Part shown: positions 1 to 64,000 of the stretch, one piece after another
Layout of the letters: the number at the start of each line of letters is the position of its first letter
Position numbering within the stretch: the first letter of the stretch is position 1
Assembly: GCF_016756315.1 (NCBI RefSeq)
Contig: NZ_AP024235.1
Location: forward strand, 434,001 to 498,000
Direction of reading: 5' to 3'
Length of the DNA: 64,000 nt
From: Alteromonas sp. KC3
Lineage (GTDB): Bacteria > Pseudomonadota > Gammaproteobacteria > Enterobacterales > Alteromonadaceae
Position numbers and translations under genes: made by a program
The notes under the pieces: generated by a model
Told to the model about the DNA's origin: nothing
The model's input: the letters and a program-made list of their open reading frames with translations, nothing else
The model's database searches: none

Positions 1-836
1 ATGCCTGTTTATGGCTGCTGCAAAACAAGGTCTCGCCAGGTAATATCCATTGGGTAGTATCTCGTGATGCATGGTTGTTAAATAGGAAGAATACGCAGCC
101 ATTAGAGCGCTTTTTCTTTGACGCTATTGGTGCTCAAGCCAATCAAATGGAAGCGATTGCTCAGTCTGAGTCGATAGAAGATATGTTTGACCGACTTGAG
201 TCGAGCGGCGTGCTGTTGCGACTTGATAAGTCGGTCAGGCCAAGTATGTTTCATGGTGCAACTGTTAGTGAAATGGAGCTAGAGGCACTGCAAAAACTAA
301 CATCCGTTGTACGCCACGGCAGGGTAAAGCATATCTCAAAAGAGGCATTGGAATTTGAGAATGCTAGTTGGGCAATGCCTGAGAATGCCCTAGTAATAGA
401 CTGCTCGGCATCAGCCATCACCAACTTAGAGATTAAACCTGTATTTAGTGGAGACACCATCACACCGCAAACAGTACGTGCATATCAGCCTGTGTTCAGC
501 GCGGCACTAATTGCGCATGTGGAGGCGGCATATAGCGATGAGGCTACTAAACAGTTACTCACTCAGGTCGTTCCTCTTCCCAATCGCGACATTGACTGGC
601 TGCCGATGACTGCTGCCATGCTACGCAATATGAAAATCTGGTCAGAAGATGAAGCGCTACGTACATGGATCCACCAGTGTAGATTGGATGGGTTCTCCCG
701 AATTGTACACGGTGTTGCAAAAGACGATGTTAAGAAGCTAGCGGTGTTAGGGCGTCTAAAGGCGGCTAGTATGCCAGCTATGCAAAAGCTAATGACATAT
801 ATTCAAACGCTCAAAGCATCTGGGCAGTTTGGCTAA
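1..836 (+). CDS. FAD-dependent oxidoreductase, C-terminal part (cut by window edge)
   Basis: The reading frame is open from position 3 through the first in-frame TTG at 75, so the gene begins outside the window and the visible part is its C-terminal 277 or so residues. The stretch around positions 39-80 (GNIHWVVSRDAWLLNR) resembles the segment after the second nucleotide-binding fold of NAD(P)/FAD-dependent oxidoreductases. The FAD-binding Rossmann motif is not visible here. The stop lies 23 bp before a DUF2855 gene, so the two are probably one operon. The substrate cannot be told. The family call is moderate because only the less conserved end is present. Confidence 0.6.
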   Translation, partial: ACLWLLQNKVSPGNIHWVVSRDAWLLNRKNTQPLERFFFDAIGAQANQMEAIAQSESIEDMFDRLESSGVLLRLDKSVRPSMFHGATVSEMELEALQKLTSVVRHGRVKHISKEALEFENASWAMPENALVIDCSASAITNLEIKPVFSGDTITPQTVRAYQPVFSAALIAHVEAAYSDEATKQLLTQVVPLPNRDIDWLPMTAAMLRNMKIWSEDEALRTWIHQCRLDGFSRIVHGVAKDDVKKLAVLGRLKAASMPAMQKLMTYIQTLKASGQFG

Positions 837-859
837 CTGATGACAAAGGGACAAATACG

Positions 860-1942
860 ATGAATCAGTTTCAAGTCGACAAGCAGAACATAAATACTAT
901 ACGCATTGCCGAGGCTGACAACGAAAGAAACACGACAGCCTGTGTAACATTTGACGTTGAACGGTTTGCGTTTACTGCCAATAACCTCACGTACTTTATG
1001 GTGGGTGAAAAGTTGGGTTATTGGCAGTTTTTTCCTCCTGTTGATGCGCCGGCAGATACCCCATGGGGTGTTATCCCAGTTTGGGGAATAGGAAAAGTAA
1101 CGCACTCAACACTGGACGACGTAAAAGTCGGAAGTCGCTATTTTGGTTACTTTCCTCCGGCAACTACGTTGACTATGAGTAATGCCAAAGTCAGCGATAA
1201 AAACCTAATCGACTGCAGTAGTCACAGGTTGCCGCTGCCACAAGGGTACAACCTTTATCGCTTACTTCCTGCGAGTAATGGGAAGCCTGATAGTTCTCAG
1301 CATTACCAAGACAACCTGCAAATGTTGTTATGGCCTTTATTTATTACCTCATATTGCCTATGGGAGGCGGTCAGTGCCATAGACGTAGCGCAGCGCGAGC
1401 AAGTTGTTATAGTGAGTGCGTCTAGTAAAACCAGCTTGGGCCTCGCTTTTGCGCTAAAAGAAAAGGGGGTAAGTACTACTGGTGTCACATCAAGAAAAAA
1501 TATGGACATGGTAAAACGTGTCGATGTCTACGATGAGGTCATTAGTTACGACGACCTTGCTTCACTTCCTATGGTGCCCAGTGTGGTTGTTGATATGTCG
1601 GGAAGTGCAAAAGTGAAAGAAGCGCTTACAGAATATATCGGCCAACAAAACATGCGCTACATACAAGTGGGGTTAACGCATTGGCATGATGTGACTGATG
1701 AAGAGCAAACAGACAACACGTTCTTTTTTGCGCCAGCCCACATACAACAGCGTGTCGCTGAAATAGGCGCCGCTGAATTTTCTAAACAAAGCAGCGCCTT
1801 CATTTTCAAAGCAATTACGTGGAGTAATGCGTGGCTTAAGGTTGAAGAGTGTAGCGGACTTGAAGCGCTTGCTGATGACTTCGCTCAGCACTGTGGCGGG
1901 AATATCCCCGCCAATATCGGCCGTGTTTATACGCTGGGGTAG
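860..1942 (+). CDS. DUF2855 family protein (MDR-like)
   Basis: The 360-residue protein matches what I know of the DUF2855 family, which resembles medium-chain dehydrogenase/reductases: an N-terminal half with WGVIPVWGIGKV and RYFGYFPP, then a Rossmann-like half (QVVIVSASSKTSLGLAFALKEKGV, near residues 180-205). No MDR catalytic zinc ligands are evident. It starts with ATG 23 bp after the upstream oxidoreductase, suggesting co-transcription and a shared redox task. Its end nearly abuts the convergent hydrolase (2 bp apart). The function is unknown; the family assignment is from memory. Confidence 0.65.
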   Translation: MNQFQVDKQNINTIRIAEADNERNTTACVTFDVERFAFTANNLTYFMVGEKLGYWQFFPPVDAPADTPWGVIPVWGIGKVTHSTLDDVKVGSRYFGYFPPATTLTMSNAKVSDKNLIDCSSHRLPLPQGYNLYRLLPASNGKPDSSQHYQDNLQMLLWPLFITSYCLWEAVSAIDVAQREQVVIVSASSKTSLGLAFALKEKGVSTTGVTSRKNMDMVKRVDVYDEVISYDDLASLPMVPSVVVDMSGSAKVKEALTEYIGQQNMRYIQVGLTHWHDVTDEEQTDNTFFFAPAHIQQRVAEIGAAEFSKQSSAFIFKAITWSNAWLKVEECSGLEALADDFAQHCGGNIPANIGRVYTLG

Positions 1943-1944
1943 CG

Positions 1945-2811
1945 CTACAGATATTGATTAAAGTAGTCTGAAACTTTTGGCCACAAGTGCTGGCATTTTC
2001 GAGAGAAAAACTTCATGTGGCCAATTTCGCTGACACCATGCGCTTGTGGTTCAAGCTCTTCTACTTCTGCTTCCATATTTGGAAATACGCTTATCATGTC
2101 ATGCACGTTGGCGATGTTAGCAATATCATCGTCGGTGGCTAACATCCACTTTGACGGCAGCGAAATATTGTCGTAGTGATGCGTTTTGACATCGTTTCCA
2201 AATGCCGTTTTCACGTAGCCACTCCCGTTACACCACTGCTGCCATTGGCGAGCTACTTTCTTAGGTAGTGGCTCTCCCATGCCCACCCATTGAGATTTGG
2301 TATGACCGAATAGTAGATTGCTCACGGGTATATAAAAATTCATAAAGAAATGCGCTTTAAGCAAGTAACTCTTTCGCATGTTGCGCAAACTGCCTGACGA
2401 ACTGCCAAAGTTACAAAACGCAGTCAAGTCGTGCACGTTATGCATAAGGCCGAGTAATTGCCCGCCAGCACTGTGGCCTACTAGAAAATAATGTACGTTG
2501 GGAAAAGCCACTTTGAGTGCTTCAAGCACGGCTGGCATATCTTGCTCGCCCCACTTAACTAATGAAGCGTCACTTTTACTCACCGTTGAGTGAGCTGATT
2601 CACCTATACCTCGGTTATCAAAGGTAATAACACCAAAGCCTTGTTCGCATAAATAAGTGGCAAAAGCACTGTAAAACTGGCGTTTTATACCGGTGGCAGG
2701 GCCAATCATTATAGCGCCTTTTGCTGAAGACTGAGGTGAGTACAATGTGGCGGTTAAACGGGTACTGTCGCTGCACGCTATAGCGATGTCTTTAGATGAA
2801 ATACTGTTCAC
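1945..2811 (-). CDS. alpha/beta hydrolase
   Basis: The 288-residue protein has an alpha/beta-hydrolase fold: an early strand and oxyanion region (IMIGPATG), the FDNRGIG turn near residues 64-70, and the nucleophile elbow GHSAGG with Ser114. A C-terminal acid (ATDDD) and His (PQAHGV) complete a plausible triad. It has no signal peptide, so it is cytoplasmic. The start is GTG at 2811, the first in-frame start with a purine-rich AGG upstream. A FadR-like palindrome sits 28-42 bp before the start, which suggests control by acyl-CoA status. The substrate is unknown. Confidence 0.75.
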   Translation of the reverse strand: MNSISSKDIAIACSDSTRLTATLYSPQSSAKGAIMIGPATGIKRQFYSAFATYLCEQGFGVITFDNRGIGESAHSTVSKSDASLVKWGEQDMPAVLEALKVAFPNVHYFLVGHSAGGQLLGLMHNVHDLTAFCNFGSSSGSLRNMRKSYLLKAHFFMNFYIPVSNLLFGHTKSQWVGMGEPLPKKVARQWQQWCNGSGYVKTAFGNDVKTHHYDNISLPSKWMLATDDDIANIANVHDMISVFPNMEAEVEELEPQAHGVSEIGHMKFFSRKCQHLWPKVSDYFNQYL

Positions 2812-2838
2812 AAAAAGGCCTACTTTAAACTTTTTTCA

Positions 2839-2853
2839 ACTGGTCTAACCAGT
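2839..2853. promoter_or_regulatory. FadR-like palindromic operator
   Basis: ACTGGTCTAACCAGT is a perfect 6+6 inverted repeat with a 3-bp centre. It matches 10 of 11 positions of the remembered FadR core TGGTCnGACCA. It lies just upstream of the alpha/beta hydrolase start. The first 14 of its 15 bases recur at 32738-32751. Another GntR-family regulator could equally bind such a site. Confidence 0.45.
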
Positions 2854-2887
2854 AAAGCTTTTTGCGAGAAAAATTGCAATGGGAAAA

Positions 2888-5152
2888 CTATTTTATTGCG
2901 TGATGAGTGTGTATAGATTCCTGGCCAACCCAATCTGACACGGGGGCGGGTTTCCCAAAAAGATAACCCTGAAACATGGTCACTCCCATGGCTTGTAATG
3001 CTTCAAATTGCGCGATTGTTTCAACGCCTTCAGCCACCGTCTTCATATTTAAGCTCTTGGCAAGATTCACCGTCATTTCAACAATTTTTCTGTGCCGTTC
3101 AGAGGTTTCGATACTCTCAATAAATTCTCTGTCAATTTTTAAAACAGAGGCAGACATGTCTATTAGCTGAGAAAGAGAGGCATGCCCAGTACCAAAATCA
3201 TCAATGATAATCGTGGCGCCGATGTTGGCTAGTGACTTAAGGCGTCGCTTGGTTTCATTGTGGCTTGCAAGTACAGAGGTTTCGGTAAGTTCGAGCTTGA
3301 TTTGCTTACATAGCACAGGATTTTCTGAGAACCGTCTAAGTAGCTTTTCGTAGAAAACGTCACTTAATAGCTCTGGGCCTGACAAGTTAATGGCAAGTGG
3401 CGCGAATGGCAGGTTTTTTGGCCACGAGGTAATAAGTTCGACAGTGCCATCAATCACTTTTTGGGTAAAGAGTATGTCCCAGCCATTCTCTTCGACCACT
3501 GGGATAAATTGAGCCGGCTGAAGGATAGTATTGCTGGCGCGATCATTAAGTCTTGCAAGTACCTCGTAGCTCACTACATGTTCTTCGGTATCGACTTGCG
3601 GTTGAAGAAATAGTGCCAGGCAGCCATTATCGAGCAGTGACTTAACCTTGTCTTTGTGTTGTGTGTTTTCTCTGATAACTCTCACTGCATTTGCACTGAA
3701 TGGTGCAAAAGGTATCTGGTAGGTACATTGACTAAGTGCAATTGTGCAACATTCCACTGCAGTGTCAGGGCTGATTTCTTTGGTGGGAATAGCATAACCT
3801 GCATGCCATTCTAGCTGAAAGTTTCTGTCTTCGTTACCTAGGCTGATCACTGAGTATCGAGGAAGTTGGCGACCCAGCCAAGTTTCTATATTTTGGCCAG
3901 CCAGTTGTAAATTAGGTAAAGCGAAAAGAAATTTAGCGCCAGGAAAGTGATACAGCTCAACAGAAGACGATAGTGCTTTTTTTAGCTGTGACGCGACATC
4001 ACGTAGAACATCATCTCCAACCGAATGACCGTAGCGTAAATTAATGTCGCGCAGGTTGCTTAACTTCAGTAGCACCACATGCTTGTTGATAATGGTTTCT
4101 TCTGTGTCTGATTTACGCCAATAATTATGGTTTTTGAGTAATGTAAGCTCATTCGTATACAGCTTTTCAAACTGTTGCTTGCGAATAGCATCCAACTCGC
4201 GCGTACTCTTTCTCATCGACGATACGTCGTGGCAATGAATAAGCTGCTTTTGATGATGTGTTAGGCTGGCAAATTGCAAAATAAACTCGCAATCTGAGTC
4301 GCCCTTAATGGTCGCAGACTGATTTTCACCTTTTCCAAAAGGCGAAGATAGCTCAAAGATATCTTCTATGTTATCCGCATGTGTATGCTGTGCTTTTTTG
4401 AATTTGCGTATCAGTTTTCGCCCAGCTTTATTTGCCTGCAATATACGTCCTTGCTCATCACAGAAAAAAGAGGGTGTACCACCGTTGTTAAAAATCTCCT
4501 GATACTGGTGTACTAATTTGTTGAGCTTTCGACTTTGTTGGAGGTTGCTTGAAGACTGCTTTTCCAACGATGACATTACGCGTAAAACGGCCAGCGGAAT
4601 ACAAAAGTTAAAGAACAAAAATAACAGTGATGCAATGTAAGTATGTGTTTCTGGTAAGGTGATATCTACACCTGCAAGAGGCGAAAGCGGCTGGTTATTA
4701 ATAAGGAATATGTAGGGAACAATGTTGAATAACATGACCAAAACAGAAGCTTTAGTGCCATACATTAACCTAACAATAATAGGTAGTGTGAACAGCAACA
4801 AAAAACCATAACGCGCAACAGTGAAGTCAACTGTAAAAAACACAATGCAGAACGACGCCGCGACCACTGTGGTAACAAGACAATAGGAAGCAAGTTTTAC
4901 TTGTGGTTTTTTAATCGCCAAGGTGGCGTACAACAGCAAAGAAAAGCCGATGGTCAGCGCCAGAACATGATACATGCCTTTCAAGTAGGCCGTGTATGAA
5001 GAGTGGACTACAATCGCGGACGTCAAAATTGCGCCCACCAATAATATTATGCGAAGTACGCTCAAGCGCCAAATGCTCGCATCAGTGGTATTGAGATGCT
5101 CGCTATCCAGAAGTAAGTATCGTTGTAATGCGCTTTTTAGACGAGTTAGCAC
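2888..5152 (-). CDS. membrane EAL-domain phosphodiesterase with degenerate GGDEF
   Basis: The N-terminus has about six membrane segments (residues 30-200), followed by a PAS-like linker, a GGDEF-type domain (about 345-480) and a C-terminal EAL domain (about 495-745). The GGDEF signature is degenerate (FPGAKFLFAL instead of GGDEF), so cyclase activity is unlikely. The EAL domain keeps the metal-site signatures ELTET and IDDFGTG; the name motif reads EVL. The likely role is c-di-GMP hydrolysis in response to a membrane signal. The start is GTG at 5152 with a weak ribosome-binding site. It stands alone, 106 bp from argA. Confidence 0.85.
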   Translation of the reverse strand: MLTRLKSALQRYLLLDSEHLNTTDASIWRLSVLRIILLVGAILTSAIVVHSSYTAYLKGMYHVLALTIGFSLLLYATLAIKKPQVKLASYCLVTTVVAASFCIVFFTVDFTVARYGFLLLFTLPIIVRLMYGTKASVLVMLFNIVPYIFLINNQPLSPLAGVDITLPETHTYIASLLFLFFNFCIPLAVLRVMSSLEKQSSSNLQQSRKLNKLVHQYQEIFNNGGTPSFFCDEQGRILQANKAGRKLIRKFKKAQHTHADNIEDIFELSSPFGKGENQSATIKGDSDCEFILQFASLTHHQKQLIHCHDVSSMRKSTRELDAIRKQQFEKLYTNELTLLKNHNYWRKSDTEETIINKHVVLLKLSNLRDINLRYGHSVGDDVLRDVASQLKKALSSSVELYHFPGAKFLFALPNLQLAGQNIETWLGRQLPRYSVISLGNEDRNFQLEWHAGYAIPTKEISPDTAVECCTIALSQCTYQIPFAPFSANAVRVIRENTQHKDKVKSLLDNGCLALFLQPQVDTEEHVVSYEVLARLNDRASNTILQPAQFIPVVEENGWDILFTQKVIDGTVELITSWPKNLPFAPLAINLSGPELLSDVFYEKLLRRFSENPVLCKQIKLELTETSVLASHNETKRRLKSLANIGATIIIDDFGTGHASLSQLIDMSASVLKIDREFIESIETSERHRKIVEMTVNLAKSLNMKTVAEGVETIAQFEALQAMGVTMFQGYLFGKPAPVSDWVGQESIHTHHAIK

Positions 5153-5258
5153 TAGTAAACCACTGATTTAAAATTCTTTATTCAATACTAGAGATTTTAA
5201 TATAACCTCTTCAAAGGCATTGGGATAGTGCTAAATGAAAACTATTTAATGTGTTTGG

Positions 5259-6569
5259 TTACACTGGTAACGTAAACACCTTTGAGTTGCGCTGAAAATT
5301 ATAGAGTTCTTTTTTTACAGCAGGCAGTGCGCTGATATCGGCAGGCTCAAAACCTTGCTCCAAAAACCAGTGTGCAGTCACTGTGGTAAGCACAAAAATA
5401 CGATCAATGCCTGCTTCTTTCGCACGTAGTCTAACTTCATCAAGAATGCGCTCTCCACGATTTTTACCGCGATAATCCTGATGTGTGGCAACACATGCAA
5501 GCTCAGCACAGCCATCTTCAGGGTAGAGATAAAGCGCAGCACAGGCGATGATCATGCCGTCACGTACAATCACAATAAACTGATTAATTTCGTTCTCTAA
5601 ACGCTCGCGAGAGCGTTTCACTAGCACGCCGCTTTCTTCTAAGGGCTTAATCAATTTTAAAATCCCACCCACGTCATCAATAGTGGCAGCACGCAGTTGC
5701 TCGTAATGATGCTCCATTACCAACGAGCCCGTACCGTCGCGAGTGAACAGTTCTTGTAGCAGCGCTCCGTCTTGCTCAAAGCTGATGCAGTGAGCACGAG
5801 GAACGCCGGCTGCGACGCTGGTGGTCAATGCGCTAAGTACAGTGTCCTCTGTGGTGATGTCGCCAGCCATCATAAGCTGCTCTAGCTGTGGGCGCTCGAT
5901 AGTGCGCAGTAGTCTACCTTCACGATTGTAAATACCGTCGAAGTTGGAAAACACAATGAGCTTGTCTGCCTTAAGCGCTATAGCCGCTTGTGTTGCCACA
6001 TCTTCGTGAGACAAATTAAACACTTCACCGGTTGATGAGTAGCCCATAGGAGAGAGCAGAACAATAGAGCCGTCGTTAAGATGGTCATTAATACCAGTGG
6101 TGTCAATGCGGCGTACAAGGCCGGTATTTTCAAAATCAACCCCATTGCGCACGCCCATAGGCTTTGCCACTACTAAGTTGCCTGAGCAAACCCGAATTTG
6201 GGACCCATGCATGGGCGAATTCGGCAACCCCATGGTAAGTAGCGCTTCAACCTGAGAGCGCACAGAGCCTGCGGCATCTTTTACGCACTCAAGGGTTTGC
6301 TTGTCGGTAATACGCACACCACTATCAAAACGGCCCTCAATATTGCGAAGTGCCACACGCTGATCAATTTGAGGGCGAGCACCGTGTACCACCACAACGC
6401 GCACGCCCAAACTATTTAGAAGGGCAATGTCGTGGATAATATTGGGGAAGTTTGGGTGTTCAATGGCTTCGCCACCGAACATTAGCACAAAGGTTTTTCC
6501 CTGATGCGCGTTTATGTAAGGCAGCGAACTGCGAAACAGCTTAATACCATCGTGATGTGCTAATACCAT
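5259..6569 (-). CDS. argA: N-acetylglutamate synthase (ArgA)
   Basis: This enzyme acetylates glutamate with acetyl-CoA, the first step of arginine synthesis. The 436-residue protein has an amino-acid-kinase-like domain (FVLMFGGEAI, VVVHGARPQID, about residues 10-280) and a C-terminal GNAT domain (about 290-430, ELACVATHQDYRGKNRGERIL). The frame is open further upstream inside argH, but the ATG at 6569 has a good AAAGGA site and gives the normal family length. It begins 17 bp after argH ends, so it is the last gene of argCBFGHA. It is not fused to argH as in some marine gammaproteobacteria. Confidence 0.95.
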   Translation of the reverse strand: MVLAHHDGIKLFRSSLPYINAHQGKTFVLMFGGEAIEHPNFPNIIHDIALLNSLGVRVVVVHGARPQIDQRVALRNIEGRFDSGVRITDKQTLECVKDAAGSVRSQVEALLTMGLPNSPMHGSQIRVCSGNLVVAKPMGVRNGVDFENTGLVRRIDTTGINDHLNDGSIVLLSPMGYSSTGEVFNLSHEDVATQAAIALKADKLIVFSNFDGIYNREGRLLRTIERPQLEQLMMAGDITTEDTVLSALTTSVAAGVPRAHCISFEQDGALLQELFTRDGTGSLVMEHHYEQLRAATIDDVGGILKLIKPLEESGVLVKRSRERLENEINQFIVIVRDGMIIACAALYLYPEDGCAELACVATHQDYRGKNRGERILDEVRLRAKEAGIDRIFVLTTVTAHWFLEQGFEPADISALPAVKKELYNFQRNSKVFTLPV

Positions 6570-6586
6570 TTGCGTGTCCTTTGCTA

Positions 6587-7969
6587 CTAGCCTTGTTTGT
6601 CCAAGTTTTCCAGCTCTTGATACAGTGCTTTTGTCACGGTTTCTTTGCTGGTGCCACCTAGAATATTGCGCTGATTTACGCCGTATTCCAGTTGAAGCAC
6701 TGGATAAACATCGTCTTCTATCTTGTCGCAAATAGCTTGCATATCGCTAAGGGGTAAATCTTCAATTGCGCAGCCTTTATCAATGGCTTGAAGCACCACA
6801 CGCCCGGCAATATCGTGACCGGTTCTAAAAGGCACACCTTTACCTACCAGGTAGTCAGCCAGTTCAGTTGCGTTAGAAAAGCCTTGTGTAGCAGCTATAC
6901 GGCAGCGCTCTTCGTTAAGTTGTAGCGAGTCCAGCACTTCACTGGCAATACACAAACAAATATGCCACTGATTCACCGTATCAATTGCGCCCTCTTTGTC
7001 TTCTTGCATATCTTTATTGTAGGCAAGAGGAAGGCCTTTCATAGTAACGAGTAGGGCTTGTAGCGACCCAAATACGCGACCGCATTTACCGCGCATAAGC
7101 TCAAGAGCATCGGGGTTTTTCTTTTGTGGCATTAGCGATGAACCAGATGTCACACTATCGCCTAACTGAAGAAAACCAGCTTCACCCGAGTTATAGAAAA
7201 TCATATCTTCAGCAAGGCGTGATAAGTGCATCATGCTGGTGCTTGCTACAAACAAAAGTTCTAGCACAAAGTCTCTATCAGACACGGCATCTAAGCTGTT
7301 AAGGCAGGGTGAATCGAAACCAAGTTCCTCAGCTATAGCGTGGCGGTCTACGGGGAAGGTAGTGCCTGCCAAGGCGCCAGAGCCAAGAGGACAATGGTTC
7401 ATACGTACTTTTAAGTCATCTAAACGGCTTAAATCACGCTTTAGCATTTCTACGTAAGCTAAGCACCAGTGCGCAAAGTGAATAGGCTGTGCACGCTGTA
7501 GGTGAGTATAACCCGGAATAATCGCTTCTTGATGACGGCTTGCGGCATTAAGCAGAGACTTAATAACACCCAGTACATCATCGCGCAGTGAGGCAATATG
7601 CTCGCGTACCCACAGACGAAAGTCAGTGGCTACTTGGTCGTTACGGCTTCGCCCAGTATGAAGTTTGCGGCCAATGTCACCAAGCTTCTCAATGAGCGCA
7701 GCTTCTACAAAGCTATGAATGTCTTCTTCGCTTGACGCATTGAAATCTAATTCACCCGCTTCGGCCTGTGCTTTTAACTCGCTAAGTGCGCCTTCAAGTT
7801 GTGCTTGCTCATCAGCCGTCAGTACACCTGCTTTTTGCAAAGCGCGCGACCAGCTTATAGAGCCTTGAATATCTTGGCTTGCCATAACCTGGTCAAACGG
7901 CAGCGAGTCGTTAACCTGTTTAAACATACTACTTGCACCGGATTCAAACCGGCCACCCCACAACGCCAT
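6587..7969 (-). CDS. argH: argininosuccinate lyase
   Basis: ArgH splits argininosuccinate into arginine and fumarate, the last step of the pathway. The 460-residue protein starts MALWGGRF and carries the fumarase/aspartase signature GSSLMPQKKNP and the TGRSRNDQVATD segment. Its length is normal for the unfused enzyme. The start has an AAGGAG site. It is 35 bp from argG and 17 bp before argA in the arginine operon. Confidence 0.97.
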   Translation of the reverse strand: MALWGGRFESGASSMFKQVNDSLPFDQVMASQDIQGSISWSRALQKAGVLTADEQAQLEGALSELKAQAEAGELDFNASSEEDIHSFVEAALIEKLGDIGRKLHTGRSRNDQVATDFRLWVREHIASLRDDVLGVIKSLLNAASRHQEAIIPGYTHLQRAQPIHFAHWCLAYVEMLKRDLSRLDDLKVRMNHCPLGSGALAGTTFPVDRHAIAEELGFDSPCLNSLDAVSDRDFVLELLFVASTSMMHLSRLAEDMIFYNSGEAGFLQLGDSVTSGSSLMPQKKNPDALELMRGKCGRVFGSLQALLVTMKGLPLAYNKDMQEDKEGAIDTVNQWHICLCIASEVLDSLQLNEERCRIAATQGFSNATELADYLVGKGVPFRTGHDIAGRVVLQAIDKGCAIEDLPLSDMQAICDKIEDDVYPVLQLEYGVNQRNILGGTSKETVTKALYQELENLDKQG

Positions 7970-8004
7970 GTGATGCTCCTTAAATGCTTTTAATACCTAA
8001 CTCA

Positions 8005-9210
8005 TTAACCTTGGTTTTTAAGCGCCGCAATACGACTTGAAAGGCTGAACAGGCGAATAAAGCCTTCAGCGTGTTTTTGGTCGTATACGTCATCGGCACC
8101 AAAGGTAGCAAAGTCTTCAGAGTAAAGGCTGTTAGGCGAACGACGCTGCGTTACCGTTGCTTGTCCTTTGTATAACTTGACCACGATGTCGCCAGTGACT
8201 TTCTGAGCAAACGAAGCTGCACCGGCTAATAGCGCATCGTTAAGCGCAGTAAACCAACGGCCGTCGTACATCACATGCGAAAATTCAAGACCGATTTGCT
8301 CGCGGTACTTAAGTGCTGCTTTATCCAGTACCATTGTCTCAAGGGCTTTATAGGCTTTAAGCAGTACGGTGCCCCCTGGGGTTTCATAACAGCCGCGCGA
8401 CTTCATGCCGACAAGACGGTTTTCAACAATATCGATACGTCCAACACCGTGCGCGGCAGCTACGGTGTTTAATTTTACTAATGCTTTATACGGAGACAGT
8501 GCTTCACCATCAACATGGGTTAGCTTACCTTCGTTGAATGACAGCGTTACACGCTCTGGGGTATCTGGCGCATCTTCAGGGTCGACAGTCATGGTCCACA
8601 CTTGTTTGGTAGGCTCTTGCCATGGATCCTCAAGCTCGCCACCTTCATGTGAGATGTGCCATGCGTTTGCATCGCGGCTGTAAATCTTTGTTGCTGATGC
8701 GGTAGTTGGAATATTGCGCTCGGCAAGGTAAGCAAGTAGGTCTTCACGGCTTACCATATCCCATTCACGCCATGGTGCAATAACGGTTAGATCAGGAGCA
8801 AGCGCGGCAAAGGTGCTTTCAAAACGCACTTGGTCGTTACCTTTACCTGTGCAGCCATGGCATAGGGCATCAGCACCTACTTTACGTGCAATCTCGACTT
8901 GTGCTTTCGCAATCACTGGACGCGCCATCGATGTGCCAAGCAGGTACTCACCTTCGTATACCGCGCCAGTTGTAATGGTCGGGAAGATGTACTCACTAAC
9001 AAACTCTTCTTTCAAGTCAACAATGTGGCACTCGCTAGCGCCCGATGCGATGGCTTTTTCATGAAGGCCCTCAAGCTCTTCATCGCCTTGACCAACATCT
9101 GCCGCAAACGCGACAACTTCGCAGCCATAGTTTTCTTTAAGCCATGGAATAATAGCTGAAGTATCAAGCCCGCCAGAGTAGGCCAGCACAATTTTTTTAA
9201 CGTTTTGCAT
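8005..9210 (-). CDS. argG: argininosuccinate synthase
   Basis: ArgG ligates citrulline and aspartate at the cost of ATP. The 401-residue protein has the PP-loop AYSGGLDTS at its N-terminus and the conserved [13 protein letters not shown] segment. The start has an AGAGGA site. Gaps of 37 bp to argF and 35 bp to argH place it in the middle of the operon. It uses aspartate and citrulline, linking the operon to aspartate supply. Confidence 0.97.
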
Positions 9211-9247
9211 CTAAGTAATCCTCTTAAGCGTCTTTTTATGCGTCTTG

Positions 9248-10159
9248 CTAGGCGCTAAGTAATTGAGTAAGAATGGCGTTCTGGCCATGCATTCTATTTT
9301 CGGCTTGCTGCATTAACAGCGACTTATCGCTATCAATCAACGAGCCTGTAATTTCTAAATCGCGATGGGCGGGTTGGCAATGCATTACGTAGCTTGCCCC
9401 CGTCGCTTCCATCAGCGCTTCATTCACCTGATACGGTGCAAATTTCTCTTTTATATCTGCAAGCGGCGTGTCATCACCCATAGATAGCCACGTATCGGTA
9501 TAAATGACATCTGCACCGTTTGCGGCACTTAAGTCATGGCTTTGTACAATAGATACACCGGTTTTATCTGCAATAGCTTGCGCTTGCGCCACAATGTCAG
9601 CATCAGCTTCGTGACCTTTTGGCGTTACGACCACTTGGTTACAGCCAAGTAATGCGCCCACAATCAGCAAAGAATGTGTAACGTTGTTACCGTCACCCAC
9701 GTACGCCATGGTTAATCCTTCAGTCTTGCCGAAACGTTCAAACATAGTGAGGTAGTCAGCAAGTCCTTGGCACGGATGATACTTATCGCAAAGCGCATTG
9801 ATCACCGGTACATTCGCGGCCTTAGAAAAGGTTTCTAGGGTAGTGTGCGAGAAAACGCGCGCCACAATAGCATCGGCCCAGCAGGCTAAGTTCGCCGCAG
9901 TATCAACAGCATCTTCACGACCAGCCAATTTGCCCGATTGCACATCTAAATACACCATGTGACCACCAAGCTTATTAATACCAATATCAAAGCTCACGCG
10001 GGTGCGTAAAGACGGTTTCTCAAACAGGGCAACTACAGACTTTCCTGCCAGTACATTGCTGTAGCTTGCAGGGGCTTGTTTAATTTCTACTGCTAGTTGC
10101 AGCAACTGTTGCATTGCATCTGGTGTCCAGTCTGCAAAGGTAAGTAGGTCCTGTTTCAT
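9248..10159 (-). CDS. argF: ornithine carbamoyltransferase
   Basis: ArgF makes citrulline from ornithine and carbamoyl phosphate. The 303-residue protein has the carbamoyl-phosphate motif FEKPSLRTRVSFD (around residue 47), the HPCQ motif and the HCQPAHR motif near the C-terminus. Its start overlaps the argB stop by one base (TAATG), so the two are translationally coupled. Confidence 0.96.
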   Translation of the reverse strand: MKQDLLTFADWTPDAMQQLLQLAVEIKQAPASYSNVLAGKSVVALFEKPSLRTRVSFDIGINKLGGHMVYLDVQSGKLAGREDAVDTAANLACWADAIVARVFSHTTLETFSKAANVPVINALCDKYHPCQGLADYLTMFERFGKTEGLTMAYVGDGNNVTHSLLIVGALLGCNQVVVTPKGHEADADIVAQAQAIADKTGVSIVQSHDLSAANGADVIYTDTWLSMGDDTPLADIKEKFAPYQVNEALMEATGASYVMHCQPAHRDLEITGSLIDSDKSLLMQQAENRMHGQNAILTQLLSA

Positions 10160-10965
10160 TATACGTCTCCAGCTTGCTGCGCTTTCGTATTTGCAGCATT
10201 TGTAGGTCTTATTTGTGTACCTGTGTTTTGGTTAAGAATGTCGGCAATGTCAGCTATCCAGCTGGCAATAAATACGGGGCGTTGAAGGGTGTCTGCAGAA
10301 GCAAGAGCCGCATCGACTTTCACTTTCATACCGTCAGTGATGACGCCCTCACTGGCATAATGGGCAATACTTTGTGCGTCGAGTTCGCGTATCAGCATTT
10401 TATCCGCGTCTAACACGCCATCTACGTTAGAGAGCAGCAGCAATTCAGCATCTAGAAGCTCAGCGATTACCGTTGCAGCTTGGTCGGCATTAACGTTAAG
10501 CAATCTGCCTTGGGGGCTTGAACCGATTGAGCTAATTATAGGTAAGGTATGCTGCGCGAGTACGTTCTTTAGAAACGCTGCATCTGCAGTTGACGGCACA
10601 CCTACCGCACCGTATTGATCGGCAAGTGGCTCGCAGACCACCATATTGCCATCCAGCAGCGACAGACCCACTGGCGTTAAACCACTGGCGATGGCAGCGG
10701 CGCACAATTGCTTATTAGCCGAGCCCGCTAATGCGCCACAGATATATGGCATATGTTCATCAGGAGTAACGCGTAGGCCATCAATTTTAGTACTTTGTAG
10801 CCCAAGACTTGCCATAAGCGTTTCAACCAATGGGCCACCACCGTGTACTACAACAACAGGGCGTGCAGTTTGCACTTCTTTAACACTTAAAAATAAGCGG
10901 GCCATAGCAGGTGCATCATCAAGTAATGCACCGCCAACTTTAATAACTATTGGTGAACGGCTCAT
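10159..10965 (-). CDS. argB: acetylglutamate kinase
   Basis: ArgB phosphorylates N-acetylglutamate. The 268-residue protein begins [17 protein letters not shown] and has VVVHGGGP and the nucleotide-binding [11 protein letters not shown] of amino-acid kinases. The frame is open 16 codons upstream, but the ATG at 10965 overlaps the argC stop as ATGA and gives the family N-terminus, so I take it as the start. The terminal 15 or so residues are low-similarity tail. Confidence 0.95.
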
Positions 10966-11975
10966 AGTACTAACCCTGTTTCTACTGGCTGTGCTGTCAT
11001 GATATTTAGGCATTGAATAGCTTGCGAAGCTGCGCCTTTCATGACGTTGTCTATTGCTGCGGTAACCACGGCATATCCCGATGTTTCATCTAACTTCCAA
11101 TGCAAATCAACAAACGGGGTGTGCGCAACATCATCAATTTTAGGGAAGCTGTCGCGCAAACGCACAATAGGTTTATCAGCATAGGCTTCACAGTACGCTT
11201 GTTCAAGTTGAGCACTGGTTACACCTGCTTTTACTTTTACGGTAACAGTGGCCAAAATACCGCGTTTGAAATTACCTAAATGTGGGGTAAATATGACTGG
11301 CGAACCAAGGTAGGCTTCTATCTCTGGTGTGTGACGGTGTCCTAATACGCCATAGGCTTGCAGGCTTACTTCATAAAAACTGGTAGTAAGGCTGGCCTTT
11401 CTACCGGCACCGGATACACCCGAAACGGCATTGATAACGGGCCTTACGCTATCATCAAGTAGATGCTTGTTTGCTAATGGTTTAAGCGCACTTAAACTGG
11501 CAGTAGGGTAACAGCCAGGTACGGCTATTATATTCGCGCTGGCAATATCACTGGCATACCATTCGGCAAGGCCATAAACCGCTTTATTTAGGCTTTCTTC
11601 TTGAGTGTGGGCGAAACCATAAAACTGCGCAAACACGTCAGTATCTTTTAACCTAAACGCACCTGATAAATCGAGTACCTTTGCACGTCCTGACGACAAA
11701 ATTGGCATCCAGTCATGGCTAGCCTCGTGAGGTGTGGCTAAAAAGACAAAATCCACACTTTGTGAGAGTTCCAAGAGCGCTTCATCTGAAATAGGTGTAA
11801 GTACCGCATTTACATGGGCAAGATTGCCATGCAGTTGGGCAATGGACTTACCTGCATCGGCACTATTTTCAGATACATAAGTACCTTTAAGTGCGAGTGC
11901 AGGATGCTGCATCACCAACTGGACAAGTTGTGCTCCTGTGTAACCACTGGCACCAATAATTGCAACGTTATACAT
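10962..11975 (-). CDS. argC: N-acetyl-gamma-glutamyl-phosphate reductase
   Basis: ArgC reduces acetylglutamyl phosphate with NADPH. The 337-residue protein has the [10 protein letters not shown] nucleotide-binding motif at its N-terminus and the active-site segment VPGCYPTA (catalytic Cys near residue 154). It is the first structural gene of the operon. The ATG at 11975 is certain from homology, but the 30 nt before it are T-rich and show no Shine-Dalgarno sequence. Upstream lies the leader-peptide/stem structure described separately. Confidence 0.96.
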
Positions 11976-11998
11976 AACTAAAAATTCAATAAAGGAAG

Positions 11999-12080
11999 AA
12001 AAAAATCACTTTTTACCTTTGTAAACTGATTGGGCTTATTCCTTTGCCTAACCGCTACCACATTACAAAGGTAAAAAGTG
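11999..12080 (-). terminator. terminator-like stem-loop in the argC leader
   Basis: On the minus strand, CACTTTTTACCTTTGTAA (12080-12063) is followed after 38 nt by its exact complement TTACAAAGGTAAAAAGTG (12024-12007), then A and seven T. A perfect 18-bp stem with a U-tract downstream in the arg direction only looks like an intrinsic terminator. It sits between a small Arg-containing ORF and argC. A second CAAAGG in the loop could pair with CCTTTG of the left arm, giving an alternative fold. The stem is A/T-rich, which weakens the terminator reading. Confidence 0.6.
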
Positions 12081-12082
12081 TG

Positions 12083-12208
12083 CTAACGCAAAAGCATAGA
12101 CGAATATGCGCGTCGTCGCGCGCTATGCAGCACGTAGCCAGCCAGGGGAGAGGTTAACTCTTTGTCGTTGTAAGCTATAAAACCAACAACAGGAGTTGGT
12201 TGTGTCAT
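12083..12208 (-). CDS. putative arginine leader peptide
   Basis: A 41-codon ORF starts with ATG at 12208 after a good site (TAGGAAAGCGTG before ATG, AGGA spaced about 7 nt). It begins MTQPTPVVGFIAYND and ends SARRRAYSSMLLR. Residues 31-33 are encoded CGA CGA CGC and the last codon before TAG is CGT. The stop lies 2 nt before the 18-bp stem of the argC leader. Position, ribosome site, clustered Arg codons and the adjacent terminator-like stem fit a leader peptide sensing charged tRNA-Arg. It is too short for routine gene callers. That it acts in attenuation is inference. Confidence 0.55.
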   Translation of the reverse strand: MTQPTPVVGFIAYNDKELTSPLAGYVLHSARRRAYSSMLLR

Positions 12209-12264
12209 CACGCTTTCCTATATCGATTAACCCATGTAAGGGTTAGATGCTTAAACCGTGTACT

Positions 12265-12292
12265 AGTTTATCTATTTTGAATGTTTATGCAA
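12265..12292 (-). promoter_or_regulatory. candidate arg operon promoter
   Basis: On the minus strand TTGCAT (12292-12287) and TAAACT (12270-12265) are separated by 16 bp. Transcription would start near 12258, giving a leader of about 280 nt before argC that includes the leader-peptide ORF. The -35 hexamer lies inside the first ArgR-like box. Confidence 0.4.
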
Positions 12293-12312
12293 TATAAATG
12301 TATAAATATTTT
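12278..12312. promoter_or_regulatory. tandem ArgR (ARG box)-like sites
   Basis: TGAATGTTTATGCA (12278-12291) matches 12 of 14 positions of the remembered ARG-box core TGAATwwwwATTCA. TGTATAAATATTTT (12299-12312) matches 11 of 14. The two cores are exactly 21 bp apart, the spacing expected for a tandem ArgR operator, and they cover the candidate arg promoter. The nearest divergent gene is mgsA, so the arg operon is the likely target. Confidence 0.6.
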
Positions 12313-12386
12313 GCATGCTGTGGGCGAGGGTGACCAATAAGAGTAATAAACATAATACAATTAAAGTTATTACAAGAAGTTGACAG

Positions 12387-12415
12387 TTGAAGTTATTAAA
12401 CTGAATATTTATATT
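12387..12415 (+). promoter_or_regulatory. candidate mgsA promoter
   Basis: TTGAAG (12387-12392) and TATATT (12410-12415) are spaced 17 bp apart and lie about 87 bp before the mgsA ATG. An overlapping TTGACA at 12380 has no -10 at a suitable distance. Confidence 0.35.
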
Positions 12416-12501
12416 AAAAGCGCTACATGTAGGTGTGCCGCTTGTATACACAAAGAAAAGACGAAGAAAAGACAAAGAACGAACAGTAGGGCTCGACTAA
12501 A

Positions 12502-12912
12502 ATGAGTAAATTAACGCTAGCGCTTGTCGCTCATGATCATAAAAAGCCTGAGCTACTTGCATGGGTAAAGACACATATAGACGTGCTTAAACAATGCAAT
12601 TTGGTGGCTACCGGCACAACGGGAGGGCTTATTGCAAGTGAAACTGGGCTTGATGTGACGCGTTATAAGAGCGGGCCGCTTGGTGGTGATCAACAGATTG
12701 GGGCGCTTATTGCTGAAAATAAGCTTGATGCGTTATTTTTTTTCTGGGACCCGCTTAATGCCGCACCGCACGATCCTGATGTAAAAGCATTACTTCGTTT
12801 GTGCTCTGTGTGGAATGTACCTGTGGCGTGTACACCAGCAACTGCAGACCTCGTGGTAACATCACCTTTGTTTTTATCACCGGATTACAAACCAGTAAAA
12901 CCTAATTTTTAA
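12502..12912 (+). CDS. mgsA: methylglyoxal synthase
   Basis: MgsA converts dihydroxyacetone phosphate into methylglyoxal and phosphate, a bypass of glycolysis under phosphate limitation. The 136-residue protein keeps the family blocks [34 protein letters not shown] (catalytic Asp63), [22 protein letters not shown] (His90) and the [14 protein letters not shown] end. It is somewhat shorter than the roughly 150-residue E. coli enzyme, lacking residues at both ends. It stands alone, divergent from the arg operon. Confidence 0.95.
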
Positions 12913-12940
12913 GCGGTCGTAAACACAAAAAATTAAGTAA

Positions 12941-12973
12941 AAAAGCGTTGATGAGTAGCATCAACGCTTTTTC
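12941..12973. terminator. bidirectional terminator, mgsA / Spy-CpxP gene
   Basis: AAAAGCGTTGATG and its complement CATCAACGCTTTT enclose a 5-nt loop, with T-runs on both strands. It lies between the convergent ends of mgsA and the Spy/CpxP gene and can serve both. Confidence 0.85.
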
Positions 12974-12997
12974 ATAACTACGTATTCAGGTTAGCGT

Positions 12998-13825
12998 TTA
13001 AGACTTGAAAATATCGCGTAGCGCTCTTTCTTCCTTACGTTTTTCTTTAAGTGTGCTTTGCTGCGCTTCGGTCAACACGGCAAACATCGCTTGATGATGT
13101 TTTGCTTTTGCGACGCCTGCGTTAACCAGCTCGTCTTTGTACTGAGCAACTAACGCATCAAATGCATCTTTTGAAAACGCCGAGCTTCGAATTAACGCTT
13201 GCTGCGCTTCTTTAAAACTACGCATGGTCTCACGATGTGCCGCCATAGCATCTTTCATGTCTTCTCTAAGTGTTGCAAGCGTTGCCTTTTGCTCGTCACT
13301 GAGATCGAGGCCTCTAAAGGGCATAGGATGGCCGCGTTCGTGCGACTGTCCTCGTTTCGCGAAATGGGCCTCACGCCTTTCGTTACTTTCTTGACGCGAC
13401 TGCATACGCGACTCGCGTTTAGCTTCGCGCTTTTCTTCTCGTGCTAGCATCAAAGCTTGCTGCTCTGACGTAAGCACATTAAAGATGTCGTGACGCAACT
13501 GCGCAAGCGCGAAAAATGTCGCCTCTTTTGCGGTAATCTTCTGTGTAACAAATTCAGTGAGCTGTGCCTCTGAAGCTGTTGCTAACTCAAACTCAGGGAT
13601 ATCATTTTCCGCAAACACTGGGCGAGGGTTAGCAGTTTTAAACGTACTCACTAAACCTTTTATTTCCTCGCGCTGCGCATCAGATAGCGACAGGCCTCGC
13701 AAGTGTTTAATCATATTATGAACAGGCTCATGATGACGCATTTCGTGGCCAGCGTGTTTTGCTGATGCCACGCCACATACACTCATTGTGGCAACAATCG
13801 CACTGGCAATTAATACTCTTTTCAT
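12998..13825 (-). CDS. Spy/CpxP family periplasmic protein
   Basis: The 275-residue protein has a signal peptide (MKRVLIASAIVATMSVCGVASA) and two LTxxQ-like repeats (LSLSDAQREEI near residue 45 and LDLSDEQKATL near 170), rich in Lys, Glu, Arg and His. CpxP/Spy proteins are periplasmic chaperones, and CpxP restrains the CpxA kinase. The ATG at 13825 has an AAGGAG site; a longer frame to 13855 lacks sense as a signal peptide. It is divergent from cpxRA, the arrangement known for cpxP, but it is about 100 residues longer than E. coli CpxP because the motif region is doubled. Confidence 0.8.
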   Translation of the reverse strand: MKRVLIASAIVATMSVCGVASAKHAGHEMRHHEPVHNMIKHLRGLSLSDAQREEIKGLVSTFKTANPRPVFAENDIPEFELATASEAQLTEFVTQKITAKEATFFALAQLRHDIFNVLTSEQQALMLAREEKREAKRESRMQSRQESNERREAHFAKRGQSHERGHPMPFRGLDLSDEQKATLATLREDMKDAMAAHRETMRSFKEAQQALIRSSAFSKDAFDALVAQYKDELVNAGVAKAKHHQAMFAVLTEAQQSTLKEKRKEERALRDIFKS

Positions 13826-13888
13826 CGTCGTCTCCTTTTTGTTCGGACAATACAAAGAGTAACGCCATTTAAAAACAATGCAGTCAAG

Positions 13889-13971
13889 GTAACGTAAAGC
13901 TTATGTAAAGGGCGTAACGAATCGAGATTGTAAAGGTCTGAAAAGTTATAGTAGAAGTGTGTCAGTGTAAA
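13889..13971. promoter_or_regulatory. cluster of CpxR-like GTAAA elements
   Basis: GTAAA occurs at 13894-13898 and 13905-13909 (start-to-start 11 bp), flanked by GTAAC at 13889 and 13914, with more GTAAA at 13930 and 13967. The remembered CpxR box is two GTAAA copies about 10 bp apart. The cluster lies between the divergent Spy/CpxP gene and cpxR, as expected for autoregulation. Confidence 0.55.
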
Positions 13972-14021
13972 AAATGGTGAAGCAACCATACAAAGACGCT
14001 TTAATGGTGGAGAGTTCTGAT

Positions 14022-14768
14022 ATGGATCAGGCAGTCAGCGAGTTAAAAATTATGAGTTCAGACTATCAATTACAATCTGTGCTAGTCATCGACGATGATA
14101 TTGAGCTAACCGATATGCTTTCAACTTACCTCAATAGTATGGGGTACAAAGTTAAGGTTTGTAATGATGGCGAAGCCGGTTTGGCTGAAGCGGTATCAGG
14201 ACATCATTATGATTTAATATTGCTTGATGTAATGATGCCAAAAATGGACGGCTTCGACGTACTGAAAAAGTTACGAGCAAGTCATACTACACCTGTTCTA
14301 ATGCTTACGGCTCGTGGCGATGATTACGATCGCATACTGGGGTTAGAAATGGGGGCTGATGATTATCTGCCTAAGCCTTTTAACCATCGAGAATTAGTGG
14401 CGCGTATTAAAGCCATCGTGCGTCGACATAATATTGCTTCGCTTGGCGGAGGTGCGATCGAGCAAGATCTTGTGATTAATGGCATATTCTTAAGCCCAAG
14501 TAGTCAGTCAGCAAAAGTTGATGAGACAGAGTTAACATTGACTACTACTGAATTTTCCATACTAAGACTGCTCATGCTGAATGCTGCTAAGCGCGTCACC
14601 AAAGAAGAAATTAGCCTTAAGATCCTCGGTAAACCCCTACAGGCGTTCGACCGCAGTATCGACATGCATGTCAGTAATTTGCGCAAAAAAATCGCAGGTG
14701 CAGCGCATGATGAGAAAATAAAAACCATTCGTGGTGTCGGTTACATGTTGCTGCTCAACAAAGAATAG
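14022..14768 (+). CDS. cpxR: response regulator CpxR
   Basis: This OmpR-family regulator has a receiver domain (VLVIDDDIELTDML, phospho-acceptor Asp69 in LLDVMMPKMDG, LTARGDD, Lys in LPKPF) and a C-terminal winged helix (DRSIDMHVSNLRKKI, IKTIRGVGYML). The frame opens at ATG 13974, but that start has no ribosome site, while the ATG at 14022 has GGAG 9 nt upstream; I chose the latter and the true start is uncertain. It is followed by cpxA and divergent from a CpxP-like gene, which supports the Cpx assignment. The system senses envelope protein stress. Confidence 0.88.
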   Translation: MDQAVSELKIMSSDYQLQSVLVIDDDIELTDMLSTYLNSMGYKVKVCNDGEAGLAEAVSGHHYDLILLDVMMPKMDGFDVLKKLRASHTTPVLMLTARGDDYDRILGLEMGADDYLPKPFNHRELVARIKAIVRRHNIASLGGGAIEQDLVINGIFLSPSSQSAKVDETELTLTTTEFSILRLLMLNAAKRVTKEEISLKILGKPLQAFDRSIDMHVSNLRKKIAGAAHDEKIKTIRGVGYMLLLNKE

Positions 14769-14829
14769 CGTGGCATGTAATAGCCCAGCGCAGTCAGTGA
14801 ATAATTGAGCGGCAAAAAAGGTAGTTATC

Positions 14830-16194
14830 ATGCTTAGCAACGTTCTAAAGAGAGTAAATCCAGCCCGCGCAATTATGGGGCGGCTTTTCTTATGGTTTTG
14901 GGTGACGTTTATAGTCACAGCACTTCTTGCCATTTGGGGAAGCAGGGTGTTTTTTGAAGAGCTCGAAGTCGTTGATGTCAAACCTCGTGACGTTGCCGAG
15001 CTTAACGCTATATCACAGCGATTAGCACGCCCGCGACTAGCGGATGCATCGTTATTAGAACTACTCAATCGTAGCTCACGGGGATTGCGCGGACGCTTAG
15101 CTGCAATCAACATTGCCACAGAGGAACTGACTATTGCTGGTGGGCCGCCGCTTCGCGCAAATGACAAGAGAGATTTGCAGCGCTTGGTTAGTCAATCCTC
15201 TCCCATTGCGATTAAACGCGGGGCAATCAAACTCGTTGGCCCAGTCTTCTTTGAGCGAAACGGCGAAAGATATGCACTGTTCTCAGCTAAATTCGATATG
15301 CCAGAAAGAAAAGCACCACCAGTGCTGTTATTTCTTATTATCGCGCTTGTCACAACCACCGTACTGAGTTGGCTATTTGCTCGAACATTGACTAATCCAA
15401 TCTTACATATTCAAGGCTCAGTAAAAAAACTCGCAGGGGGTGATTGGCATACGCGGGTTGACAAGGCCGCTAACCGACAAGACGAGCTAGGGCAACTTGC
15501 CCGCGACTTTAATACCATGGCAGAACAGCTGGAATCGATGTGGGGGGCGCAAAAGCGTCTTCTCGCCGATGTGTCGCATGAATTGCGCTCGCCACTCGCG
15601 CGACTTCAAATGGCTTTGGGATTAGCACATCAGCAAAACGTAGATCCTGAAACGCTGAAGCGTGTGGAGCGTGAGGCTGACAGAATGGAAGCGCTGATTG
15701 GGCAACTACTCGCGTTGAGCCGTGCCGAGGCCGGAGAAGTGTCGCTTCAAACGATGCCGCTTAGTCTTGCCCTAAATGACGTGTTTACCGATGCGAATTT
15801 TGAGGCAGCAAATTCTAATAAGCAGCTGCTCATACAAGCGATTCCTGAGTATACCGTGTGTGTGGATAGCATGATGTTATGCAGAGCGGTTGAAAATGTT
15901 CTGCGTAATGCAATTCGCCATAGTCACTATCTGACCGAAGTATCCTTTAATGCCGATGCAACACATTGGTTTATTCACATAACCGATGATGGCGATGGTT
16001 TGTCAAAAGAGGAATGCGAACGCATATTTGCACCATTTTACAGAGCCTCTTTAGCCCGAGAGCGGGAGTCTGGTGGCGTTGGATTAGGTTTATCCATTGC
16101 AAAAGCGGCGGTTGAGTTGCATCATGGAAGGATAACGGCCGCACCCGCGAATAAAGGTGGTCTTCACGTTACACTTGCCTTTAAAAAGCAATAG
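14830..16194 (+). CDS. cpxA: sensor histidine kinase CpxA
   Basis: The 454-residue kinase has a first membrane segment (about residues 18-40), a periplasmic domain of about 120 residues, a second membrane segment (about 160-183), a HAMP domain with RTLTNPI, the H box DVSHELRSPLARLQ with His250, an N box (ENVLRNAIRHS) and G boxes (DDGDGL, GGVGLGLSIA). It lies 61 bp after cpxR. Together they make the envelope-stress two-component pair, with the divergent Spy/CpxP protein as likely target and modulator. Confidence 0.92.
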   Translation: MLSNVLKRVNPARAIMGRLFLWFWVTFIVTALLAIWGSRVFFEELEVVDVKPRDVAELNAISQRLARPRLADASLLELLNRSSRGLRGRLAAINIATEELTIAGGPPLRANDKRDLQRLVSQSSPIAIKRGAIKLVGPVFFERNGERYALFSAKFDMPERKAPPVLLFLIIALVTTTVLSWLFARTLTNPILHIQGSVKKLAGGDWHTRVDKAANRQDELGQLARDFNTMAEQLESMWGAQKRLLADVSHELRSPLARLQMALGLAHQQNVDPETLKRVEREADRMEALIGQLLALSRAEAGEVSLQTMPLSLALNDVFTDANFEAANSNKQLLIQAIPEYTVCVDSMMLCRAVENVLRNAIRHSHYLTEVSFNADATHWFIHITDDGDGLSKEECERIFAPFYRASLARERESGGVGLGLSIAKAAVELHHGRITAAPANKGGLHVTLAFKKQ

Positions 16195-16296
16195 TAAAGA
16201 GACAGTAAGGTTAGACTACTGATGTAGTAATGCTACTTGAATCTGACGCGGGGCGGTGAGTAAACACTCTTCATTTTGGTAAAAGTAGGTGCCTGT

Positions 16297-17265
16297 ATGA
16301 ACTGGACGTTCACATCTGAACACAACTTAGCAACGACATTTGCCACGCAAATAAATCCTTTCTGGCGAGATAATGTAACCGAAGGCGCATTTACCGGCAA
16401 AGATGACATTAATGTTCGCTACGCGTACTGTGTTCCAGAGTCGCCAAAGTCCACCATAGTGATTAGCTCTGGGCGTATAGAGTCGTACCTAAAGTACAAA
16501 GAGTTTATCTACGACCTTTACCAAAATGGGTTTGCCGTTTTTATTCTTGATCATCGGGGGCAAGGTCTTTCTGGCCGAATGACCCATGATCCTCAGCATG
16601 GTTATGTGGCCAGTTTTGATGACTATGTCGATGACTTAATAACGTTTGTCGATACTATCGTAAAGCCGCTACAACAGGGTGATTTACAGTTAGTATGTCA
16701 CTCGATGGGGGGGGCAATCGGTGCATTGACACTTATTCGGATGCCTAACCTCTTTACAAGAGCGGTATTAGCTTCACCGATGTTTGGCATCAAACCAGCG
16801 CTCCCTAATTGGCTTGCAAACGGGCTAATTCGAACTGGGTTAGCCGTAAACCGAATGAAGAAGCGAGACTCGGGCTACTTCTTCGGTCAAACACCTTATA
16901 TTGCATTTCCCTATTCACTGAATAAGCTTACCCACAGTAAAACGCGATATAGCTTATTTAGAGAGCTCTACGACGAAGAACAAGAAATTCAGCTTGGCGG
17001 CGTGACGACTGAATGGTTAAAAGCGGCGCATGAGGCGATGAATACCATAGAGAGCAGTGCGCGAGCCATTACAACGCCAACCCTATTATTAAGTGCTGAT
17101 GGCGACAGCATTATCGACAATAAACGACAACGCCGTGTAGCCCAACAAATGCCAAACACAACACTAGAAATCATACCGCGCGCTTATCACGAACTCTTTA
17201 CTGAATCTGATGACATCAGAGAGCGTACACTTGCCCGCGTACTAGATTTCTTATCTGCTAATTAG
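16297..17265 (+). CDS. pldB: lysophospholipase-like alpha/beta hydrolase
   Basis: The 322-residue protein belongs to the monoacylglycerol lipase/lysophospholipase branch (PldB): LDHRGQGLSGR, nucleophile elbow CHSMGG with Ser136, late Asp (SADGDSI) and His (AYHELF). It has no signal peptide. The ATG at 16297, with AGGT upstream, gives the usual N-terminus; the longer frame begins with TTG and no site. It would release fatty acid from lysophospholipids or monoglycerides. The exact substrate is inferred from the family. Confidence 0.8.
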   Translation: MNWTFTSEHNLATTFATQINPFWRDNVTEGAFTGKDDINVRYAYCVPESPKSTIVISSGRIESYLKYKEFIYDLYQNGFAVFILDHRGQGLSGRMTHDPQHGYVASFDDYVDDLITFVDTIVKPLQQGDLQLVCHSMGGAIGALTLIRMPNLFTRAVLASPMFGIKPALPNWLANGLIRTGLAVNRMKKRDSGYFFGQTPYIAFPYSLNKLTHSKTRYSLFRELYDEEQEIQLGGVTTEWLKAAHEAMNTIESSARAITTPTLLLSADGDSIIDNKRQRRVAQQMPNTTLEIIPRAYHELFTESDDIRERTLARVLDFLSAN

Positions 17266-17334
17266 GTCATGTTGCTATAGCGCATAGTATTGTACTATGC
17301 GCCCACTTTTTTCACTTAGTCGGTTTCATTAAGC

Positions 17335-17799
17335 ATGTTAGATATCGTCCTTTATCAGCCAGAAATTCCACCTAATACCGGAAATATCATTCGTTTGTGT
17401 GCCAATAGCGGTTTTACTCTGCACCTAATTGAACCACTTGGTTTTGATTGGGATGATAAGCGCGTTCGTCGCGCTGGCCTTGATTATCATGAGTTTGCGC
17501 ATGTTAAACGACATGCTGATTTAGATGCATACCTTGAAGATGCTAAGCCTAACAGAGTATTTGCTTGCACAACCAAGGGCAAAGCCTTTCACAGTGACGT
17601 GCAATACAAAAAAGGTGATGCGTTATTATTCGGACCAGAAACCCGTGGTTTACCCAATGAGGTTATCGAAGCCTTACCGCCAGAGCAGCGTGTGCGTATT
17701 CCAATGCTGCCAGATAGTCGCAGTATGAACTTATCTAACGCGGTGTCAGTGTTTGTGTATGAAAGTTGGCGCCAATTTGGTTACGAAGGGGCACGCTAG
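17335..17799 (+). CDS. trmL: tRNA (cytidine/uridine-34-2'-O)-methyltransferase
   Basis: TrmL methylates the ribose of the wobble base in leucine tRNAs. The 154-residue protein has the SPOUT signatures [21 protein letters not shown] at the start, [10 protein letters not shown] in the middle and [15 protein letters not shown] near the end, which form the knotted SAM site. Length and start are typical of the family. It is monocistronic, followed by a terminator shared with gpsA. Confidence 0.95.
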
Positions 17800-17849
17800 T
17801 TGCCCTAGTTTCCATTTTAGCTGCTATCGTTGCTAATACAGTTACTCAT

Positions 17850-17877
17850 AAAAAAGGCTGCACATGCAGCCTTTTTT
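17850..17877. terminator. bidirectional terminator, trmL / gpsA
   Basis: AAAAAGGCTGCA pairs with TGCAGCCTTTTT across a very short loop, with T-runs on both strands. It separates the convergent trmL and gpsA genes. Confidence 0.9.
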
Positions 17878-17887
17878 AAATTGTGAA

Positions 17888-18913
17888 TCACGCTTCTTGT
17901 TTCAAGTCTCTTCCGAGCAAGGCTAATGCTGCCTCTTTAGGTGATTTGCCATGATAAAGCACCGCATAAATTTGCTCGCAAATAGGCATTTCAACGCCAA
18001 CCTTTTCAGATAACACATGAACCTCTTCGGTGTTGCGATATCCTTCTACCACTTGGCCAATTTCTTCAATGGCAACCTCAACACTTTTACCTTGGCCTAG
18101 CGCCAAACCAAAACGTCGATTTCGCGACTGGTTGTCGGTACAGGTGAGCACCAAATCGCCCAGTCCGGCCATACCCATAAACGTTTCAGGGTTGGCTCCA
18201 AGCTTTACACCAAGACGCGTTAACTCTGCCAATCCGCGAGTGATTAACGCAGTTCTAGCGTTCGCGCCGAATCCTAGGCCATCAGCAAGGCCCGCACCTA
18301 TAGCAATAACGTTTTTAACCGCCCCGCCTAGTTGAACGCCTGTAAAGTCTGAGTTTTTATACACTCTAAATGACTTTGCACAATGCAACTTTGCGGCAAA
18401 CTCATCACTTAATGTGTCGTCAGTGGAGGACAACGATATTGCCGTGGGTAATCCAGCCACCATTTCTTTAGCAAAAGTGGGCCCAGATAACACTGCAAGA
18501 GGATAGTGTGTGCCAAGTATTTCTTCTGCCACATCGCGCAGTAAACGACCGGTTTTAGGCTCAAGACCTTTTGTCGCCCAGATGATGCGTTGATGTGGTT
18601 GTAAAAGTGGCTTTAAGCTGTGCAACATGGCGCTAAACGCATGGCTGGGCACGACCACCAAGATGTCTTGGCTGGCTGACATTACGTCTTCTAAATTGGC
18701 ATTAACAGAAAGTGCTTCAGGAAAGGATGCACCTGGCAAGTATCGCGAATTTTCGCGACGTTCAGCCATTTCAGCAATATGCTTTTCGTCCCGCCCCCAT
18801 AAAAGAGTGGGGTTACCGTTTCGCGCTAAACAAAAAGCAAGGGCGGTACCGTAAGATCCCGCCCCCAATACTGAAACCGAATTCGACTTCATGTTCACGT
18901 GTTTCATGTTCAC
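17888..18913 (-). CDS. gpsA: glycerol-3-phosphate dehydrogenase [NAD(P)+]
   Basis: GpsA makes sn-glycerol-3-phosphate for phospholipid synthesis. The 341-residue protein has the Rossmann motif [12 protein letters not shown] near the N-terminus, [10 protein letters not shown], and [12 protein letters not shown] with the catalytic Lys. Three Met codons (residues 1, 3, 8) are possible starts; the first lies 4 bp after secB. The order rhodanese-grxC-secB-gpsA is the same as in E. coli. Confidence 0.95.
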
Positions 18914-18917
18914 CTAA

Positions 18918-19427
18918 TTAGGCGTCCATTTTTGGCGCTTCGCCCTGTGCTTGCTGAGCGCGTTTTTGCATGTAAGCTGCGAAGATTGCGTCGAAGTTTA
19001 CTGGCGCTAGGTTAAGTGGAGGGAAAGTACCACGGTTAACCAGATTTGAAATAGTTTCACGAGCGTAAGGGAACAGCATGTTCGGGCAGAAAGAGCCTAG
19101 CGTGTGTGCTTTCGCTTGATCTGGCATTTCACCAATAGCGAAAATACCTGCTTGCTGAACTTCACAAAGGAACGCGGTTTCTTCACCTAGTGACGCCGTT
19201 ACTGTTACAGAAAGCACTACTTCAAACACGTTCTCTTCTAGCTTATTGGTGCTAGTGTCGATATCAAGTTTAATTTCTGGCTTCCACTCTTTAGTGAAAA
19301 TAGCCGGTGCATTTGGCGATTCAAAAGAAATGTCTTTTGTGTAGATGCGTTGAATGTTGAACTGCGGTCCTTGTTGAGGTTGTGCTGCAGCTGCTTCGCC
19401 GTTGTTTGTCTGATTCTCGTCAGCCAT
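18918..19427 (-). CDS. secB: protein-export chaperone SecB
   Basis: SecB holds precursor proteins unfolded and delivers them to SecA. The 169-residue protein has the family core [19 protein letters not shown], a central beta region, and [29 protein letters not shown] near the C-terminus. It has a Gln/Ala-rich N-terminal tail of about 20 residues. It lies between grxC and gpsA. Confidence 0.96.
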
Positions 19428-19489
19428 GGTATTTCCTATTTAATTGTCGTTTTAATTTAATGTAGTGCGTTGCTGTATGCGCTGACGCT

Positions 19490-19750
19490 TTACGCAAGAC
19501 CCAACATTGGGTCAAGTTTACTTTGCGCTTCAAGGGCCATCATGTCATCACAGCCACCAACGTGCTGATCGTCGATGAAAATTTGTGGCACTGTCCAACC
19601 GCCGTTCGCGCGCTCAATCATTTCGTCACGAAGTTCTGGTTTAACATCAATGGGGTATTCAATAAATTCTACACCTTTTTGCGTTAATAGCGCTTTTGCA
19701 CGATGGCAATAAGGGCAATGCCCTTTGGTGTATAGTTCTACTTTGCTCAT
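19490..19750 (-). CDS. grxC: glutaredoxin 3
   Basis: This 86-residue thiol-disulfide reductant has the CPYC active site (Cys12, Cys15) and the glutathione-binding segments TVPQIFIDDQHVGGCDD. It lies 12 bp after the rhodanese-like gene and before secB, the classic cluster order. It is cytoplasmic. Confidence 0.95.
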   Translation of the reverse strand: MSKVELYTKGHCPYCHRAKALLTQKGVEFIEYPIDVKPELRDEMIERANGGWTVPQIFIDDQHVGGCDDMMALEAQSKLDPMLGLA

Positions 19751-19762
19751 AAAGGTTACCTG

Positions 19763-20188
19763 TTATTTAGAAACGGGAAGGCTGGCGCTTTGCCATGCGT
19801 TCATACCGCCTTTCAATACATTCACATTCGCGAAGCCCTCTTTTAGCATCGCATTTGCTGTACCACGAGCCTGATTACCCATAGCGCATACTACGATAAT
19901 GGGTTTATCTTTACTGTTTTCAAGTTTCTTGAAATTTTTCTCACGCACTTCTTCTGGTTTTAGCTGCCTAGCACCGAGTATGTGTCCGGCCTTAAACTCT
20001 TTCGCTGGACGCGTATCTAACACAATGGCGTCGTCTTTGTTCATAAGAAGTGTTGCTTCGTGAGTACTTAACTCTTTAACCGATGATGTCCAAGCACTGA
20101 TATAGCTAAATATCAGCATGGCAATCAGTGCAACCCAAATACCAGCAAGCACAATATTGTTGCCAGCAAATTCAATTAGTTGATCCAT
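19763..20188 (-). CDS. membrane-anchored rhodanese-like protein (YibN type)
   Basis: The 141-residue protein has an N-terminal membrane segment (about residues 10-30) and a rhodanese domain with VLDTRPAKEFKAGHILGARQL. The active-site loop VCAMGNQARGT contains the catalytic Cys. It heads the rhodanese-grxC-secB-gpsA cluster as yibN does in E. coli. It probably handles persulfide sulfur at the membrane; the true substrate is unknown. Confidence 0.88.
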   Translation of the reverse strand: MDQLIEFAGNNIVLAGIWVALIAMLIFSYISAWTSSVKELSTHEATLLMNKDDAIVLDTRPAKEFKAGHILGARQLKPEEVREKNFKKLENSKDKPIIVVCAMGNQARGTANAMLKEGFANVNVLKGGMNAWQSASLPVSK

Positions 20189-20416
20189 TACCTCTAACCC
20201 TGTCTACAGACCATGAAAAGAGAGCAAAGTATATAGAAAAATGGGCGAGAAACCAGTCTACTCTGGCTTACATTGAGCACACTTGCAGTGAATAAGCTTA
20301 GATGATTGATATTACAACCAAATTGCACTGGGCAACTGTCTTACCCTCAGATACACTGACTCTAGTAATTGCAAATTTCAGATAATAGCGGTTTACGCTA
20401 GGGATCATTAAGGCTA

Positions 20417-21583
20417 ATGACGTTTTTTCGAATAAAGCTTCCACTTTTAACGGCGCTAGGTGTTATTGCGCTGATGCTAGTAAGTGGTAGTGTTGTCGCG
20501 CAAGACGAGGACCCGTCGGCGCAGCGAGAAAAATTGGCCGAGCTTCAAGCTGAACTACGCGCAAGACAACAAGTTCTGGAAAATAGCAAGGCCAGCGCGC
20601 AAGAGCTTGAAGATGTACTAAAAGCGTCAGAGTTAGAGATTGCTAAAGTGGCTAAGGCGCTTGCGCTTACCAAACAGTCCCTAAACGATGTTGAACAAGA
20701 ACAGTCACAGTTGCAAGCGGAACAAAGCGAGCTAAAAACGGCCATTCGAAAGCAGCAGTCTCTGCTTTCTAGTCAGTTAAAGAGCGCGTTCATGGCAGGG
20801 CACTACGACTATGCCAAAATGTTATTCTACCAAGATGATGCGAGAACCTTTGAGCGTGTTATTACCTACTATCAGTACGTAGCAAAAGCTCGCCAGAAAG
20901 AGATTGAAAGTTTTCGAGGAAATGTTGCACGCCTTGAAGAGGTGAATGAAGCGCTCGAAGAAAAAGCATTAGCATTAGTAAATTTACAAAAAGATCAGGA
21001 AAACCAGCGTGCCGTATTGATTACGCGTCAAGACGACAGAAAGACAACGCTGAAGAAAATTAATCAAACTATCGCCAGCGAAAATCAAAAGATAGCATCG
21101 TTACAAGCCGACGAAAAAGCGCTGAAAGATGCCATAGAAGCTGCAAGACTTGCCGCAGAGCGCGCCGCGCGAGAAGCGAAGATTTCGTTAGATGGCTTAG
21201 CGAAGCTCAAAGGAAAATTGAAAGCGCCGGTTGATGGACGTATCCGCAATTTGTTCGGTAACCGTCGCCAAGGCCAAGTGCGTTGGAAAGGCATCATTAT
21301 CGATGGCGCTGAAGGCGACCCGGTTAATAGTATTGCACCGGGCAAGGTACTTTATGCCGACTGGTTGCGCGGTTTTGGTTTAGTTTCAATTATCGATCAC
21401 GGCGATGGTTATATGAGCGTATATGGCCACAACCAAGCACTTCTCAAACAGGTGGGTGACGAAGTGCGAAGCGGCGAGCGTATTGCGCTGGTCGGGCGAA
21501 GCGGTGGGCAAGAATACCCCAATCTTTATTTTGAGATTCGTCACAAAGGTAAAGCATTAAATCCACGCACTTGGTTTAATTAG
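20417..21583 (+). CDS. envC: murein hydrolase activator EnvC
   Basis: The 388-residue protein has a signal sequence (about residues 1-29), long coiled coils (30-250) and a C-terminal LytM/M23-like domain (about 265-388). EnvC activates the amidases AmiA/AmiB at the septum. The LytM domain lacks intact HxxxD/HxH zinc motifs (positions read YADWLRGF and FEIRHKG), as expected for an activator rather than a protease. It is followed by the YibQ-like gene as in E. coli, though with a 274-bp gap. Confidence 0.9.
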   Translation: MTFFRIKLPLLTALGVIALMLVSGSVVAQDEDPSAQREKLAELQAELRARQQVLENSKASAQELEDVLKASELEIAKVAKALALTKQSLNDVEQEQSQLQAEQSELKTAIRKQQSLLSSQLKSAFMAGHYDYAKMLFYQDDARTFERVITYYQYVAKARQKEIESFRGNVARLEEVNEALEEKALALVNLQKDQENQRAVLITRQDDRKTTLKKINQTIASENQKIASLQADEKALKDAIEAARLAAERAAREAKISLDGLAKLKGKLKAPVDGRIRNLFGNRRQGQVRWKGIIIDGAEGDPVNSIAPGKVLYADWLRGFGLVSIIDHGDGYMSVYGHNQALLKQVGDEVRSGERIALVGRSGGQEYPNLYFEIRHKGKALNPRTWFN

Positions 21584-21857
21584 CGCGCACTGCGCCGCCA
21601 GCCGTGTATGCAAACATAACGCTTATCGCCTGTGGGGCTCATTTGATACCTGATTATTATTCTCAATAAGTTGAATCTGGCCGAGTAATTGGTATTCTCT
21701 AGTAAGGTGACTTAACAAATAACATTGCCATGCGCTAAGGCAAGTTGTTAAGTACAAACAGAAGTGGTGGCTATACGTGTCATTAAGGGCGTATCAGCGA
21801 AGGTGTTCGGCCAACTGTTTGATATAAAAATAACGATAAATAAATGGATAATTGTAG

Positions 21858-22643
21858 ATGCGTTTGCGTCTTATAATAACAAGTCTGCTGTGTGTGCTAA
21901 GCGGGCTACTTTGCCACGCAGCAACGGCAAAGTCTGACATCATCATTATATTAGACGACCTTGGTTACAGGCCGTCCGACGTCGCTGCTTTCTCTCTTCC
22001 TAAAGAAATTACTTTTTCGATATTGCCTCAAACACCACTGGCCAGTGATATCGCCAAACGCGCAGAGCAAGAAGGACGCGCGGTTATGTTACACATGCCC
22101 ATGCAGTCGCAAAAGGATCTCAATATGGGGCCGCTAGGTCTATCGACTGACATGTATGCTGGTGCGATAACACATACCTTGCGCCGAGCAATAAAAAGTG
22201 TGCCTAACGCCATTGGCGTAAACAATCATATGGGCAGCGCATTTACCGGCCAAGAAGAGGCAATGGAAACATTGATGAAAGAGATAAAGCGACAAGGTCT
22301 CTTTTTTGTCGATAGTCGCACGACGGTGTTAACCAAAGGCGAGCAAGTCGCTTCACGTCTTGGTGTACCAAGCGTCAGTCGCCAGGTATTTCTTGATCAC
22401 GAACTCAGTGACGAATTTCTACTACGGCAATTCAATCGCATGAAGCGGATTGCCAAGAAAAAAGGGCAAGTGGTGGTGATTGGTCACCCCCATCCACAAA
22501 CTATTGCATTTCTGCAAAAACATTTACCTGCACTTGAAAGTGAAGGTTTCAACCTCATTTCTGTTGCCGATTACTTCGCACCATCACAGGCATTAGCCGC
22601 AACTGGGTTACCGGATTTATCGGCGTCTGCACCTAATGAGTGA
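21858..22643 (+). CDS. divergent polysaccharide deacetylase family protein (YibQ)
   Basis: The 261-residue protein has a signal peptide (MRLRLIITSLLCVLSGLLCHAATA) and the YibQ/DUF610 segments IIIILDDLGYR, ISILPQTP, VMLHMPMQ, NNHMGSAFT and IGHPHPQT. The conserved Asp-Asp and His residues suggest a metal-dependent deacetylase fold acting in the periplasm. Its place next to envC suggests a link to cell-wall remodelling at division. Its substrate is not known. Confidence 0.85.
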   Translation: MRLRLIITSLLCVLSGLLCHAATAKSDIIIILDDLGYRPSDVAAFSLPKEITFSILPQTPLASDIAKRAEQEGRAVMLHMPMQSQKDLNMGPLGLSTDMYAGAITHTLRRAIKSVPNAIGVNNHMGSAFTGQEEAMETLMKEIKRQGLFFVDSRTTVLTKGEQVASRLGVPSVSRQVFLDHELSDEFLLRQFNRMKRIAKKKGQVVVIGHPHPQTIAFLQKHLPALESEGFNLISVADYFAPSQALAATGLPDLSASAPNE

Positions 22644-22778
22644 GCTTAGTGCTTGTAATTACGGGTTATATCATGGATGTGGTGTGAGACTGAGCTTATT
22701 AACGCTAACCGTTTAGTCTATTTTCTTCTCGCTCAGATCAAAATTTAATGTACGATTATTTTTCATTTTGCTGAGTTT

Positions 22779-22791
22779 GTTATATTATAAC
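22779..22791. promoter_or_regulatory. Zur-like box
   Basis: GTTATATTATAAC is a perfect palindrome (GTTATA, T, TATAAC). It matches the core of the gammaproteobacterial zinc-uptake regulator box as I remember it (TGTTATAATATAACA), except for the centre. It overlaps a -10-like TATATT and lies 31 bp before the MerC-like gene. A-T-rich palindromes can arise by chance. Confidence 0.5.
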
Positions 22792-22822
22792 GTCTCTGGC
22801 GCAATATTCGGTATACGAGTTA

Positions 22823-23251
22823 ATGAATCCAATTGAAGAGAATCCAACAAAACTAGACAAACTTGGCATCTGGGTGTCGAGCTTGTGTGCGTTGCATTGT
22901 CTTGCATTACCTGTGCTAATACCGTTACTACCACTTATCGGTTCCAGCTTTTTTGCGCAAGTGTGGTTCGAACGTACCATTTTAACGTTTTCAATTCTTG
23001 TCGGTGCAGTTGCGTTGTTAAGCGGTGCATTGCGTTATCACGGTAAATTTTATCCGCTAGGGCTGCTATTTAGTGGCGGCGCAATCTATTGGTTTAAAGA
23101 TATTTTTGGCCATGAGTATGAACCCTTTACCATTGCCATTGGTGCAATGCTGATTGTGGCTGGGCATTGGGTGAATATGCGCCTTTGCCGTCAATGTAAA
23201 TGCTGTAAAAACACCGTTTTTACTGAACACCTCTCAACAGAGTTTAAGTAG
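22823..23251 (+). CDS. MerC-domain membrane protein
   Basis: The 142-residue protein has four predicted membrane segments. The first carries CALHC (Cys24, Cys28 by my count), the MerC-type metal-binding pair, and the C-terminal tail has a cysteine cluster (CRQCKCCK). MerC proteins move mercuric ions inward, but no mer operon, merR or merA is present. With a Zur-like palindrome upstream, a role in zinc handling is more likely than mercury resistance; that is inference. Confidence 0.75.
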   Translation: MNPIEENPTKLDKLGIWVSSLCALHCLALPVLIPLLPLIGSSFFAQVWFERTILTFSILVGAVALLSGALRYHGKFYPLGLLFSGGAIYWFKDIFGHEYEPFTIAIGAMLIVAGHWVNMRLCRQCKCCKNTVFTEHLSTEFK

Positions 23252-23283
23252 ACAATGTCCCAATCAACGGGGTAATGCGCTGA

Positions 23284-24006
23284 TTACTCTTCGTTAGATT
23301 CTCGGTTCTCGCTGTTGGCTTTTAATATTTGTCTGGCTATATCAGGCACATTCGTAAAAATACCTGTTACTCCCCATTTTGCTAACATGAGCATGTCTTT
23401 AGGTTCATCAACGGTATAAACGTACACGTTAAACCCTGCATTAAGAACAGTTTCAACAAACGACTTATCAACGGCATCTAACGCAATATTGACAGAGTAG
23501 GCATTTAGCGCGCGAGCACTGGCTGTGCAATCTAGTTCATAACTTGCCGACAGCGCGCCAATTTTAACCTCAGGCCACAGCACTTTGATTGCTTTTAGCC
23601 AGTGGTGATTAAATGATGATACCAGTAGATTGCTCACATTGACGTTGCTGGCATTCACCGCTTTTTTTACATCTTCAACCCAGCGTTTTACATCAACCAA
23701 GTGCTTTATTTCGATGTTGCACCACTTTGTTGGTGGCACCGTGTTAAGGGTGTCAATAAGAGTAGGTATGCGCTCTCCCTCACCAATATCCAAAGTAGAC
23801 AATTCGCTGAAGGGAGTCTCAAGTAAGTAGCCCTTAACGTTTGCCCTGCGCACAAGGGTTCTATCGTGAAATACGATAATCCCGCTATCGTGCTGATAAA
23901 CGTCAAACTCTATACCATCAGCGGCTTGCTCAAAGGCAAGTTTAAACGCTTTTAGCGAGTTCTCGGGTGCTTGTTTACTGGCACCGCGGTGAGCATAAAT
24001 ACGCAT
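23284..24006 (-). CDS. glycerophosphodiester phosphodiesterase
   Basis: The 240-residue cytoplasmic protein has the GDPD signature IYAHRGASKQAPENS (catalytic His) and GIEFDVYQHDSGIIVFHDRTL with metal-binding Glu/Asp and second His. It hydrolyses glycerophosphodiesters to glycerol-3-phosphate and alcohol. It is of the UgpQ type: short and without a signal peptide. It lies 11 bp after the DMT transporter in a psd-DMT-GDPD run, so it probably recycles phospholipid breakdown products. Confidence 0.88.
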   Translation of the reverse strand: MRIYAHRGASKQAPENSLKAFKLAFEQAADGIEFDVYQHDSGIIVFHDRTLVRRANVKGYLLETPFSELSTLDIGEGERIPTLIDTLNTVPPTKWCNIEIKHLVDVKRWVEDVKKAVNASNVNVSNLLVSSFNHHWLKAIKVLWPEVKIGALSASYELDCTASARALNAYSVNIALDAVDKSFVETVLNAGFNVYVYTVDEPKDMLMLAKWGVTGIFTNVPDIARQILKANSENRESNEE

Positions 24007-24017
24007 AGTCTACCGCC

Positions 24018-24893
24018 TTAGTCTGAGGCATTATTATGGAGTTTGTGCGTGTTAAGCGTTTCATATACCGACGCTGAAGTAATTAACACACCGCCCACTA
24101 ACGCACTGATTGTGGGAGTTTCATCAAGTAACAGAATAGCTAAAAACACGCCATACAAAGGTTGCATGCAGGCGATAAGCGAAAAGGTTTTTGCGCGCAA
24201 ATGGCGAAGGCTCGCCGCAATTAATGCATGAGGTAGTGCAGTAAAAACGGTACCTAAAAGTAACAGCATTAACCAAGCATCGGTGGAAGCGTTAGTAATA
24301 CTTTCGCTACCAAAGGGAAGCAAGATAAGTGCGATCACAAGGGTCTGCCACGCCATCGCTTGCGCGCCGCTGTAGTGTTTAAAATGCTTGCGATGTATGA
24401 GATTTCGAAATGAGTACAACACGGCAGATGCAATACCGATAAGCACCCCAAGGGTAACGTCATTTTCCAAAGACGTTTCCGGCACAATTAAATACACACC
24501 GAAAATAACGGTTAGTGTTGAGACTATGTCTTGCCAAACAAGGCGTACACGCTCAAAAAACGGCTCAATCAGCACGGTAATAACAGGAAAGGTAAATAGC
24601 GCTATCATGCCCACAGATACGCCTGCATATTGCATGGCGGCAAAGTAGGTGACCCAATGAAGCGCCATTAATACGCCTAATCCCACTGCTACGGTGTAGT
24701 CTTTCTTGGAATTAAGCGTAATTTTGTTTCTGGCAAGTTTAAGAAAAGCAAACAACGCAATGCAAGCAAATACAGAGCGTACGAGCGTGATGTCGGCTGC
24801 ACTTAATGGCACAAGCTTTGAGAAAAGCGCCGTGCCACCAAGTAAAATCACCGTTAAGTGAAGCGATATAAGGCTTTTTTTAACAGCATCCAT
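24018..24893 (-). CDS. DMT-superfamily (EamA) transporter
   Basis: The 291-residue protein has ten predicted membrane segments in two EamA repeats, with the second-repeat motif LYGVFLAILLLDETPT. Such proteins usually export metabolites or amino acids. It lies 3 bp after psd and 11 bp before the phosphodiesterase gene. The substrate cannot be predicted from the sequence. Confidence 0.8.
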   Translation of the reverse strand: MDAVKKSLISLHLTVILLGGTALFSKLVPLSAADITLVRSVFACIALFAFLKLARNKITLNSKKDYTVAVGLGVLMALHWVTYFAAMQYAGVSVGMIALFTFPVITVLIEPFFERVRLVWQDIVSTLTVIFGVYLIVPETSLENDVTLGVLIGIASAVLYSFRNLIHRKHFKHYSGAQAMAWQTLVIALILLPFGSESITNASTDAWLMLLLLGTVFTALPHALIAASLRHLRAKTFSLIACMQPLYGVFLAILLLDETPTISALVGGVLITSASVYETLNTHKLHNNASD

Positions 24894-24896
24894 AAA

Positions 24897-25820
24897 TTAG
24901 CTGTTAGCGTCCTCTGCCGAGTCTTCTTTTGACAGAGCGTCTGCCTCAGTATCATCAGAACCATTGCGCATATTTGCCATTGGGACACCCAGTCTCGTCA
25001 CCATGCCAGGCGCCATGTCTTCAAACTCAATCATGTCTTTTTCAAAGCACACAACAATGGTTGAGCCAAGCTTGAAACGTCCAAGTTCCGCGCCCTTCTC
25101 AAGTTTAACTGCCGCTTCACTGTCTTTTTCGTAAGACCAATGCTGCACGTTTTTGCCTGCTGGCGGCGTAACCGTTCCAGACCAGACGGTTTCAATACTT
25201 GCAACAATGGTGGCACCAACAAGTACCATGGCCATTTTACCCACTGGCGTATCGAAAAGTGCAACCACACGCTCGTTACGTGCGAAAAGGCCCGGAATGT
25301 TTTGTGCTGTTAGCGGATTTACTGAAAACAGTTCGCCTGGCACATAAATCATATCGGTAAGCGTGCCTTCAATCGGCATGTGAATACGGTGGTAATCGCG
25401 TGGGGCAAGGTAGATGGTTGCGAACTTACCGTTTTTAAACGGCGCTGCAATTTCAGGCTTGCCGCCTAATAAAGTAGTCAGGCTGAAATCATGACCTTTT
25501 GCCTGAAAAATACTGTCGCTGTTAATGTCACCAAACTGGCTTACCGTGCCATCTACAGCATGAATAAGCACATTGTCATTGTCATCAATACTACGCGCAT
25601 CTGGTTTTAAAGGGCGCGTAAAAAATGCATTAAAGCTGCGGTAATGCGTAGGGTCTTCGTACAGCGCTTCGGTCATATCGACGTTGTACTGTTTAATAAA
25701 CGTCTTAATAAAAAAGGTGGTAACGCTGCCCATTTCAGCTTCAGCAAGCTTGCCAACAAGACGCGACAGCAAATGCTTTGGGGTGACGTACTGTAAATTA
25801 ACTTTAAGCCAATCTAACAC
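24897..25820 (-). CDS. psd: phosphatidylserine decarboxylase proenzyme
   Basis: Psd makes phosphatidylethanolamine at the inner membrane. The 307-residue proenzyme has the self-cleavage site LGST ([12 protein letters not shown]), whose Ser becomes the pyruvoyl group, and the conserved [12 protein letters not shown] and [10 protein letters not shown] segments. After the LGST region there is an acidic tail of about 40 residues. The neighbouring rsgA and divergent orn match the E. coli order. Confidence 0.95.
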
Positions 25821-25940
25821 AAAATATCTCCATTTCTTTTACCCGTGCAATTGTACCTCAACTGAAGAAGCTTCGGGCAACTTTAACATTATGGATATGA
25901 CAAATTAGCTATAAGCAGCATGTGTTTAGCAAAGAACGCG

Positions 25941-26984
25941 CTACGCGCCAGGTGGTTGGCTATGGCTAGGGCGTTGCTCTTCCATTGTTGTAAGAATTCT
26001 ATGGTAGCTTTCAAATCGCTCGGCGCTGATTTTACCTTCTTCAACAGCTTCTCTTAGCAAACAGCCAGGGTCGTTAAGGTGCTTACAGTCTCTGAACTTA
26101 CAGCCGCCAAGATAATCCCTAAACTCTTTGAAACCCCAAGTAATACGCTCGGTAGGAATATGCCACAGGCCAAATTCGCGCACCCCTGGTGAGTCGATTA
26201 AATCGCCGCCCGCCGGAAGGTGCAATAGTTTTGCGGCTGTTGTGGTGTGTTGGCCAAGGCCCGAGTTATCAGAAATTTCCCCGGTTAATTCATCAGCGTC
26301 AGGTAGCACTTGGTTAATTAAGCTAGATTTTCCTACGCCCGATTGACCAACAAAAACACTGATGTTGTCGTTAAGATAATCGTTTAACGCATCAATGCCT
26401 TCGCCCGTTTTACAGCTAGTGAAGAGCACTTCATAGCCTAACGCTTCATACGTTTTTAGTTGGCCCTTAACGGTTTCCCGTTCATCGTCACTTAAAAGCT
26501 CCACTTTGTTTAAGACAATAAGTGGGGTAATACCAATATCTTCACAAGCTACTAGGTAACGGTCGATAATATTTAAAGACAATGAAGGAAGTATGGCGCT
26601 TACAACAATAATGCGGTCAATATTGGCAGCAATAGGCTTAATGCCGTCGTAGTAGTCTGGGCGAGTCAGCACAGAATGTCTGTCTTTTACAATTTCGATA
26701 ACGCCACTTACGCCAGACTCCGCATCATCGCCTTTACTAAAAAGAACCTTGTCACCACATACTACAGAGTCAACAGTACGACGAATATGGCAGCGAGATA
26801 TAACGCCTTGGGCGTCTTCAACGTCAGCATGTTTACCAAAGCGGCCTGTAACCGTGCCACTTTCAAGTGCGCTTTCGTCAAGGTTTACCGCACCTTTCGA
26901 TGCGTGTTTCTCACGCAAGCGCTTGCTTCTATTTGCCGCAACTTGGCGTTTTTGTCGTTGTGTAAGTTTTGGTTTTTTCGCCAC
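25941..26984 (-). CDS. rsgA: small ribosomal subunit biogenesis GTPase RsgA
   Basis: RsgA is a circularly permuted GTPase that matures the 30S subunit. The 347-residue protein has an OB-fold N-terminus, then the G motifs in permuted order: NKVEL (G4), [13 protein letters not shown] (G1), DSPGVREFG (G3). A C-terminal zinc site follows ([14 protein letters not shown]). The basic N-terminal tail is typical. It is divergent from orn, as in E. coli. Confidence 0.95.
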
Positions 26985-27069
26985 GATTCTTTTCTAGTTC
27001 ACGTATACTATGTCAATAATACCGTTTGTAGGGCATGGTTGCCATGTCTGTAGCGCAAAGAGGAACATA

Positions 27070-27615
27070 ATGAGTAAACACGATAGCAATCTAGTGTGGA
27101 TTGACATGGAAATGACCGGGCTTGACCCAGAAACTTGTGTAGTGATGGAAATAGCCACCATAGTGACTGATGCACAGCTGAATATTTTAGCCGAAGGCCC
27201 TGTAATTGCGGTGCATCAACCGGACAGTGTATTAGACAATATGGATGAATGGTGCACACGAGTACACGGAGAAAGTGGGTTAACTGACCGCTGTAGAGCA
27301 AGCACCGTTAATGAGGCGCAGGCCGCTCAACAGACCATCGCATTTTTGGAGCAATGGGTTGATGCCGGTAAATCACCGCTTTGTGGTAATACAATAGGGC
27401 AAGACCGACGCTTTATGGTGAAATACATGCCAGAGCTTGAGGAATACTTTCATTACCGCAGCATCGACGTAAGTACAATTAAAGAACTCACAAAGCGCTG
27501 GAAACCAGAAATTCTAGATGGATTTAAAAAGAAAGGCGTGCATTTGGCGCTTGATGATATTCGCGAGTCTATTGAAGAAATGCGCTATTATCGTGAGAAA
27601 GTGTTTACGATTTAA
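27070..27615 (+). CDS. orn: oligoribonuclease
   Basis: Orn degrades short RNAs, including pGpG from c-di-GMP breakdown. The 181-residue protein has the DEDDh motifs [12 protein letters not shown] (Exo I), [10 protein letters not shown] (Exo II) and [11 protein letters not shown] (Exo III). The ATG at 27070 has AGAGGAACATA upstream and gives the family N-terminus; the longer frame from 27010 does not. Its pGpG role matters here because the window has several c-di-GMP genes. Confidence 0.96.
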
Positions 27616-27655
27616 GCATTCAAACATCGAGGTGCAAAAAAAGTGGAATTAAAGG

Positions 27656-27683
27656 TTGCGTTAGTCAAAAATTTTTGTAAAAT
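27656..27683 (+). promoter_or_regulatory. tRNA-Gly promoter
   Basis: TTGCGT (27656-27661) and TAAAAT (27678-27683) are 16 bp apart and are followed by a GC-rich discriminator (GCGCACC), typical of growth-rate-controlled stable-RNA promoters. It lies about 33 bp before the first tRNA-Gly. Confidence 0.6.
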
Positions 27684-27716
27684 GCGCACCACTTCAAACG
27701 AAGTACCTCTTTTGTT

Positions 27717-27792
<76 letters not shown>

Positions 27793-27798
27793 AATTTA

Positions 27799-27840
27799 AA
27801 TCTGATGTCTAATCAGATTATCAAAAAGATGCAAAGCATC
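27799..27840 (+). other. tRNA spacer with two hairpins
   Basis: Between the two tRNA-Gly genes, AATCTGAT/ATCAGATT (27799-27819) and GATGC/GCATC (27828-27840) form two short hairpins without T-runs. They are probably processing signals or simple spacers of the shared transcript. Confidence 0.4.
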
Positions 27841-27848
27841 GACTCTAT

Positions 27849-27924
<76 letters not shown>

Positions 27925-28571
27925 AATTTTTAAACACCGTCATAATAATAAGCTAACACAGTTGTATCTATGCGACCCCTCGAAGTGCCCGCGACCGAGT
28001 GTCGGCCAGTTGCGAACCTAGTTTCCCGCTCCAAATTTTCAAACACCTAAGATAAGCAAAATAATATAGTTGTATCCATGCGATCTCTTCATGCGCTTGT
28101 GTGAGTGGTGATCTTCTGCTTCTTGCTTCTGTGGCTATTCACCAAAATGAATAAAATGCGACTATTTATTCATTTTGCAATGCGCTTTTTTGGTGCGTTA
28201 TTTCTATATCTGAACTACTCTTTTCTCTAGGCCTTTTTCATTGCGTGCTATGGTGGTGTTTTATCATGGTGCAATAATACGGATATTCTTCCTTAATGCA
28301 CCTAAATTGGGAATAATTTCACTAATATTGAATAATTACCCTGTTTTGGGTGGTTTTTATATGCATTTGTATTAGAATGCGCGGCAATTTCCGGCATGCT
28401 TTCTGCTGAGCATACTTGTGGTATGTTGATTAAATAATAATAACATCAGCGTCTCGCTGGGCCGGACATCAACCTCACAACGCTTGAAACGCAATTTACA
28501 GAAGGATTCTGTTTCTCCAATGGAATGGTAATTGGTGGTTCATGAGTATCATCAATATAGAGAGAGAAAAA
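27925..28571. other. intergenic region, tRNA-Gly to TonB receptor
   Basis: This 647-bp gap holds the decayed tRNA-Gly copy, a further partial repeat of its spacer (about 28033-28087) and the upstream region of the TonB receptor. The latter has a TAGAAT -10-like hexamer near 28373 and a small CATAC/GTATG hairpin near 28411. I see no Fur box and no convincing ORF. Confidence 0.5.
27971..28033 (+). pseudogene. decayed tRNA-Gly copy
   Basis: The last 27 bases (AGTTGCGAACCTAGTTTCCC, then GCTCCA) match the T-arm, acceptor and CCA of the intact tRNA-Gly genes with few changes. The D-arm and anticodon arm are scrambled or lost, and the element is about 63 nt instead of 76. The flanking AAATTTT-AAACACC and AGTTGTATC-ATGCGA segments are repeated too, showing that a whole tRNA-plus-spacer unit was duplicated and then decayed. 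Confidence 0.65.
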
Positions 28572-31043
28572 ATGTATAAGAAAAGTGCTCCTTTTCATTT
28601 TTCTGCTATCGCTGGTGCCGTGCTTGCGGCTTGCGCTGGCCCGAACGTGTATGCACAAACTGTTGAAATAGACGAAAAGCAAATTGAAACCGTTGAAGTT
28701 ACTGCAACGCGTCGAAGCGGCACACTACAAGAAGTGCCTATCAATATTTCAGCATTAACCTCTGACGTACTCGATCAACAAAACATCGAAGATCTAGACG
28801 CCGTTGCGCGTTGGGTACCTGGTCTTACGGTTACAGACCAAGGTGGACGTAACGACTCGCCAATTATTGTTAGAGGCCTTAACACTAACTCTTCTGGTCC
28901 AGGTTCAAATGGTGGAACAGTTGCAACGTACTTTGGCGATATCCCACTGTTTTTGAATATGCGCCTTATTGACGTAGATCGCGTCGAAGTACTTATTGGT
29001 CCTCAGGGCACGCTTTATGGTGCCGGTACACTTGGTGGCGCAATTCGCTATATCCCCAAAAATGTTGACCTAGAATTTATGTCAGGTGAAGTGACTGGCG
29101 ACCTATTTAGCGTAGGTGAAAGCGACGAAGCTGGCGGCGAGAGCAGCATTGTCTTTAACGCGCCTATTATTGAAGGCGAGTTAGGTGTTCGTGCGTCGGT
29201 GAATTACTTTAGTAACCCCGGTTTCTTGGACTACAACTATGTAGTGAGAGAAGCGGGCGTATCATTGCCTGACCCAGACTGGTCTGATGAAGACGCTGTT
29301 AACAACAATTTGAAACGTGTTGAAGATGCAAATGGTGAAGACACGCTTACTGGTCGTATTGCTCTTCGCTGGGCACCGAATGACTGGTTCGATGGTACTT
29401 TAACTTATTTCTATCAAAAACAAGAAGTTGAAGGCCGTTCAATTACGCACTATGACGCGTTGTCGTCAGAGAACCCGTTAAGCGAAGTAATCGGTAAGTA
29501 TGAGTCTGCTTATCGTTATGAAGAGCCACGCGACAAAGAAGATGAGTTGCTAAGCTTAGAGATGAAAGCCGATCTAGGTTTTGCTGAGTTAGTATCAGCA
29601 ACCGGTCTTTCTAACTTCGAAGCCAACGGTCAGCGCGATCAAACCGACCTACTTATTCGTTTAGATTATAGCTACGAAGAATTTCCAGCTTTTTCAGCCT
29701 ATACAGAAGAAGTATCAGAGCGCGAAGTATTTACTCAAGAGCTACGTTTAGTTTCTCAAACCGCAGGTCCACTGTCGTGGATTGTGGGAGGCTTCTACTA
29801 TGATCTAGAGAGTGAAGGCTTCAGTAAGGAATTTACGCCAAACTTTGATAAGTATGCCATTGAAGTGTGGGGAGTTGATGGAAACTATCGTCCTGATGCG
29901 GTCGAATATTTTTCTGTAGATGAATCTGAAGTTACAGAGAAAGCCTTATTCGGTGAAGTGTCGTATGAAATTACCGATGATTGGGATGTTACGCTAGGTT
30001 TGCGTGCTTATGAATACGACGTGTACTCGCGCTCAGCAGTCGATTTACCACTGTACAATTCAGTCTTTGAAGGCAGAGCCTCTGACTCTATCGTACTTGA
30101 CTATGGTGAGACAGAAGCAAACGACAGTGGCACGCTCTTCAAATTCAACACTAGCTATCAATTCACTAACAGTACCATGGGTTACCTAACAGTAAGTGAA
30201 GGTTTCAGAATTGGTGGTGCCAACGGTGTTGCTGCTTGCCCAGATAATGTCGATGAATTAAATAACCAAATTGTATGTGCCCTTGAAGAAGAGCAATTGT
30301 ACGAAGCGGATACAACCAAAAACTACGAGTTAGGTGTGAAAACCAGTTTCTTTAGAAACAAATTACAACTTAACACTGCGTTGTTTTTCGTAGACTGGCA
30401 AGACCCACAAGTGTCGGGTGCTACCATTAATGGCCAGCAGCCAATTACTGTAAACGCAGAAGGTGCGGAGTCTAAAGGCGCCGAGTTCTCGATGCGCGCT
30501 ATTATTGGTGACAATATTACGACGTATGCTACTTATGCTTATACCAAAGCTGAACTAACGGCAGATGCACCTTACTTGTTTGGTGTGTTTGATGAGCAGG
30601 GCACTGCACTTCAAGATTACTACGACGGTAAAGATGGCGATCGCTTACCGGGTACAGCTGAACACCAGTTCTCTTTCGGTGTAACCTATAGCCAAGAAGT
30701 GTTCGACGATAAAATGTTGAATGTTAACTACGGTATTACTGCTCAGAGCGACGTGTATACCACGGTAGGTCTGCGTCAAGATGGCGAAGCATTACCGGGT
30801 TATGCAGTAAGTAACCTAAACGCCACTATTTCAGATGAAGAGTGGTCGGTAACCTTGTACATCGACAACCTATTCGACAAGTATGCGTTTACTTCAACTC
30901 GCCGTAACGTAGGCGATATAGGTTTAGGCCAATTTAGCGAAACGCTTCAACCGAACGGTATTGAGCTTCAGCGTAATTACGGCCACTATGTGTTGACCCC
31001 GCGTACTATAGGCTTGATGTTTAAGTATCAATTCGGTCTGTAG
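28572..31043 (+). CDS. TonB-dependent receptor
   Basis: The 823-residue protein has a signal peptide (about residues 1-29, ending VYAQ), a TonB-box-like IETVEVTATR near residue 42, a plug domain (VPINISALTSDVLDQQ, IIVRGLNT, RVEVLIGPQGTLYGAGTLGGAIRY) and a 22-strand barrel ending in KYQFGL. The ATG at 28572 follows AGAGAGA and gives a good signal peptide; the frame opens 10 codons earlier. It takes up a ligand across the outer membrane with TonB energy. The closest type is the large IroN/CirA-like oligomer-receptor group of Alteromonas and sphingomonads. The ligand is unknown. A TPR-sulfotransferase follows it. Confidence 0.92.
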   Translation: MYKKSAPFHFSAIAGAVLAACAGPNVYAQTVEIDEKQIETVEVTATRRSGTLQEVPINISALTSDVLDQQNIEDLDAVARWVPGLTVTDQGGRNDSPIIVRGLNTNSSGPGSNGGTVATYFGDIPLFLNMRLIDVDRVEVLIGPQGTLYGAGTLGGAIRYIPKNVDLEFMSGEVTGDLFSVGESDEAGGESSIVFNAPIIEGELGVRASVNYFSNPGFLDYNYVVREAGVSLPDPDWSDEDAVNNNLKRVEDANGEDTLTGRIALRWAPNDWFDGTLTYFYQKQEVEGRSITHYDALSSENPLSEVIGKYESAYRYEEPRDKEDELLSLEMKADLGFAELVSATGLSNFEANGQRDQTDLLIRLDYSYEEFPAFSAYTEEVSEREVFTQELRLVSQTAGPLSWIVGGFYYDLESEGFSKEFTPNFDKYAIEVWGVDGNYRPDAVEYFSVDESEVTEKALFGEVSYEITDDWDVTLGLRAYEYDVYSRSAVDLPLYNSVFEGRASDSIVLDYGETEANDSGTLFKFNTSYQFTNSTMGYLTVSEGFRIGGANGVAACPDNVDELNNQIVCALEEEQLYEADTTKNYELGVKTSFFRNKLQLNTALFFVDWQDPQVSGATINGQQPITVNAEGAESKGAEFSMRAIIGDNITTYATYAYTKAELTADAPYLFGVFDEQGTALQDYYDGKDGDRLPGTAEHQFSFGVTYSQEVFDDKMLNVNYGITAQSDVYTTVGLRQDGEALPGYAVSNLNATISDEEWSVTLYIDNLFDKYAFTSTRRNVGDIGLGQFSETLQPNGIELQRNYGHYVLTPRTIGLMFKYQFGL

Positions 31044-31074
31044 TATAGTGAGTTAAACAAGCTATACGCATAAT

Positions 31075-31109
31075 AAAGGCGCTTATGCTTCTGGTATAAG
31101 TGCCTTTTT
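31075..31109 (+). terminator. terminator after the TonB receptor
   Basis: AAAGGCGCTTAT and ATAAGTGCCTTTTT form an imperfect 12-bp stem (one mismatch) followed by T-run. It lies 32 bp after the receptor stop, so the sulfotransferase gene depends on read-through or its own promoter. Confidence 0.75.
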
Positions 31110-31134
31110 ACTATAAAAGCAAAAATTTAACGCT

Positions 31135-32688
31135 ATGAACTCAACGCATCCCCGTCTTGACGACGCCGCCAAATATCTTTCTCAACGTGATTATCAGCGT
31201 GCCCATCAGTGCTGTGTCGACGTTATACAGCAAAGTGGTCCACATGCTCATGCTTACTTTTTGTTAGGTATCATTCATGTCGAAATCGGACAAGTTGAAA
31301 AAGCCATAGCGCTATTTAATAAATCAAACAGCATAGAGAAACGAGCAATAACCTACGCCTATCTAGCCAAGTGCTATGCGTTAAAAGGTGATATGCGTCA
31401 AGCGCTACAATGTGTCGAGAATGCCCCTGTTGATGCGTTATCTCGAGCCCTTGATTTAGACACTGTAGGTGTGTCGCTATCTCGTGTGGGTTTACACGAC
31501 AAAGCCGCCAATTATTTCGAAAAAGCCCTTGAGTTGGCACCTGATAACGCGCAGTTCAATTATAACTTTGCAGTAAGCGCGAAATTTGCGGGCCATTTTA
31601 ATGTTGCAAGAAAACACTTTGAGCGTGCGATTACGCTCGCGCCAGATTTTTACCAAGCGCATTTTGCACTCTCTGATTTAGGTGGGGTAAATAAAGAAAG
31701 TAACCATTTAGCGCGATTGAATGGTCTTGCCGAAAAGGTTAAAGATAACGCTGAAGGGAGACTTCATATTGGCCACGCGCTGGCAAAAGAGTTTGAAGCA
31801 ATCAAAGACTATGATAACGCCTATAAGGCACTTGCCCATGCTAAAGTGCCACACCGTCAACGAAGTTTAAGCGCATTAAAAGATTACAGGTCTATATTTG
31901 CCCAGTTGCATCAATACCTTGATACAACCACTGCCTCTAGCAATGAAAGTAGCGACGCTCCTATTTTCGTAGTGGGTATGCCAAGAAGTGGCACCACATT
32001 GGTCGAACGAATCTTAAGTCACCATTCCAAGGTGGCTTCTGGTGGCGAGTTACAAGATTTTGGTGTCGCAGTAAAGCAGGTTACTGGGACGAACAGTCAA
32101 CGCGTACTCGATACTCCAACTATTGTAAGTGCTTATGAGAGTGACTTAGGTGCGATCGGCAAAACCTATATCGAGCGAACACAATTTTTAAGGCAAGGCA
32201 GTGAGCACTTGGTAGACAAGTTGCCCTTTAATTTCTTTTATATTGACCTTATTCGACGTGCATTACCCAATGCGAAGATCATCTGTTTAATGCGAAACCC
32301 AATGGATACTTGCGTGGGGAATTTCAGACAACTGTTTTCTATAAATAGCCCGTATTACGCCTATGCGTATGACTTAGATGTAATCGGACAACTCTATCTT
32401 GAGTTTAAGCACTGGGTTTCAACTTTTGAGCAGCGATATCCAGACAGCATTCGCTTGCAGACTTACGAAGACCTAGCGCATAACCCTCAGGTAGAGGTGA
32501 AAGCGTTGTTAGACTTCTGCAACCTGCCTTGGGAAGAACAGTGTCTCGAGGTAGAAAATAACAATCTGCCCGTTTCTACCGCCAGTAAAGTACAAGTAAG
32601 GGAGCCTATTAATACCCGTTCTATTGGCCGGTGGAAACATTACCAAGAACATACGGCATCATTACAAACAGTACTGGGCATCAAGTAG
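31135..32688 (+). CDS. TPR-repeat sulfotransferase
   Basis: The 517-residue protein has about five to six TPR repeats in its N-terminal half (for example AHAYFLLGIIHVEIGQVEKA and FEKALELAPDNAQFNYNFAV) and a PAPS-dependent sulfotransferase domain from about residue 270. The 5'-phosphosulfate loop reads VVGMPRSGTTLVERIL (about 280), and a 3'-phosphate region ICLMRNPMDTCV follows. It has no signal peptide. Such fusions often sit beside TonB receptors in these bacteria. The acceptor molecule is unknown. Confidence 0.88.
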   Translation: MNSTHPRLDDAAKYLSQRDYQRAHQCCVDVIQQSGPHAHAYFLLGIIHVEIGQVEKAIALFNKSNSIEKRAITYAYLAKCYALKGDMRQALQCVENAPVDALSRALDLDTVGVSLSRVGLHDKAANYFEKALELAPDNAQFNYNFAVSAKFAGHFNVARKHFERAITLAPDFYQAHFALSDLGGVNKESNHLARLNGLAEKVKDNAEGRLHIGHALAKEFEAIKDYDNAYKALAHAKVPHRQRSLSALKDYRSIFAQLHQYLDTTTASSNESSDAPIFVVGMPRSGTTLVERILSHHSKVASGGELQDFGVAVKQVTGTNSQRVLDTPTIVSAYESDLGAIGKTYIERTQFLRQGSEHLVDKLPFNFFYIDLIRRALPNAKIICLMRNPMDTCVGNFRQLFSINSPYYAYAYDLDVIGQLYLEFKHWVSTFEQRYPDSIRLQTYEDLAHNPQVEVKALLDFCNLPWEEQCLEVENNNLPVSTASKVQVREPINTRSIGRWKHYQEHTASLQTVLGIK

Positions 32689-32737
32689 CACCTAATTACG
32701 CTGTATAAACGTAACAAATATGTTAATGTAGCAGTCA

Positions 32738-32752
32738 ACTGGTCTAACCAGA
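32738..32752. promoter_or_regulatory. second FadR-like operator
   Basis: ACTGGTCTAACCAGA shares its first 14 bases with the palindrome at 2839-2853, including the unusual CTA centre. It lies 71 bp before the DUF4442 gene. Finding the same 14-mer before two genes plausibly linked to acyl groups supports a common regulator. Confidence 0.45.
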
Positions 32753-32822
32753 TTGGCTGCGCTGCAAGTCACAGTGCACTCGCTAACCTTTTTGAGACTT
32801 TTATTAAGTCAGCGTGATAACT

Positions 32823-33287
32823 ATGTCAAAAAACTATGTACTCAATACCTACAACAAATTTATTAAGCTGCCTTTTGGCAAAAAGCTGTTTAGTTGGTAT
32901 TCCGCGCGCCGTGCGCCGTATTTTGGAACCGTATCGCCAATCATTACCGATATTAAGCCCAACTTTTGTGAAGTACACATTAAAAAACGTAGAGCAGTAG
33001 AAAATCATATTGGTACTGTTCATGTTATAGCGATATGTAACGGTCTAGAAATGGCGATGGGGTTTATGTGTGAAGCGTCAATTCCTAAGCATTTACGTTG
33101 GATCCCGAAAGGAATGGAAGTGAAGTATCCCGCTAAAGCTGATTCTGATATTCGTTGCGTCGCTGAAGTACCGGATGATGCTTGGAAGCCAGGTGATCTC
33201 CCTATTTCAGTTAAAGCATACAATGCATCGGGTACTGTGGTAGTTGAAGGCACCATAACCGTATGGGTGAGCGAAAAGCGTAAGTAA
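32823..33287 (+). CDS. DUF4442 hotdog-fold protein
   Basis: The 154-residue protein matches the DUF4442 family, whose members have a hotdog fold like acyl-CoA thioesterases. Recognisable parts are VHIKKRRAVENHIGTVHVIAICNGLEMAMG (helix with the usual catalytic region) and PKGMEVKYPAKADSDIR. I chose ATG 32823 over GTG 32814; neither has a strong ribosome site. The FadR-like palindrome upstream suggests a role in acyl-CoA turnover. Activity is inferred from the fold. Confidence 0.75.
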   Translation: MSKNYVLNTYNKFIKLPFGKKLFSWYSARRAPYFGTVSPIITDIKPNFCEVHIKKRRAVENHIGTVHVIAICNGLEMAMGFMCEASIPKHLRWIPKGMEVKYPAKADSDIRCVAEVPDDAWKPGDLPISVKAYNASGTVVVEGTITVWVSEKRK

Positions 33288-33303
33288 TCAAAAATGAAAA
33301 AAG

Positions 33304-33326
33304 AAGGCCGCTTAAGCGGCCTTTTT
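33304..33326 (+). terminator. terminator after the DUF4442 gene
   Basis: AAGGCCGCTTAAGCGGCCTT is a GC-rich perfect palindrome followed by a T-run, 17 bp after the stop codon. Confidence 0.92.
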
Positions 33327-33486
33327 ATTGAGGACAAATACGTCGGTTTTATTAAGTTTTTACGATGGTGGCTTTTCTGTTTGACAGTTTTTCAAAACAC
33401 AACTAAGAATAACGAGTGAAGCGATTAAGGCGCTAGATCAGAAGTCTATTTCATTACATTACATATTCGTTGTGGAAGAGGTTAAG

Positions 33487-33864
33487 ATGTCAGTGATCAC
33501 CAAAGAACAAGTTACAAGAAAGCCCTTTGCAGACAAAAAGAATTATCCTTACGGGTTTGCACGCTCTGGAGACTTTTCGATAAACGAAGCAAAGATGTTG
33601 CAAACCCATGGCAGTTTATTTGCCGCACTCGTTGACGGAAAAATAACGCCAGAGACTGATGAGGAGCAACAGTACTTGGAGTCAGCCCTTGGTCATCGCG
33701 AGCCAGCAACGCCCCAAGAAAAAGCATGGCTTAAGTATCAAGCGCGCATCAATCGCCCTAAAACAGCCAGTATTTATGGTTCAAAACGAGCGGCAGCAGA
33801 AGATGTTGACGATGACGACGATATAAGCGATAACAGTGACCTAGATATCGATCTTGACGATTAA
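33487..33864 (+). CDS. maoP: macrodomain Ori organisation protein MaoP (DUF413)
   Basis: The 125-residue protein begins MSVITKEQVTRKPFADKKNYPYGFARSGDFS, the DUF413 core, continues with LETHG-like LQTHGSLFAALVDG, and ends in a long Asp/Ser-rich acidic tail (DVDDDDDISDNSDLDIDLDD). MaoP organises the Ori macrodomain with the maoS site in E. coli. The ATG at 33487 has GAGG upstream. The acidic tail varies in the family. Confidence 0.85.
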   Translation: MSVITKEQVTRKPFADKKNYPYGFARSGDFSINEAKMLQTHGSLFAALVDGKITPETDEEQQYLESALGHREPATPQEKAWLKYQARINRPKTASIYGSKRAAAEDVDDDDDISDNSDLDIDLDD

Positions 33865-33870
33865 CCACCC

Positions 33871-33912
33871 TTACACCAAGTACATCTTCTCCTTGTTGTT
33901 AACTTGGTGTAA
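33871..33912. repeat. 11-bp inverted repeat after maoP
   Basis: TTACACCAAGT (33871-33881) and ACTTGGTGTAA (33902-33912) are exact complements separated by 20 nt, 6 bp after the maoP stop. There is no clean T-run, so it is a weak terminator candidate or an operator for ilvIH. Confidence 0.4.
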
Positions 33913-33916
33913 ATAA

Positions 33917-33986
33917 TTATCCTAATATTTGTCAAATTTACATTTAAGTCGAAATATTTATCCTAATTATTGCGAATATTGGGATA
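33917..33986. promoter_or_regulatory. repeated TATCCTAAT elements upstream of ilvI
   Basis: TTATCCTAATATTTG (33917-33931) and TTATCCTAATTATTG (33958-33972) differ at only two positions and are 41 bp apart, about four helical turns. An inverted near-copy (ATTGGGATA) lies at 33978-33986. Same-face repeats before ilvIH suggest a binding site for a dimer-forming regulator; Lrp controls ilvIH in E. coli but these are not its consensus. Confidence 0.4.
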
Positions 33987-34097
33987 TATATCTCACTTTT
34001 GCGTAATTTAGTGTTTTATCTTCCTATTACCTTAGTTATAGTCGGGGCATCGTCAACGTACGCTGACAAACCCCAACCCATTACAGGAGAAAGCACT

Positions 34098-35816
34098 GTG
34101 AAAATGATGTCGGGCGCAGCCATGGTGGTAGAAGCGCTAAAAGATGTAGGAGTGACACACTTGTTCGGTTACCCAGGTGGTGCCGTACTAGACATTTATG
34201 ATGCGTTGTTCGCACAAGAAGATGTCAAACATGTCCTCGTGCGTCATGAACAGGCAGCCGCCCATATGGCGGATGGTTATGCACGTTCAACTGGCAAAAC
34301 AGGCACAGTGCTCGTCACATCAGGTCCAGGCGCGACCAATACCATTACCGGTATTGCAACTGCATATATGGACTCTATTCCGATGGTTATTCTATCGGGA
34401 CAAGTGCCGTCAATGCACATCGGTGAAGATGCATTCCAAGAAACTGACATGGTGGGGTGTTCGCGTCCTATCGTAAAACACAGTTTCTTAGTAAAGCGTG
34501 CTGTGGATATTCCTGAAGCAATTGCCAAGGCATACTACATAGCAAATACCGGTCGCCCGGGCCCAGTTGTTGTTGATTTACCAAAAGACATTGTAAACGT
34601 GGCTGAGGAACATCCTTATGTCTTCCCAAGCGACGTGACTATGCGTTCATACAACCCAACCGAAAAGGGCCACCCCAAGCAAATTAAGAAAGCGGTTGAG
34701 TCGTTACTTAAAGCAGAGCGCCCAGTACTTTACGTGGGTGGTGGTGCGGTAGCGTGCGACGCGTCTGAAAAAGTGATTGAATTGGCTGAGAAGTTAAATG
34801 CTCCCGTAACCTGTACCCTTATGGGGCTAGGAGCAATGCCAGGCACGCACAAACAGTTTATTGGTATGTTGGGTATGCACGGTACGCTTGAAGCCAACAA
34901 AACCATGCACAATTCAGACTGCATTATTGCATTGGGCGCGCGATTTGACGATCGTGTGACGAACAATGTCGACAAGTTCTGCCCGCACGCTGATATTATT
35001 CACGTTGATATAGACCCAGCGTCTATTTCGAAAACCGTAAACGCGCACATTCCCGTGGTGGGGTCGGTAGATAAAGTACTTGATCAAATTCTCGGTCAAG
35101 TAAACAAGAAAGACTTGTCTGGTCAGAAAGACAAATTAGCCGACTGGTGGCAGCAGATTGAAACATGGCGCACACGTCAGTGCTTGAACTACCATCAGGG
35201 TGAAGAAGTAATCAAACCGCAGCGCGTTATCGAAGCTTTGTACAAGCACACCGATGGTAAAGCGTACGTCAGTTCTGATGTAGGTCAGCACCAAATGTTT
35301 GCTGCCCTTTATTATAAATATGACAAGCCTCGCCAGTGGATTAACTCAGGTGGTCTAGGCACGATGGGCTTTGGTTTGCCCGCTGCAATGGGTGTTCAGT
35401 TTGCGCACCCTAATTCAACGTCAGTGGTAGTAACAGGCGACGGCAGTATTCAAATGAATATTCAAGAACTGTCTACCTGTTTGCAGTACAACCTACCCAT
35501 TAAGATTATTTCGTTGAACAACCGTGCTTTGGGCATGGTGCGTCAATGGCAAGATATGATTTACAAGGGCCGTCACTCACATTCTTATATGGATTCAATG
35601 CCTGATTTTGTGAAGTTGGCAGAGGCTTATGGTCATATAGGTATTAAAGTCGATAAACTCGACGAGTTAGATGCGGCTATGGAGAAATGTTTCAGTTACA
35701 CAGATCGCCTAGTGTTCATGGACATTGCAGTAGACCAAAACGAACACGTATATCCAATGCAAATTAAGTACGGCGCAATGGATGACATGCGCTTGAGCAA
35801 GACGGAGCGAACCTGA
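34098..35816 (+). CDS. ilvI: acetolactate synthase 3 large subunit
   Basis: IlvI is the thiamine-diphosphate- and FAD-dependent catalytic subunit that makes acetolactate for valine/leucine and acetohydroxybutyrate for isoleucine. The 572-residue protein has [17 protein letters not shown], the catalytic Glu in [16 protein letters not shown], and the ThDP motif [12 protein letters not shown]. The GTG at 34098 has GGAG 8 nt upstream and gives the normal start. The frame runs open another 50 codons upstream but has no ribosome site there. It overlaps ilvH by one base. Confidence 0.95.
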
Positions 35817-36313
35817 TGAAACGTATTATTTCAGTATTAATGGAAAACGCCCCTGGCGCACTTTCACGAATTGTAGGTGTATTTTCGCAGCGCGGTTACA
35901 ACGTCGACTCGCTTTGTGTGGCGCCAACGGATGATGCGAGTTTGTCGCGTCTTACCATCATTACACATGGTGATGATAAAGTTATTGAGCAGATCACGAA
36001 GCAAGTGAACAAGCTTATTGATGTGCTTAAGGTGGTAGATTTAACTGAAGGTGCACACATTGAGCGCGAGCTAATGCTTATTAAAGTAGCGACGCGTACA
36101 GAGGCGGTACGCGCTGAAGTGAAAAGAAACGCTGATATCTTCCGCGCACGCATTGTTGATGTGAACGCTAATAACTACACCATTGAAATTACAGGTACGA
36201 CTGACAAGTTAGATGCCTTTGCAACCACAATGGGGCAATGTGCAGAAATCATCGAATCATCTCGTACTGGTGTATGTGGTTTGGCCCGTGGTGATAGAGC
36301 GCTTCGTCCTTAA
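35816..36313 (+). CDS. ilvH: acetolactate synthase small (regulatory) subunit
   Basis: IlvH is the valine-sensing regulatory subunit. The 165-residue protein has an N-terminal ACT domain (RIISVLMENAPGALSRIVGVFSQRGYNVDSL) and a second C-terminal ACT-like domain (GVCGLARGDRALRP end). The ATG overlaps the ilvI stop (TGATG), so translation is coupled and gives balanced subunits. Confidence 0.96.
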   Translation: MKRIISVLMENAPGALSRIVGVFSQRGYNVDSLCVAPTDDASLSRLTIITHGDDKVIEQITKQVNKLIDVLKVVDLTEGAHIERELMLIKVATRTEAVRAEVKRNADIFRARIVDVNANNYTIEITGTTDKLDAFATTMGQCAEIIESSRTGVCGLARGDRALRP

Positions 36314-36331
36314 GCGCAAATCCGTAATAAC

Positions 36332-36356
36332 AAAAAAGGGCGTTTACGCCCTTTTT
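36332..36356 (+). terminator. terminator after ilvIH
   Basis: AAAAAAGGGCG and CGCCCTTTTTG flank a TTTA loop. The T-run favours + strand termination, and the A-run allows use on the other strand, where iadA ends about 70 bp away. Confidence 0.9.
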
Positions 36357-36424
36357 GCTTTTTTAGAGAATGCCTGGCTCCTCGCTAAGCGTTCTCCTGT
36401 TTCAGTTAGCGCTTCCAATTACAA

Positions 36425-37591
36425 TTATTCAAACGTGCCTTTTACAATGGCCTTACCCTGGGCCACAACGTGCTTGCCTTTCGCAATAACATGAACAATG
36501 TCTAAAGTTGTCTTGTTGCATAGCACGATGTCTGCATCGCTATTTGGCTCTAGTTTACCTTTTTGGTGAAGTTTCAGCATACGCGCAGGTGTTGTACTGA
36601 CCACTTGAATGGCGTTTTCAAGAGAAACGTTTTGTTCCAAAACGAGCGCTTTGAACGCGTCGAATAAACTCCCGACTTTACCAACTTCCAAGCCCACTAA
36701 CATGCCATTATCATCAAAGACAGGCAAACTCGCGTTACCATCTGAGCTCATACTTAAATGCCGTGCAGTAACGCCGTTTGTTAGGCAATACGCTATGGCA
36801 TCAGCAGCTGGAATTTCGCCTTCTTCAATAAACTGTTCATTGGTGCTTGTGGTCATATCAATAACACCGCCACTGCGCGCCCAGGCAATACCGGCCTCTA
36901 GCAAACCTTGATTTCTGTTGATGTGAGTGGGATAAAACTGGCTTGCGGGTATGTCGGTATTGGTAATCACATCGTGCAAAACTGAAAGTTGACGTTTCCC
37001 ATCACCGGTATGGATATAAACAATACCCGCCTTACCTGAAATCATACCGCCAGTGCGCGCCTGCGCCGCTACTTCGGCCAATGCCTGCGCCGTAGGTTCG
37101 GCAGCTCTGTGATCGGCAATCGCCACTTCACCTACACCAATCATGGCATCAATAAGCACTATATCGTCGGTAACACTACCAGTAATCGTACGGGCAGGTA
37201 AGTGATACGAGCCGGTGTAACAATACGCACTAATCCCCTCAATATTCAGTCCTTTTGCTTTAGCAACAAGGTCAGGCAAAGTGCGAGTGGTGGCATCGGT
37301 GCCTAATGCACCAATCACCGTTGTTACACCATGTAATGTTGCTTCAGTTAACGACATTTGCGGGGTACGGGTATGAAAACCTCCCTCACCGCCACCACCA
37401 GAGATATGGACCAAGCTATCCACTAAGCCAGGGAGCGCAATAAGATTCCTCCCATCAATAACGTTTACAAGCGAAGAGGTAAGCGAGATGTCAGGTGCAA
37501 TATGGGCAATCACATTGTTGGCGATAAGAATATCAACACGTCCTTGTGGAGAAGGCGCATAACATTCTACATTTTGAATTAGCGTGAGCAT
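36425..37591 (-). CDS. iadA: isoaspartyl dipeptidase / beta-aspartyl peptidase
   Basis: The 388-residue protein aligns by eye with E. coli IadA throughout: GGGGEGGFHTRTP, the Lys segment ISGKAGIVYIHTGD, PTHINRN, and SSDGNASLP with the catalytic Asp. It would cleave beta-aspartyl dipeptides. One residue is odd: where IadA has the HxH metal motif (DQHVHL), this protein has DSLVHI, so the first His is Leu (TTG codon). It abuts the carrier gene with no gap and closes the receptor-carrier-dipeptidase operon. The product from cyanophycin dipeptide would be Asp plus Arg. Confidence 0.88.
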   Translation of the reverse strand: MLTLIQNVECYAPSPQGRVDILIANNVIAHIAPDISLTSSLVNVIDGRNLIALPGLVDSLVHISGGGGEGGFHTRTPQMSLTEATLHGVTTVIGALGTDATTRTLPDLVAKAKGLNIEGISAYCYTGSYHLPARTITGSVTDDIVLIDAMIGVGEVAIADHRAAEPTAQALAEVAAQARTGGMISGKAGIVYIHTGDGKRQLSVLHDVITNTDIPASQFYPTHINRNQGLLEAGIAWARSGGVIDMTTSTNEQFIEEGEIPAADAIAYCLTNGVTARHLSMSSDGNASLPVFDDNGMLVGLEVGKVGSLFDAFKALVLEQNVSLENAIQVVSTTPARMLKLHQKGKLEPNSDADIVLCNKTTLDIVHVIAKGKHVVAQGKAIVKGTFE

Positions 37592-39079
37592 TTAAGAGAA
37601 ACCTATTAGAACGGCGGTGATAACAGTGAGTGACGCGAGCAAAAAAAGGCATGCGCAAAATTTAGCGATGAATTTTACCCATGTTGTCCAGCTAACACCA
37701 GCTACGCCTAAGCAGCCAATAAGCGAAGCTGAGGTAGGAATAATAAGATTGGTTAAGCCATCGCCCAATTGAAATGCCAGTACAGCAACTTGACGGGTCA
37801 CGCCAACTAAGTCGGATAACGGTGCCATAAGCGGCATAGTAATGGCGGCTTGACCTGAGCCTGAAGCAATGAAGAAGTTAAAGATACTTTGAAATACCAG
37901 CATTAACCAAGCACTCATGACCGACCCTGTATGCGCCAGCGTGCTACCAGTATGATGCAGCAAGGTGTTGAGCACCGAAGGCGTGGTGACATCGTCGCCA
38001 CCTAACACCAGCACAATCCCTTTTGCCATACCCACAATTAACGCCGCTGGCAGTAATGATTGGGCACCACTTACAAAGGCGGCACTAATATCGTTCATTC
38101 GCATACGACCGCCAAACCATGCAATAGCGCCCACAATAATGCCCATACAGAAAAATTGTGAAGCAATTTGTGGAATGTAATAAGCGTGTACAATAACCCC
38201 CCACATGACCCAAATAATGCAGGCAAAAAACGCAACAAGGATGATCTTGTCTACTGTACCAAATGATGTTTTCGCATCATCAGGCTCTACAGCGTTTTCA
38301 TTCGGTATGCTGTTAGAGCGTGGGTGTTCACTTGCGAGTTTATTTGTATTTACTACTTTTAGTTGCTTCGCGTAGCGCAGGGTGAAAAATAGCCCAACTA
38401 CAGTAAATATCGCCCACGTTGCAATGCGAAATCCTTGCCCCGACATTAAAGGTACGTCAGCGATGCCTTGTGCAATGGCGACAGAGAATGGATTCATCCA
38501 ACTGGTAGCAAAACCTATCTGGGTAGCGACATAGGTAACGAGTACGGCCATAATGCCGTTGTAGCCCATTGCGGTCATTAAAGGTACCAGAACGATACAA
38601 AAGGCAATGGCTTCCTCACCCATACCAAACACTGCGCCGCCTAATGAGAACAATAAAAATAGTGCCGGTAGCAGTAAATTGTCGGCGTGCTGATAACGGT
38701 TTATCAGTGCCATTATTCCGTTATTAATAGCCCCTGTTTGCATAACAATGCCAAAGGCGCCACCAACAATAAGAATAAAGGCAATAACGCCTACTGCTGC
38801 ACCCCACTTGTCGCCTGACACCATACCATCAAAGGCATAGTTAGCGATCCCCGTTGTATTGCCAGAACCGTCAAACAACACAAATCCGTGATGTGTCTCA
38901 CTATAAGTAAAACTATCGGCATCTAATACCGTTTTTACGTCGCCAGAGGATGTGACAATGTCTTTTGTATCAAATGAACCTGCAGGTACAAGCCAAGAAA
39001 CAAGACCTGCAATCAGAATAACAAAAAACAAGATGACAAATGCGTCTGGCATACGCGATGTTGAAGGTGAATGTTGCAA
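37592..39079 (-). CDS. YfcC-family (DcuC/ArcD-like) inner-membrane carrier
   Basis: The 495-residue protein has about twelve membrane segments and matches the YfcC branch of C4-dicarboxylate/basic amino acid carriers (GMGEEAIAFCIVLVPL, GFATSWMNPFSVAIAQGIADVPL, GSGQAAITMPLMAPLSDLVGV). The ATG at 39079 has GGAGG upstream. Placed between a TonB receptor and an isoaspartyl dipeptidase, it most likely carries the beta-aspartyl dipeptide (or Arg/Asp) across the inner membrane. Substrate is inferred from context. Confidence 0.85.
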   Translation of the reverse strand: MQHSPSTSRMPDAFVILFFVILIAGLVSWLVPAGSFDTKDIVTSSGDVKTVLDADSFTYSETHHGFVLFDGSGNTTGIANYAFDGMVSGDKWGAAVGVIAFILIVGGAFGIVMQTGAINNGIMALINRYQHADNLLLPALFLLFSLGGAVFGMGEEAIAFCIVLVPLMTAMGYNGIMAVLVTYVATQIGFATSWMNPFSVAIAQGIADVPLMSGQGFRIATWAIFTVVGLFFTLRYAKQLKVVNTNKLASEHPRSNSIPNENAVEPDDAKTSFGTVDKIILVAFFACIIWVMWGVIVHAYYIPQIASQFFCMGIIVGAIAWFGGRMRMNDISAAFVSGAQSLLPAALIVGMAKGIVLVLGGDDVTTPSVLNTLLHHTGSTLAHTGSVMSAWLMLVFQSIFNFFIASGSGQAAITMPLMAPLSDLVGVTRQVAVLAFQLGDGLTNLIIPTSASLIGCLGVAGVSWTTWVKFIAKFCACLFLLASLTVITAVLIGFS

Positions 39080-39097
39080 CCTTACCTCCGAGAATGA

Positions 39098-39121
39098 AAG
39101 GGGGCGTTACGCCCCCTTGGT
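39098..39121 (-). terminator. intercistronic GC-rich hairpin
   Basis: AAGGGGGCG and CGCCCCCTT enclose a 3-nt loop, followed on the minus strand by only three T. It lies between the receptor stop and the carrier ribosome site. It probably attenuates transcription or protects the receptor mRNA end, giving more receptor than carrier. Confidence 0.6.
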
Positions 39122-39126
39122 GTCAC

Positions 39127-42072
39127 TTATTGAAAATAGTAGCTAAACGCAAGCGTGTAGCGCGTACCAAATGGGTCGTGGTTATATGCATCAAAGCCTC
39201 TTCCAGAACCATATGCAGTTGGTGCATCGCGGTCAAATAGGTTGTCCACAGTTAATCGAATGTCGGCGTTGTCAAAGTAATAACCTGCACTAAGCGTTAC
39301 CGTTGTCCAACTGCTGACATCTCGTTCTTGGTTTTCTTCGGTAATCGCACCAATATCTATTAGCTCGTCGATTTCGCGACCTCGCAAGCGGATAATGTCA
39401 TCATCGTAGCTGCCAGTATAGAAGACGTAAGCACCGACATACCAGTCTTCTTCAACATAGAAAAGTTCGGCGGTTGCAACGGTTTCAGGGTACAAGAATG
39501 TGCCGGCGAGTGACTCTATCTGATCTGAGCCCGGTCTGTTGCGATCGTAAGTAAGATAGTGGGTACCAGACAACCCCAGCTCTAAGGTGCCGCGAGACAT
39601 GTTAATGTCGTGCGTAACGTTCCAGTCAATACCTTCAAGTTCCTGAGTACCGGTGTTATCTAGCAATAAGATATGGTCTCTGAATAAGGGGAGCTCTGCA
39701 AAGCGCGGGTCATCAAAGGCCACCCATGCATCTAAAATCTCAGTAAGGTTTGCACCGTCAGCCTCTATGGTGTTTCCTTGGCTGTCAGTGACCAAACATA
39801 AATCTTCTAGATATGAGATGCCGATTTCACCTTCGTCTAATACACCGCAATGGCGCAGTGAAGCGTCGGTAATCGCTTCGTTGAGCACGCCTGTCATGTT
39901 GGTATCAACAATATCTTCGTGGTCGAATGTCCAGTAATCTACCGTGATATGCGTATTATCAGTAGGGCTGTAGGCAAAACCAAACGAGTACGTCTCAGAT
40001 TCTTCAGCGCGCAGAGCAGGGTTGCCTAACTCAAGTACGTTGTTCCCGCGCACCGTACCTTGACCTTCGCAATATAAATCAGCGACTGCGCTATTAACGC
40101 TACAGTCAAACGAGGCACGGGTAGTTCGCAGCTGTACGCCAGCTTGGGTTAGTGAAGGTGCTCTAAATGCAGTAGACCAAGAGCCTCGCAGCACAAGGTT
40201 ATCAAGTGGTCGATACGTAAAGCCCACTTTGGGATTGAAGGTACTGCCAAAGTCATTGTAATCGTCAAAACGTCCCGCAAGGCTAATATCGAACTTGTCA
40301 GAAACAGGCACAAATACTTCGGTAAAAATACCCATCTGGTTTCTATCGGCAGCAGATGCACTTGAACCAAAACCAAAGACGTCGACAAGAAAATCATTTT
40401 CCGCACGGGCTTGAGAGTCAAGGGACGGCATATCGGTAATTTCTTCGCGTCTAAACTCAACACCTGCTGCAAGTAAAACGGCGTTGCCATTGAATTGAGC
40501 AATCTCTCCGTTGATTTTAGCATCAACACCAAATACTTCGCTGGTACCATCGCGCGTCGGACGTGCTTGAGTAAGGCCTAAAATAGCGTCGTTTTGGGTG
40601 TCACCCACTAAGAATGGGTTGTACGCAGAAAGTAAGTTACTGCCCGCACAGCTTAAGCTGTCATCATCACTGTTGTATTGGGCAATGTTGCCATTGTCAC
40701 ACAATTCGCCGTGGGCGGCTGCGGTATACAAATAACGGTTGTAGATACCTTGCGTGGCAACTTGTTCTGATTCACTGCGAGAATACAGTGCACCGGCTTC
40801 CCATTCCCAGTCACCAAAATATCCTAGTACTGAGGTCACCAAACGGATGGCATCTGTCTCGATTTCAACGGTGCGCGGCGACGAGAAGCGTGCGTCGTAT
40901 TGGAAACCCTCGAGTTCACGACCGGCCACCGTATCAAAAGGGTCAACATATAGGTTATCAAGAATGCTATTTCGCGTTGTCTCGTCCAATACATCAAGGG
41001 CGTCCACACCTATCCACGCGCCTTCTTCGTCATCAACCTGGTTGATAGGTGCTGGCGTAGAAAACGACGTTGATTTGGTATGTGAAGCCAGCAAGTCTGT
41101 ACGCCAGGTTAGATTGTCACCTTGATAGGTATAGGTGAAGCCACCAGAAAGGGTCTCAAGTGGCGTTTCAAAATAGTCATCTTCATTAGCGTAGTAAGCA
41201 CATATTTCTTCGCCAAACTCGGTAATGGTTAACTCGTCAGCACAATTAGGTGCTGGCATCTCGTTACCGTCTCTGGCGCTGTTGAAGTAAATGTTGGGTT
41301 GGCCTTTCGCAAGATATGAATAGCTACTTTGCAAAATAGGCTCGCGGGTCTGCGAAAAGTCTGCTGCGCGAATTGCTTTTCTGTCGTAGTAATCGACAAA
41401 GGCAGTGAGGTTACTGTTTTCAAAGTTCTTGCCCCACAACATTTGAAAATTCAGCGCACCGTGATCGTTGCTGTTCGTGGTGTTTTCGTAGTTGGTAGAA
41501 AGCTCAAGGCCCTCGTAATCGTCTTTGAGAATATAGTTGATAACGCCTGCCACAGCGTCTGCGCCGTAAATCGCCGAGGCACCTGTAGCAAGAATTTCAA
41601 CACGCTCTACCGCTGATGCTGGAATGCTGTTGATATCAACAAAGTTCTCTGTGCCTGCGGCGAATGAACTGGCTGCGATTCGACGTCCATTCACTAATGT
41701 CAGTGTAGATGACGGACCTATTCCGCGCAACGACGCAGCGGCTTGCCCTGGTGGGGTTGATGTAGATGTTGCGCCACTTTGTGTTGTATCAAACGTGCCT
41801 ACGCCACCGCGAGCTTGAGTCACCGTACGCATAAGCTCTGAAATGGTTGATGCGCCTGTGCGAGCAATATCATCTGAAGTCAAAACGGTGAGTGGCTGCG
41901 CGCCCTCCATATTGGCACCGCGAATATTACTACCGGTCACCTGAATGCGTTCAACGGTCTCGTCTTCATTGACGGGTTCTTGAGCGAACGCCGCACCAGC
42001 AATACAAAGAGATAGGTAGCTGAGCGTGCCAACAGACACACTGATTCTGTGAAGTAACGTCGATTTTTTCAT
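39127..42072 (-). CDS. TonB-dependent receptor (cyanophycin-locus)
   Basis: The 981-residue protein has a signal peptide (MKKSTLLHRISVSVGTLSYL, cleavage near AFAQ), a TonB-box-like ETVERIQVTGSNIRG, a plug with LNGRRI-type VNGRRIAAS and VERVEILATGASAIYGADAVAGVINY, and a barrel ending SYYFQ. It is of the large Cir/Btu-like type with long extracellular loops. I chose ATG 42072 (GGGA upstream) over two earlier Met codons at 42087 and 42096. It heads the receptor-carrier-dipeptidase operon, divergent from the cyanophycinase, so its ligand is probably a beta-aspartyl-arginine peptide. Confidence 0.92.
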   Translation of the reverse strand: MKKSTLLHRISVSVGTLSYLSLCIAGAAFAQEPVNEDETVERIQVTGSNIRGANMEGAQPLTVLTSDDIARTGASTISELMRTVTQARGGVGTFDTTQSGATSTSTPPGQAAASLRGIGPSSTLTLVNGRRIAASSFAAGTENFVDINSIPASAVERVEILATGASAIYGADAVAGVINYILKDDYEGLELSTNYENTTNSNDHGALNFQMLWGKNFENSNLTAFVDYYDRKAIRAADFSQTREPILQSSYSYLAKGQPNIYFNSARDGNEMPAPNCADELTITEFGEEICAYYANEDDYFETPLETLSGGFTYTYQGDNLTWRTDLLASHTKSTSFSTPAPINQVDDEEGAWIGVDALDVLDETTRNSILDNLYVDPFDTVAGRELEGFQYDARFSSPRTVEIETDAIRLVTSVLGYFGDWEWEAGALYSRSESEQVATQGIYNRYLYTAAAHGELCDNGNIAQYNSDDDSLSCAGSNLLSAYNPFLVGDTQNDAILGLTQARPTRDGTSEVFGVDAKINGEIAQFNGNAVLLAAGVEFRREEITDMPSLDSQARAENDFLVDVFGFGSSASAADRNQMGIFTEVFVPVSDKFDISLAGRFDDYNDFGSTFNPKVGFTYRPLDNLVLRGSWSTAFRAPSLTQAGVQLRTTRASFDCSVNSAVADLYCEGQGTVRGNNVLELGNPALRAEESETYSFGFAYSPTDNTHITVDYWTFDHEDIVDTNMTGVLNEAITDASLRHCGVLDEGEIGISYLEDLCLVTDSQGNTIEADGANLTEILDAWVAFDDPRFAELPLFRDHILLLDNTGTQELEGIDWNVTHDINMSRGTLELGLSGTHYLTYDRNRPGSDQIESLAGTFLYPETVATAELFYVEEDWYVGAYVFYTGSYDDDIIRLRGREIDELIDIGAITEENQERDVSSWTTVTLSAGYYFDNADIRLTVDNLFDRDAPTAYGSGRGFDAYNHDPFGTRYTLAFSYYFQ

Positions 42073-42168
42073 TATTGTAATTCCCATAACACGCACGGTC
42101 TGATGCCGCTTTACGCGCGATTCAACACTTGATTAAAGAGAAATTTGCTGCAAGACGCAGCGAGGCCG

Positions 42169-42184
42169 CTTCAATTAATTGAAG
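42169..42184. promoter_or_regulatory. 16-bp perfect palindrome upstream of the TonB receptor
   Basis: CTTCAATTAATTGAAG is a perfect 16-bp palindrome about 97 bp before the receptor start, in the divergent control region. It looks like an operator; I do not recognise the regulator. Confidence 0.4.
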
Positions 42185-42325
42185 GGCTTGGAGGCTACTC
42201 GTCGAACCACTCCGACAAGTAAAAGTTTTGATAGCGATAGTTGCCAAGGTTGGCAGCTTTCTTGATCATCGAATAAAACCAGTGCTGTGACGAATTATGC
42301 ATTTCGTCTGGGTAAAATAGTGTTT

Positions 42326-42346
42326 AACGGTGTTAACGAAACCGTT
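42326..42346. promoter_or_regulatory. AACGGT-N9-ACCGTT dyad, candidate operator
   Basis: AACGGT (42326-42331) and ACCGTT (42341-42346) are inverted repeats around GTTAACGAA. The dyad resembles operators of LacI-type regulators, but no regulator gene is nearby. It overlaps a TTGACA at 42345 and lies 67 bp before the cyanophycinase gene. Confidence 0.4.
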
Positions 42347-42412
42347 GACATTAATAATTAGTTAACACTACGGTGAATAAAAGTCAATCAAATAAATACG
42401 CCGTTGGATTAA

Positions 42413-44179
42413 ATGAAAGTCTCTTTTTTGAACATTATAAACAGTGTCTGCAGGGCGCCCATGAAATTGCCTGTTAAGTTGTCTTATTTTTTCTATATCT
42501 ATGTTTTTTCTTGTTATTCTATTGCTTCGCCTAATTTAATTTTGGCGGGTGGTGCACTTAAGACATGTGCAAGTCTGTCTGCCAAAAACTGCGATTCAGA
42601 TCATGTTTTTGTTAACGCGAAAACACATGCTCTCTACGAAGTTAATGCAGAGTCGCTGTCGAGATACCGAAAGAACAGTACTGAGTTTGGTAAATTTGAT
42701 GAAATTTTGTATTCATCATTATCGAATATTTATTCATCTTTGGGTGGTGCGCAGTATAAGAAGAATGCGTTGTTTGACGCCCTTAATGATGCAGGGTTTC
42801 ACAACGATGACATTCGCAGCCTCTCGGATGCGAGCTATTTTTTACTTTTGGATTCATTAGAAGTCAGCCAGGTAGATTCGAAGGGAGAGCGCCTTAAAGA
42901 GCGGGTATCCCTTGCGCATACTAAAGAAAAAGCGTCGGTTGATGTATACAATGCTTTTCTACAAGCGGCAAAAGACAAGCATCGCCAAAAGAGGGTTGAG
43001 CGGCGAGTAAGAGTAGGTGTGATCACCGCATCATCCCGCGACCCATTTGAAGCCGTAGATTTCTACACAGGGGTATTTAATAACCCTGATATCGATGTAC
43101 AGTGGATACCATTAACACCTGCCTTGCAGCACGCCAAATTTGTAAGCGATATGGGCGGCAAGGGCTGTGAAAACTTACCCTACTTCAGGTCGCAGTTTAC
43201 ATTATTCGACAAAGCGCGCTTGTACCCAGAGCGTGCTGAAAAACAAACGGCTTGGTGTCTAGATGAAACATTGGCACTTGATACGCTGTCTAATCTCGAC
43301 GGATTATTTTTTAATGGCGGCGATCAAAGTAAAACCCTTGCCGCACTTACAACACCTACCGGTGAACCGAGTACCTTTTTAACTCATCTTCGAGCATTGT
43401 GGAAGGCAGATGCCATTGTTGTCGGCGGCACAAGTGCAGGTACGGCAGTTCAGGCTGGTGGTTTTGCAAATGGACGACCTATCCCTATGCTCACAAGTGG
43501 CGACTCAGAAGGTGTTCTTTCCAGTGGGGTTTTCGCCGTACCACCCGTCTCCCAGCGTTGTGAAGACGGCAGTGGTTGTGAGAATCATCTTTTGGATAAT
43601 GCCGTCACACTTAACCTTGTGGGTGGATTGGGCTTATTTCGTTACGGTCTATTAGACACCCATTTTTCAGAGCGCGACCGAGAAGTAAGGCTAATCGCTG
43701 CGACGGCACAGAGTCAGCAACAATTTGGCTTTGGCGTTGACGAAACAACCGCATTACTTGTCGAACCTGAGACGCAAGCAAATCAACTTAGTTTCAGTGT
43801 TATCGGTAAAGGTGGCGTGTTTATTGTCGACCTTAGTGAAGGGCGCATAGAAGAAACGCGATATAAAGAAAAGGCTAAACGCATAATAGCCGGCTCTGCG
43901 AGCTTTGTGCCCTCGGGCAGCAAAGGCACAATTCGCGAAGGGGTACTAAATATCGACTTAGTGAAACAAGATAACGCAATACCGCGCCATGCCAATAAAA
44001 AAGGTAGCGCTGACGGTGTGTGGCGGGAGCAGGTAATGCGTCTTTGTCGCAACGCTGAAGAAACATCGTGGGAGCACCTTGGCACAACTCATGTACTTAA
44101 ACGTTCCGCGCAGTCAGTCGTTCAGCGTAACAATTATTGTGGTTATGCTTATGTGCCATTTTTGGTGTTCGAGCCATAA
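42413..44179 (+). CDS. cyanophycinase (peptidase family S51), exported
   Basis: The C-terminal half has the S51 cyanophycinase signatures: GGDQSKTL, the nucleophile VVGGTSAGTAV (Ser341) and the LLDTHFSERDREVRLI segment. Cyanophycinases cut cyanophycin to beta-Asp-Arg dipeptides. The N-terminus is hydrophobic (KLSYFFYIYVFSCYSIAS), consistent with export; ATG 42461 is an alternative start that gives a cleaner signal peptide. At 588 residues it is much longer than the roughly 270-residue CphB, with about 200 extra residues before the S51 core. It is divergent from the receptor-carrier-dipeptidase operon, which gives the complete route to Asp and Arg. Confidence 0.85.
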   Translation: MKVSFLNIINSVCRAPMKLPVKLSYFFYIYVFSCYSIASPNLILAGGALKTCASLSAKNCDSDHVFVNAKTHALYEVNAESLSRYRKNSTEFGKFDEILYSSLSNIYSSLGGAQYKKNALFDALNDAGFHNDDIRSLSDASYFLLLDSLEVSQVDSKGERLKERVSLAHTKEKASVDVYNAFLQAAKDKHRQKRVERRVRVGVITASSRDPFEAVDFYTGVFNNPDIDVQWIPLTPALQHAKFVSDMGGKGCENLPYFRSQFTLFDKARLYPERAEKQTAWCLDETLALDTLSNLDGLFFNGGDQSKTLAALTTPTGEPSTFLTHLRALWKADAIVVGGTSAGTAVQAGGFANGRPIPMLTSGDSEGVLSSGVFAVPPVSQRCEDGSGCENHLLDNAVTLNLVGGLGLFRYGLLDTHFSERDREVRLIAATAQSQQQFGFGVDETTALLVEPETQANQLSFSVIGKGGVFIVDLSEGRIEETRYKEKAKRIIAGSASFVPSGSKGTIREGVLNIDLVKQDNAIPRHANKKGSADGVWREQVMRLCRNAEETSWEHLGTTHVLKRSAQSVVQRNNYCGYAYVPFLVFEP

Positions 44180-44185
44180 GCGTAT

Positions 44186-45163
44186 TTAAGTATCTTTCCC
44201 GTAATAGGCTTCAATGCGCAGTGCAACACCGTACGACGTCTTGAAGTCTTCATTACGTAACCATAATACAAAGGGCTCTACTTCAAAGAAGAGCCAATCG
44301 CGTAATGTATTATTGCGCCAACGCATTCCTGCGTATATTTCTTCAACGCGATAGTTCGGCTGGCTGAGTCCTTCAACCATAAAATGGGGAACGATCGCAT
44401 TGTGTTCATCCACCGAATACAGATGGTGCACTTCATGTCGCCAAAGCCAGTCGTTTGTATCATCTCTAAAATAAAATCGATTGTTCTGGCGGAAAAGGTG
44501 CTTCTCGTTCACATCGTATTGAAACGCAACGCCAGTCTCTGCGCCTAAGCGGTCCCGTGAGTAAAAGTAAAGTTCGCTGTCATATAGCATTGCCCATTGA
44601 GAAGACAGGGCCAAAGCATCGCGATAGCGGGCCTTTACATAAAGCTGGTCGCGTCTACCTGCGCCCACACGAAAAGAGTAATGTGAATCTTGTTCTGGTC
44701 TGAAACGCAGTGCAATAGTGGTACGGTCCCGATCATTGTTATCAGTATTTCTCGCGGCGCGAATGGTATTGTCTTGCGTTTCATCTTCATTATCGCTTAG
44801 CAGCAAATCCACTCTATCTTCAAGCGCGGGAAGTTGTACTCTTATTCTAAATCGCAAATCGGTGTCGGAGAGCATGCCAGTGCGAGGCTCCCATGCAAGC
44901 TGAACTCTGCCTTCAGCGCGTGCCTGTTTGTGGGACGCGCGCGCGTCATCATCGAGAAAAAGGCCATCGAGTTGTTTGACAGTAAAATCCATTGAATCAG
45001 TAAAGCTACGCTGCCAGATATCGAACCATCGATTATTCTTTTCAGCCTCATTTTGAGCGCTGTTTATCTGATAATCTGGATTATTGACCGACGCACTATC
45101 GCTAGCCACACCCTGATTAGGTAGCAACAATAATGATGAACAAACGGCCACAATACACAGCAT
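44186..45163 (-). CDS. unknown exported protein, probable outer-membrane barrel
   Basis: The 325-residue protein has a signal peptide (MLCIVAVCSSLLLLPNQGVAS) and no family I recognise. After a charged region (residues 25-100), it has alternating polar and aromatic strands (YSFRVGAGRRDQLYVKARYR, ELYFYSRDRLGAETGVAFQY, RFYFRDD) like an outer-membrane beta-barrel, though the end (EAYYGKDT) lacks a clear terminal Phe. The start has an AAGGAG site. Its end is 6 bp from the convergent cyanophycinase gene. It may belong to that locus or be separate. Confidence 0.6.
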   Translation of the reverse strand: MLCIVAVCSSLLLLPNQGVASDSASVNNPDYQINSAQNEAEKNNRWFDIWQRSFTDSMDFTVKQLDGLFLDDDARASHKQARAEGRVQLAWEPRTGMLSDTDLRFRIRVQLPALEDRVDLLLSDNEDETQDNTIRAARNTDNNDRDRTTIALRFRPEQDSHYSFRVGAGRRDQLYVKARYRDALALSSQWAMLYDSELYFYSRDRLGAETGVAFQYDVNEKHLFRQNNRFYFRDDTNDWLWRHEVHHLYSVDEHNAIVPHFMVEGLSQPNYRVEEIYAGMRWRNNTLRDWLFFEVEPFVLWLRNEDFKTSYGVALRIEAYYGKDT

Positions 45164-45346
45164 TGCTAACTAACTCCTTGTTAAATTGGCAATAAAAACC
45201 AGACTGCGAGTAGAGTAGAACTCACTACTAGAGCATCGCGCTTCATCAACAAAACGTCAATGATTATTCGTTGTCACAAATATTCAGGTGAAAGCATCGC
45301 CGTGCAATGGCATACTGTGGAAATTGATGTAAGGGAGATTATTTTT

Positions 45347-45586
45347 ATGGGTGGAATTAGTATCTGGCAACTGCTGATCATACTGGTTATCGTAGTGTTA
45401 TTGTTTGGCACAAAACGTCTTAAAGGTATTGGTACTGATTTAGGTGGCGCAATTAAAGGCTTCAAAAAAGCGGTAACTGAAGACGATAAAGACGCAGACT
45501 TTGAGCAGAACAAGCAAGTTGAAGAAAAATCAACGGCGGACACGGTATCTGCTAAAACATCGAGTGACGTTAAAGAAAAATCCTAA
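45347..45586 (+). CDS. tatA: Sec-independent translocase subunit TatA
   Basis: The 79-residue protein starts [42 protein letters not shown]: one membrane segment, the FG hinge and an amphipathic helix, then an acidic Lys/Glu-rich tail. The ATG at 45347 has AAGGGAG upstream; the longer frame to 45260 is not real. TatA forms the pore for folded proteins. It starts tatABC and overlaps tatB (TAATG). Confidence 0.95.
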
Positions 45587-45885
45587 TGTTCGATATCGGC
45601 TTTTGGGAGCTACTAGTTATCGGTGTGCTGGCGCTATTGATTTTAGGGCCAGAACGTTTACCGGGAGCTATGCGCTCGACTATTAATACAATTCGAAGCG
45701 TTCGCAATGTTGCCACTGGCTTTAAGCAAGAAGTGGAGCATCAATTGCGAGTGCATGAATTGCATGAAAATTTGAAAAAAGCAGAACAACAAGGGCTCAA
45801 AAACCTTTCACCTGAACTTGAACAAAGTGTTGATGAGCTTAAGAAAGCTGCTGAATCGGTTCAAGAACCTTATAAAAAACAATAG
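45586..45885 (+). CDS. tatB: Sec-independent translocase subunit TatB
   Basis: The 99-residue protein starts [31 protein letters not shown], the TatB form with the Pro-containing hinge, and has an amphipathic helix and a coiled tail. With TatC it forms the twin-arginine signal receptor. It is shorter than the 171-residue E. coli TatB, a normal variation. It directly abuts tatC. Confidence 0.94.
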
Positions 45886-46644
45886 ATGTCTGACGCTAAC
45901 AACTTAATTTCTCACCTGATTGAACTGCGTAGTCGCATACTCAAAGCCCTTTTGAGTGTGTTGGTTGTGTTTTTGTGTTTGGCTGCCTTCGCGCAAGATT
46001 TGTATCAGTTGCTTGCATTGCCTTTGCTCGAAAGCTTGCCTGAAAATGCAACCATGATTGCAACCGATGTGGCGTCGCCGTTTTTTGCGCCGTTCAAACT
46101 CACCTTGGTACTGTCTTTTTTTATTGCAATACCCTATGTGCTGTACCAAGTATGGGGATTTGTTGCCCCCGGTTTATACCGCAATGAAAAACGCTTGGTC
46201 GCACCTTTACTGTTATCAAGTACCTTGCTGTTTTATGCCGGTATGGCCTTCGCGTACTTTGTGGTTTTCCCTATTGCCTTTGCTTTTTTTAACAGTGTGG
46301 CACCAGAAGGGGTCACGGTAAGTACCGATATTTCCAGTTATCTTAATTTTGTACTGAAACTGTTTTTTGCTTTTGGTGTCTCATTCGAGATACCGATTGC
46401 CATTATTTTATTGTGTTGGACTGGGGTCACTGACGCCAAATCCTTACGCGCAAAGCGCCCCTATGTTGTGGTAGGTGCTTTTGTTGTAGGTATGCTACTG
46501 ACGCCACCAGATGTGATCTCACAAACCCTACTTGCCATTCCCATGTGGTTATTGTTTGAAGTGGGTGTCATTGTTGGCGGCTTGTATGCAGGTCGATCTA
46601 AGTCTGATGAGGACGAACCCGAGCAGCGCCCTGACAACACATAG
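45886..46644 (+). CDS. tatC: Sec-independent translocase subunit TatC
   Basis: The 252-residue protein has six membrane segments and the TatC signatures [17 protein letters not shown] at the N-terminus and [21 protein letters not shown] near the end. It recognises the twin-arginine signal. It starts directly after the tatB stop, so the three genes form one operon. Confidence 0.96.
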
Positions 46645-46669
46645 CAGTTATATATAGAAAGGAATAAAA

Positions 46670-47197
46670 ATGAAAACACGCGCTCTTTCTCTAATCACTA
46701 TGCTATGCGCCTTTGGCGCGTTCTCAGCACAGGCTGAGACAGTGGGAGAAGCCTTACAAAAATGCCGTAGTACCGATAATAGTCTTAAACGTTTGGTGTG
46801 CTATGACCGCCTTGCCAAGTCGTTAGATCAGTTTGACGGTGCGAACGAGCTTGTGGGCACAGTGCAGCCGTTGCCTGCTATTCGCCAATCAGGTGTAGCG
46901 CAAGCGCCACAAACCAACACGCCTGCAGATCCGGCCAGCGAATTTGGTTTAGAAAACAAGAAGAAGCCAACAAACCAATTAAGTGAAGTGTCGTTAACGA
47001 TAACGGATATTTCTAAGAGCTTGCGCGGGAAGTACGTAGTGACATTTAGCGACGGCTCAGTGTGGCAACAAACCGACGATACCTACCTTAATATCGAAGT
47101 TGGCCAAACGGTTACGATTGACCGTGGCTTTCTTGGCGCATTCTTTATGGGTGTAGAAGGTGTTAACAAGCGAATAAAAGTGAAGCGCCTTAAGTAG
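46670..47197 (+). CDS. unknown exported protein between tatC and tatD
   Basis: The 175-residue protein has a signal peptide (ending SAQAE at about residue 24) and the motif EALQKCRSTDNSLKRLVCYDRLAKSL, in which two Cys precede YDRLA. This motif is seen in several uncharacterised proteobacterial envelope proteins. The C-terminal half is a beta-rich domain (TFSDGSVWQQTDDTYLNIEVGQTVTIDRGFLGAF). It ends directly at the tatD start (no gap). I do not know its function; its place suggests a periplasmic role with the Tat genes. Confidence 0.6.
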   Translation: MKTRALSLITMLCAFGAFSAQAETVGEALQKCRSTDNSLKRLVCYDRLAKSLDQFDGANELVGTVQPLPAIRQSGVAQAPQTNTPADPASEFGLENKKKPTNQLSEVSLTITDISKSLRGKYVVTFSDGSVWQQTDDTYLNIEVGQTVTIDRGFLGAFFMGVEGVNKRIKVKRLK

Positions 47198-47974
47198 ATG
47201 GCGTGGTTCGATGCTGGCGTCAATCTTCTGGATAGTCGATTTGACGCCGACGACGTAATCAATAACGCCAAGGATGCAGGCGTCACTAAATTATTGGTTA
47301 TTACTACTCATCCCAATGAGTGGGAGCGTGCCTCTGCGCTTTACCAGCAATATCCAGAGCATTTGTGTTACACAATAGGTGTACACCCCCACAATGCAAA
47401 AGATGTAGAGCTGCATCATTTCGACTTGTTAAAGCGCGCTGCCCAGCAACCAGGATGCGTTGCTATTGGCGAGTGTGGCTTAGACTTTAATCGTGACTTT
47501 TCTCCACGAGACACGCAAGTTTCCGTTTTTGAAGCCCAATTAACTATTGCTCAGGAGGTTGGGCTGCCAGTGTATCTCCACGAACGCGATGCCTTCGAAC
47601 AGCAAATGACTATTTTGCGCCGATTTATGCCTGCTCTTACAGGTGGTATTGCTCACTGCTTCACGGGTAATGAAAGACAAGTTCAAGACTATCTTGAACT
47701 GGGCCTTTTTATCGGAATTACAGGCTGGGTGTGCGATGACAAGCGCGGCGTTGAATTGAGAGAAGCGGTCAAGCACATTCCACTAAACAGATTGGTGCTT
47801 GAAACCGATGCGCCTTATTTGTTTCCGAAAACGCTAAGGCCGCGTAAACGCAACAATGAGCCTGCGTTTTTACCTCATATCGCTAATCAATTAGGCGAGT
47901 ATCTGCAGTTAGAGACTGATATATTGCGTAATTGCAGTTATGCTAATACTTGTGAGTTGTTTTCACTCCAGTAG
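47198..47974 (+). CDS. tatD: TatD family deoxyribonuclease
   Basis: The 258-residue TatD protein is a metal-dependent TIM-barrel nuclease acting on DNA. It has the metal site near the start (WFDAGVNLLDSRF, the HxH position replaced by N-L-L-D), GVHPHNA, AIGECGLDF, LHERDA, GIAHCFTG and ETDAPYLFP. The first metal motif is usually DxHxH; here it reads DAGVNL, which is a common TatD-type form. It is not needed for Tat export despite its name. Confidence 0.9.
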   Translation: MAWFDAGVNLLDSRFDADDVINNAKDAGVTKLLVITTHPNEWERASALYQQYPEHLCYTIGVHPHNAKDVELHHFDLLKRAAQQPGCVAIGECGLDFNRDFSPRDTQVSVFEAQLTIAQEVGLPVYLHERDAFEQQMTILRRFMPALTGGIAHCFTGNERQVQDYLELGLFIGITGWVCDDKRGVELREAVKHIPLNRLVLETDAPYLFPKTLRPRKRNNEPAFLPHIANQLGEYLQLETDILRNCSYANTCELFSLQ

Positions 47975-47986
47975 ATGTAGGTTTGT

Positions 47987-50880
<2,894 letters not shown>

Positions 50881-50905
50881 CATGGTTGTAACGTTATAGA
50901 ACAAT

Positions 50906-50935
50906 AAAAAAGCCGCGATTATTCGCGGCTTTTTT
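50906..50935. terminator. bidirectional terminator, hemB / ppx-gppA
   Basis: AAAAAAGCCGCG and CGCGGCTTTTTT flank a 6-nt loop, with T-runs on both strands. It separates the convergent hemB and ppx/gppA genes. Confidence 0.92.
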
Positions 50936-50952
50936 ATGGATAGTCACCTAGG

Positions 50953-52464
50953 TTATTGGCAGATAAGTTCGCAGCCAGCTTTGTGTTGAAGCCAGCACTC
51001 GTTTGCCAGTTCTGCATTAATTAATGGATGGGCTTTTAACCAGCCTTCAGGGAAAGTAAGCGTCCAATTGCTGTCATTACAGACCAAACTCACTTCTGGT
51101 ATATGCTTGTTTTGACGTCGCAGACAAAGGACAACCGCAATGCGTAACACACGCAACATTCCTTTGAGCATGGGGCGATAGTCTTCGTGATATTTTTCAA
51201 ACAGCGATTTGTCCACGCTTAAACGATGCTGAGCAACAAGATCTCTAATGGCTGCACGTTGTAGTCGCGTAAAGCCGGGTAAATCAATATGGCTAAGAAT
51301 GTATTCGCCGTGCTCGTGATGTCGCTTATATTCAATGTGAAGCCCAATTTCGTGCAACTGCGCAGCTGCACCTAAAATGGTTTCAGTATCCAAATGGCAA
51401 ATATTTTGCTGTGCACACAATTGGTGGCAAAGCGTCAGAGCAACTTGCCTTACATTATTGGCGTGCTTTGTATCTACATGATAACGATGCATCGCTTGAT
51501 TTAGGGTTTGCTGTCGACGATCATTCTCTTTAATGTTGTCGAGCATGCCGTAAATCAAACCCTCGCGTAGCGCGCCGCCTGAAATATTCATATGTTTGAT
51601 TTCAAGCGCTTCAAACAAGCTAATAAGAATCGCTAAGCCCGAAGGGAAAATAGCTTTGCGATTGTCTTCTAAGCCGTCAATATTCAGTGTTTTAATGTGT
51701 TCGCATTCCACACACTGTTTTTCTAAGTGATAGAGGTAATCTAAGCGAATGGCGTCACTGATACCTTGAGCAACCAAAATTTCAGTTATTGCTTGAGGTG
51801 TTCCCGAAGCGCCTAAGCAGTTTTCCCAGTCGAAACACAAAAAGGCATCGGCGACCTCGTCAATCAATGCCCGTGCGGCGGCCTTTGCGTTGACAAAATT
51901 ATCCGCAGTAATGTTACCACCTTCAAAATAACGTTCCATAAAGGTGACACACCCCATGTCTAAACTTTTTAGGTGAATGGGTTGCATGTCATTGCCGATA
52001 ATAATCTCTGTACTCGCGCCGCCAATATCAATAACCAGGCTATTGCCTTGGTTTGCCGACGTATAAGCTACCCCTAAGTATATCTGGCGAGCCTCTTCTT
52101 CGCCGCTAATAACGTCTAGCTTGTGGTTGAGGATTTCCTCGGCTTTGCGAATAAAGACATGGGCATTGGTGGCTAAGCGCAGCGTCGCAGTAGCCACAAT
52201 CCTGATATTGGAAGAAGGTATATCTTGTAAGCGTTCTGAAAACACTTGCAGGCATTGCCAACCGCGTTCCATGCTAACTTCATCCAGTGCCATCGCGTCG
52301 TCTAAGCCTGCCGCTAACCGCACTTTCTGTTTTACTTTCCCTATAATTTGCACGCTTCCATTAACCACATGAACGATCACCATATGGAAACTGTTAGAGC
52401 CTAAATCAACGGCGGCGTAATACTCGCCGTAGGTCTGTGCGTCGTGCTGAAGTTCTGCCTGCAT
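50953..52464 (-). CDS. ppx/gppA: Ppx/GppA family phosphatase
   Basis: The 503-residue protein has an actin-like phosphatase domain (AAVDLGSNSFHMVIVHV, VIDIGGASTEI) and a C-terminal HD-like domain (about residues 320-503). Such enzymes hydrolyse polyphosphate or the pppGpp 5'-phosphate. The length suits either. The neighbouring rhlB and divergent trxA-rho reproduce the E. coli gppA-rhlB-trxA-rho order, which favours GppA, but sequence alone does not settle it. Confidence 0.85.
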   Translation of the reverse strand: MQAELQHDAQTYGEYYAAVDLGSNSFHMVIVHVVNGSVQIIGKVKQKVRLAAGLDDAMALDEVSMERGWQCLQVFSERLQDIPSSNIRIVATATLRLATNAHVFIRKAEEILNHKLDVISGEEEARQIYLGVAYTSANQGNSLVIDIGGASTEIIIGNDMQPIHLKSLDMGCVTFMERYFEGGNITADNFVNAKAAARALIDEVADAFLCFDWENCLGASGTPQAITEILVAQGISDAIRLDYLYHLEKQCVECEHIKTLNIDGLEDNRKAIFPSGLAILISLFEALEIKHMNISGGALREGLIYGMLDNIKENDRRQQTLNQAMHRYHVDTKHANNVRQVALTLCHQLCAQQNICHLDTETILGAAAQLHEIGLHIEYKRHHEHGEYILSHIDLPGFTRLQRAAIRDLVAQHRLSVDKSLFEKYHEDYRPMLKGMLRVLRIAVVLCLRRQNKHIPEVSLVCNDSNWTLTFPEGWLKAHPLINAELANECWLQHKAGCELICQ

Positions 52465-52491
52465 ATAACACTCTTATTTCATTTACTGCTT

Positions 52492-53778
52492 TTACGCCTT
52501 GTGGTTGCGTTGTTGCGGCTTGCCGCGTCCGCGTCCATTACCACGTCGAGACGAATTTCTATTATTAGGAGGACGTCTTCTGCGTGGCTTTGGTGGCGTT
52601 ACATCTTCAAGTAATGCACTGCGGTCATAATCAGTAACCGGGATCGCTTTTTGAATGTATTGTTCTATAGAAGGTAAATTCAAAGCGTATTTTTCACAAG
52701 CAAAACTAATTGCTACACCGCTTTGACCTGCTCGGCCGGTACGACCGATGCGATGTACGTAATCTTCAGCGTCGTCGGGTAGGTCATAGTTAAATACATG
52801 GGTAACTGCATCGATATGTAGGCCGCGTGCCGCAACGTCGGTAGCCACCAAAATATCCAAGTTACCCTTAGTGAAATCTTCTAAAATACCGAGACGTTTC
52901 TTCTGTGGCACGTCGCCGCTTAAAAGGCCAACGCGGTGGCCATCGGCGGTAAGCCAGTCGGTCACCTTTTCACAGCTATTTTTGGTATTGGCAAAAACTA
53001 TCGCCTTTTCCGGCCACTCTTCTTCAAGTAGCGTAAGTAGCAATAGCATTTTGTCGTCATCAGACGGGTAGAATAACTCTTGCGTTACACGTGTCGCAGT
53101 AGTTTGTTCTGGCGCTACTTGAACGTGTGTCGGGTTATTCATATGCTCATAAGCCAACTCTTGTACGCGATAGCTTAATGTGGCAGAGAAAAGCATGCTC
53201 AAACGCTCAGCCGCTGGCGGCATACGGCGGAATAAGAAACGGATATCTTTAATAAAGCCTAAATCGAACATGCGATCGGCTTCATCGAGTACGGCAACCT
53301 GAATATTATTCAGCGTAAACACATTCTGTTTGTAGTAATCCAGTATGCGTCCTGTCGTACCAATTATAATATCTACCCCTTCTTCCAAAGTTTCCCGTTG
53401 ACTTTGGTAACCTTCGCCCCCATAAATCAAACCAAGTGACAATCCAGTGTGCTCACTAAGCAATTTGGCGTCATTATAAATTTGAACGGCTAGCTCTCGG
53501 GTTGGCGCCATAATAATAGCGCGCGGGCCATTTGATTTGCTGTTCGCTGCATTTTCTGCTTTGCTTAGCAAATAGTGAAATGTAGCTACCAAAAAGGCAA
53601 TGGTTTTACCGGTTCCGGTTTGTGCCTGGCCTGCAATGTCATGACCGTCTAATAACGGAGGCAGAGCGAGCGCCTGAATTGGTGTACAATGTGAAAAATT
53701 AGCTGCCGCCAAGGCGTCAACAACCTTGCCGTTTATCGGCAGGTCAGAAAAGTGAGTATCAGTTAAGTGAGTAGGCAT
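52492..53778 (-). CDS. rhlB: ATP-dependent RNA helicase RhlB
   Basis: The 428-residue DEAD-box helicase has the Q motif ([13 protein letters not shown]), [37 protein letters not shown], the helicase C motifs ([22 protein letters not shown]) and an Arg/Gly-rich tail. RhlB unwinds mRNA for the RNase E degradosome. It is 27 bp from ppx/gppA and divergent from trxA, as in E. coli. Confidence 0.93.
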
Positions 53779-53878
53779 AGCTTATAGCTTATCAGTGCTT
53801 GCATTAAAAAACAGTTTCTATATAACACTTATGGTCGGGCTGAGACAAATCAGCAACTGACCAAAAATGGAGAAAAGA

Positions 53879-54205
53879 ATGAGCGACAAAATTATCCAGT
53901 TATCTGACGATAAATTCGAAGCAGATGTTATCAATGCTGAAGGTCCTGTACTGGTTGACTTCTGGGCCGAATGGTGTGGCCCGTGTAAAATGATCGCACC
54001 TATCTTAGAAGAAGTTGCGACCGAGTTTGATGGCAAGTTAACAGTTGGCAAGTTGAATGTCGATGAAAATAACGAAACTCCACCTAAATATGGTATTCGT
54101 GGTATTCCTACATTGCTGCTTTTCAAAAACGGTAACGTTGCTGCAACAAAAGTTGGTGCATTATCAAAAGCACAATTAACAGAGTTTCTTAACGAAAATC
54201 TGTAA
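53879..54205 (+). CDS. trxA: thioredoxin 1
   Basis: The 108-residue protein has the WCGPC active site (Cys33, Cys36), [28 protein letters not shown] and the standard fold length. The ATG at 53879 has GGAG upstream; the longer frame begins 4 codons earlier without a better site. It lies before rho, the usual order. Confidence 0.97.
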
Positions 54206-54222
54206 TTAATTGCGCAGTGAAG

Positions 54223-54255
54223 AAACCGGGGCCAAAATGGCGCCGGTTTTTTTGT
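54223..54255 (+). terminator. terminator after trxA
   Basis: AAACCGG pairs with CCGGTTT around an inner GCCA/TGGC pairing with one mismatched G pair, followed by a T-run. Located 18 bp after the stop. Confidence 0.85.
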
Positions 54256-54475
54256 TTTAAGCCCATTCATGAATCGAATGAGCCTATCAATAACAAAATA
54301 ATTAACATTTCGGCAGTAAAACGCTGGACGTTGATTAAATATAGTGCTAACTTTTCCTCAGCGCTCATCCGAGCAGCATTCTGCTTACGCCCATATCCGG
54401 GTGATATCAAATCTAAACTAGAACAGAGTGACAATTAGTCCTGTAAGCGAAGTTCAAGCACAAAGACCCACCAGT

Positions 54476-55741
54476 ATGAATTTAACTGAATTAAAGAATA
54501 AACCAATAAGCGAGTTGGTTGCCCTGGCCGAGGAAATGGGCCTGGAAAACATGGCACGCGCCAGAAAACAAGACATCATTTTCTCAATCCTAAAGACACA
54601 CGCGAAAAGCGGTGAAGACATCTTTGGCGATGGGGTATTAGAAATATTACAGGACGGTTTCGGCTTTTTGCGTTCAGCTGACTCATCGTATCTTGCAGGG
54701 CCAGACGATATTTACGTATCGCCAAGCCAAATCCGCCGCTTTAACTTGCGCACGGGTGACACTATTGCAGGAAAGATTCGTCCGCCAAAAGATAGCGAGC
54801 GTTACTTTGCGCTGCTAAAAATCCGCGAAGTAAACTTCGATAAGCCGGAAAACTCTCGCAATAAAATTTTATTTGAGAACCTTACACCGCTTCACGCAGC
54901 CGACCGTTTGCGTATGGAACGTGGTAATGGCTCTACAGAAGACATCACCGCACGTGTACTAGACCTAGCATCACCCATTGGTAAAGGTCAGCGTGGTCTT
55001 ATCGTTGCTCCGCCTAAAGCGGGTAAAACATTGCTCCTTCAAAATATTGCACAATCGATTGCGGCTAACCACCCAGAGTGTGAGCTAATGGTATTGCTTA
55101 TTGATGAGCGTCCAGAAGAAGTAACTGAAATGCACCGCCTTGTACAAGGCGAAGTAGTAGCATCAACGTTCGATGAACCAGCTAGCCGCCACGTTCAGGT
55201 TGCTGAAATGGTTATCGAGAAAGCTAAGCGATTGGTTGAGCACAAAAAAGATGTGGTTATTTTGCTTGACTCAATTACCCGTCTAGCTCGCGCGTACAAC
55301 ACGGTTATTCCATCATCAGGTAAAGTACTTACCGGTGGTGTAGACGCTAACGCACTACACAAACCTAAGCGTTTCTTTGGTGCAGCACGTAACGTAGAAG
55401 AGGGCGGTAGCTTAACAATTATCGCGACTGCACTTATCGATACTGGCTCTAAGATGGATGAAGTTATCTACGAAGAGTTTAAAGGTACCGGTAACATGGA
55501 GTTACACCTTAATCGCAAAATTGCAGAAAAGCGTGTATTCCCAGCTATTGACTTTAACCGCTCAGGCACACGTCGTGAAGAGTTACTTACTGCGCAAGAT
55601 GAACTACAGAAAATGTGGATCCTTCGCAAAATTGTTCACGAAATGTCAGAAATTGACGCCATGGAGTTCCTCATCAGTAAGCTGTCTATGACTAAGACAA
55701 ACGATGAGTTCTTCGACGCCATGCGCAGACAAAAGAGCTAA
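54476..55741 (+). CDS. rho: transcription termination factor Rho
   Basis: The 421-residue helicase begins [20 protein letters not shown], the family start, and has the cold-shock-like RNA-binding domain (GFGFLRS), the P-loop VAPPKAGKT, the Walker B region [16 protein letters not shown] and the Q-loop. Its length matches E. coli Rho (419). A longer frame from GTG 54428 is not used. The leader between trxA and rho is about 220 nt after the trxA terminator, typical of the autoregulated rho leader, but I see no clear leader peptide. Confidence 0.96.
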
Positions 55742-55758
55742 TGAACTTTTGATTATTT

Positions 55759-55791
55759 AAAAAAACGCCACTTCTTAGTGGCGTTTTTTTT
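55759..55791 (+). terminator. terminator after rho
   Basis: AAAAAACGCCAC and GTGGCGTTTTTT form a stem with a short loop, 17 bp after the stop, with long A- and T-runs. Confidence 0.93.
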
Positions 55792-56022
55792 GCCTATTTT
55801 TTGCTTATAAAAAAGGCAGAATAAAGCCAGAACAAAAACAACAAAGTTAACCTAGACTTCAGTCTACTACCCAAGTAGATGCCAATGGCGTATTTTGGCA
55901 TTGGTAAATAACCGCAAATATATAACCACCATTAGTCTCAAAAATTGCTATGTACTGTGATAAGTGATGTTTTCTTTTTCAAGATGATCTACTCTGTCCA
56001 AAACATCAGAGGAAACAATAAT

Positions 56023-57321
56023 ATGTATCGGAAATTGCTATCGCTTACCCTTGCAGGGCTTTTCACTGTATCGACTTCACTTGCCTACGGCGCTGATGTT
56101 GAGGCATTAGCATCTAAAGTTGAGCCTGACGTTATTAAGTGGCGACATCATTTTCATGAGTTTCCTGAGTTATCTAATCGCGAATTTAAAACCGCAGAAT
56201 ATGTAGCCAATTACTTGCGTAGCTTAGGGTTAGACGTTCAAACCGGTGTCGCAAAAACCGGTGTAGTTGCCATCTTAGATTCAGGCAAACCAGGCCCTGT
56301 AGTAGCGCTTCGTGCTGACATGGATGGACTGCCGGTTAAAGAACAAAATGACTTACCGTATCGCTCTAAGCAAATGGGCGAGTACAACGGTAAAGAAGTA
56401 CCAGTTATGCATGCCTGCGGTCATGACACGCATATGGCAATGCTTATGGGCGCAGCAAAAATTCTGACTGAGATTAAGGGTGAACTTAAAGGGAAAGTGA
56501 AATTCATTTTCCAGCCCGCTGAAGAAGGTGCGCCTGCAGGCGAGAAGGGTGGTGCCGAGGTTATGGTTAAAGAGGGCGTATTAAAGAACCCTGATGTAGA
56601 CGCTATTTTTGGTCTTCATATCAGTGCTAATACCGACGTTGGCAAAGTACGCTATAACTCTGGCGGTACCATGGCTGCCGTCGATCCCTTTAAAATTGTT
56701 ATTCACGGCAAGCAAGCACATGGTGCTTATCCGTGGAAAAGCGTTGACCCTGTAGTGACGGCTGCGCAAATGATCATGGCTATCCAAACTATCGTCAGCC
56801 GTGAAATTAAGGTCATTGATGATGCCGCGGTGGTATCTATTGGTTCAATTCACGGTGGTAACCGTTCAAACATTATTCCAAATGAAGTTGAATTGGTGGG
56901 GACAATTCGCACACTGAACAAAGCTGCGCGTGAGCATATTTACGAAGCGTTGCCGCGCAAAGTAAAAGGGATTGCTGATAGTATGGGGGCAAATGCGGAG
57001 CTAACGCTACCGCTAGACTACTATTATCCAATTACGTTTAACGACCCTGAGTTAACGCAGGCAATGTTACCAACCATGCAGCGCACAGCAGGGGAAGAAA
57101 ACACCCTCTTGTCTAAACCAGTGACAGGTGCAGAAGACTTCTCATTCTTTCAAGAACAAGTGCCTGGTCTTTATGTGTGGGTGGGCGGAAAGCCACTTGA
57201 TGTATCTGAAGAGGACAGCCCTGCTCACCACACGCCAGAGTTTTATATCGACGATTCTGGTATGAAGATGGGGGTAAAACTACTCACTAACTTTACGTTA
57301 GATTATATGGCTAAGCACTAA
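56023..57321 (+). CDS. exported M20 family amidohydrolase
   Basis: The 432-residue protein has a signal peptide (MYRKLLSLTLAGLFTVSTSLAYG) and an M20D-type core: RHHFHEFPELSNREFKTA, ALRADMDGLPV, MHACGHDTHMAMLMGAA (metal His/Asp), QPAEEGAPAG, and HTPEFYIDD near the end. Such enzymes hydrolyse N-acyl amino acids. The ATG at 56023 follows AGAGG. It acts outside the cytoplasm, so it probably releases amino acids from acylated substrates. A sensor kinase follows 21 bp later. Confidence 0.88.
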   Translation: MYRKLLSLTLAGLFTVSTSLAYGADVEALASKVEPDVIKWRHHFHEFPELSNREFKTAEYVANYLRSLGLDVQTGVAKTGVVAILDSGKPGPVVALRADMDGLPVKEQNDLPYRSKQMGEYNGKEVPVMHACGHDTHMAMLMGAAKILTEIKGELKGKVKFIFQPAEEGAPAGEKGGAEVMVKEGVLKNPDVDAIFGLHISANTDVGKVRYNSGGTMAAVDPFKIVIHGKQAHGAYPWKSVDPVVTAAQMIMAIQTIVSREIKVIDDAAVVSIGSIHGGNRSNIIPNEVELVGTIRTLNKAAREHIYEALPRKVKGIADSMGANAELTLPLDYYYPITFNDPELTQAMLPTMQRTAGEENTLLSKPVTGAEDFSFFQEQVPGLYVWVGGKPLDVSEEDSPAHHTPEFYIDDSGMKMGVKLLTNFTLDYMAKH

Positions 57322-57342
57322 GCTATTGGCCGGAGGCACGCG

Positions 57343-60159
57343 TTGAAAAATAGTCGTTTCACTTTTTCATTTTCGTGGCATCTGGCCTTAGAAGCACTGC
57401 TTGTTTGTCTGGTGGGCGTCGTATTAAATGCGATTCCTGCTCCATTTGACAGCAGTGGTATTGCCGTATTTGGCGTAGGTGTATCGGTTTATGCTGCCCT
57501 GCGCTTTTCCCCTTTTGTTTCAATTCCTATTGCCCTGCTTATTAGTATGCCTCTGTGGCTTACTGAGGGAAGTATTGTTGGCAAAGAAAGCCTGACATTA
57601 CTGCCAATTGTTTTGTCGCTTTTCGGTTACAAAAAGTCGCTTAAGCAAGTCATCAAAATAGGCGCAGGCTTTTGGTCTATCGTCTTTCTGCCTGTACTTG
57701 TGCTAGAACACTCACTGTACGATGGTGACAACGTTAATGTTTTATTTTCAGGTGTACTAGTCACTTGGGTGAGCGGTGTATTTGGCCTTATTACAGGGCA
57801 CTTCGCTTACTTAGCGTTACATGGATTAAAGCGACAGACATCGTATCGTTTTGAACGTGTAACACTACATTTTCTGTTTGGCTATTTTTTTGCTGGCTGT
57901 TTTTTTGTGGCGTCCATGGCTGTTATCTACTTGTCGGTAAGCATGTTCCAACGTCAACAAGAGCGCCAGATCCACAGTTATATGACGCAACGTGTTCAAG
58001 TACTTGAATATCAGCTGTCTGATTTTATTCGACGCCACCAAAGTGCCATTTCCGGTGCGGCGCAAATGCTATCAAGTGGCGCTTTTCAGGAGCGCCAAGA
58101 TGACGCTGCAAATGCGCAAATGGCAATTCTTGCAAAGGAATACCCTGAGTTTTTAACGTTTTTGGTGACCAATGCGCAAGGCGATATTACCCAAGCGTAC
58201 CCCCTAGATATGATGGACAAGGCACGTGTGAGCGGCTTGACGAATGTGGCCTACCGTCCCTATTTTTATGAGGTCATGCAAAATGGCCAGCCATTCCTTT
58301 CCAATGTATTTCAAGGTAGAGGGTTTGGAAACGACCCCATTATCGCACTATCTGCCCCCTTGATGGATAGTAATGGTACACCACAGGGTATTATTGAGGG
58401 CTCACTTTCACTGAAAAGCTTTCAAGGCATTGACGCACTTAGCCTACGTGGTTTTTCGATGTTGATAGAAGATCAAAAAGGCGAAGTTATTTATGCGTCC
58501 CCTGGACTGGGCATGAAACCTTTGAGTAAAGCGCCTTTTTATGGGTGTGAGCCTAACTGTCCAGTTGAGGTGAACGGCGAGAACGAAGAGACAGTGCTGC
58601 TTAGATTTACTGGAAACCTTTCAAATGTAGATTGGAAAGTCAGTTATTTATTCAACAAGCGGCTATTGCTCGGTTCTTTGAGTGGCTACTTATTGAAAGA
58701 CTTAGTATTGCTGCTTGTATTGTCTGCATTTGGTACCTTCACTGGCTATATCGTTGCGAAGATGGTTGGCGCACCTATTCGTCGATTAGTACGCTATATT
58801 GCTGAGTTTGAGCCCAATAAAGCCAATACAGCAAAGGTGCCACGTAGAGCGCTTCATATTCAAGAGCTATCCTCGCTTAACGATGAGTTTATGAGTCTAG
58901 AAACACGTCTTGTGGATGCATTTAATGACTTGGAGAAAGCCCGTCAAAACGAAAAAAGTTTAAACGTAGAATTAAACGAGCTAAACCAATCGCTAGAAGC
59001 GCGTATCGAGGAAAAAACACGGCATTTGGCGCTCGCCCTTAAAGAAGCTGAAGCAGCAAATATTGCGAAAACACAGTTCCTCGCGAACATGAGCCATGAA
59101 ATTAGAACTCCAATGAATGGAATAATAGGCTCGTGTGAACTACTGCTAGAGTATGATTTATCTGAGCATGCGGCGGCGCGAGCGCGCACGATCTCGCGCT
59201 CTGCGGTAAACTTGCTAATGATTTTGGATAGCATTTTAGACTGGTCTAAGATCGAGTCGGGTAAAATGCTTATAGACCCAGAGAATACGAATGTTCAGGA
59301 GCTTTTCGATGCATCGTGTGAGTTGTATAGGCACACGGCGCAAAGCAAAGGATTCGACATCGCATTATCCATTTCATCCTCTGTACCTTCAGCACTTCAT
59401 TTAGATGCCGGAAAAGTCAGCCAGGTGTTAAATAACTTGTTGAGTAACGCAATTAAGTTCACCGTCGACGGCGGCATAACGGTAGACGTGAGTTACGAGG
59501 TGGGGGTATTACATGTAGCAGTATCAGATACAGGCATTGGTATTGAAGCAAACAAATTACACCTTATCTTCGATAAGTTTGAACAGGCCGATGCATCGAC
59601 CACACGATATTTTGGTGGCACAGGACTAGGACTTGCAATATCAAAAGGTTTGGTGGAGTTGCTCGGCGGCCGTATGCAGGTAGAAAGTGAAGTGGGTAAA
59701 GGCACTACGTTTACCTTTTACGTTCCTTGTGAGGTGGGTAATGGCATTGCGTTCAATGAACCTGAAAAGGTTGCTTCTCTGCCTAGTGATTTACGCGTGT
59801 TACTGGCTGAAGATAACGATATTAATGCCGAAATAGTAATGGATATGTTCGCATCAGAGGGCATTAAATGCTTACGCACGCGTAATGGCGCAGATACAGT
59901 ACAAGCTGAAAAGCGCTACGATTTCGATATTATTCTCATGGATTGCCAAATGCCCGTCATGGACGGACAGAGTGCCTCACGACTGATTAGAAAAGAAGGG
60001 CGCAATAAAGATAAAGTCAGAATTGTGGCGTTAACGGCAAATGCTTTTGCTGAAGACAAAAATGCCTGCATAGCTGCAGGCATGAATGCACATTTGAGTA
60101 AGCCTATACGCAAGACGGTGCTATTCGACTGTATTGCCCGTGAACTTGCTAGCGTTTGA
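57343..60159 (+). CDS. hybrid sensor histidine kinase / response regulator
   Basis: The 938-residue protein has an N-terminal MASE-like membrane region (seven or so segments in residues 10-200), an extracytoplasmic Cache-like domain (about 215-440), another membrane segment (~445-470), a coiled linker, a HisKA domain with His585 in [11 protein letters not shown], an ATPase domain ([18 protein letters not shown]) and a C-terminal receiver with Asp867. It starts with TTG at 57343 after a perfect GGAGG 6 nt upstream. It may sense products of the exported amidohydrolase; no separate output regulator is adjacent. Confidence 0.92.
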
Positions 60160-61401
60160 GGCAACGTCACCATTGGCTTTATTGGCGTTTTCTTCGCTAA
60201 CAAGTCGTAACACCAGGTATCCAAGGCATGCAGAAACGAGTGAACCCGCTAGAATACCTACTCGCTCATCAAAAATTTGATTAATACCTGTCTGTTCAAA
60301 CGCTAAACCGCCGATAAATAAGCTCATGGTAAAACCCACGCCACAGAGCAATGCGCAACCGTAAATATGCTTAAAATTAAGATCGTCAGGCAGCTTTGCT
60401 ATTTTCAGTTTGACCATAACGAAACAGAAAACAAAAACACCCACTTGTTTTCCGACCAACAAACCTAAAAAGATGCCAAAGGTTACGGGGTGAAAGATAC
60501 CCTCTGGACTAATATTGCCAAAGCTAATACCTGCATTGGCAAAGGCAAATATGGGGAGTATGGCGAAACTCACAGAGCCATTTAGGCTGTGCTCTAATCG
60601 AGTGACCGGCGAATAGGAAGGATCCTTTGAATCGCGCATTGGAATAAACGCAGCTAATACAACCCCTGCCAGCGTAGCATGTACGCCTGATTTCAACATG
60701 GCCACCCAAAGTACAATGCCAACCAGCACATAGGCAGGTATATCCACGACGTTGCGGCGATTCATTTGCCACAACAACAATAAACAGCCAGCGGCGATAA
60801 GCAGTGCCCCTATTGTAATGTGCTCAGTATAAAAAAGGGCAATAATGACAATAGCGCCAATATCATCGATTATAGCGAGCGTCACCAAAAACACCTTCAA
60901 GCTGGTGGGCACGCGACTGCCTAGCAGCGCGAGAATACCTAAAGCAAAAGCAATGTCGGTGGCAGCGGGAATGGCCCACCCAGCAATGGCTACTGGGTTA
61001 TCCCAATTAATGCTTACGTAAATGAGCGCCGGCAACACCATACCGCCCACTGCGCCAGCGGCGGGAAATACAATATTTTTGGGGTTAGAGAGTTCACCCT
61101 CGCAAACCTCGCGTTTAAGCTCTAAACCCACGTGAAAAAAGAAAACGGCCATAAGGCCATCGTTTATCCAAAGTAAAAGCGGCTTGTCGATAGCCCAACT
61201 GCCTGCCGAAATTTGCACGGGCATGGTAATAAGCTGGTCATAGAGCGTATCTAAAGGTGAATTAGCAATAATGAGGGCTAGCACAGTAGCTACCATCAAC
61301 AAAATGCCGGGTGCAGCCTCTCTATTTAGAAAGTCAGAGACAACGTCATGCACTTCTTCAATAACCTCGTCAATGACATCTGGCTCATGCTGCTTGGACA
61401 T
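60121..61401 (-). CDS. nhaA: Na+/H+ antiporter NhaA
   Basis: NhaA expels sodium in exchange for protons, suiting a marine cell. The 426-residue protein has about twelve membrane segments and the ion-binding Asp pair region ([39 protein letters not shown]). The ATG at 61401 has AGAGG upstream; the frame opens 10 codons earlier. Its last 39 bp overlap the convergent end of the hybrid kinase gene. Confidence 0.94.
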
Positions 61402-61673
61402 CGCTTCACCTCTTCTCACACTTGACCGCACGCCTTTTTACAAGTCGCACAGCGCCACCTTAGTCCAATCGACGGGCGAGGTGGCCTTTATTCCGTTAAC
61501 ATTAAGTTTAGTTAATACGGGTATGTTGTAGCACTGAGATCAATTTTCAAATGCCTAGCGGTTATGTTTACACATGTATTACCTTAATCTTTGCGGTGGG
61601 ATTTTGAACCGTTTTACGCTACAATCGCGGCCTTTCCGAAGTCGTCCATTTTACCTACCCCGAGGATCTCTAG

Positions 61674-62168
61674 ATGGCAAAAATCGCGATTGTTATGGGT
61701 TCAACTTCAGACTGGCCTACTATGCAACAGGCTGCCAAAATGCTGAAGTCGTTTGGTGTTGAATTTGAAGCGAAGGTGGTGTCAGCACACCGTACTCCTA
61801 ACTTGCTAGTAGAGTTTGCAGAAGGCGCTGCAGAAGCGGGTTTTAGCGCAATTATTGCTGGAGCAGGCGGTGCAGCTCATTTACCAGGAATGATTGCTGC
61901 ACATACGCACTTGCCCGTATTTGGTTGCCCAGTAAAATCAAAAGCCCTTAACGGTCTAGATTCATTACTCTCTATTGTTCAAATGCCAAAAGGCGTAGCG
62001 GTTGGCACCCTAGCAATTGGAGAAGCTGGCGCGGCAAATGCAGGCCTATTGGCCGCTCAGGTGGTTGCGTTGCACGATGAAAAAGTACGCGATGCCGTTA
62101 TTGCATTTAGACAATCTCAAACTGACACAGTACTGGCTTCTAGTAATACGCTGGAGTTAGATGAATGA
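61674..62168 (+). CDS. purE: N5-carboxyaminoimidazole ribonucleotide mutase
   Basis: PurE rearranges N5-CAIR to CAIR in purine synthesis. The 164-residue protein has [20 protein letters not shown] and [27 protein letters not shown], the class I PurE set. Its stop overlaps the purK start (ATGA), so the pair is coupled. The strong -10-like TACAAT at 61620 is a possible promoter element, but I see no PurR box. Confidence 0.96.
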
Positions 62169-63301
62169 GAGTAGTAGTTTACGGTGCAGGTCAACTTGCA
62201 CAAATGATGTATCTGGCAGGAAGCCCTCTAGGTATTGACGTTCAAGCTGTAGACGTAAACAACGATACTGTTGTGCATCCAGTAAGCAAGACGCCGTTAG
62301 AGATATCATTAGAGCAAGCACTAGAAAGTGCCGATGCGCTTACTGTCGAGTTTGAGCATGTTCCAGAGCGCTTATTAGAAGACGCCGCGAAAACAAACAA
62401 GCTTATGCCAAACATCGAAAGCATATTAGTAGGTGCGGATCGCGTACGTGAGAAAAAGCTATTGGAGTCGATGGGCGTGGCTAATTGCGAGCACAAGATC
62501 GTGACGCATTTAGATCAGCTTGACGATTGCGTTGCGCAACTGGGAAGCAAGTTGATTCTAAAAGCCAGTCGCGATGGCTATGACGGCTACGGGCAATGGC
62601 GTTTAGCCGATGCTGCAGACTTGCCAGCGCTGAAAAAAGCGCTGCACGGTTTGGATCTTGAGAGTGTGCCTCTTGTTGTCGAGAAAATGGTAGCGTTTGA
62701 TAGAGAGCTTTCATTGATTGGTGTGCGTAACGCCAATGGTGATGTGCGCACCTATCCACTTGCTGAAAACTTGCACCATCAAGGTCAGTTACATGTATCA
62801 GTTGCTCCAGCAACTGACGTTGATGACGCGCTACAAACTCAAGCTCATGATATTTTTGTTAAATTAGCAGAAGGCATGAATTATGTGGGCGTATTGGCAG
62901 TAGAGCTTTTCCAAGTTGGCGAAACACTTCTTGTTAATGAACTTGCACCGCGTGTACACAACTCAGGGCACTGGAGTCAGTCGGGTGCGGTAACCAGTCA
63001 ATTTGAAAACCACCTTCGTGCGGTTTGCGGCTTACCACTAGGCGACACATCTGCTATTGGTCCTAGTGCTATGGTGAATATTATTGGGTGTAGCAGTTTT
63101 TCTCGCGAACTACTGAGCATCGATGGCAGTCACCTTCACTGGTATGGAAAATCGGTGCGCGAGAAGCGCAAGATGGGCCATATTAATGTGACCACGAATA
63201 GCTACGAAAGCTTAGGTGAGAAGCTGATGGCATTAAGCCAATATTTGCCATTGGAATACTTTCCAAAATTAGTTGGTGAAGCAACGCGATTAAAAGGTTG
63301 A
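62165..63301 (+). CDS. purK: N5-carboxyaminoimidazole ribonucleotide synthase
   Basis: PurK makes N5-CAIR from AIR, ATP and bicarbonate. The 378-residue ATP-grasp protein has [12 protein letters not shown] at the start, [26 protein letters not shown] and [18 protein letters not shown]. Its length is normal. Its stop codon lies inside the -35 hexamer of the following tRNA-Thr promoter. Confidence 0.96.
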
Positions 63302-63325
63302 CACCAACGCGTTTATCGCTAGAAT
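63298..63325 (+). promoter_or_regulatory. tRNA-Thr promoter overlapping the purK stop
   Basis: TTGACA (63298-63303, consensus) and TAGAAT (63320-63325) are 16 bp apart. The TGA stop of purK is within TTGACA. Transcription would start near 63332. Confidence 0.7.
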
Positions 63326-63331
63326 ACGCAT

Positions 63332-63357
63332 CCGCTGTCTAGGCAGCGGTTTTATTT
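63332..63357 (+). terminator. hairpin with T-run between purK and tRNA-Thr
   Basis: CCGCTG and CAGCGG flank a 6-nt loop, followed by TTTTATTT. It could end purEK transcription. It starts about where the tRNA-Thr transcript begins, so for that transcript it is a leader hairpin, not a terminator. Confidence 0.6.
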
Positions 63358-63362
63358 AGTGT

Positions 63363-63438
<76 letters not shown>

Positions 63439-63511
63439 TTTTTCTTTTAGCGCTTTTTTCTTATAGCGTTATTACGTACACTGAACTTCGAAGCACATCG
63501 GAGCGCTATGT

Positions 63512-64000
63512 ATGTCAAAGTATCCCCCTTTAGTTAAATCTCTTTTTCTTGTCTCATCAATTTTTGTATCAGCTTTAATGTCTGTTGCATTTGCACATCA
63601 ACATAAAAACGATGAGCACGCTAAATCAGCAGAATCAAATCAATCGCAAACCGGTATTATGGTGATGGACGGATACGCCCGAGCTACATTCGCCATGGCA
63701 AAAACGGGGGCCGTGTACTTTACTTTGCATAATCAAAATAACGAACCCGTTACCCTGACGGCAGTATCAGTAGACAGCGCTGTTGCAAGTGATGCACAAA
63801 TTCACACAACAGAAATGCAAGACGATGTCATGAAAATGCGAGAAATGACAGAAGGCGTGAGCGTGGATGGCAATGCCATGGTGTCTTTCAAGCCAGGTGG
63901 TTATCACATCATGTTGTTAGGACTGTCTAAAGGGCTTGAAGAAGGCAGTGATGTTGCTCTAACACTGACTTTCGACGAGCAACGTGAACTACACGTTGTA
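63512..64000 (+). CDS. PCu(A)C copper chaperone (cut by window edge)
   Basis: The ATG at 63512 has GGAG 8 nt upstream and opens 163 codons to the right edge without a stop, so the gene is truncated by the window. A signal peptide (residues 1-28, ending AFA) precedes a His-rich segment (HQHKNDEH) and a PCu(A)C domain with the copper ligands His98, Met109, His132 and Met134 (HxM in YHIMLLGL). Such periplasmic proteins deliver Cu(I) to cytochrome oxidase. The gene is isolated from its usual SCO partner in the visible sequence. Confidence 0.88.
   Translation, partial: MSKYPPLVKSLFLVSSIFVSALMSVAFAHQHKNDEHAKSAESNQSQTGIMVMDGYARATFAMAKTGAVYFTLHNQNNEPVTLTAVSVDSAVASDAQIHTTEMQDDVMKMREMTEGVSVDGNAMVSFKPGGYHIMLLGLSKGLEEGSDVALTLTFDEQRELHVV

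Follow-up and report, generated by a model that had tools for sequence, protein, structure and literature searches.

The window (the whole 64,000-nucleotide stretch of DNA that was analysed) carries an arg gene cluster on the minus strand. Its first gene, which we take to be argC from its sequence and its relatives, is preceded by a short leader open reading frame (ORF) in the same direction and by two hairpins. The features of this region are as follows.

10962..11975, minus strand: argC, first gene of the arg gene cluster (from the ORF list and the ArgC of relatives)
11999..12005, minus strand: T7 run after the stem; the T run is invariant in the alignment
12007..12080, minus strand: hairpin B, terminator-like, with an 18-bp stem (12080-12063 with 12024-12007)
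12082..12138, minus strand: hairpin A, with the base GCTAC (12138-12134) opposite TTAGC (12086-12082) and the Arg codons inside
12083..12208, minus strand: leader ORF of 41 codons (ATG at 12208, TAG at 12085-12083), peptide MTQPTPVVGFIAYNDKELTSPLAGYVLHSARRRAYSSMLLR
12110..12118, minus strand: putative control codons CGA CGA CGC (Arg-Arg-Arg), of which CGA-CGA is the conserved part
12134..12152, minus strand: conserved core CTCTCCCCTGGCTGGCTAC, from the alignment
12291-12278, minus strand: ARG-box-like sequence TGCATAAACATTCA, an exact match to the box pattern that overlaps the putative promoter
12265..12310, minus strand: putative promoter within this stretch, TTGCAT (12292-12287) and TAAACT (12270-12265), by eye

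An AGGA-type ribosome site precedes the leader ATG (by eye), and the last codon of the ORF is CGT (Arg). A gap of 2 nt separates the leader stop from the perfect 18-bp stem, which is followed by one A and then T7. The first-pass annotation had described the ORF with its Arg-Arg-Arg and final Arg, the 18-bp stem and T7, and all of these lie where it had placed them. The complementarities that it pointed out, CCTTTG with CAAAGG and CTTTTGC with GCAAAGG, are likewise present in the window sequence. Hairpin A, which surrounds the Arg codons, was absent from that annotation.

Beyond the leader, the neighbouring long ORF (12502-12912, plus strand), presumably methylglyoxal synthase-like, points away from the arg genes, and the orientation of the T run fits the arg direction. 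A promoter-like match starts at 12380, near this divergent ORF, and such matches were no commoner than in shuffles. The arg cluster ends with two long ORFs, 5259-6731 and 6587-7969 (minus strand), which we take to be argH-like and argA-like; with the longest possible start, they share as much as 145 nt. An argR gene is present. The promoter scan missed the putative promoter at 12265..12310, and a pattern search of the window gave no excess of looser ARG-box matches. A sequence like the ARG box was found in many aligned relatives.

The 157-nt segment folds at -51.6 kcal/mol compared with a shuffled mean of -39.25 (z -3.13; 1/200 shuffles as good or better). In the folded leader, the base of hairpin A pairs GCUAC with GUAGC and brings the SPLAGY codons together with the bases that immediately precede the terminator, ending one base short of the hairpin B stem. 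In the window, hairpin A lacks its outermost base pair (C opposite T).

ArgC was found in 56 of 60 genomes, including all 36 of the same genus (own genome counted), and the leaders of 30 of these 36 loci, own included, were aligned (alignment A1). All 30 carry the leader, with an ORF in frame with CGA-CGA, the hairpin and the terminator; the alignment of relatives that the first-pass annotation had proposed as a check comes out in its favour, with the ORF frame, the CGA-CGA and the stem kept in 30/30 with compensating changes. On this alignment, the two-hairpin structure had 95.4% of cells paired versus 90.3% in shuffles, and 11 pairs were changed on both sides versus 4.7 in shuffles. On each of the five pairing measures, the real alignment exceeded all 500 shuffles; relatedness by itself can lift sequences above shuffles where there is no structure, but pairing was also far lower in the slid controls (37-46%). 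RNAalifold recovered hairpin B and the base of hairpin A, and its covariation term was small (-1.17); 8/18 of the lower terminator pairs and 3/5 of the hairpin A base pairs are invariant and hence uninformative. In other genera, the base of hairpin A has changed on both sides (GCTATGC/GCATAGC, GCTACG/CGTAGC and GCTATA/TATAGC, by eye). The hairpin interior was not conserved in the same-genus alignment. The sequence form of a terminator is present in the window and in the same-genus leaders. An ops-like GGTAGC string stands before the stem in some leaders and is presumably due to chance. The C-rich string CTCTCCC before hairpin A (12134-12152, minus strand) is kept even without the Arg pair in four loci (L070, L072, L074 and L076).

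The distribution of the codon pair was determined by a search for CGA-CGA inside a short ATG ORF in the 330 nt upstream of argC. The pair was detected in 33/33 same-genus loci (50 shuffles: mean 0.1, largest 1), in 30/61 loci of other genera of the family (50 shuffles: mean 0.28, largest 2) and in 5/19 loci of other families (50 shuffles: mean 0.08, largest 2), with 0 on the reverse strand in each case. The 61 loci comprise 16 that were chosen as matches of the model R1, 10 of them with the pair, and 45 others with one locus per genus, 20 of them with the pair; these 45 are from the 46 genera-sampled loci with ArgC. The positive loci of other families fell one each in f6, f10, f12, f15 and f16 (the f-numbers are arbitrary family labels), and the f2 locus L111 and the f25 locus L127 of this first set had no CGA-CGA leader. 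A second, order-wide set of 74 loci, taken from 178 genomes with ArgC, gave 24 positives; the reverse strand gave 1, and the 30 shuffles gave 0-2 each. By family, the positives were 4/4 in f2, 9/10 in f6, 3/3 in f12, 5/5 in f16 and 3/5 in f25, and no CGA-CGA leader was found in the 47 loci of the ten other families of this set.

Among 69 named loci, which partly overlap the other sets and of which two Clostridium loci were left out, 56/63 of the window's family carried the CGA-CGA leader. The positive genera include Alteromonas, Aestuariibacter, Marisediminitalea, Salinimonas, Aliiglaciecola, Paraglaciecola, Bowmanella and others; the 7/63 without the pair are five Glaciecola, one Paraglaciecola genome bin and Opacimonas. 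The CGA-CGA leader was absent from the four unrelated bacterial or archaeal loci. In locus L081, the core is kept and the Arg pair has been lost to a stop codon before its place (by eye), a natural loss.

The doubling is nearly confined to one codon. Other doubled Arg codons were rare in such ORFs of 187 argC upstream regions (CGT 2, CGG 1, and CGC, AGA and AGG 0 each; identical Arg codon pairs only). In 37 long reading frames of the window, CGA made up 13.9% of Arg codons, and CGA-CGA occurred in 0/16003 codon pairs. Start codons, and hence N-termini, of the relatives' leader peptides were picked by crude rules and are uncertain. The peptides are unrelated between families except for Arg-Arg, as expected if the codons, not the peptide, are read. 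As far as the sequences tell, the codon pair is the constant element of these leaders, and the peptide, the stop and the hairpins differ between lineages.

The model R1 matched 49 of 395 genomes of the family, 32 of the same genus (which need not be every same-genus genome drawn) and 17 of other genera. Of the 20 matches inspected, the 17 from other genera and 3 from the same genus, 19 were directly upstream of argC; the match in G111 (L064) was not and was counted as false. Within the own genome, R1 matched nothing beyond the argC site and, on the opposite strand, the hairpin of that site. The region before carA of the own genome (L146) contains a hairpin, AAACGGGA...TCCCGTTTTTT, at about 1370-1430 that resembles a premature terminator; inspection by eye revealed no Arg-rich leader there.

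The same codon pair is found with other hairpin designs. In 5/6 loci of family f16 (L121, L218, L223, L233 and L237), the Arg codons form the left arm of a hairpin before a T-rich tail. These hairpins fold at -16.2 to -20.7 kcal/mol compared with downstream-shuffled means of -2.4 to -3.8, although for L237 the best shuffle (-17.2) beats the real fold; the sixth f16 locus, L276, showed no such one-hairpin form by the same test. One locus of the window's own family, L085, has the same one-hairpin form with T8 (-12.9 kcal/mol; shuffled mean -4.7, best -12.6), and L087 has a GC-rich hairpin whose sequence is unrelated to that of the window. A hairpin of -9 kcal/mol or lower plus a T-rich stretch was detected between the Arg codons and argC in 33 of 49 loci chosen by hand, versus 72/294 shuffles; a few of the 33 are long weak-looking structures, not neat terminators. 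In L102 (MLLFRRR), L106, L108 and L109, the Arg codons are present without a clear terminator, so that another mode (Rho, translation) must be considered there.

Taken together, the leader is best read as an arginine-specific leader-peptide attenuator of the argC gene cluster that acts below ArgR control, with a probability of roughly 75%. Comparison of the sequences establishes the ORF, the CGA-CGA pair, the covarying hairpin A and the terminator form; from these we infer stalling, the direction of the response and read-through. The recurrence of the codon pair before argC in many relatives suggests that expression of the arginine genes probably hinges on translation of the CGA codons. If charged tRNA-Arg is sufficient, the ribosome would clear the CGA codons and leave, and hairpin A would close. 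Once hairpin A is closed, hairpin B would form and transcription would end at U7. When Arg-tRNA is short, the ribosome would stall on CGA-CGA, holding the 5' arm of hairpin A; the freed 3' strand of hairpin A, or the trapped ribosome, would then hinder hairpin B, and RNA polymerase would read into argC. In the one-hairpin form, the CGA codons are the left arm, so that a stalled ribosome would block the hairpin directly, and in other lineages the same codon pair is coupled to other hairpins. That this holds widely is a matter of about even odds: many lineages of the order (the window's family and at least seven others) would read Arg-tRNA through a leader demanding CGA-CGA, and in its simplest form, seen in a single further family and in one genome from the family of the window, the sensing codons would themselves be the left arm of the terminator, a one-hairpin attenuator needing no antiterminator.

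The antiterminator is the weakest point of this reading. Folding with a simulated ribosome on the second CGA, at a point where the right arm is not yet made, gave a mean unpaired value of 0.58 for the left arm, only slightly below the 0.65 without the ribosome, and the value was lower in 22/30 leaders. The left arm was not blocked more often with the simulated ribosome (0.92 versus 0.94 without; more in 5/30), a measure that is saturated near 1 and says little. With segment 2 shuffled, the freed segment folded just as well (mean z -0.36), and only L009 stood out (-3.59). Pairing of the loop with the left arm or with segment 2 was considered as a general antiterminator and rejected: it appeared in single folds, was not conserved outside close relatives and was unsupported by the folding tests. 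The loop complementarities of the first-pass annotation, taken as functional pairing, are not supported, being lost in more distant leaders. An alternative fold may exist only in particular clades, hairpin A may favour hairpin B by some other route, or kinetics may account for the effect.

Another explanation is that the structured RNA, consisting of the core and hairpins A and B, is the real switch for a protein, a small RNA or a metabolite, with the leader ORF as a second layer or secondary. Across 30 leaders, the six core codons showed 1 synonymous and 20 non-synonymous departures from the majority, unlike argC in the same loci, whose codons showed 3489 synonymous departures against 1687 non-synonymous ones (1/335 columns invariant, with Met and Trp columns set aside). 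This indicates that the core CTCTCCCCTGGCTGGCTAC, judged from the aligned sequences, is constrained as RNA and not as peptide. Furthermore, CGA-CGA is missing from four Glaciecola-type loci (L070, L072, L074 and L076) that retain the core, the hairpin and the terminator, and no leader ORF is visible there by eye; a model built on the leader peptide alone does not predict such loci. However, lineages whose hairpins are entirely different retain CGA-CGA, the hairpin interior lacks the conservation expected of a binding pocket, and no Rfam family was matched (only chance-level matches up to E 5 in window positions 11900-12600; no gathering match in 20 loci). An RNA switch of this kind is considered unlikely.

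The core also bears on the possibility that the nascent leader is an arrest peptide that binds free arginine in the ribosome tunnel and stalls. SPLAGY sits 5-6 residues ahead of Arg-Arg in the same-genus leaders, which would suit such a peptide. A conserved peptide sequence was not found, though, since the leader peptides differ between families except for Arg-Arg and 20/21 of the core-codon changes are non-synonymous. Arrest peptides also stall when their ligand is plentiful, and this explanation is quite improbable. Slightly less probable still is control by ArgR only, with the stem as an ordinary constitutive terminator-like structure and the ORF as a by-product. The argR gene and the ARG-box-like sequence at the putative promoter agree with ArgR control, but the in-frame CGA-CGA in short ORFs of otherwise unrelated leaders would be left unexplained. 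The reversed logic of the first-pass annotation, in which a ribosome at the leader stop codon masks the left arm, is hardly credible: the stop is a TAG beside the stem (2 nt before it) in 23/30 leaders, the window among them, but in the other 7/30 same-genus leaders (L014, L018, L025 and L027-L030) the ORF ends 17-34 nt before the stem with TAGC still kept, many other-genus leaders stop right after Arg-Arg, and the GTAGC that holds the TAG persists even where this is not the stop, fitting pairing in hairpin A.

The last codon is not regularly Arg in the same-genus leaders, so that a role for the final Arg codon as a sensor is not supported. Because the last codon varies and 7/30 ORFs end earlier, the final Arg and the stop at the stem are not what is conserved. 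Thus, the arginine attenuator proposed before argC stands in its Arg-codon leader peptide and terminator, with the codon pair extending well beyond the genus, and not in its final Arg, stop masking or loop pairings.

No paper on an arginine leader-peptide attenuator in bacteria was found, by title and abstract start, among the matches listed; an older comparative study may list one. Lopatovskaya et al. (2010) reportedly treated the attenuation of operons for amino acids, and an arginine case may be among those covered there. Unless such a study lists it, we rate the proposed arginine attenuator as a new form of leader-peptide attenuation. If widespread, it would add a sensor of tRNA charging to a pathway described as ArgR-repressed.

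Several known systems resemble the argC leader in part. SpeFL (ornithine) and the fungal arginine attenuator peptide are leader-type arrest peptides. They likewise tie a leader peptide to arginine or a neighbouring metabolite, but they act via a conserved peptide sequence, whereas the argC leader peptide is not conserved beyond Arg-Arg. T-box leaders are named for RNA-level control of arginine in PMC1262725. The likeness lies in RNA-level control of arginine genes by tRNA charging; however, a T-box itself binds the uncharged tRNA, with no leader peptide required, and the T-box covariance model gave no match to the argC leader (window positions 11900-12600, up to E 5) and no gathering match in 20 loci. 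ArgR is given as the arginine regulator (repression) of gammaproteobacteria in PMC5343134. It also controls arginine biosynthesis genes in gammaproteobacteria, but as a DNA-binding repressor at the promoter without a leader peptide, and the argC leader and ArgR appear to coexist here.

The closest resemblance is to the classical leader-peptide transcription attenuators, which are known for the his, thr, leu, ilv, trp and pheA operons. PMC1262725 and PMC5343134 name the his, thr and phe attenuators and the trp and pheA attenuators, respectively. Like these, the argC leader has a short ORF with codons of the pathway's product, a hairpin around the putative control codons and an intrinsic-type terminator form before the first gene. 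Unlike these, it would sense arginine, and it has only two or three control codons, which are nearly always CGA; this near-exclusive use makes the idea of slowly decoded codons as starvation sensors directly testable. The argC leaders also differ in having no supported antiterminator, and some lineages have one hairpin or no clear terminator. The one-hairpin form would offer a very simple setting in which to study the control of termination by a stalled ribosome.
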